Shown piece by piece: positions 1 to 29,271 of a stretch of DNA of 29,271 nucleotides; the stretch's first letter is position 1, and each line of letters opens with the position of its first letter. The notes under the pieces are model-generated. The model made no database searches and had not been told where the DNA came from. It worked only from the letters and a program-made list of their open reading frames with translations. The DNA comes from a virus, in IMG/VR virus record IMGVR_UViG_3300042868_001154, positions 1 to 29,271 of that record; one strand, written 5' to 3'. Both the position numbers and the translations under genes were made by a program.

Positions 1-1
1 A

Positions 2-940
2 GCTTCGTGTTCCGGTAATGCTGCGACTGCATCAGCAACGCTTATGTCATCAGGCCGTACTGACGCTGCAGCATATCCAGTTGTGTGGGCGACGACCGGC
101 GCTAACTCGCAGATGTATTCATGCACTGCGGTGAACATACAGTCCAGTACCGGGACACTGAACGCGACAAAACTCACCGCAACTCCAAATACATCCGGCG
201 TAGGTACTGGCGTTTCCGCTATAAACGGCGACCTGACCGCGTATCGCAGTGGCGGTACTACGGGGGTTGTTTACCTTAGTAGTAGTGGCTCACACTATTT
301 GTATTGGGACGGCACAAACTACAGCCTAGGTTCAAATATTGCGCTTCATGCTGGCAACTACGGCGGGTATTCAGTCTTCAGCGGTGTAGTTTCTTCGGCA
401 AGCGGAGGATTCCAGACAGCCACATACGCCGTTAATACTCGAAACAGAATTTGGAGTTTTGGTAACGCCGATGGATACGGCTTGAGCTACTTTCAGGGAA
501 CCTCTGGATATGGCGGCGTGGATTCCATCGGTATGCACTTCGGAACCGCTACTAGCGCCGCGTCGCAGTTTACGTTTGGCACCAGCGGGACGTTTATTGC
601 CACAGGTAACGTCACCGCCTACTCCGATGAACGCCTGAAGAAGGACTGGACTCCGCTGGTAAGCGACTTCGTTGAGAAACTTGCCGCCGTTAAGGCCGGG
701 ACTTACACACGTATTGACAGCGGAGAGCGGCAGGCGGGTTCGTCTGCGCAAGACTGGCAAGAACTTCTACCTGAAGTCGTAACCGAGGGCGCAGACGAGG
801 CCAAGACGCTCGCACTTGCATACGGAAACGCAGCTCTCGTATCCGCAGTAGAGTTAGCTAAACGTGTGGTTGACCAAGAAGCGCGGATTGCCAAGCTGGA
901 AGCGCTCGTAGCGCAACTGACTAAAAACATCGCCCTTTGA
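2..940 (+). CDS. Tail fibre/spike C-terminus with S74 intramolecular chaperone domain (5' end outside window)
   Basis: The reading frame is open to the left edge, so this is the C-terminal part of a larger gene; an internal ATG at 44 is only the first Met in view. About 190 residues of Ser/Thr/Gly-rich beta-type sequence lead into a Peptidase_S74 domain. It starts with the signature SDERLK at residues 194-199 (counted from the ATG at 44; Ser codon at 623). In characterised members, such as the endosialidase chaperone domain, this Ser and the Lys five residues later make the self-cleavage dyad, and both are present here. A GSSAQDWQELLPEVV segment and a C-terminal heptad-like helix (AYGNAALVSAVELAKRV...ARIAKLEALVAQL) complete the domain. 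Known role of the family: it trimerises the fibre, then cuts itself off. It is followed 44 bases later by another fibre gene. Confidence 0.9.
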   Translation, partial: ASCSGNAATASATLMSSGRTDAAAYPVVWATTGANSQMYSCTAVNIQSSTGTLNATKLTATPNTSGVGTGVSAINGDLTAYRSGGTTGVVYLSSSGSHYLYWDGTNYSLGSNIALHAGNYGGYSVFSGVVSSASGGFQTATYAVNTRNRIWSFGNADGYGLSYFQGTSGYGGVDSIGMHFGTATSAASQFTFGTSGTFIATGNVTAYSDERLKKDWTPLVSDFVEKLAAVKAGTYTRIDSGERQAGSSAQDWQELLPEVVTEGADEAKTLALAYGNAALVSAVELAKRVVDQEARIAKLEALVAQLTKNIAL

Positions 941-984
941 ACGGCCAAGTATCCTAAAATAGGGATGTAAACCAAGGAATAACC

Positions 985-2490
985 ATGACCACAGCAGCAA
1001 CCGCCCTTCTGGGCCTAGCGCTCCCCGTTACCGGCGAACTGTCGGGTACATGGGGCGACACCGTAAACAACTCGATTACAGCCCTGCTGGACTCTGCCGT
1101 TGCGGGGACGACCAATCTTAGTGCGGATGCAGATGTAACCCTGAGCACGACCGCGCTGATAGCCAGTCAGGCCCGTCAAGCCATTATTTTGTGGACCGCT
1201 GGGGGTACTATCCTACGCACAATCACAGCGCCTGCAGCAAGTAAAGAATACATCGTCATCAACAAAACATCTAGCACCCAGTCGATTAAGATCGTCGGTG
1301 TAGGCCCAACTACCGGGGTAACTATCCCTGCGGGTACACAGGCTGTAGTTGCATGGAACGGTGTGGATTTCGTTGCGGTTGCCACGTCAAGCGTTAACTT
1401 AGCGTCTCAGGTTACAGGAACCTTACCGATTGCAAACGGTGGCACAGCGGCAACAACTGCTTCTGCTGCACGGACAAGTCTAGGTTTGGCTATAGGAACC
1501 AACGTGCCGTCCCCGACGGGTACCGGAGCTTCAGGTACTTGGGGTATTAGTGTCACGGGCAACGCGGCAACGGCTACAAACCTTGCAACCACCCTAGCGA
1601 TTGCAGGCGGGGGAACCGGAGCCATAACTGCAGGGGCAGCACTAACCAATCTAGGGGCGTATGCGGCCAGCAACCCAAGTGGGTACACCACGAATACGGG
1701 TACTGTGACTTCTGTGATTGCGGGTACAGGTCTCTCCGGTGGGACGATCACAACCTCTGGTACCGTTGCGCTTGCCAATACAGCAGTTTCCGCAGGTGCC
1801 TATACAAACACGAACATCACCGTAGACGCTCAAGGGCGCATAACCTCGGCAGCAAACGGAACCGCTGGTACTGTGACTTCTGTGATTGCGGGTACAGGTC
1901 TCTCCGGTGGAACGATTACAACCTCCGGTACCGTTGCCTTAGCCAATACAACAGTTTCCGCAGGTACCTATACAAACGCTAGCATTACGGTGGATGCCCA
2001 AGGGCGACTGACTGCGGCTTCGACAGGTACATCCGGCGGTGGTGGTACTGTTACAAGCGTTGCTGGCACGGGGACTGTAAGTGGTTTGTCTCTCAGTGGT
2101 ACCGTTACATCCATCGGCAATATTACTCTTGGGGGGACACTGGCTGTAGTCCCTGCTAACTTTGCATCGCAAACAGCAAATACCATTTTAGCTGCCCCTA
2201 ACGGAGCTGCTGGCACTCCGACTTTCCGCGCTTTAGTAGCTGCGGATGTACCCACTCTGAACCAGAACACTACGGGTACAGCCGGAGGGTTATCAATAAC
2301 ACTACCTATAGCAAATGGCGGCACGGGCAACACCACCGGCGCTGCGGTTAGTCTAGCAACAACAAACTTTACTGTAGCTCAGGTGGGAAGCAAGCTAGTG
2401 TTCTCCTACGGGGGCACTCCAATCATGTCTTTGGACTCTGGCGGTAATATCATATCCCTAGCTAACGTAACTGCCTACGGCACACCATAA
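985..2490 (+). CDS. Tail fibre protein with tandem beta repeats, lacking an S74 chaperone domain
   Basis: A 501-residue, almost charge-free Thr/Gly/Ala/Ser protein. The N-terminus (LLGLALPVTGELSGTWGDTVNN) is of a kind I recognise from fibre proteins of environmental phages and probably attaches to the virion. The middle carries PIANGGTAATTASAARTSLG-type fibre segments (about residues 148-167 and again near 435), and two nearly identical 56-residue units at bases 1699-2034. The start at 985 is supported by AAGGA eight bases upstream. The C-terminus ends ...GNIISLANVTAYGTP. This lines up with GNVTAYSDERLKK in the preceding gene, so this protein stops at the exact point where an S74 domain would begin. 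Likely role: receptor-binding fibre or a fibre section; the family assignment rests on composition and motif resemblance. Confidence 0.82.
   Translation: MTTAATALLGLALPVTGELSGTWGDTVNNSITALLDSAVAGTTNLSADADVTLSTTALIASQARQAIILWTAGGTILRTITAPAASKEYIVINKTSSTQSIKIVGVGPTTGVTIPAGTQAVVAWNGVDFVAVATSSVNLASQVTGTLPIANGGTAATTASAARTSLGLAIGTNVPSPTGTGASGTWGISVTGNAATATNLATTLAIAGGGTGAITAGAALTNLGAYAASNPSGYTTNTGTVTSVIAGTGLSGGTITTSGTVALANTAVSAGAYTNTNITVDAQGRITSAANGTAGTVTSVIAGTGLSGGTITTSGTVALANTTVSAGTYTNASITVDAQGRLTAASTGTSGGGGTVTSVAGTGTVSGLSLSGTVTSIGNITLGGTLAVVPANFASQTANTILAAPNGAAGTPTFRALVAADVPTLNQNTTGTAGGLSITLPIANGGTGNTTGAAVSLATTNFTVAQVGSKLVFSYGGTPIMSLDSGGNIISLANVTAYGTP
1699..2034 (+). repeat. Two tandem 168-bp repeats inside the tail-fibre gene
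   Basis: Units 1699-1866 and 1867-2034 are direct, in-frame repeats of 56 codons beginning GTVTSVIAGTGLSGGTITTS and ending near ITVDAQGR plus a variable linker. The first part is near-identical at base level (the run from 1701 through the GGTCTCTCCGGTGG segment is the same in both), with mostly silent or conservative changes later (TAVSAGAYTNTN versus TTVSAGTYTNAS). A degenerate third GTVTSV start follows at about 2047. Low divergence suggests recent duplication or ongoing recombination. Confidence 0.9.
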
Positions 2491-2500
2491 GGAGCCGAGC

Positions 2501-3643
2501 ATGACCCTTCCTGCCTCCGGTCCCATATCCCTGAACAACGTAAACGTTGAGTTGGGGCTTTCGGGTACTGCTACTATTTCTATGAACGACGCTGCTGTGC
2601 GAACGTTGTTCGGAGTGCCCTCGGGCGCGATCTCGATGAGTAACGGCTACGGCAAGTCCAATGCTTTCTCGTTCAACATTACGACAGGTACTGATAGAAA
2701 TCTACGCACCCTAGCCGTCGCTGCAGGGTGGAATACGACGAGCGCAGTTATTGCCACAATTCCTTCAGGAAATACAATCAGTGCATCCAGCCTAGCGGCT
2801 ACGGCGTTGACAATCAATGGCTCCTTCCCAGCGGGTGTGACCCTAGTAAACTCCGGCACCGTCCTTGGCTTCACGGGCACGACTGGAACTACAGGTACTG
2901 CGGGCGGTACAGGTGCTACGGGTGCTACGGGAACTACGGGAACTACAGGCGCTAATGGTGCTGGTGGTGCAGCTAGCGGCTTTGGCGGTAACGGCGGGCC
3001 GGGTTCGGCTGGCGGCGGTGCCGGTAACGGTGGTCCCGGTGGTACAGGTGGTATTGGTGGCAATGGAACTGCAGGTGGCACAGGTGGTACAGGCGGCCTT
3101 GCATTGAGTGTGTCTGTTGCAACATCTATCAACAACCTTGGCTCACTTGTAGGCGGTGTCGGTGGTACGGGTGGTACAGGTGGAGCGGCTGGCGCTGGTG
3201 GTCCCGGTGGTACTGGTGGTCCCGGTGGCACTCGCGCAGGCGGCGGTGGCGGTGGTGGCGGTGGTGGCTCATACTCATCAGGCGGTAAGTATCCAGTATG
3301 TACGCTCTCCGCTGGTGGTGCTGGCGGTCGGGGCTTCGGTATATCAGGCGCAGCCCTTGCGGGTAACGCAGGGGGTACTAATGCAGGTACAGGCGGTACA
3401 GGTGGAGGTAGCGCGGCAGCAGGTGCTGCGGGTGGCAATGGTATCAACGGCTGCGGCGGTGCAGGTGTTGGCGGCGCTGGCGGTGCTGCGGGTGCTGCAG
3501 GTGCTACTGGCCTTACTGGTGGTACAGGTACAGCGGGTTCTGCTGGCGGCACAGGTGCTGCAGGTGCTAGGGGCGCGTATATAGCGGGTATAGCAAATGT
3601 TACATGGATCAATTTTGGAACACGAACAGGAACAGCATCATGA
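2501..3643 (+). CDS. Glycine-rich distal tail-fibre adhesin (polyglycine-II-like)
   Basis: A 380-residue protein with AAGGAG placed well before its ATG. Residues 1-125 form an attachment-type domain (SGPISLNNVNVELGLSGTATISMNDAAVRTLFG, then SNGYGKSNAFSFNI). From about residue 127 to 355 it consists of GGTGG, GATG, GGPGG and GGAGG repeats, broken by non-glycine insertions (LALSVSVATSINNLGSLVGG; SYSSGGKYPVCTLSAGG; GFGISGAALAGNA; NGCGG). A run of about ten glycines lies at 3239-3268. The end (ANVTWINFGTRTGTAS) is a compact cap. Glycine-rich tips of this type fold as polyglycine-II helix bundles in T4-like Gp38 adhesins, where the loops set receptor choice; assignment here is by pattern only. The two visible Cys are in the insertions. 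The stop overlaps the start of the next gene (ATGA). Confidence 0.78.
   Translation: MTLPASGPISLNNVNVELGLSGTATISMNDAAVRTLFGVPSGAISMSNGYGKSNAFSFNITTGTDRNLRTLAVAAGWNTTSAVIATIPSGNTISASSLAATALTINGSFPAGVTLVNSGTVLGFTGTTGTTGTAGGTGATGATGTTGTTGANGAGGAASGFGGNGGPGSAGGGAGNGGPGGTGGIGGNGTAGGTGGTGGLALSVSVATSINNLGSLVGGVGGTGGTGGAAGAGGPGGTGGPGGTRAGGGGGGGGGGSYSSGGKYPVCTLSAGGAGGRGFGISGAALAGNAGGTNAGTGGTGGGSAAAGAAGGNGINGCGGAGVGGAGGAAGAAGATGLTGGTGTAGSAGGTGAAGARGAYIAGIANVTWINFGTRTGTAS
2878..3580 (+). repeat. Low-complexity GGN-rich tract coding the glycine-rich fibre domain
   Basis: About 700 bases of imperfect short repeats built from GGTGGTACAGGT, GGTGGTCCCGGT and GGTGCTACGGGT-like units in the coding frame of the adhesin. 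The units favour GGT and GGC codons. Such tracts are slippage- and recombination-prone, which would shift repeat number without breaking the frame. Confidence 0.8.
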
Positions 3644-4044
3644 TTAAGTACAAAATAGTTGAAGTAAACCAAGCCGAGCACTCAATTGTCGTGCGGTATT
3701 ACACAGAAAAAATCACGGAAACCATGTTGGCTACTGATACCCTTGACGGAGTTATCCGTCGCTGCCGTACAGACTACAGTATGGATTTACCTATCCCTGC
3801 GCCAGAAGGTGCGGAGCTGGAGCAGTTTATTATGCTTCGCGCCCCTGCAGACTGGCTTGCCAGCATGGAAAAGATGAACGATACTGCGAGCCCTGTGTCT
3901 ATGGACGCGCTCGTTGCCTTGATTGGTGTTGAGAAATCTCAGGAGCCGTTGGTGGTAACCAGTATTGCACCGCCGCAAAACGAAGCCGCCCTCACGCTGA
4001 AGATTAAAGAAGTTGTAACTGAGCTACTCCAAGGAAATATCTAA
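3640..4044 (+). CDS. Small protein coupled to the adhesin, possible fibre-assembly partner
   Basis: I choose the ATG at 3640, which overlaps the adhesin stop (ATGA), giving 134 residues starting MIKYKIVEVNQAEHSIVVRYY. An upstream ATG at 3604 is inside the adhesin and would only add a 12-residue low-quality leader. The N-terminal 45 residues look like a small beta unit; the middle is acidic (PIPAPEGAELEQFI) and the C-terminus is helical (ALTLKIKEVVTELL). I do not recognise a named domain. Small genes directly after a phage adhesin often encode tail-fibre assembly chaperones, and the tight coupling fits that, but this is inference from position. No signal peptide or membrane segment is visible. 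Confidence 0.8.
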   Translation: MIKYKIVEVNQAEHSIVVRYYTEKITETMLATDTLDGVIRRCRTDYSMDLPIPAPEGAELEQFIMLRAPADWLASMEKMNDTASPVSMDALVALIGVEKSQEPLVVTSIAPPQNEAALTLKIKEVVTELLQGNI

Positions 4045-4046
4045 GT

Positions 4047-4919
4047 ATGCGTTTCCTAGTCCCCGCGTTGTTGGCGCTGTCTAGCACTACAGCTCTTGCT
4101 GCGCTACCCGATACTCTGACGTTCTACTCCCCCAACCCAGCGGGAACACAGACGGTTGCGTGCCGAACACTGGCTAAACTCTATGATGAGAAGTATGGCA
4201 CAACCAGTACGGTTGCGTTCAAGCCCGGTGTTGCTGGTGTGTTAGCAATGAAGGAGATGCTGGCCGATAAGAAGTTTGCCATGCTCTGTTCAGGTATTTC
4301 CGAGAGCGTCATCAACACCAGCGTATACCCCGGCTACGAAGAAGACCACAAACAACTGACGATGGTGTCGGTTGTAGCACTCAGCCCTACAGTATTCAGC
4401 ACAAGTGCCAGTAGCAAGTTCAGCAGTTTGCCAGAGATGCTCAAGGCGGGCAAGCCGATAACAGTTGGCTACCATTCAAGCTCGTTACAGTTTGTGGCTA
4501 AAGCTGCACTAGCCGGTGCGCCTGTTATCTGGATACCGTTTAAGGCGGGGGCTGATGGCGTACCGTCGCTTGTAGATGGCTCTCTTGATTTGTATGTTGA
4601 TGGTGGGGCGCTGTCGGCGCTTATCGCTGCGGGAAAACTAAAGAGCTTAGGGCATATCAACGGCCCTGCCGCTACTGCTGGACCCGACATAAGCAAACAG
4701 TACCCTGCGGCGGCTAAGCTACAAATCATTACTGCTATCTCTACCTCCACCAAGAATAAACCCGCCGACATTGAAGAGATGAACAAGCGTATTGTTCCGC
4801 TGACTAAGCACCCTGAGTTCATCGCGGCCATGGATAAAGTGAGTAACACCCCAGTGCAAATGTCGGTAGTGGAGTCAAATAGCGTAATTGAGCACTTCCG
4901 CAAAGAGTTCTACAAGTAA
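4047..4919 (+). CDS. Secreted Bug/TctC-family tripartite tricarboxylate transporter solute-binding protein
   Basis: A 290-residue protein with a clear signal peptide: M-R, hydrophobic core FLVPALLALSSTTA, and an ALA cleavage site at residues 16-18. The mature protein follows the Bug (Bordetella uptake gene)/TctC layout. It has an N-terminal strand then P-x-AGT (in place of PFAAGG) and a CRTLAKLYDEKYG helix, the VAFKPGVAGVLAM loop (family: VENRPGAGG..GA), the SVVALSPTVFSTSASSKFSSLPEMLK segment, an IPFKAGADGVPSLVDGSLDLYVDGG segment (family: VPYKG...DLLGGQVD), and IAAGKLKSLG. These proteins capture small carboxylates in the periplasm for TctAB-type transporters; no transporter subunit is nearby. 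It is slightly shorter than the usual roughly 320 residues. AAGGA precedes the start by 11 bases, and the stop overlaps the next start (TAATG). This is an unusual gene in a late phage operon, probably host-derived. Confidence 0.85.
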   Translation: MRFLVPALLALSSTTALAALPDTLTFYSPNPAGTQTVACRTLAKLYDEKYGTTSTVAFKPGVAGVLAMKEMLADKKFAMLCSGISESVINTSVYPGYEEDHKQLTMVSVVALSPTVFSTSASSKFSSLPEMLKAGKPITVGYHSSSLQFVAKAALAGAPVIWIPFKAGADGVPSLVDGSLDLYVDGGALSALIAAGKLKSLGHINGPAATAGPDISKQYPAAAKLQIITAISTSTKNKPADIEEMNKRIVPLTKHPEFIAAMDKVSNTPVQMSVVESNSVIEHFRKEFYK

Positions 4920-6049
4920 TGCACCCGCACAAGCGCCTAGGTACGTATCGTGTCGGGGCTGCTGAATTCCACACGCGGGCAGACGCACTCATGTATGCGT
5001 CGATTTCAGGCGGTGAGCCTCGGTGGGACTTTAATGAGGATGTGTTCGGTACCGTAGACTGGGCGACACCCGTTGAGACCCCGTTACTGGAACTCTACCG
5101 GCAGCGTGCACAGCAGCTCCGCGACAAGTACGACTTTGTATCCTTGTTCTTCAGTGGCGGGGTGGACAGCACCATGGCGCTCCATGCGTTCATTGACAAC
5201 AACATCCACCTAGACGAAATCGTCATGTACCGACCAGCCCGGATGGTGCCCAAGGCAAACAAGACCGATCTGTCTAGCGGCAACATATTCTCAGAAATTG
5301 AGTTTGCTGCGGTTCCCCATCTACAGGAGCACCTGCGAGATAGCAAGACGGTAGTCAGATTTTTAGACTTAGACGTGAACATTGAGAAGTTCCTGACCCA
5401 TGAAGACACGATGGCGCAGTACACGTCTTTGAAGAACCCGAACCCGAACTATTTGGCTAGGCTGGCGATGTGCACCCAAGACCCAGTATGGAACGCGCTG
5501 TACTTAGCGGACAAGAAAGTCTGCCATATCCAAGGAGTAGACAAGCCAGTAGTCAGTTTTCGCAACGGGGAGTACTATTTTCAGTTCAACGACAACATGC
5601 TGATGAATGTGTTTTCTCCTGCATTCGGCTCCGCCAATGCCGACATGGTTGTTAAGAATCAGTTTCACGAGTTGTTCTACTGGACCCCGGACCTACCGCA
5701 GATAGTCATAAAGCAGGCGCAGACCGTCAAGAACTTGGCCCAGAACAACGTGCTACTGCGGCTGCTTATCTCGGGTACCTACAACGTCAATGAGAGCACC
5801 ATGACTCCGGTTCTTAAGTACCTTTATCCACCTCACGTAGTAGCTGTACGCGATAGGTTCACTGTGGGTAAAATATCACCATCGGCTAAAGCACCCCACA
5901 ACAAGTGGTTCTATGACATGATGCCGACTAACACGCAGGGTGCGTTTGCAGATATGTTTAAAGCGCTGGAAGGTAAGGTCAGCGGTCAGTATTTGCATCC
6001 GACTACGCATGACTTGACGGTATTCAGAAGCCCCTTCTACAAAATTTAG
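4919..6049 (+). CDS. PP-loop ATP pyrophosphatase-like enzyme
   Basis: A 376-residue protein containing the PP-loop signature SGGVDS at residues 79-84, preceded by a hydrophobic strand (FVSLFF) and followed by T, a helix and the DEIVMYRP strand. This is the nucleotide-binding core of the adenine nucleotide alpha-hydrolase-like superfamily (asparagine synthetase C-domain, QueC, argininosuccinate synthetase, PAPS reductase). Known members adenylate a carboxyl, carbonyl or similar group and release pyrophosphate. Residues 1-75 form a small N-terminal domain ending in ELYRQRAQQLRDKYD. The C-terminal 200 residues carry no motif I can name; no glutaminase domain is present. The substrate is unknown. 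No signal peptide, so it is cytoplasmic. Its ATG overlaps the Bug-protein stop (TAATG), implying coupled translation. Proteins of this general kind do occur near phage tail genes, without established function as far as I know. Confidence 0.82.
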   Translation: MHPHKRLGTYRVGAAEFHTRADALMYASISGGEPRWDFNEDVFGTVDWATPVETPLLELYRQRAQQLRDKYDFVSLFFSGGVDSTMALHAFIDNNIHLDEIVMYRPARMVPKANKTDLSSGNIFSEIEFAAVPHLQEHLRDSKTVVRFLDLDVNIEKFLTHEDTMAQYTSLKNPNPNYLARLAMCTQDPVWNALYLADKKVCHIQGVDKPVVSFRNGEYYFQFNDNMLMNVFSPAFGSANADMVVKNQFHELFYWTPDLPQIVIKQAQTVKNLAQNNVLLRLLISGTYNVNESTMTPVLKYLYPPHVVAVRDRFTVGKISPSAKAPHNKWFYDMMPTNTQGAFADMFKALEGKVSGQYLHPTTHDLTVFRSPFYKI

Positions 6050-6057
6050 GACTGTGT

Positions 6058-6240
6058 ATGATTGACTACCTTGCATCCGCTGCTAGTCCGTGGCCTAATA
6101 CGGTGCCCAAGTTGCAGTTGGTATGCGAGGTGCGTCCTGCGGACAAGAACGGGCGAGTCACCTACGGGGTTAATGAGTTCGTAATTGACGGAAAGGTTTG
6201 TCGGTACATTCTGAAAGTCCCGGAGGTTAAGCGTGATTGA
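6058..6240 (+). CDS. Small hypothetical protein
   Basis: A 60-residue ORF with AGGA six bases before its ATG. It starts eight bases after the PP-loop gene and overlaps the next gene by eight bases, as expected in this compact operon. The sequence (PKLQLVCEVRPADKNGRVTYGVNEFVIDGKVCRYILKVP) reads as a small beta-sheet protein with two Cys. No hydrophobic span and no known family recognised. It could be an accessory of either the enzyme upstream or the lysis genes downstream; nothing in the sequence decides. Confidence 0.6.
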   Translation: MIDYLASAASPWPNTVPKLQLVCEVRPADKNGRVTYGVNEFVIDGKVCRYILKVPEVKRD

Positions 6241-6706
6241 CCCGTTCACAGCATTTGCCGCAGCCCAAGCAGCCGTTAAGGGTATCAAAGCAGCCATTGC
6301 CCTAGGTAAGGATATCCAGTCGGCCAGCGGGGACATCTTAAAATTCTTTGATGCTAAAGACACGCTAACAATTGCCAGCACGAACCCCAAGAAAGCCGGT
6401 GTCAAAAAATCAGACATGGCCCGAGCGGCAGAGCTTGTTCTGCACGCGCACCAGATTCAGAAGGCAGAAGCCGATCTGCGGGAGTATTTGATCTACACCG
6501 GCAACGCCCAGATATGGGACCAGATCATGGTAGAGCGCAACCGAATTCAGGCTGAGCGCCGTGCCGAAGAGGCCCGCACCAAGAAGGCACACGCCAAGAA
6601 GTTGCAAGAGATCAAGGACGCCACTGCCCTAACCCTAGGTGCATTGCTGCTATCCATCTTGATTTACCTGACCATAAATATCACAATCGAAGTTACAAAA
6701 CCATGA
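6233..6706 (+). CDS. Coiled-coil protein with a single C-terminal membrane anchor
   Basis: The start is GTG at 6233, chosen because GGAGG lies at 6222-6226 and the frame overlaps the previous gene only slightly. The 157 residues begin MIDPFTAFAAAQAAVKGIKAAI, continue as a basic and acidic helical stretch (residues 85-128, rich in E, R, K and A, coiled-coil-like), and end with one hydrophobic span at about 131-152 (LTLGALLLSILIYLTINITI). Predicted topology is tail-anchored with the bulk in the cytoplasm. I recognise the N-terminal pattern as recurring in environmental phage genomes near lysis genes but know no assigned function. Position in front of the holin suggests a role in lysis control or in membrane targeting. 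The stop overlaps the next ATG (ATGA). Confidence 0.8.
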   Translation: MIDPFTAFAAAQAAVKGIKAAIALGKDIQSASGDILKFFDAKDTLTIASTNPKKAGVKKSDMARAAELVLHAHQIQKAEADLREYLIYTGNAQIWDQIMVERNRIQAERRAEEARTKKAHAKKLQEIKDATALTLGALLLSILIYLTINITIEVTKP

Positions 6707-7320
6707 GCGATGAGAAGTTAAACGCCAACACAACGCTTGACAAGGTTCTCGGGTATGTGGACTCGCCGTTTAAACTTGCAGCTATCCTTATCATGGGCTT
6801 GGTCGCTTTCGCTGGTTACTTTGTTTACACAAACCAAGACCTTCTCATTGGGGCCTACAAAGAGTCCAAGAAGATACCCAGCATTGCCGAGGACAGGGTT
6901 GAAGATGCCTCTGCCCACCTGTTCAAAACCACCAACGCCACTATCGTTGCGGTGTTTAAAGTTAACCCCATGTTTGGGACTCGTGTGTTGTACCGGGCCT
7001 ACGCCAAGGACGGCAGAGACAAAACCAATGACGGGCTGGATGTGGGACTGTTTACAAACAACGCAGCCAATAATGCTGACGTTATAAAGCTGATGGCAAA
7101 CGAAGTCCCTTGCGGGGAGTACCGCACAGCGCAGTCTGAAATGGGTATTTGGTACATCAACAAGGGCGTTACCTATACTTGCAGAATCAGTGTTCCACCA
7201 GAGCCGGGGCGGTTCGTGGGGCAGATAACCGTGGGGTGGGAGACGGAACCCACAGACTTAGAATCAGCACGAACCATGCTTAGTATTGCCGCAACCATGC
7301 TTTCAAGGAGTAAACAATAA
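6703..7320 (+). CDS. Single-TM protein with periplasmic C-terminal domain
   Basis: A 205-residue protein. After about 22 mostly polar N-terminal residues comes one hydrophobic span (residues 23-44, FKLAAILIMGLVAFAGYFVY). A roughly 160-residue soluble domain follows, with just two cysteines, C137 and C160, which could form a disulfide if the domain is periplasmic (N-in, C-out). No cleavage site is seen. It overlaps the previous gene by ATGA and abuts the holin gene (TAATG at 7318-7322). It is not recognisable as an Rz/Rz1 spanin: there is no lipobox and no long coiled coil. Family unknown to me; a lysis or host-membrane function is inferred from neighbours only. Confidence 0.78.
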   Translation: MSDEKLNANTTLDKVLGYVDSPFKLAAILIMGLVAFAGYFVYTNQDLLIGAYKESKKIPSIAEDRVEDASAHLFKTTNATIVAVFKVNPMFGTRVLYRAYAKDGRDKTNDGLDVGLFTNNAANNADVIKLMANEVPCGEYRTAQSEMGIWYINKGVTYTCRISVPPEPGRFVGQITVGWETEPTDLESARTMLSIAATMLSRSKQ

Positions 7321-7778
7321 TGTTTGACATTTCAGGACTGCTGCAAGTAGGCGGCAAAATCATCGACAAGTTAATCCCCGACCCTGAAGCCAAGGCACGG
7401 GCACAACTCGAACTGGCAACGCTGGCTCAAACTGGCGAGTTGGCGCAAATGGCAAACGACACCAAGTTGGTCGAGTTGAGTAACGCCAACACTGACAGCG
7501 CTCGTGACATGAACGCCAAGGTACAGGAATCAACCAGTGCATCATGGCTGGCAAAAAACACGGCCTACGCGCTGGACATCGGGATTGTCTCGGCCACCAT
7601 CTTCTTGGCGTGGTTTGCGTTTATGAAGGGCGTTCCAGATGCCAATAAAGAGCTGGTGTATATGGCGCTTGGCTCACTTATCACCATGTCTGGCACCGTG
7701 CTGAACTTCCACCGTGGTAGTTCTCAGGGCTCCAAAGACAAGGGTAGCGAAATCCAAAAACTCAAGGAACAACAATGA
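7320..7778 (+). CDS. Holin, GTA 3TM-type
   Basis: A 152-residue protein with AAGGAG before its ATG. The N-terminus (DISGLLQVGGKIIDKLIPDPEAKARAQLELATL) and the later WLAKNTAYALDIGIVSATIFLAWFAF and VYMALGSLITMSGTVLNFHRG segments match the layout of the family described as holin of 3TMs for gene-transfer release (GTA_holin_3TM). Two strong membrane spans are visible at about residues 83-104 and 113-132; a third, weaker one would be N-terminal. The C-terminal tail is charged and cytoplasmic. Holins form the inner-membrane lesion that starts lysis and releases the endolysin. The endolysin gene follows with a 4-base overlap. Confidence 0.8.
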   Translation: MFDISGLLQVGGKIIDKLIPDPEAKARAQLELATLAQTGELAQMANDTKLVELSNANTDSARDMNAKVQESTSASWLAKNTAYALDIGIVSATIFLAWFAFMKGVPDANKELVYMALGSLITMSGTVLNFHRGSSQGSKDKGSEIQKLKEQQ

Positions 7779-8287
7779 GAAACAACTTTGCCGAAGCCCT
7801 GCAAGCCCTGCTGAAACATGAAGGCGGCTATGTAAACCATCCGTCCGACCCCGGCGGCATGACCAATCTGGGGGTTACTAAGAAGGTCTGGGAAGAGTGG
7901 GTCGGCCATCCGGTAACCGAAGCTGCCATGCGTGCGCTTAAGCCTGAAGATGTTGCTGCCCTGTACAAGGCTAAGTACTGGGATAAGGTCCAAGGTGACT
8001 TTTTACCCGACGGTGTAGACCTTGCGGTGTTCGATGCTGCGGTTAATTCTGGCCCCGGACGCGCAGCAAAATGGCTCCAAGAGCTTGTGGGTGCTAAAGC
8101 AGATGGCGTAATTGGCCCCCAGACGCTAACTACTGTCGGGCAGATCGACCCCAAAAAGCTCGTGGCAGATTACAATGCCCACAGATTGGCGTTCCTAAAG
8201 GGACTGCCGACATTCCCTACATTCGGTAAGGGCTGGTCCAACCGGGTAGCCGCTGTGACGACCGAAGCGCTTGCCATGACCGCATGA
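7775..8287 (+). CDS. Endolysin, glycoside hydrolase family 108 with PG_binding_3 domain
   Basis: A 170-residue peptidoglycan-degrading enzyme. The N-terminal GH108 domain has the signature HEGGYVNHPSDPGGMTNLGVT, with E16 as the catalytic Glu of the family, followed by the AALYKAKYWDKV block. The C-terminal half (ADGVIGPQTLTTVGQIDPKKLVADYNAHRLAFLK through GKGWSNRV) is the family's usual PG_binding_3 region. Length is normal for these compact endolysins. No signal peptide or anchor is present, so it depends on the holin encoded just upstream (4-base ATGA overlap; AAGGAAC ribosome site). It cleaves the murein of the host, consistent with a Gram-negative host. Confidence 0.93.
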   Translation: MRNNFAEALQALLKHEGGYVNHPSDPGGMTNLGVTKKVWEEWVGHPVTEAAMRALKPEDVAALYKAKYWDKVQGDFLPDGVDLAVFDAAVNSGPGRAAKWLQELVGAKADGVIGPQTLTTVGQIDPKKLVADYNAHRLAFLKGLPTFPTFGKGWSNRVAAVTTEALAMTA

Positions 8288-8295
8288 GGTGAAAC

Positions 8296-10431
8296 GTGCC
8301 TTTACAGAAGATTCTCCTTAAGCCCGGAATTAACCGAGAAAACACTCGGTATACAACTGAAGGCGGGTATTACGAATCAAATTTGGTTCGCTTCCGCCAA
8401 GGCACGCCTGAAAAAATTGGCGGTTGGCTACGTATTTCTGCGAACACGTTTACAGGCATCTGCCGTTCACTCTGGAATTGGGTGACTTTGGCGGGTGCTA
8501 ACCTAGTTGGTGTGGGTACAGAAAGCAAGTTTTTCATCGAGCAGACGGGCGTGTATTTTGACATTACCCCAATTGCAAACACGCATGTGCTGGGTGCAAA
8601 TCCCTTCACTACTGTTAACGGTAGTAAGTCGGTCGCGGTTGCTGATGCTACGTACCTACCTGAAGTAGGTGATTACGTTATTTTTTCCAATGTCACTACT
8701 TTTAACAATGTAGACCTCGAAGGAGAGTTCCAAGTAGCTTCATTGTTGAGTACGACAGCATACACAGTAACGGCTAATACTTTTGCCAACGCAAGCGGTT
8801 CTGGTGGCGGTTCTCCGGTGTACGCTGCGTACCTAATTAAAGCTGGTCTTTTGGTGGTTGGTAACTTTTTGGGTTGGAGTTCTGGTGCGTGGGGTAGTTC
8901 CAACTGGGGTGGCTTGGGTCAAACTGCGAGTTCGGATGTAAGACTATGGACGCAGTACAACTTCGGCGAAAATCTGGTACTTGGTCCTAAAAAGGGCGCA
9001 CTATACTTCTGGAACGCTTCGACTGCACCTGTACTACTGTACCCAACAGCAATAAGTATCTCCAATGGTTCTCCTGCGTTAGTGACGCTCACCACGAATA
9101 CAGCCACTACGCTGCTAGACGGTACGGCGTTAATGTTTGAAACTACAGGCGTTTTGCCAGCTCCGTTGGTTCCGTTCACGGTGTACTATGTTAAGTACCT
9201 GACACCAACTACATTTAATTTATCGCTTACTTTTGGCGGTGCGGCGATTAACACTACCACCGCTGGGTCAGGGGTGCACACTATCTCTATTCGAGCTATC
9301 CCAGTGACTTCATTGGCCGGGGCGTCTAACGTGCCATTGAGTCAGTACACACTGCTTGTTTCCGATACTAGCCGGTTTACCTTCTGTTTTGGAACAAACG
9401 AGTATCTGAGCACTACCTACGACCCAATGGTTATTCGCTGGTCTGACCAAGAAAGCCTAACAAACTGGACTCCGGCTATTACTAACCAAGCGGGTAGTTT
9501 GCGTTTGTCTCATGGCTCTACAATTCAGGCAGTACTGCAGTCTCGGCAGGAGGTTTTGGTTTTTACCGACGCTGCGCTGTATTCCCTACAATATCTCGGA
9601 CCCCCGTACGTATGGGGTTCTCAGCTCCTAAGTGACAATATTTCTATCACTAGCCAGAATGCGGCTTCGTACGCTAACGGTGTGGCCTACTGGATGGGGC
9701 AGGACAAGTTTTACAAGTACGACGGTCGGGTTCAGACTCTCCGCTGCGATCTGCGCCAGTTTGTTTATAACGACATCAACCGTGCTCAGTATGGGCAGAC
9801 TTTCGCTAGCACAAACGAAGGCTTCAACGAAATTTGGTGGTTCTATTGCTCACAGAATAGCAACACAGTTGACCGTTACGTAGTCTATAACTACTCGGAA
9901 GACATTTGGTACTACGGCAATATGGCTCGTACTGCATGGATGGATTCATCACTGCGCAACTACCCCGTTGCAGCTACGTACTCTAACAATTTGGTTTACC
10001 ATGAGAACGGTGTGGATAATGGGGAAGGTGCCGATCTTGTGCCGATTGACTCCTCAATTACTACTGCCCAGTTCGATATTGGCGACGGCCATAACTTTGC
10101 TTTTGTGTGGCGGATATTGCCTGATTTGACGTTCCGTGGTTCGACAGATGGTACCGTGCCACAAATGACAATGCAGCTTTTACCCTTGCAAAACTCTGGT
10201 TCTGGGTACAACAACCCGCTGTCAATAGGCGGCACAAGTGCACTTGCATCCCAAGTTATTGCCGCTACACAACAGTACCCAATCGACTTGGATACGTACA
10301 ACGGGCAGATTTACATCCGGGTTCGTGGTCGGCAGATGTCTATGAAGTTAAGCGCTAACACACTTGGTACGCAATGGCAGATGGGTGCACCTCGAATTGA
10401 CATCCGCCAAGATGGCCGGAGGGGTAGTTAA
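8296..10431 (+). CDS. Large tail/hub structural protein
   Basis: A 711-residue protein starting at a GTG (8296) with a strong GAGGTG site in front. The N-terminus (PLQKILLKPGINRENTRYTTEGGYYESNLVRFRQGTPEKIGGW) is a hallmark of a structural protein common in environmental podovirus-like genomes and often annotated as a tail-hub or packaged-DNA stabilisation protein, functionally like P22 gp10; that comparison is by type and I cannot verify homology. The rest is beta-rich, with many Trp/Tyr and few Lys, with segments such as VYNYSEDIWYYGNMARTAW typical of beta-propeller-like or hub proteins. There is no enzymatic motif. Its stop overlaps the next ATG (TAATG). It likely sits at the head-tail junction or tail tube. 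Confidence 0.75.
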   Translation: MPLQKILLKPGINRENTRYTTEGGYYESNLVRFRQGTPEKIGGWLRISANTFTGICRSLWNWVTLAGANLVGVGTESKFFIEQTGVYFDITPIANTHVLGANPFTTVNGSKSVAVADATYLPEVGDYVIFSNVTTFNNVDLEGEFQVASLLSTTAYTVTANTFANASGSGGGSPVYAAYLIKAGLLVVGNFLGWSSGAWGSSNWGGLGQTASSDVRLWTQYNFGENLVLGPKKGALYFWNASTAPVLLYPTAISISNGSPALVTLTTNTATTLLDGTALMFETTGVLPAPLVPFTVYYVKYLTPTTFNLSLTFGGAAINTTTAGSGVHTISIRAIPVTSLAGASNVPLSQYTLLVSDTSRFTFCFGTNEYLSTTYDPMVIRWSDQESLTNWTPAITNQAGSLRLSHGSTIQAVLQSRQEVLVFTDAALYSLQYLGPPYVWGSQLLSDNISITSQNAASYANGVAYWMGQDKFYKYDGRVQTLRCDLRQFVYNDINRAQYGQTFASTNEGFNEIWWFYCSQNSNTVDRYVVYNYSEDIWYYGNMARTAWMDSSLRNYPVAATYSNNLVYHENGVDNGEGADLVPIDSSITTAQFDIGDGHNFAFVWRILPDLTFRGSTDGTVPQMTMQLLPLQNSGSGYNNPLSIGGTSALASQVIAATQQYPIDLDTYNGQIYIRVRGRQMSMKLSANTLGTQWQMGAPRIDIRQDGRRGS

Positions 10432-11303
10432 TGGCGCTCATTGCACGGCAGCTTCCGCTAATCCCTCCTAAAGCCCCTCGGCTCCCTGTAGCTACGCAGG
10501 AATACGATAAGGTGATGCTCGACGAGGAAAATAACATCCTACGTCTGTATTTCAACACTATCGACAACTTCGGGCAGTCGCTTAACAGCAGTATCGGGGG
10601 TGCGTTTCTACAGTTCCCCTACGGCGCGTTTCACCAAGACGGGAATACAACGCTGACTGCCAACATGACGAATGTGTCTACGACAGCCATTCAGGTAACG
10701 TCCACTGCGGGATTTGTTTCTCCGGGTAACTTGCTGATTGGGAGTGAGCTAGTAGCGTATACCGGCCTAACAAGCACGACATTTACTGGGATAACTCGCG
10801 GCGTATACAGCACTACAAACGTTGCACATACTGCGGGCGTTGCTGTAACAGAAGCGTTGGGGACCTCCAGCCCTACGACCTCAGTTACCTTTCCGTTTAC
10901 GTCTACGGATGCAAGCAACAACATCTCTCTTGAAACGTTGGATAACACCAAGATCACGTTTGCGGTATCGGGATACTACAACCTCCAGTTTAGTGCGCAG
11001 TTACTTAACTACACAACGTCAGAGGATAACGTGGTTTTTTGGTGGCGCTTGAATGGCGTAGATGTGCCGTACAGTGCGGGTACGCAGCTCGTTGGTCCGA
11101 AGCATGGTTCGCTCCCCGGTGCGGCTATCGTGGCGTGGAACATAATAATACCTGTTAACGCTACCGATTATGTTCAGCTAGTGTATTCGTCGGACTCCGG
11201 CAACACTGTAGTAGCCACTTATCCTGCGGGTACTGCGCCAGTGCACCCCGTATCCCCTTCCCTCATCCTTACAGCAACGTTTGTCTCAGCGCTGTTCCCA
11301 TGA
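10431..11303 (+). CDS. Beta-rich virion structural protein
   Basis: A 290-residue protein, ATG overlapping the upstream stop, with GGAGG before it. Residues 1-75 contain ...YDKVMLDEENNILRLYFNTIDN and GGAFLQFPYGAFHQDGNTTL. A middle module (NVSTTAIQVTSTAGFVSPGNLLIGSELVAYTGLTSTTFTGITRG) is a beta unit often found in phage structural proteins. The C-terminal about 130 residues (FAVSGYYNLQFSAQLLN...NVVFWWRLNGVDV) resemble C1q/TNF-like jelly-roll domains used in phage decoration or fibre proteins. Function inferred: minor structural or receptor-associated protein of the tail. No membrane span. Confidence 0.72.
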   Translation: MALIARQLPLIPPKAPRLPVATQEYDKVMLDEENNILRLYFNTIDNFGQSLNSSIGGAFLQFPYGAFHQDGNTTLTANMTNVSTTAIQVTSTAGFVSPGNLLIGSELVAYTGLTSTTFTGITRGVYSTTNVAHTAGVAVTEALGTSSPTTSVTFPFTSTDASNNISLETLDNTKITFAVSGYYNLQFSAQLLNYTTSEDNVVFWWRLNGVDVPYSAGTQLVGPKHGSLPGAAIVAWNIIIPVNATDYVQLVYSSDSGNTVVATYPAGTAPVHPVSPSLILTATFVSALFP

Positions 11304-11337
11304 TAAACTCGATCAACCCCTTCTCAGCGAGGCATAA

Positions 11338-12480
11338 ATGAGCCCATATAAACCAGCCCAAGGTGGCTATTTAGACAGTATCCTCCCTTCAATTCTTGGC
11401 ACAGGTAGCCTAGGAAAAGGAATCACTGCCGGTCTCGATGCCTACAGTAACCGCAGTGCTGGTGCCCAACCCCCTGCTCAGGGTCAAGGTTACGCTGCTG
11501 GTGGTACTCCTGACACTCGTTCAATTCTTGAGCAGCAGGCGGAAACAGTACCCGGCTACGGCCAGCAAGGGCGAGACTTTGGCCGAGAGATTCTGTATAG
11601 GCAGTACCTCCCTCCGACGAAACCCCCAGTTGCACCTCTTTCAGTTGATGCGAATACAGGTAAAGGACTCTCAGCCTTGTCAGAAAGCAACTCTGCTTTA
11701 GGCGGAAACGATAGTTTGCAAAAGGGCCATACTCCGGGGGAATTTGGCCTACCGGGGGCTACAACTAACGCCAGCGGGGACAGTGGGCCGACAACAGGAC
11801 TGGCTTCTTTCGGTAACAGCCTAGCCGCTACGCTAGGCAATATGGGGCTTACAGGGCTGTCTACATCTATTGCGCAGTCTGTTGACCCAAATTATGGGCA
11901 TGAAGGTCGGCACTCGTTATCCGCGCCTACTGTTGATACCAGCCCCATGGGCCCTGCACTAGATACTGCTATCGGCCCTGCACTTGATGTTGATTCCACC
12001 GATGTATCTTCTACTGAAACTGGCCCTAGTAGTATGGGGTTTGGTATTGAAGGCGGCGGCTACGGCGGCATGTCTGGTGATGGTGACGGGGGTGGCGGCG
12101 GTGCTGATGGAAGTGGTGGCGGTCCCGGCGATAGTGGCGGCCCCCGCGCTCGCGGTGGTGTAGTTGGGCAATACGCTCGTGGTGGTTTGTCTACCCTCGG
12201 CTCTTACTCTGATGGTGGCCGACTGCTTCGTGGCCCCGGTGATGGCGTGTCTGACTCTATCCCCGCTACGATTGGTAAGAAAAGGCAACCCGCTCGGCTT
12301 GCCGACGGTGAATTCGTGGTGCCTGCACGTATTGTTTCTGAGCTGGGTAATGGCTCTACTGAAGCTGGTGCACGTAAGCTGTACGCAATGCTGGACCGTA
12401 TCCAAGCCAACCGCAAGAAGTCTATTGGCAAGGGTAAAGTGGCTGCAAATAGCCGTTCCGATAAGCAACTGCCCGCATGA
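11338..12480 (+). CDS. Virion protein with GEFVVPA motif
   Basis: A 380-residue protein, GAGG seven bases before the ATG. Residues 1-230 are low complexity (Gly, Ser, Pro, Gln). A glycine/Asp tract lies at about 239-270 (GGGYGGMSGDGDGGGGGADG). The conserved part is C-terminal: RGPGDGVSDSIPA at 298-310 and LADGEFVVPARIVSELGNGS at 321-340, then a basic helical tail. The GDGVSDSIPA...GEFVVPA pair recurs in phage tape-measure-like and tail-associated proteins, where its function is unknown. The stop overlaps the GNAT-like gene (ATGA). It probably belongs with the two internal virion proteins downstream. Confidence 0.72.
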   Translation: MSPYKPAQGGYLDSILPSILGTGSLGKGITAGLDAYSNRSAGAQPPAQGQGYAAGGTPDTRSILEQQAETVPGYGQQGRDFGREILYRQYLPPTKPPVAPLSVDANTGKGLSALSESNSALGGNDSLQKGHTPGEFGLPGATTNASGDSGPTTGLASFGNSLAATLGNMGLTGLSTSIAQSVDPNYGHEGRHSLSAPTVDTSPMGPALDTAIGPALDVDSTDVSSTETGPSSMGFGIEGGGYGGMSGDGDGGGGGADGSGGGPGDSGGPRARGGVVGQYARGGLSTLGSYSDGGRLLRGPGDGVSDSIPATIGKKRQPARLADGEFVVPARIVSELGNGSTEAGARKLYAMLDRIQANRKKSIGKGKVAANSRSDKQLPA

Positions 12481-12884
12481 AGATTCAGTACGTTCCACTC
12501 GAATGGGTGAACTACACATGGGACAAAGTAGAGGGGTTCATCTCCTCCGCGCTAGAGTATGCAGATGGGGACTACACCACAGACCAAGTTAGGACTCTGG
12601 TGACTTTAGGGCAATGGTCGCTGATTGTTGCGGTAAGTGATGACGGTGAGATTCAAGGTGCCGCCACTGTAAGTTTTGTTAATCGCCCGAGTGATCGGGT
12701 TGCGTTTGTTACCACTATCAGTGGCAATTTAATTAGTAGCGTAGAGACGTTTCAGCAGCTTAAGGACTACGCAAAGTCCATGGGTGCTACAGCTATCGAA
12801 GGCGCTGCTAGAGAGTCAATCGCAAGGCTATGGCAACGCTATGGCTTCAAGGAAAAATACCGTATTGTTGGGGTAAAACTATGA
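12477..12884 (+). CDS. GNAT-fold protein, probably structural and catalytically inactive
   Basis: A 135-residue protein. The order of predicted elements fits a GCN5-related N-acetyltransferase fold: N-terminal helix pair, strand WSLIVAVSDDGEIQGAATVSFV, strand VAFVTTISGN, helix SSVETFQQLKDYAKSMGATAIEGAA, and the C-terminal ARLWQRYGFKEKYRIVGVKL typical of the last helix-strand. The acetyl-CoA pyrophosphate-binding motif (Q/R-x-x-G-x-G/A) that should follow the strand near residue 82 is not seen. A T7 internal virion protein (gp13) is also reported to be GNAT-like, and this gene likewise lies next to large virion proteins, so an assembly or packing role is more likely than an enzyme. Overlaps both neighbours. 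Confidence 0.7.
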   Translation: MKIQYVPLEWVNYTWDKVEGFISSALEYADGDYTTDQVRTLVTLGQWSLIVAVSDDGEIQGAATVSFVNRPSDRVAFVTTISGNLISSVETFQQLKDYAKSMGATAIEGAARESIARLWQRYGFKEKYRIVGVKL

Positions 12885-15322
12885 AATTTAACGACCGCTC
12901 AATGGCCCTGCTGGGTGTTCCAGACTTGCCCCTCAACGCATTTGTTCGCAAAGCAAGTGGCGGGATTACTCCTCAAAGCGGTGGCAACACTACCAACACT
13001 ACAACGCAGTCCACTGAACTCCCAGCGTGGCTTAAGACGTATGCTGAAGAAGGGTTGAAGTCGGCATCGGACCTAACTAAACAGCCATACCAAGCATTTG
13101 AGGGTAACCGGATTGCTGGCTTTAGCCCGTTGCAAACTCAGACACAAGAGGCCGCAGCAAACATGACCCCTTCTGCGGGTACTCAAGCTGCTATGGGTAC
13201 TACTGGTGAAGTTGCAGGTAGAGCTTTAGGCACTAACTACGACGCCGGACAATTCCAAGGTGGTCAATTTGGCGGTGCCGAGGCCCAACAATATATGAAT
13301 CCCTACATGCAAAATGTGGTGGATATCCAAAAGCGCGAAGCACAACGCCAGTCTGGCATACAAGGTACCCAACAACAAGCCCAAGCAGCCCAGTCCGGTG
13401 CCTTCGGTGGTAGTCGGGACGCCATTATGCGTGCTGAGCGCGAGCGTAATCTGGGAACTCAGATGGGTGACATCCAAGCTCAGGGTTCTAATTTGGCCTT
13501 TCAGCAGGCACAGCAGCAGTTCAATGCCGACCAAGCCCGCCGTATGCAGGCAGAACAGCAAGGGGAGCAATCACGTCAATTTGGTGCTGGGGTTGGGATG
13601 CAAGGGTTGAATACGGCCCTATCGGCTGCAGGACAGTACGGCACTCTGGCGGGTCAGGAATTCCAACAGGGTATGGACGTTAACCGTCTGCAAAATGCCT
13701 ATGGTGCCCAACAGCAGGCTATGCGACAGCAGGGTTTGACTCAGAGTTACGATGACTTCCAACGCCAACAGCAGGACCCGTACAACAAACTGAGCTACAT
13801 GGCAAGTCTAGTGCGCGGCACTCCGGGTATGACTTCTACGACTACCGGCACTACACCTAATCCGTCATTTCTCCAGACCGCTGGTTCTCTGGGTATGGGT
13901 GCTTATGGGCTAAAGAATTTCTTCGCTGACGGTGGTAGTGTTGACAGCCAACAGAATATTGAGAGCATCGTCCGCACGTTGTTGGACCCACAACTTGACC
14001 AAGCTGAAAAAGCGGCGAAGGTCCGTGGTGATGCCGAACAGCTACGGGTCATTCAAATGGAGAAAGCTGCCCGTGCGTCTATGCGACGCGGTATTGGTTC
14101 CGTCCCCGTAGATATGGATAAGATGATGCCGACCGCAGAGGGCATGGCCCGTGGTGGTATTGTTGCTTTTGCCGAAGGCGGTGGTAGTACTGTAGAAGGC
14201 GAAGATGATGATGAGTACCCAACAATGCTAACGGGTGCTTATGCGCAAGATGCTGGCAATCCTGATATGAACGCCCTAGGCAACGCTGGAATGTTGAAAT
14301 CCGCACAGGATATTCAGAACGCTAAGTACGAACCATACACACCAGAGATGCGTGCAACGCAGATTAAACGCACCCGTACTGAACTAATGGAAGGTATGGG
14401 GGCTAGCCCGTATGATGCGCAGCGCAAGGAAATCGAGCAGATGAAGGCAGACTCTGCTGCTAACTTGAAGCAAGGTAAAGGTCTCGCCGCACTCCAAGCT
14501 GCCTCGGCTATGCTAGAAGGTGGTAATGCTGTTCGGGGCCTTCTTAAAGGTGCGGGTGCCTTCGGTAGCGCATATAGTGAAGCTGTCCGTGCAGACCAAG
14601 CGCAGAAACGTGCCTTGCAGAATATGCAGATTAACTTGGCTGATGCTGAGCGTAAAGAGAAGATGGGCCTTAACAAAGAAGCTATTGCGTCCGCTAACCA
14701 AGCCCAAAAAGATCAACATGCCGCACAAGTGTTTGGCGTGGACAAGGCTAAAGCTCTCGGTGTTGTGTATCGTGGTATGGCAGCGGCTAACAAGCCCGGT
14801 GCAGCACCTAAACCCGCAGCAGAGCCTAAGCTCGATGAGGCAACATTGCGAGACCTGACTAAAAACCTTATGGCTAAGGCTCCGGTAATACCGGGTGAAT
14901 CTTTAGAAGACAGACGAAGCAGGCTCGGTGCTCAGGCAGGGATGCAGATACTTTCTACGAAGGGCGTTCGTTCAACAACCAGCGTAAGTGATGTCGGGGG
15001 CACGAGAGCGGGACTTATGGGCTCGGACCTCACCATATCGGCCACCAAAGCTGCTAACGAAGCATACAACAAGGCGTTCGACAAAATCCGATTTACTAAG
15101 CAGTACATGAATGCGTCCCCTAGTGAGCAGGCAAGACTTGCTGGCGAACTAAAAACAGCAGCAAGAGCGGATTTTGACTTACCTCCACTCGGTGCCGCTG
15201 CCCCCGCCGCTGCCCCTGCTGCTAGGCCTGTAGCTGCTACTGACTTTTATGCCAAATGGGCTACACTCAAGTCAGGGCAAACATTGGTTGGGCCTGACGG
15301 TAAAACATACATTAAGAAGTAA
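12881..15322 (+). CDS. Large internal virion/ejection-type protein, Gln-rich
   Basis: Start chosen at 12881, where the ATG overlaps the GNAT stop (ATGA). An ATG 51 bases upstream would read inside the GNAT gene and adds a leader (MATLWLQG...) with no family character. The 813 residues contain a Gln/Ala/Gly-rich helical region (QQYMNPYMQNVVDIQKREAQ, SGIQGTQQQAQAAQSGAFGGSRD, NLAFQQAQQQFNADQARRMQ). A glycine hinge ARGGIVAFAEGGG follows near residue 424, then a charged helical half and an Ala/Pro linker (AAAPAAAPAARP), ending TLKSGQTLVGPDGKTYIKK. The composition matches large internal or ejected virion proteins of podovirus-type phages. It has no catalytic motif that I can see and no hydrophobic span of membrane length other than a short one near GAYGLKNFF. 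Confidence 0.72.
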   Translation: MKFNDRSMALLGVPDLPLNAFVRKASGGITPQSGGNTTNTTTQSTELPAWLKTYAEEGLKSASDLTKQPYQAFEGNRIAGFSPLQTQTQEAAANMTPSAGTQAAMGTTGEVAGRALGTNYDAGQFQGGQFGGAEAQQYMNPYMQNVVDIQKREAQRQSGIQGTQQQAQAAQSGAFGGSRDAIMRAERERNLGTQMGDIQAQGSNLAFQQAQQQFNADQARRMQAEQQGEQSRQFGAGVGMQGLNTALSAAGQYGTLAGQEFQQGMDVNRLQNAYGAQQQAMRQQGLTQSYDDFQRQQQDPYNKLSYMASLVRGTPGMTSTTTGTTPNPSFLQTAGSLGMGAYGLKNFFADGGSVDSQQNIESIVRTLLDPQLDQAEKAAKVRGDAEQLRVIQMEKAARASMRRGIGSVPVDMDKMMPTAEGMARGGIVAFAEGGGSTVEGEDDDEYPTMLTGAYAQDAGNPDMNALGNAGMLKSAQDIQNAKYEPYTPEMRATQIKRTRTELMEGMGASPYDAQRKEIEQMKADSAANLKQGKGLAALQAASAMLEGGNAVRGLLKGAGAFGSAYSEAVRADQAQKRALQNMQINLADAERKEKMGLNKEAIASANQAQKDQHAAQVFGVDKAKALGVVYRGMAAANKPGAAPKPAAEPKLDEATLRDLTKNLMAKAPVIPGESLEDRRSRLGAQAGMQILSTKGVRSTTSVSDVGGTRAGLMGSDLTISATKAANEAYNKAFDKIRFTKQYMNASPSEQARLAGELKTAARADFDLPPLGAAAPAAAPAARPVAATDFYAKWATLKSGQTLVGPDGKTYIKK

Positions 15323-15331
15323 GGATTCGTT

Positions 15332-18300
15332 ATGGCTTGGACTCCTCCTGCTGATGCTATTACAACACCAGCGGCTACTACAGCCAGCGAAACTTCTTGG
15401 ACCCCACCCAGCGATGCAGAAGAGCAGGGGGCTCGCGGGCTGTCTGCTATAGGGCCATCCACCATGCGTGGACTTCGTGGGCTTGTGTCTTTGGGTGGCG
15501 ATGTTATCCCAGCCATGTGGGCTCACGCTATCGGCAATAAGGCTGAAGCAGAAAAGCAAATGCAGGAGGCTGCGGCCTACGGCAAGGAAACTGAAAAGCT
15601 GTATCCATCTGCAATTGGTTCGTATGAGAATATTAAAGGTCTGGGTGACTTCGGTACTTATGTTGTTGAGGCCGTCGGTGAGGCTATACCAACTTTAATC
15701 CCTAGCTTGTTTACTGGTGGTGCTGCGACAGTGGCTGGGCGAGGTGCAGTTGTTGCCGCAAAGATGGCCGCAGAAAAAGCTGCTGTAGCGCAAATAGCTA
15801 AAGGCGCAACCCAAGCGGAAATCAAAGCCGCAGCTATGAAGGCAGGCGTAGCCGCAGCTAATAAAGTAGCCCTGAAGTATCAAGCTACCGGCGCAGTTGC
15901 AGGCTCTGCCGCACAGAACATTCCCGATGTTTTCCAGAATATCTATGAGAAGACAGGCAAGATGGACTTGGGCGCGGCTATTGTGGCCGGTGGGTTTAAC
16001 GCTGCACTAGATGCAATAACCCCAGTTCAGCTACTGCGTAAGGCTACGGCGAGTGGCATATCTCCGAACGAAATCGCTGCGGCTTGGTACAAACGTGCCG
16101 GTAAGGGTCTAGCTAAAGGGTTCGTGACAGAGGGCGGTACTGAGGCAATTCAAGAGATGTCTAGTGCTGCTGCCGAAAAGTTTGTAGACAACAACCTCAA
16201 CTTCTTCACCGAGAAAAACTTTAAACGCTTTCTGGATTCCGGTCTTAAAGGCGGTATCGGCGGCGGAGTCATCACGGGTGCTACAGACGTAGCTTTCGGC
16301 AAGGGGCCAGAGAGAACAGACATTACGAAGAAGACTGGTGACAACACAACCACTATTTCGACTGACACCCCGCTTACACCTGAGCAAAAAGCGCAGATGG
16401 GGGGCACATCTGCTGCTACCAAAGCACCTACACCTACACCGACAGCCAAACAACAGGCTCGGCAAGATACAGTTGAGCAGCGTGCGCAAGTTATTGAAGA
16501 GCAGTATGGAATTACACGGGATGACGCCGTGCGTATGGCTGAGGATGATGTCGCTGCGGAAGAAGCAAAGATCAAAGGACTGTCTACAGAAGCCCCGGAT
16601 ACTCGGGTTAAGACTCGTGCCGTAGAACTTATTGACTCTGGTGTAGAACCCGAGCAGGCGTACGCTACTGCGATGCAGCAAATCCAAGACGAGCTGGAAG
16701 CCGATGCCCAAGCTAAAGAAGAAGGTGCCCTAGATGTTACAGGAACTAAGCCCAAGCCAAGTCGAAAAAGCACTGGAGTGGCTAAGCAACCCATTGCAGT
16801 CGCCCCTGCCGCAGGACCTGAAGCACTTACACGAGATGGAGTGGTTCCTACTGGGGAGGATGTTGGAGTCCCTGCTGTGGGAGAAGAGCAGCAGCCCGGT
16901 GCATTAGCCGAAACTCAATTTATACCGCCAATTGACGCAATAGAAACCGCTACAACCCAAGAAGGAGTCCCTACAAGTGTCATTACGCCCACTCAAGCCA
17001 TCGAAACAAAACCGAAAAAACAAAAAGCAGCAGCCCCAGCCGCAGTAGTAGTCCCTGAAGTACCAAAGGTTGACGTAGCAGCAGCATCTGTTGCAACCGA
17101 CCCGGCTGAAATCCAGCAGCACCTTGATGCCATTGAGACTGAAGGAGCTACGTTGCTATCTAAGGATGGCCGATTCCCCAAGAAGGGGACCGCTAAACGC
17201 ACTCGGCTGGAAGAGATCGGCGCGTTGAAGCGTGACCTGACTGCTAAGCTGCAACCCGCAATAGCCGAAGCCCCTACGCCCACTGGAACCAAGACCGAGC
17301 TATCGGAGGAAGAAAAATACCAAGCACAAGAAGCTGCGATTAAAGCCGATGATGAAGCACTAGAAGCTGCGATTAAAGCTGACGACGAAGCACAAGCAGC
17401 ATGGGAGGCTAAGAAAGCTAGAGTTGAAAGTATGGGTGTACAAGCTGCCCGTACAGCATTTGACCAAAAAGATGATCCTGAACATGGTGGCGATATCAAC
17501 CGGGCTATTGAAGCGTACAGTGGCAATCTTGGAGACACACTAGCCGAAACACGTACAGAACGTGGGGAGCAGCCCAACGAACGAGACTCGCTAAATGATG
17601 CCGCAGACCGTGCGTTTAATGCTGAAATAGAGAAACTTAAAGCCAAAGCCCCTGCGCCCACTGAAGCCAAGACCGAAGCCAAGACCGAAGCCAAGACCGA
17701 AGCCAAAGAACCTGATGATTGGTACAGTTTTGTTGATGATGCTAAAGAACAAGCAGAGCAGGAACTTGCTGAAGAAAGAGAAGGCGGAGGTGGGGCACGG
17801 GAGTATGAAGGGTATGTTCGTGATGTTAGCAAGAGCCCGTTTGTGCAAGCTCCCCCGTCCAGAATTGGCCCCTTGCTCAACGCTGAGCTTGCAGAGGAGC
17901 AGCGGAAGCGCCGTGCGCCTAGTGCTACAGAAGAAAAGGCTGCGGCCAAGGCTAAGGAAAAAGCTGAACTTGCCTCTAAGGAAGAGCAAGAAAAAGCCGC
18001 CGCTACTGAACGCGATGCGGAAGCTGAAAAACGAGCTGGTGCTATTGACGTAGTGGCTATGGCCCCACAAATTCTTGGTGCGCTCCAAGAGATCGCCAAG
18101 TCCAAGGCATTCCCGGAAAGCATCAGAAAGGATGCTGAGCGGTACCTTAAAGAAATCGCCAGAGCAAGCAAAGAGAACGAAGCCCCAGAAGGCAGTCTTG
18201 AGCCTGCGTACCATTTCGTCGTTGCGCAAGCTAGCAAACCCCGGTTCATGAGAACTGGCATTAAATCACTCCCATCTATCGGCAAAGACAAAGTTCAGGC

Positions 18301-21300
18301 TATTGTGGACTTGCTGGTTGCTCGTTGGAAGAACGCCCCTACGGTTGTGGTTGCCGACAATATTAACGATGCAGTAGTACCAGAAGCACTGCAAAAAGCT
18401 GACGCGGAGGCTAAGGCTAAGGGTGCTACGGGTGTACCTGCTGGTGTCTTCTACAAGGGCAAGGTCTACATTTTTGCCGACCAGATGAAGAGCCCCACTG
18501 AGACGATCAGAACTCTGTTCCATGAGTCGCTCGGCCACTTTGGCTTGCGTGGTGTATTCGGTGCAGACCTTAAGCCTATTCTCGAACAGGTTGCTCGTGA
18601 CCACAAAAAGCAGATCGAGGCTATCGGCGAGAAGTACGGCCTTGACCTGAGCAAAGAAGAAGACGTGCTGGAGGCAGCGGAAGAAGTCCTAGCCAACCTA
18701 GCGCAGACCAAGCCTACTATGGGTGTGGTGCAACGTGCAATAGCTGCTGTGCGTAGATTCATGCGCCGTGTTGGTATGGACGTAACCCTGTCTAATAATG
18801 ACCTGATCGCTAACTACATCCTCCCAGCCCGTGCCTTTGTTGAAGGTCAGCGTATTGATCGTGTAGTGGATGGCGCACCGGGCTTTATGCGTACCGAGGA
18901 AGAAGCTGAGCTGACTCCTGAAGAAGAGAAGGTGCGCAAGGATACTGTTCGCAATGAGCAGCAAATTGAGATGGATGTGAAGAAGGCGCAGTTCAAGTTT
19001 GCAGAGTCTGCAAAGGCACAGAAAGCAGCCGAAGGGGTATCTGCACTTCAGATGGCTAAGGACCCGCGCAAGTCTATCCCAGCTATGCGGGCTCTATGGA
19101 AGTGGGCTACGAGATCGCAGCGTAAAGTATTGGCTAATGCAGTACCAACAGGGTTCTTGGTTGACTGGGTCGGCGGCGCAATCCCCGAGATGAAGAACAC
19201 CTACACGCTGCTGCAACGCATGGGTGGTATGACTGACCAACTTCTGAACGCTACAGGTGAACTCACGAACGAAGTAAACCGCGCCTTCCAAGCAGACGAA
19301 ACACTGCGGGGTAAGTTGGACAAAATAACTTCCGTAGCTACTCTAGCTAAGATAGACCCAGCAGAAATTGACACTGCTGAACGAAGCGGAGACCTAGACA
19401 AGGCATGGAAAGAGCTTGGCCCTGAAGGTCAAAAAGTCTACAAGCGTATTCGAAACCACTTCGATGTGTTGTCCAAGTATCTGTCTAAGCTGTTGGATGA
19501 CCAAGTTGCTAGCCTAAACATTACGCCGGAAGAAAAATCCAACCTGACTAAGAAAATTCGAGCTACGTTCGAGCGCGGCAGTCGGATTAACCCGTACTTT
19601 GCTTTGGTGCGCAATGGTGATTTTTGGTTATCTATGGGTTCCGGCGAAAACCGCTTGTTCTTTATGGGCGAGACTGAAGCAGAACGTGATAGTGTTGCTC
19701 GGGAGTTTGCTGCTGAGAAGATTAAGCGCAAGGATGGGGAGTCTGATGCCGCATACAACAAACGTGTGGACGAGAAACTAGCTGAACTTGAGAAAGATAG
19801 TGAGTTCGAAATGGGGGATGACATTACGTCACTGCGTAATAAACCGTACTTCCAAGGCCAGAGCACAATGCTCAGTGGTGTATTTGACGCCATCGACGGC
19901 ATTAACTTTGCCGACCCCGAAGCAAGCGCGATGTTGAAGGACTCTATCTACCAGACGTTCCTAGAGACGATGCCTGACCAGAGTTTCCGCAAGCAGTTTA
20001 TCCACCGTAAGGGTGTTGCTGGCTTCCGTGTCGATGTGCTCCAGAACACTGCCCATACTTCCGCACGTATGGCTACACAGCTTGCTCGCATCAAGTACTC
20101 TCCACTCCTGCGCAATTCGCTGTCGGCAGCAAAGGACTCTATCCGGGGACGTAGGGCGCTCGACCCGTTCGTTGACGCTATGGCTGCTCGTGTAGATCAC
20201 GCACTTACACCCAAGGTAAAGTCAACAGCCTCTGATGTGGTTAGTGCGCTCAACAAGGCGTCGTTCATCTACTACCTGAGCGGTGCATCTTCTGCGCTAT
20301 TGCAACCTCTGAGCATTCTACAAACAGGTATGCCCGTGTTATCAAAGTACGGTGTAGTTGCTGCTACTCGTGAAATGGGTAGTATGTTCAAAGTGTGGAA
20401 CCAAGTCGGCGCATATAAAACTAATCTGGATGGGTCAAAATCTTGGGTGGCCCCGTCAATCCTGTATGGTAGTGATATGACTCCGTTGGAACGCAAGGCT
20501 TACAGAGCAGCAGCCGAACGTGGCCTCTTTGCTTCTACCCAAGCTGCGTCTGTGTTTGAGTACAAAGCTACGCCGACTGAAAAACTTCAGGGGCCTAAAG
20601 AGAAGTTCGCTCGTGGTACTGTGGATGCGCTGGTACTCGGTGGGCTGATGAACTCTTCGGAACGTCTGTCTAGGGAGCTAGTGTGGAAAAGCTCATTCCG
20701 GCTGAACATGAAGAAGCACGGTGACTTTACTCGTGCAGTAAACCAATCTGTAGACGATACGAACGAGTCACTTGGCGATTACGGTGAGAGTGCTCGACCT
20801 GTGTTTATGAATGGGTTAGGCGGTAAGTTACTGACGCAGTTCATGATGTACCCGCTGACCATCACTGCGTTCTTGGTGAAAAACTTTAGGGACATGATTA
20901 AACCAATGAGTGGCGGTACCCGTGCTGAAGCCTGCCATAAGTTCTTTGGGGCTCTGGGCGCTACTTACGTGCTCGCTGGCATTACTGGCTTGCCTATGTT
21001 TAGTACAGTGATGGGCATGATTGGTGCTGCATGGGAGCAGTTAAAAGACGATGACTGGCCTGAAGAAATGCGTGCCCTAGGCTTCGAAGCATGGTGGGCA
21101 AATATATGGCTGCATGAACAACTCGGTGAGACAAAGATTGATGGCGTAGCGTTGTCAGACCTCATTCTCCGGGGTCCTGTAAATGCGTTTACTGGAGTCG
21201 ATATAGCTGGTCGTACTGGCGCCAACAACCTTTGGTTCCGAGACTCGAAAGAGAGTGGCACTATTCGGGAGAGCATAACTGCAACGGCGCTGGAAAAAGC

Positions 21301-21877
21301 TGGACCGTCGGCGAATATGATCTTGTCCGCAGCGGACGGAGTCGATGCTGCCTTCCAAGGTGACTACGCCAAAGCGGTGAAAAAATGGGCACCTGCCGGG
21401 TTCCGTAATTTCATCACTGCTCACGAGTTAGTTACCGAGGGTGCTAAGAACAACAAGGGCCAAGAAGTCCTGTCAAAAGATTCTGTCAGCACGGGCATGG
21501 CAATCGCGCAGGTTATTGGGTTCCGGCCTGACCTTCTTGCGGATACACAGTCTGTTGCGTTCAAGGTTATTGGTGCTGAGCAAAAAATCTTGCAGGAAGA
21601 GAATAAACTGCTGGATAGGCTGGACAGAGAGTATCGGAACAACAATGTCGATGCGTATATAAAACTGTTCGATAAAGTGGATGCGTTCAACAAGAAGTAT
21701 CCATCGCACGCAATTGATGAGGATAAGATATCTAATTCGCTGCTGAAGCGTGAAGAGCTACGGGGCATGTCATACCACGGTGTTGTACCTACTGAGCGTA
21801 ACGTGGTAAATATAGGCGCAATGAAACACGTGGGTGAGCGGGCTGCGGAAGCTGAGCGTAAAAGCAAAGGCCAATAA
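15332..21877 (+). CDS. Giant ejection-type virion protein with putative HExxxH metalloprotease domain
   Basis: A 2181-residue protein, AAGGA six bases before its ATG. The N-terminus has two WTPP repeats. Residues about 90-330 are Ala/Gly-rich, membrane-active-looking helices (IPSLFTGGAATVAG; EGGTEAIQEMSSAAAEKF; GLKGGIGGGVITGATDVAFG). Residues about 350-900 are acidic/basic low complexity with EAAIKADDEA and TEAK repeats. A folded block follows with HESLGHFGLRG at 1064-1074 (HExxxH) and AAEEVLANLAQ at 1115-1125. The spacing resembles zincins where a later Glu is the third zinc ligand (dipeptidyl peptidase III uses HELLGH and EE). The long C-terminal part includes FRKQFIHRKGVAGF (about 1552) and hydrophobic spans at about 1835-1900. 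Large multi-domain proteins like this are packed in virions and ejected. Last gene of the block, followed by a terminator hairpin. Confidence 0.8.
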   Translation: MAWTPPADAITTPAATTASETSWTPPSDAEEQGARGLSAIGPSTMRGLRGLVSLGGDVIPAMWAHAIGNKAEAEKQMQEAAAYGKETEKLYPSAIGSYENIKGLGDFGTYVVEAVGEAIPTLIPSLFTGGAATVAGRGAVVAAKMAAEKAAVAQIAKGATQAEIKAAAMKAGVAAANKVALKYQATGAVAGSAAQNIPDVFQNIYEKTGKMDLGAAIVAGGFNAALDAITPVQLLRKATASGISPNEIAAAWYKRAGKGLAKGFVTEGGTEAIQEMSSAAAEKFVDNNLNFFTEKNFKRFLDSGLKGGIGGGVITGATDVAFGKGPERTDITKKTGDNTTTISTDTPLTPEQKAQMGGTSAATKAPTPTPTAKQQARQDTVEQRAQVIEEQYGITRDDAVRMAEDDVAAEEAKIKGLSTEAPDTRVKTRAVELIDSGVEPEQAYATAMQQIQDELEADAQAKEEGALDVTGTKPKPSRKSTGVAKQPIAVAPAAGPEALTRDGVVPTGEDVGVPAVGEEQQPGALAETQFIPPIDAIETATTQEGVPTSVITPTQAIETKPKKQKAAAPAAVVVPEVPKVDVAAASVATDPAEIQQHLDAIETEGATLLSKDGRFPKKGTAKRTRLEEIGALKRDLTAKLQPAIAEAPTPTGTKTELSEEEKYQAQEAAIKADDEALEAAIKADDEAQAAWEAKKARVESMGVQAARTAFDQKDDPEHGGDINRAIEAYSGNLGDTLAETRTERGEQPNERDSLNDAADRAFNAEIEKLKAKAPAPTEAKTEAKTEAKTEAKEPDDWYSFVDDAKEQAEQELAEEREGGGGAREYEGYVRDVSKSPFVQAPPSRIGPLLNAELAEEQRKRRAPSATEEKAAAKAKEKAELASKEEQEKAAATERDAEAEKRAGAIDVVAMAPQILGALQEIAKSKAFPESIRKDAERYLKEIARASKENEAPEGSLEPAYHFVVAQASKPRFMRTGIKSLPSIGKDKVQAIVDLLVARWKNAPTVVVADNINDAVVPEALQKADAEAKAKGATGVPAGVFYKGKVYIFADQMKSPTETIRTLFHESLGHFGLRGVFGADLKPILEQVARDHKKQIEAIGEKYGLDLSKEEDVLEAAEEVLANLAQTKPTMGVVQRAIAAVRRFMRRVGMDVTLSNNDLIANYILPARAFVEGQRIDRVVDGAPGFMRTEEEAELTPEEEKVRKDTVRNEQQIEMDVKKAQFKFAESAKAQKAAEGVSALQMAKDPRKSIPAMRALWKWATRSQRKVLANAVPTGFLVDWVGGAIPEMKNTYTLLQRMGGMTDQLLNATGELTNEVNRAFQADETLRGKLDKITSVATLAKIDPAEIDTAERSGDLDKAWKELGPEGQKVYKRIRNHFDVLSKYLSKLLDDQVASLNITPEEKSNLTKKIRATFERGSRINPYFALVRNGDFWLSMGSGENRLFFMGETEAERDSVAREFAAEKIKRKDGESDAAYNKRVDEKLAELEKDSEFEMGDDITSLRNKPYFQGQSTMLSGVFDAIDGINFADPEASAMLKDSIYQTFLETMPDQSFRKQFIHRKGVAGFRVDVLQNTAHTSARMATQLARIKYSPLLRNSLSAAKDSIRGRRALDPFVDAMAARVDHALTPKVKSTASDVVSALNKASFIYYLSGASSALLQPLSILQTGMPVLSKYGVVAATREMGSMFKVWNQVGAYKTNLDGSKSWVAPSILYGSDMTPLERKAYRAAAERGLFASTQAASVFEYKATPTEKLQGPKEKFARGTVDALVLGGLMNSSERLSRELVWKSSFRLNMKKHGDFTRAVNQSVDDTNESLGDYGESARPVFMNGLGGKLLTQFMMYPLTITAFLVKNFRDMIKPMSGGTRAEACHKFFGALGATYVLAGITGLPMFSTVMGMIGAAWEQLKDDDWPEEMRALGFEAWWANIWLHEQLGETKIDGVALSDLILRGPVNAFTGVDIAGRTGANNLWFRDSKESGTIRESITATALEKAGPSANMILSAADGVDAAFQGDYAKAVKKWAPAGFRNFITAHELVTEGAKNNKGQEVLSKDSVSTGMAIAQVIGFRPDLLADTQSVAFKVIGAEQKILQEENKLLDRLDREYRNNNVDAYIKLFDKVDAFNKKYPSHAIDEDKISNSLLKREELRGMSYHGVVPTERNVVNIGAMKHVGERAAEAERKSKGQ
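17330..17395 (+). repeat. Two tandem 33-bp repeats in the giant protein gene
   Basis: Units 17330-17362 and 17363-17395 encode EAAIKADDEAL and EAAIKADDEAQ in frame. They differ at a few, mostly silent positions. Confidence 0.85.
17663..17707 (+). repeat. Perfect 12-bp tandem repeat coding (TEAK)n
   Basis: The unit GAAGCCAAGACC occurs in tandem from 17663 to 17698, with a fourth partial unit at 17699-17707. It encodes TEAKTEAKTEAKTEAKEP inside the charged linker of the giant virion protein. Perfect identity suggests slippage-type expansion; the number of units probably varies between relatives. Confidence 0.9.
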
Positions 21878-21880
21878 AAA

Positions 21881-21901
21881 ACCCCCGGTCTTGCCGGGGG
21901 T
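21881..21901 (-). terminator. Intrinsic terminator hairpin between convergent operons
   Basis: An 8-bp stem, ACCCCCGG (21881-21888) with CCGGGGGT (21894-21901), and a 5-base loop. Read on the minus strand, the stem is followed by TTTTTATT, formed by the A-run at 21876-21881. So it is a classical Rho-independent terminator for the leftward early operon. On the plus strand it follows the stop of the giant gene by three bases but is followed by TAAAG, without a U-run; it may still pause or protect the late transcript end. Confidence 0.85.
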
Positions 21902-21933
21902 AAAGATGGTATCAACTGCGTGGTCAGTGTAAC

Positions 21934-22128
21934 TCAAGTTCGCCAGACGCGCAGTCCTTTCACCCCTTCAACGATTACCACCTGCATGATGACTTCTATC
22001 TTCAGTCGGTGGGTTGTCTCTAGGATGGACAGCTTAGCTGCGCGGTGGTCGATGCAGGGTACAAAGAACGAGTACCCCTTACGAAACTTTGCCCAGTTAA
22101 TCTGATACGAGACTGTCTCTATCTTCAT
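21934..22128 (-). CDS. Small conserved-looking phage protein
   Basis: A 64-residue ORF, last in the leftward operon, overlapping the end of the primase-helicase gene by 32 bases and ending about 30 bases before the terminator. The sequence WAKFRKGYSFFVPCIDHRAAKLSILETTHRLKIEVIMQVVIVEGVKGLRVWRT has a pattern (a K-x-G-x-S-FFVPC-x-D block, a basic helix, then short strands) that I recognise from small genes of other environmental phages, with no assigned function. No clear Shine-Dalgarno sequence is seen (CAGCGCGA before the ATG), so translation may depend on coupling to the upstream gene. Confidence 0.65.
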   Translation of the reverse strand: MKIETVSYQINWAKFRKGYSFFVPCIDHRAAKLSILETTHRLKIEVIMQVVIVEGVKGLRVWRT

Positions 22129-24943
22129 TCGCGCTGAGTATTGCGTCTACTTGCAGGAACTCAGAGTTTGCAGCATCGAACTTGAGCACGCGCACTGCTG
22201 GGGATACAACCTTCATGCCCTTAGCCATACGCTTGTTAGTTGCCTCCATAAATATTTTTAACTCGCCAAGTTTTGCTAGTAGTGCCTTGTAGTTGATCTG
22301 CCGCTCAATGCAGAAGTCTTTAAACTTCTTGGCCGAAATGTACAGGTGCTTTGTGTCTGGCTCGATACGGATAAGCAACTCACCCCGTGGCTCTAGGGTC
22401 GGCATCGCGGACAGACTACTTCGTGCATCCACTTCACCATTAACCACCAGCGTATTCATGATATGAGAGTTGATGAACTCGCCGAGGGCCGAGACTGGTG
22501 AGGACGTAGGGGGCTTAACATCGTGGCGCATATCAGCCAGCATTGTCTTCAGCCATGCGTACACAGCAGCCATATCGTAGTCGTGCAGACCGAGGTTCCT
22601 AGCGATCAAACCACCAGCAATATTGCACGCAGCTTGTGCCGACCAGAAACGCTCTCGGCTAGTGAACTGTACTTCCTTGTCGATGCGAGCCTGTACCTTC
22701 TTGACCAGCTCTTTCGCTTCCTCAAGGTTGTTGAGCAGCCAGCTAATATAGATTTCACCAGCGTGCCCATAGTTCTCCAGAAGCTGATGGTCAAACATCT
22801 CTTTGCCTAGGGCCACGCCGATAACGTCGTTGGGCTCAATCTTGTACTCCATCAAGCGCACGGACTCACCATCTGGCGTGTTCTTGAACATGGACAGCTT
22901 CTCATGAAAGCTAGCGTTGGCGGAGGCCAGTGTCATGTTCTGCCATGAGGTGTTGTTCAAACGCAGTGCGTTGGTTGAGCCGGTCATACGGTTCTTGCCT
23001 CGACCATGACTGATGCCGTAAGCCAAGTCCGAGAACTCTTTGGGCAGCATGTTTGTGATCTCGTCAATCGTATTGGGCAGGTTGTTCATCACACCCAACT
23101 GCTGCATCTTGGCGTTGAGCGTGTCCTTCTCGATTGCCATCAGCTCCTTGGGTTGCCCATACACACTATTGCACATACGCAAGATAGTGGACTTACCCGA
23201 ACCTGCCATCTCGTAGATCACGTTGATGATCGCACCGTCCAAGCCAGTAAACTTTATAAGTGGTGAACCGAATGCTGTCAGTGCTGCAAACGCATGGGGC
23301 TCCATACCGGGCCGAGCGTATAGATTGAACACTTCCTTCCACTTCTCGAAGTCACCCTTAGCGTGAATCTTCTCTGCAAAGAACTCTGTTGCCGCAGTCG
23401 GCGGGCTGTAGAACGTGCCGTCCTTAGTGATCTCCCTATCCCCCATGATGAACTTACTGTCACCCTCTACCCAACCAAATTGTGTTCTCATAATGTCTGC
23501 TTTCTTTGTATATTGCATGTTCTTGACGAACGTAATTACGTATGTCGCTAAATTCTCGTACTGCTTGTGGTGCGCCATCACACCTTGCTGGGCTAACGCT
23601 TTACGCAACTCATCCTTGGATGAAATGGCTGCTGTAGATATTGCAAACTCTCTGACCCCATCGTGAGGTAGGTGCAGCCTGAACAGGATAACTTCCCCTG
23701 CTGCCGGGTCTCTCATCCGCTTGACCACATAAAAATCGTGTTCGTAAACCAGCTCTGGGTCTGACTCCTCTTCCGCAGGCTTGCGGTATATGCCGCCGTT
23801 CTTGCCACGGAAAAATGGAAATGGATACTCAGGTATCGTTACTATCTCTATGCCGTCTTCGGTCTCAACTAAAACTTCGTCGTCGTCAGCTTCTTCTATC
23901 TCGGTACCCAGAACGATGGGAGATTTAATTTGACCTTTGTGTACACACTTGTCACAGCCACCGGGTCGCAGCTTTTCAAATGTCTCACAGCGATGAGGCC
24001 CGCCGTTCTTAACAATGTTATCCACCTTGCGCTCGACTTCACGAATGTCGTAGCCTGCATGGCCCTCAGACATCTTCTGCGCAGCTTTGTCCTTGTCGAT
24101 ACAGAACGCAGTGATCGAGAGCGCCGAGCGCCACAGCGGCTCCTCTAGCGTCGCCTGATTCTCAAAGCAATACATGAGTTGGTCGCAACCTTCTCCTGCC
24201 ACTGCCGACTTAATCATGATCGTCTTGAACCGCTTAACCTTGTTCCCCATCAACGCTTCCATCATGGGACTCATTGCGCGAGGAATAAAGTCTGGGCGCT
24301 CAGGCTTGGGGTCGGCTGCACCGAGCAGCCCTTTCATCTCTGCGTAGGGTATACGGTCGCTCTGGTCGTTGATTACCTCAACGAGCTTTGGTTCTGTCTG
24401 CTTGAAGTTGAACGTGCCGGGAATACGCAGGATGCGCGATGCTTCGAAGACTGATGGGTCCACGATGAAGCACTGCTCAACGCACAATTCTCGGAGTCGG
24501 TCGGCAAGAGGTTCCCACTCTGCACGGGAGACCACCTCTTCAAGTAGCCAGTATGCGTGAATCCCATAACCGGAACTCACTAGGATTGGTCGGGGTAAGC
24601 TGACTGCCTTGCAAAACTTTTGGAACTCGCTAAGCCCTGTTGCTTGGTCGATGTATCCCTTGATGACGCCGTTCTCATCTGGTACTGCCTTTGAGGGGCC
24701 GCAGTCGATGTCCATCCATAGTGCGCGGAAGTGCAGAGCATTAGCGTGTGTCCTGTTATTCAGGAGGCCGTACTTGGCACATCCAAAATAAGCATCGACT
24801 TGCTTCGCTACCAGCTTCTCTACTATCGCATCAAGTTCTTCCCTAGTATCTACAAACTTTTGGTCTGGGTACCGCCCAATCCCCATCACGCAGTACCGCC
24901 CTTCTGGAGGCAATACAGCATCTAGCAGATCAAAATCGGACAT
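22097..24943 (-). CDS. Primase-helicase fusion (AEP/PrimPol-type primase plus SF3-like/DUF927-type helicase)
   Basis: Start taken at 24943 (MSDFDLLDAVLPPEGRYCVMGIG), seven bases after the stop of the HTH gene; an in-frame Met 20 codons upstream lies inside that gene. 948 residues. N-terminal primase: ALWMDIDCG with the D-x-D metal pair at D78 and D80, SSGYGIHAYWLLEE with H129, and SRILRIPGTFNFK near 169-181. This is the three-motif order of archaeo-eukaryotic-type primases. A Cys-containing region (CETFEKLRPGGCDKCVHKG) may bind zinc. Helicase domain: Walker A EMAGSGKST at 578-586, Walker B-like NTIDEITNM with D627 and E628, and TLASANASF near 670. The protein should prime and unwind the phage origin or fork. 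It is central to the leftward replication operon. Confidence 0.85.
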   Translation of the reverse strand: MSDFDLLDAVLPPEGRYCVMGIGRYPDQKFVDTREELDAIVEKLVAKQVDAYFGCAKYGLLNNRTHANALHFRALWMDIDCGPSKAVPDENGVIKGYIDQATGLSEFQKFCKAVSLPRPILVSSGYGIHAYWLLEEVVSRAEWEPLADRLRELCVEQCFIVDPSVFEASRILRIPGTFNFKQTEPKLVEVINDQSDRIPYAEMKGLLGAADPKPERPDFIPRAMSPMMEALMGNKVKRFKTIMIKSAVAGEGCDQLMYCFENQATLEEPLWRSALSITAFCIDKDKAAQKMSEGHAGYDIREVERKVDNIVKNGGPHRCETFEKLRPGGCDKCVHKGQIKSPIVLGTEIEEADDDEVLVETEDGIEIVTIPEYPFPFFRGKNGGIYRKPAEEESDPELVYEHDFYVVKRMRDPAAGEVILFRLHLPHDGVREFAISTAAISSKDELRKALAQQGVMAHHKQYENLATYVITFVKNMQYTKKADIMRTQFGWVEGDSKFIMGDREITKDGTFYSPPTAATEFFAEKIHAKGDFEKWKEVFNLYARPGMEPHAFAALTAFGSPLIKFTGLDGAIINVIYEMAGSGKSTILRMCNSVYGQPKELMAIEKDTLNAKMQQLGVMNNLPNTIDEITNMLPKEFSDLAYGISHGRGKNRMTGSTNALRLNNTSWQNMTLASANASFHEKLSMFKNTPDGESVRLMEYKIEPNDVIGVALGKEMFDHQLLENYGHAGEIYISWLLNNLEEAKELVKKVQARIDKEVQFTSRERFWSAQAACNIAGGLIARNLGLHDYDMAAVYAWLKTMLADMRHDVKPPTSSPVSALGEFINSHIMNTLVVNGEVDARSSLSAMPTLEPRGELLIRIEPDTKHLYISAKKFKDFCIERQINYKALLAKLGELKIFMEATNKRMAKGMKVVSPAVRVLKFDAANSEFLQVDAILSANEDRDSLVSD

Positions 24944-24950
24944 GTGTGTT

Positions 24951-25193
24951 TTATTGTTTGCGGTTTCTGAGAGTGTTGACGTACTTGGTAATCTTGCCAA
25001 CATGTCCGGCGCTTGGGGACACTGTGCCCCAAAACCAGTTGTAGACAGTAGCCCGACTTACGCCGAGCTTAGCTGCTACGTCATTAACAGGAATACCAAG
25101 TGCAATACAACGCCTGCCCAGATACACGCCTAGCGAGTTGGCATCAGCTTCGTTATTAGCGTCAACCAGCCGCTGGCTGTATCCATAAGACAT
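24951..25193 (-). CDS. Small helix-turn-helix DNA-binding protein
   Basis: Start taken at 25193 (MSYGYSQRL), because GAGGAG lies six bases in front and the frame then begins three bases after the stop of the upstream gene. A Met seven codons earlier would overlap that gene. 80 residues. A helix-turn-helix is visible at about residues 36-56: PVNDVAAKLGVSRATVYNWFWGT, with the usual A-x-x-x-G-V-S-x-x-T-V spacing of Cro/MerR/XRE-like HTHs. The basic C-terminal tail (GKITKYVNTLRNRKQ) is compatible with DNA contact. It likely regulates early transcription or acts at the origin. Its place directly before the primase gene suggests co-regulation. Confidence 0.78.
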   Translation of the reverse strand: MSYGYSQRLVDANNEADANSLGVYLGRRCIALGIPVNDVAAKLGVSRATVYNWFWGTVSPSAGHVGKITKYVNTLRNRKQ

Positions 25194-25195
25194 AG

Positions 25196-26134
25196 TTACT
25201 CCTCGTTGCTCCATGCCTTCAGCACAGAATCCATATCCCGGCTACCAGTCGGTGTGGGTGCCACAGTCTTCTTGCTTTCGCGTTTGACTGGCTCGGCGAC
25301 TTCTTCCTCTGCCTCACGTACCCTGCCTTTACCAGCAGCATAGGCCATCTCGGAGTTAGCTTCTTTGCTTGTTCCGGTGACTTTGTCCTGCATCAGCTTA
25401 GGAGTGTTCGTCTGTGCTTGGTACGGAGTCATAATCACGAGCTTCTGCACCTCGGGGGTATTGGCGACTTTGGTAATGACATCGTAGTGATGGCGCTTGA
25501 TGTGCTCGACAGCAGTGAACAGAATTGACTGGTTGTCATTGTTCTCGTTGAAGCTCAACTGAGTAATGTAGTAGTCAAGGCTCTTGCCGTTGTTGCCCAA
25601 GTACTTGATGTAGTTCTCAAACACATGGGTTGTCTCAGAAGCACTCTCACCGAACAGAGACTTAGAGGCCAAGTTCATTTGATAGACTTCACCTTCGAGC
25701 GCAGTGCCGAAATCATCTTCCAGCAGAACAGCGATACGGCGAGAGTAACGGCAGGCTTTAGAGTTGCCCTGACCCGAACCCTTGATGTTGCGCTGGCAGC
25801 TATCGCATCGTGCTGACTGCGGATTTACAGAACCAGCATCAGGGGCGTTACCGTCATTGGAGAAGCAGTCCGGTGCAGTTGGCTCGGCATCGGGTGTCCA
25901 CTGCTTAGCGTAGAAGATGCGTCCGACTTTAGGCGAGGAGTTGACGATGATGACGTTCAGATCACCCTTGACCTTGCCCATCTCTTTGCCGCCAATTTCC
26001 TTGCGGAAGATACCGTTCTTAGGAACGATGCGTTTTGTACCTGACGTACCCATAAGGGATTTTGTGAGGTCACTGATACCCGAGGTTTGCAGGAAGTCGG
26101 GAAGGGCTTGGTCGATAACTGTAATATTGCTCAT
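25196..26134 (-). CDS. Probable ssDNA-binding protein with Cys4 zinc site
   Basis: 312 residues. The core has a strand-rich domain (FRKEIGGKEMGKVKGDLNVIIVNSSPKVGRIFYAKQW) and four cysteines, C90, C110, C113 and C128, in a PDCFSNDG...ARCDSCQRNIKGSGQGNSKACRYSRRIAVLL frame, looking like a structural zinc site. The C-terminal 60 residues are low complexity (EAEEEVAEPVKRESKK) and end in DMDSVLKAWSNEE, an acidic, hydrophobic-tipped tail as in SSB proteins, which use it to recruit replication partners. I recognise this Cys pattern in replication operons of environmental phages. Function is inferred from layout and neighbours (primase, helicase), not from a named family. Confidence 0.65.
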   Translation of the reverse strand: MSNITVIDQALPDFLQTSGISDLTKSLMGTSGTKRIVPKNGIFRKEIGGKEMGKVKGDLNVIIVNSSPKVGRIFYAKQWTPDAEPTAPDCFSNDGNAPDAGSVNPQSARCDSCQRNIKGSGQGNSKACRYSRRIAVLLEDDFGTALEGEVYQMNLASKSLFGESASETTHVFENYIKYLGNNGKSLDYYITQLSFNENNDNQSILFTAVEHIKRHHYDVITKVANTPEVQKLVIMTPYQAQTNTPKLMQDKVTGTSKEANSEMAYAAGKGRVREAEEEVAEPVKRESKKTVAPTPTGSRDMDSVLKAWSNEE

Positions 26135-26144
26135 TTGGTTTCTT

Positions 26145-26567
26145 TCAGGATTTGGAACGTCTAACTACCACGGTGTACTCACTCTCAACATTCAGGCCCA
26201 TAGGCAGAAGGTCAGGATTCTCTTCGAGGAATGACTTCATGTTTGTCTGATGCAGTCGTTTCTCTAACAGGGCAAATGCACCTTGCTGTTCAATGAAGGT
26301 GTACATCGAATCCCAATCATTCGTCCAGTACCGTGACTTAACTGAACGGATGATTGTGCCGTGTGGGGTTTTAATGCTGCTGGCGTTGATGGTCTTACAC
26401 GCATCTAACATACCAGCTTCCAGCAGCTTGGCTTGTTCTTCGAGCAGCGAGTCTTTGCCGTCGTACTCTGCTTTCAACTGTGCTCGTGCGTCTCGTATTT
26501 TTAAGAACGTCTCGGTCAACTTGTCTAAGTTGGGAATCGGTCTATCCTCTGAAGTTTCTTCAGTCAT
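26145..26567 (-). CDS. Conserved phage protein of unknown function
   Basis: 140 residues, first gene after the sigma70-like promoter, AGGAG placed seven bases before the ATG. Residues 15-60 form a long charged helix (LDKLTETFLKIRDARAQLKAEYDGKDSLLEEQAKLLEAGML, coiled-coil-like). Then comes a compact block: SIKTPHGTIIRSVKSRYWTNDWDSMYTFIEQQGAFALLEKRLHQTNMKSFLEENPDLLPMGLNVESEYTVVVRR. This second block (GT-I-R-SVKxRYWT-DWD, LEKR-HQTNM, ENPDLLP-GLN) is of a kind I recognise as widespread in environmental phage replication operons, and is the sort of domain seen in Gp157-like phage proteins. No enzyme motif is seen. Confidence 0.75.
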   Translation of the reverse strand: MTEETSEDRPIPNLDKLTETFLKIRDARAQLKAEYDGKDSLLEEQAKLLEAGMLDACKTINASSIKTPHGTIIRSVKSRYWTNDWDSMYTFIEQQGAFALLEKRLHQTNMKSFLEENPDLLPMGLNVESEYTVVVRRSKS

Positions 26568-26709
26568 CTAATGCTCCTGATGGTTAATGAAAGTGTAGGT
26601 ACTCGCTGCACTGTTTGCAACACACCAACAACGAATCGCATCAGAGTTGCAGCCCTGACCAGCATCCGCTTTCCCTACAGAACCGACTATATCACAGAGT
26701 TGGACATTG
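26568..26709 (-). other. Intergenic leader of the internal leftward transcription unit
   Basis: The longest gene-free stretch of the window (about 142 bases). It holds the -10 and most of the promoter, and then an untranslated leader ending in CAGGAG before the ATG at 26567. A short ORF (60 codons, start 26750) crosses it, but it overlaps the -35/-10 elements and the helicase end. GCTGCA and TGCAGC blocks could pair as a long-range stem in the leader. No known riboswitch is recognised. Confidence 0.55.
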
Positions 26710-26713
26710 TCAA
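26686..26713 (-). promoter_or_regulatory. Sigma70-type promoter inside the leftward operon
   Basis: On the minus strand: -35 TTGACA (26713-26708), a 16-base spacer, and -10 TATAGT (26691-26686), with TG one base before the -10 (extended -10). The -35 is a 6/6 and the -10 a 5/6 match to the consensus. The predicted start is near 26679, leaving a leader of about 110 bases before the ATG at 26567. The motif lies directly after the helicase stop, so it can drive the unknown, Cys4, HTH and primase genes separately from the upstream part. Confidence 0.75.
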
Positions 26714-28098
26714 ACAGTTTCTGAAGATAATTCTTGTCGGTACAGATCAATTATTTTCTGGTGGTTGCCGACGTTGTTGCGCAGCATGGAGTAGAGTTTA
26801 GCTTCAACGGGACTGCCAGAGATATGCACGATGGTCATATTGTTCTTCTGCCCCGGTCGGTCGATACGTGCGTTTGCTTGCAAGTATGTTTCTACACTGG
26901 TACATGGAGCGTACCAAATAATTGTGTCGGCGGCAGTCAGGGTTAACCCGTGCGATGCAGCTTGCGGCTGAATGATGAGCACCTTAACATTGTTAGTCTC
27001 TTGGAAGTCCTTGACAATATCGCTGCGTTTATTTACGTTGACTTCGCCGTTGATTACTGCGCAAGTGATGTGTTGCTTTTCGAGGTGTCTTCTTAACAGG
27101 TCTATGGTATGTGTAAACGGAACGAACACGAGAACTTTGTGGCTTGACTCGTCGATCACTTCCTGCACCACGTTGAGTCGGATAGAAGCATCGAAGTCCA
27201 CGATCTCATGGGAGTCGGTGTAGACAGAGCCACATGATATTTGCAGCAGCTTACTGACCTGTACTGCGGCGTTGACTGCGCTGATCTCTTCCCCTGCGGC
27301 GTCAATCAACATCTGGGACTTCAGCAGCTTATAGAAACCACGCTGCTGTGCTGTGAGTGGTGCGTCTCGGTCTACGTAAGTAACAGGAGGTAGGTCAAGA
27401 CATTGCGCTTTCTCAAACCTTATCGCAGGCTGTAGGATTCGGTGCACGGTAGTTTGCGCATCTGGCTTTGGTAGCCAGCGGTACATGCTCACCTTGGTCA
27501 TCACGGTATCTTTGAACTGACCGAAGAACGGAGAGACTGACGTGGGGTTAACGAGCTTAGCCAATCCATAAGCATCCGCAGGTGACTGAGCAGCCGGTGT
27601 ACCCGTGAGCATCCACAAGCCCTTGATTACTTTGTTGAGGTCACGTAGGACTTTCCATCGCGCCGTCTGTGCGTTCTTGTATGCCGATGCCTCGTCAACT
27701 ACGATGAGGTCAAACCCACCATCAAGGATTTCCTTCTTGACGATATCGACACCGTCAAAGTTAATGACGACGAACTCGGCACCGCTTCTAATTATTTCTT
27801 TACGCTTAGTCGCACTGCCGTAAGCAACTGCAACGCTTCTGTGTATTGCGAACTTGAACAAGTCTTGCTGCCATGCCGACTTCATGATCGACAGCGGACA
27901 GATCACTAACACTCTCTTAATAGCACTAACACTCATCAAGTAGTCAACTGCCCAGATCACCGATGCAGTCTTGCCTGTGCCCTGCTCGTTGAAGCAGAAC
28001 GCTTTGCGGTTGGATATCAGGAAGTCAGCGGTAGTTTGCTGGTGTGCAAACGGTGTGAATCCATGTGGACGGGGCCATTGATACTCTGATAATTTCAT
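26710..28098 (-). CDS. SNF2/DEAD-like superfamily 2 helicase
   Basis: 462 residues with the full set of SF2/SNF2 motifs in order: Q-type element (FTPFAHQQTTADF), motif I NEQGTGKT (residues 37-44), Ia/strand VLVICPLSIMKSAWQQDL, motif II DEAS (135-138), motif III LTGTPAAQSP (164-173), the C-terminal RecA lobe with VLVFVPFTHTIDLLRRHL, motif V ASHGLTLTAAD (381-391) and motif VI QANARIDRPGQ (407-417). ATP-driven DNA translocase or fork-remodelling role. Compact, without extra domains, as in many phages. It overlaps the HNH-like gene by ATGA, so translation is coupled. The C-terminus is followed at once by a promoter. Confidence 0.92.
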   Translation of the reverse strand: MKLSEYQWPRPHGFTPFAHQQTTADFLISNRKAFCFNEQGTGKTASVIWAVDYLMSVSAIKRVLVICPLSIMKSAWQQDLFKFAIHRSVAVAYGSATKRKEIIRSGAEFVVINFDGVDIVKKEILDGGFDLIVVDEASAYKNAQTARWKVLRDLNKVIKGLWMLTGTPAAQSPADAYGLAKLVNPTSVSPFFGQFKDTVMTKVSMYRWLPKPDAQTTVHRILQPAIRFEKAQCLDLPPVTYVDRDAPLTAQQRGFYKLLKSQMLIDAAGEEISAVNAAVQVSKLLQISCGSVYTDSHEIVDFDASIRLNVVQEVIDESSHKVLVFVPFTHTIDLLRRHLEKQHITCAVINGEVNVNKRSDIVKDFQETNNVKVLIIQPQAASHGLTLTAADTIIWYAPCTSVETYLQANARIDRPGQKNNMTIVHISGSPVEAKLYSMLRNNVGNHQKIIDLYRQELSSETV

Positions 28099-28373
28099 TT
28101 TTTCTTCGGCTTGTTGACCTTGACTGTGTGGTCTGAATTACGACTGAACGAACGGTTGGCGCTAGGTGCTTTGAGTTTCAAGTTGCTCGGCGCATTAGTA
28201 CCACCCTTGCTCAGGGGGATTGTATGGTCGATGTCTTTGCCTGTGCGGTCAATACCTTTGGCATCCATCTCACTACGGGCCTTCTGGCGCTTCGCACGGG
28301 TAGGTGCTTCGCCTCGGGCTATTTGCTGCTGGTACTCTTTCTCATACGGGCGGGGTTTGTTTACGTAAGGCAT
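28095..28373 (-). CDS. Small HNH-like nuclease-family protein
   Basis: 92 residues, AAGGA seven bases before the ATG. A basic N-terminal helix (residues 10-35, ...KEYQQQIARGEAPTRAKRQKARSEMDAK) is followed by the core DIDHTIPLSKGGTNAPSNLKLKAPSANRSFSRN. It has the D-H of an HNH beta-hairpin (D49, H50), the central N64 and, where the usual second His would be, N73. This HNN variant occurs in phage HNH-like proteins, whose activity is often not tested. No zinc cysteines. The C-terminal tail is Lys-rich. Its place between an unknown gene and the helicase suggests repair, nicking or recombination, but catalytic activity is unproven. Confidence 0.75.
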   Translation of the reverse strand: MPYVNKPRPYEKEYQQQIARGEAPTRAKRQKARSEMDAKGIDRTGKDIDHTIPLSKGGTNAPSNLKLKAPSANRSFSRNSDHTVKVNKPKKK

Positions 28374-28375
28374 GG

Positions 28376-28624
28376 TTAGTCCTTTGTGATTGCTGATAGT
28401 GCATCATTTTCCCACAGGGGTTTGCGACCGTCCTCCTCGATAGCACGCAGCATCTTACCTACTGATACGGCAACCTCCAAAAGCATTTCGTTTTTGTACT
28501 TGTTCAGTTCTTCGTGGATGATCTTACCCACCATGTTCACCACTACGCGCTCTACGATTGCCCCCACTCTGCGCTTCAGTTCATTCTCAAGGATGAGGGC
28601 GGTGTCGGTTTCTTCGTTGGGCAT
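28376..28624 (-). CDS. Small helical hypothetical protein
   Basis: 82 residues: NEETDTALILENELKRRVGAIVERVVVNMVGKIIHEELNKYKNEMLLEVAVSVGKMLRAIEEDGRKPLWENDALSAI. It is an almost all-helical, amphipathic acidic/hydrophobic protein, likely an oligomer. No family recognised. It starts 29 bases after the preceding gene's stop with only a weak GAAAGAAA ribosome site and ends two bases before the HNH-like start. Coding evidence is its fit in the operon and an ORF without large gaps; no function can be given. Confidence 0.65.
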   Translation of the reverse strand: MPNEETDTALILENELKRRVGAIVERVVVNMVGKIIHEELNKYKNEMLLEVAVSVGKMLRAIEEDGRKPLWENDALSAITKD

Positions 28625-28653
28625 GATTTTCTTTCGTTATTGCGTGGTTGATT

Positions 28654-28995
28654 TTATATTTTGTGGTGTGGTCGTAGTTCTCTGATATTGAATACTGCAT
28701 TTGGCCCACGGACTCTCATTTTGTACTTCAAGTACAAAGCTGCACATATCACTTCGCCGTTAGCAATATAAGTTTCGTATGCATTTTCAATAACATGCTT
28801 TAAGGTATAGCTGCTTATCTTTTCGTTGATAGTCTTACGTCTATCTAAGCCATCGTGCATCAACAACCATTGGACACATAAACCCACTTCACGAGTACGA
28901 ATTGGTCCGTCCCCCCCAAACCCAAACTGTGTAAGTGCCGGGTACTTTTTCTGTACTTCCGTAATTGCAGCAGCGTCTATTGCTCCAGTTTCCAT
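28654..28995 (-). CDS. Hypothetical protein of early operon
   Basis: 113 residues, AGGAG seven bases before the ATG and two bases after the stop of the nuclease gene. Sequence features: an N-terminal helix, a glycine turn (FGFGGDGPIRTREVGLCVQWLLMHDG), a helix (TINEKISSYTLKHVIENA), and a C-terminal basic segment (YLKYKMRVRGPNAVFNIRELRPHHKI). No known domain recognised. It may be a DNA-binding or regulatory accessory of the replication operon, from location only. Confidence 0.7.
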   Translation of the reverse strand: METGAIDAAAITEVQKKYPALTQFGFGGDGPIRTREVGLCVQWLLMHDGLDRRKTINEKISSYTLKHVIENAYETYIANGEVICAALYLKYKMRVRGPNAVFNIRELRPHHKI

Positions 28996-28997
28996 TT

Positions 28998-29271
28998 TTA
29001 ACTCCTGTTGTATTCACAATCTTTCACTGCGCAGAACCTGCACAATGGTCCGCTTGTCGGATTCCACACTCCATTTTCCCTCGCCGCTTCGATACGTGCA
29101 ACATCAATCGCAGACTTCGCCATGTAGGTGTCTTTGAACTCAGCAAACTGCTCGGCCTTGACGAACTCTTTGGACACCACAAACAGCAGGGCTGACTTCA
29201 CCCTAACAATGTTAGGGTACTTCGCAAAGATAGCCGCAGCCACTAGGTCAAGCTGCTTCGTATCAGCGTAG
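28998..29271 (-). CDS. Cas4-like PD-(D/E)XK nuclease, C-terminal part (5' end outside window)
   Basis: The frame is open to the right edge, so about 90 C-terminal residues are seen; a GTG at 29243 is not a likely start. The visible segment begins YADTKQLDLVAAAIFAKYPNIVRVKSALLFVVSKEFVKAEQ, like the helix-strand following the QxxxY-type motif in Cas4/RecB-family nucleases. A helix follows, then C-R-F-C-A-V-K-D-C close to the end (codons at 29040, 29031 and 29016). Three C-terminal cysteines in C-x2-C-x4-C fit the 4Fe-4S site of Cas4/AddB enzymes, whose fourth Cys lies near the N-terminus. The metal-binding D and E-x-K residues are outside the window. Likely a 5'-3' exonuclease for recombination or replication. 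Confidence 0.72.
   Translation of the reverse strand, partial: YADTKQLDLVAAAIFAKYPNIVRVKSALLFVVSKEFVKAEQFAEFKDTYMAKSAIDVARIEAARENGVWNPTSGPLCRFCAVKDCEYNRS

Follow-up and report, generated by a model that had tools for sequence, protein, structure and literature searches.

A putative secreted TctC-type binding protein and a PP-loop enzyme encoded by a recurrent gene pair in unrelated phages

Gene organization of the locus

The window, that is the whole stretch of 29,271 bases that was analysed, is an IMG/VR record corresponding to a phage contig of freshwater type. Its genes include those for tail fibre, head, ejection-type and DarB-like proteins, a primase-helicase, a holin and an endolysin. 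The gene under study is an open reading frame of 290 codons on the plus strand, starting with ATG, whose limits are exactly those given in an earlier note made from the sequence alone. This note had described a secreted protein of the Bug/TctC family in a phage late operon, and had proposed a profile search, a structure prediction with inspection of the ligand pocket, a tree and a search for linked genes in other phages. The tail fibre gene (S74) is followed, in order, by genes for a Gly-rich protein, a 146-aa protein, the TctC-like protein, the PP-loop protein, proteins of 157 aa and 205 aa, the holin and the GH108 endolysin. The features considered below are the following.

3604 to 4044, plus strand: 146-aa conserved protein (p146), 5′ border of a cargo slot (homologues at other loci)
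4047 to 4919, plus strand: TctC-fold, putatively secreted TTT/Bug-type substrate-binding protein (SBP), 290 aa (PF03401, Foldseek, phage homologues)
4047 to 4100, plus strand: predicted signal peptide MRFLVPALLALSSTTALA, predicted AxA-type cleavage at about residue 18 (n/h/AxA layout, heuristic)
4131 to 4157, plus strand: degenerate TTT-SBP motif PNPAGTQTV, canonically PFxAGGxxD (sequence and alignments; definition from PMC8556258)
4575 to 4604, plus strand: DGSLDLYVDG, phage-clade signature equivalent to the GxxDxxFDN segment of TphC (conserved in six sequences)
4917 to 4921, plus strand: TAATG, SBP stop codon overlapping the PP-loop start codon (sequence)
4919 to 6049, plus strand: PP-loop (SGGVDS) ATP-pyrophosphatase-type enzyme, 376 aa, partner of the SBP (40-member alignment, model, adjacency statistics)
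5153 to 5170, plus strand: SGGVDS PP-loop motif, residues 79-84 (S79, G81, D83 and S84 invariant in 40 family members)
6233 to 6706, plus strand: 157-aa conserved protein, 3′ border of the slot (homologues at related loci)
7320 to 8287, plus strand: lysis cassette, holin (GTA_holin_3TM) and GH108 endolysin

Through the TAATG overlap, translation of the SBP and of the PP-loop protein is likely to be coupled. Homologues of p146 are found directly 5′ of the same two genes in L002, L005, L294 and L298, and 5′ of different cargo in L042, L014, L034 and L029. Because these four related phages, devoid of the SBP, carry other genes between the 146-aa and 157-aa borders, the interval is a cargo site of which the SBP is one tenant. 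Inspected by eye, this slot (window 3604-6233; also L042, L014, L034, L029 and L035) holds varied unnamed genes, some of them cupin-like or ferritin/hydrolase-like. Elsewhere in the window, the tail-fibre-like gene (985-2490) contains internal repeats, with off-diagonal matches of 140 bases (1699-1838 and 1867-2006, 88.6%), and a 2,181-aa protein (15332-21877) resembles DarB-like antirestriction proteins in its C-terminal part. PADLOC models gave no match for the SBP, the PP-loop protein or p146, and their assignment to a known defence system was rejected on this basis.

Family, fold and export of the binding protein

The SBP matches the Pfam TctC family (PF03401) with an E-value of 1.7e-8 and 34.8 bits (gathering score 27) over residues 40-221. 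Its best PDB match by phmmer is Bug27 (2qpq, E 4.6e-6). A profile built from the SBP and its two nearest phage homologues picks up Burkholderiales Bug proteins over almost their full length (best E 1.2e-21, residues 19-281), and a profile restricted to the phage clade recovers TBP and Bug27 at E about 1e-6 to 1e-5. PF03401 is matched by 19 of the 22 phage homologues (E 0.01); no match was obtained in the record of the sibling L005. The AlphaFold model (pLDDT 90.7) superimposes over the whole chain with TBP (8hk9), Bug27 (2qpq) and TphC (7ndr), with Foldseek TM scores of 0.79-0.83, the best (0.83) being for 8hk9; the alignment used for folding included eight bacterial Bug sequences, and this fold call is accordingly not fully independent of the family assignment. 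An alternative identity as a TAXI-TRAP protein (TIGR02122) was discarded, the model score being far below the cut-off.

The N-terminal sequence MRFLVPALLALSSTTALA has the layout of a signal peptide, and this type of N-terminus is preserved in all 23 phage homologues examined, as judged from an n/h/AxA heuristic. The sequence motifs quoted in the earlier note are all present in the protein. The observation of the earlier note, a secreted Bug/TctC-type protein encoded in a phage late operon, is thus confirmed.

The ligand motif of the TTT substrate-binding proteins is PFxAGGxxD (PMC8556258). The window SBP departs from it, and the loop is shorter in L005 and L298. The GxGSTSH loop is likewise degenerate in the phage clade of the window. 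The canonical PFxAGGxxD motif is found, or nearly so, in the phage members L313, L314 and L326. The "whole-length Bug-like layout" put forward in the earlier note thus stands for the fold, but does not extend to the ligand pocket. With both motifs degenerate, classical carboxylate binding should not be assumed for the window clade, and the ligand of this clade has probably changed relative to that of classical Bug proteins. Moreover, since PFxAGGxxD was lost in the window clade and kept in L314 and L326, the various phage SBPs probably differ in their ligand or in how they bind it. The most conserved motif of the clade is DGSLDLYVDG, identical in six members except at V184, replaced by P in two of them. 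Two cysteines, Cys39 (4161-4163) and Cys81 (4287-4289), are invariant across the phage clade and may form a disulfide in this presumably periplasmic protein. To judge from its sequence, the SBP is a divergent descendant of the TTT substrate-binding proteins, predicted to work like them while lacking one of their defining motifs.

Origin of the binding protein gene

The gene is found on an independent contig from another metagenome (L002, 3300046028_000120; 93% identical), within the same gene order on both flanks. Between the two copies, nucleotide identity is 91.8%, the changes are distributed 18/5/48 over the three codon positions and dN/dS is about 0.24, a pattern indicating that the gene is under purifying selection. 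The search for linked TctC genes in other phage genomes was fruitful, and four further phage lineages carry the SBP. In the second lineage (L005/L004), the genes for the 146-aa and 157-aa proteins likewise flank a gene for an SBP 42% identical to that of the window; L294-L297 and L298 are other members.

Contamination with host DNA, an assembly chimera or a chance reading frame might be imagined. Such errors do happen: INPHARED includes two entries labelled as "Bacteriophage sp.", L344 (MT836965.1) and L345 (MT835824.1), whose DNA appears simply bacterial, with TctC and TctA-like genes close together. Nevertheless, the neighbouring phage genes are shared by independent contigs, the gene is under purifying selection and several lineages carry it, which makes this explanation extremely improbable, and the host-DNA chimera that the earlier note had held capable of refuting its reading is ruled out by L002 and L005.

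Searches of the cultured phages in INPHARED with the window SBP and its L005 sibling returned nothing, and a canonical-type phage SBP gave two matches only, both on the bacterial-looking contigs. On the cellular side, 399 Burkholderiales genomes searched with the phage profile yielded no close relative at E 1e-20, part of the candidates per genome being scored. An alignment-based scan of genome contigs with query A1 gave no relative, and L289, the sole extra contig retrieved with the DNA motif N..YPG.EE, was spurious. In trees, phage SBPs form phage-only clades on branches too long to settle the monophyly of all phage SBPs. A recent host origin of the SBP is unsupported by the 399-genome search and by these long-branched clades.

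The PP-loop partner

The downstream protein belongs to a family that combines the SGGxDS motif with a PP-loop fold, as in N-type ATP pyrophosphatases. Its model has a pLDDT of 89.6, and the nearest folds according to Foldseek are carbapenam/beta-lactam synthetase, LarE, AsnB and NadE, with matches restricted to one domain, the PP-loop, and TM scores of 0.2-0.37. These enzymes all adenylate carboxylates. With respect to curated families, one of 40 members matches QueC at 0.004 and no other Pfam family is matched at E 0.01; matches to PHROG are weak and scattered. Membership of the asparagine synthetase, QueC or PAPS reductase families, for which no adequate curated match was obtained, was not retained. 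Among 369 genomes from the GTDB class containing Burkholderiales, the family profile turned up no relative at E 1e-10, and tblastn of INPHARED with four members gave no match and no cultured representative. In the sample searched, the family was found only in viruses and would thus appear to be virus-specific.

Recurrence of the pair

The earlier note was right in seeing a secreted SBP in a late operon, but it treated the gene as a lone one. Since it overlaps the downstream PP-loop gene and travels with it, the SBP gene should be considered one half of a two-gene module instead of an isolated auxiliary gene. The pair is conserved in L002, L005/L004 and L294-L298. It also occurs in L271, which represents another phage type and was found with a DNA pattern derived from the SBP motif DGSLDLYVDG alone; there, a PP-loop gene (48% identical) adjoins the SBP gene. 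A DNA ligase-like gene was recognised by eye in L271.

Scanning with four PP-loop proteins, three of which are SBP-linked, led to 54 loci. With iterated profiles, TctC-like genes were seen to adjoin many PP-loop genes on the same strand, 5′ in some cases and 3′ in others. Clustering at 70% identity gave 28 PP-loop clusters with sufficient flanking sequence, of which 14 have a directly adjacent TctC-like neighbour on the same strand, the gaps being mostly of -56 to +15 nt; two of these 14 are tandem PP-loops of one locus type sharing a single SBP. In the control, made of 159 phage loci (L012-L170) retrieved with other genes from the phage group to which the window belongs and less diverse than the PP-loop set, none of 1,729 distinct ORFs is TctC-like (Fisher p 1.6e-22 for adjacency versus control, uncorrected for relatedness). 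L339, with a split PP-loop ORF, and L348, a second pair in the L308 phage, come in addition to these 14 clusters. One phage contig (L340:33-4966) contains a pair of divergent SBP/PP-loop modules that stand back to back, one on each strand; in the plus-strand module another PP-loop-like ORF sits between the two genes. The other half of the 28 clusters have no TctC neighbour. Conversely, second TctC-like genes are observed at L346:2377-3351 (260-kb record) and L347:2670-3611 (52-kb record) with no adjoining PP-loop gene, the pair being present elsewhere in the genome.

Over 13 non-redundant pairs, the distances among the SBPs correlate with those among the PP-loop proteins (Mantel r 0.63, p 3.5e-4). 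To account for where an SBP is present or on which side it lies, the PP-loop tree requires 12 changes; for presence alone, strongly supported branches force at least 8. The pair recurs in unrelated phages, on either side and above chance. That the same two families were re-paired repeatedly speaks most strongly for a joint function. No account of this pairing was found in the open-access library searched, which is not proof of absence. These observations suggest that the SBP and the PP-loop protein constitute an undescribed two-gene phage module.

Other neighbours of the PP-loop genes

Several other genes accompany the family. Gram-negative porins (PF13609) are encoded two genes away from the PP-loop gene at L348:1718-2617 and L309:6685-7608, with a conserved protein of 101-102 aa in between. 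A Porin_2 gene lies directly 5′ of the PP-loop gene in L335, and an outer-membrane beta-barrel protein is encoded at this position in L342. A porin as a constant partner was not retained, PF13609 being detected in 2 of 37 records only. A class-I glutamine amidotransferase (PF00117), a possible ammonia donor, is encoded a few genes 5′ of the pair at L318:295-1053. In the large phages L007, L009, L306, L307 and L308, genes of the UDP-glucose/GDP-mannose dehydrogenase family are found just 5′ of the PP-loop gene, together with radical SAM and sulfotransferase-like genes; UDP-sugar dehydrogenases produce sugar carboxylates. Carbamoyltransferase, cytidylyltransferase-mannose isomerase and glycosyltransferase-like genes were also found near PP-loop genes. 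No TctA permease gene was detected in 20 phage records, so that any uptake would need a host permease.

Possible functions of the module

Proteins of the TTT/Bug family bind small acids in the periplasm for the TctAB permease. The pairing, the fold and the export of the SBP are either observed or well supported. Considering these properties, it may tentatively be proposed, at somewhat under even odds, that the SBP is the periplasmic half of a two-gene module that captures and activates a carboxylate with the help of a borrowed host permease. The ligand, its transport, the reaction and the benefit to the phage would be as follows. Late in infection, the SBP would be exported to the periplasm and would capture a small molecule there, probably one that bears a carboxylate. 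Uptake would occur via an inner-membrane permease of the host (TctAB or similar, assumed to be present). The cytosolic PP-loop enzyme would then adenylate the captured carboxylate, leading to its amidation or to its joining to another group. The product might be a nutrient or cofactor serving the phage directly, or part of a modified envelope glycan. This proposal is favoured by the recurrence and co-divergence of the pair, the kinship of the enzyme fold, the amidotransferase of L318, the UDP-sugar dehydrogenases near several PP-loop genes and the porins of L348 and L309. It is weakened by the degenerate PFxAGGxxD motif, the lack of a permease gene, the unpaired half of the PP-loop clusters, the unpaired SBPs of L346 and L347, and fold matches limited to one domain. 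A bolder and rather doubtful version may be imagined, in which a dedicated periplasmic capture protein and a cytosolic ATP-dependent ligase would form a phage-specific two-component system that imports and activates one specific host or environmental acid, that has spread repeatedly among unrelated uncultivated phages and that in some of them uses a phage-encoded porin as its outer-membrane entry. If so, the two components and the porin would represent a trans-envelope acquisition route built by the phage.

The glycan-type genes neighbouring PP-loop genes make envelope modification the leading rival. The PP-loop enzyme would amidate or otherwise modify a sugar carboxylate of a surface polysaccharide, the SBP would handle a glycan precursor or product in the periplasm, and the outcome for the infected cell would be an altered receptor, superinfection or immunity rather than nutrition. 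The dehydrogenase genes, present in 5 of 26 PP-loop loci, and the radical SAM, sulfotransferase-like, carbamoyltransferase, cytidylyltransferase-mannose isomerase and glycosyltransferase-like neighbours all point this way. However, such neighbours are mostly seen at TctC-less or T4-like loci, none of them occurs at the window locus, and TTT-SBPs are known to bind small molecules; this explanation is therefore considered unlikely.

Both remaining possibilities leave the enzyme aside. The SBP might be a decoy that occupies a TctAB-type permease of the host or another periplasmic receptor, thereby blocking uptake, signalling or superinfecting phages, with an unrelated PP-loop protein next to it. 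A secreted SBP encoded in the late operon, with a degenerate pocket and no permease of its own, would suit such a role, which nevertheless appears improbable, as it leaves unexplained the repeated pairing in both orders and the co-divergence of the two families, and as the canonical pocket motif is retained in several of the other phage SBPs. Alternatively, the SBP might boost carboxylate uptake independently of the neighbouring enzyme, as a stand-alone nutrient gene. The phage PstS proteins offer a precedent (PMC10976474, PMC6359870), and the TctC genes of L346 and L347 without a PP-loop neighbour are in line with this idea. Yet PstS is recent and host-matched in cyanophages, whereas the phage SBPs are far from any cellular Bug protein sampled, and the association with the enzyme would again be left unexplained; we regard such a role as distinctly improbable.

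The capture-and-activate module, if it works as proposed, would mean that phages reprogram envelope uptake in the dying cell and process the cargo with an enzyme of their own. It would also make a virus-specific enzyme family, seen in many aquatic phages, accessible to experiment. Even without a mechanism, the pairing helps function guessing for both genes. Phage auxiliary genes are usually catalogued singly, by annotation; here an ordinary-looking transporter accessory is half of a recurrent pair.

Comparison with known systems

Viral tct genes have been mentioned before, namely a tctA-domain match in SUP05 viruses (PMC4164917) and "tricarboxylate transport" genes beside viral norB/nirK (PMC8115048). 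These cases also concern uncultivated phages, but they are single mentions without PP-loop pairing, recurrence or function. The earlier note was right in citing no established function for a phage-encoded member.

With the TTT substrate-binding proteins (Bug27, BugD, TphC, AdpC, MatC; PF03401), the window SBP shares the signal peptide, the two-domain fold and full-length homology. It differs from them in being encoded by a phage, in its 18-19% identity in the best fold alignments and in its degenerate PFxAGGxxD and GxGSTSH loops, as well as in having a PP-loop enzyme as partner, with no TctA found. This partner has the SGGxDS motif and the nucleotide-binding fold of N-type ATP pyrophosphatases such as AsnB, beta-lactam synthetase, LarE and NadE. 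In contrast to that group, it has no Pfam Asn_synthase match and no glutaminase domain was seen; it possesses its own N- and C-terminal regions and is found only in viruses in the sample searched.

The cyanophage PstS proteins are also instructive. Phage PstS helps to sustain the supply of phosphate and prevents a delay in lysis (PMC10976474; PMC6359870). As at the locus studied here, the phage contributes no more than the periplasmic binding protein, and uptake would depend on the permease of the host (PMC10976474). Unlike PstS, the window SBP belongs to another SBP family with another ligand class, shows no sign of a recent host origin and has a recurrent enzyme partner.
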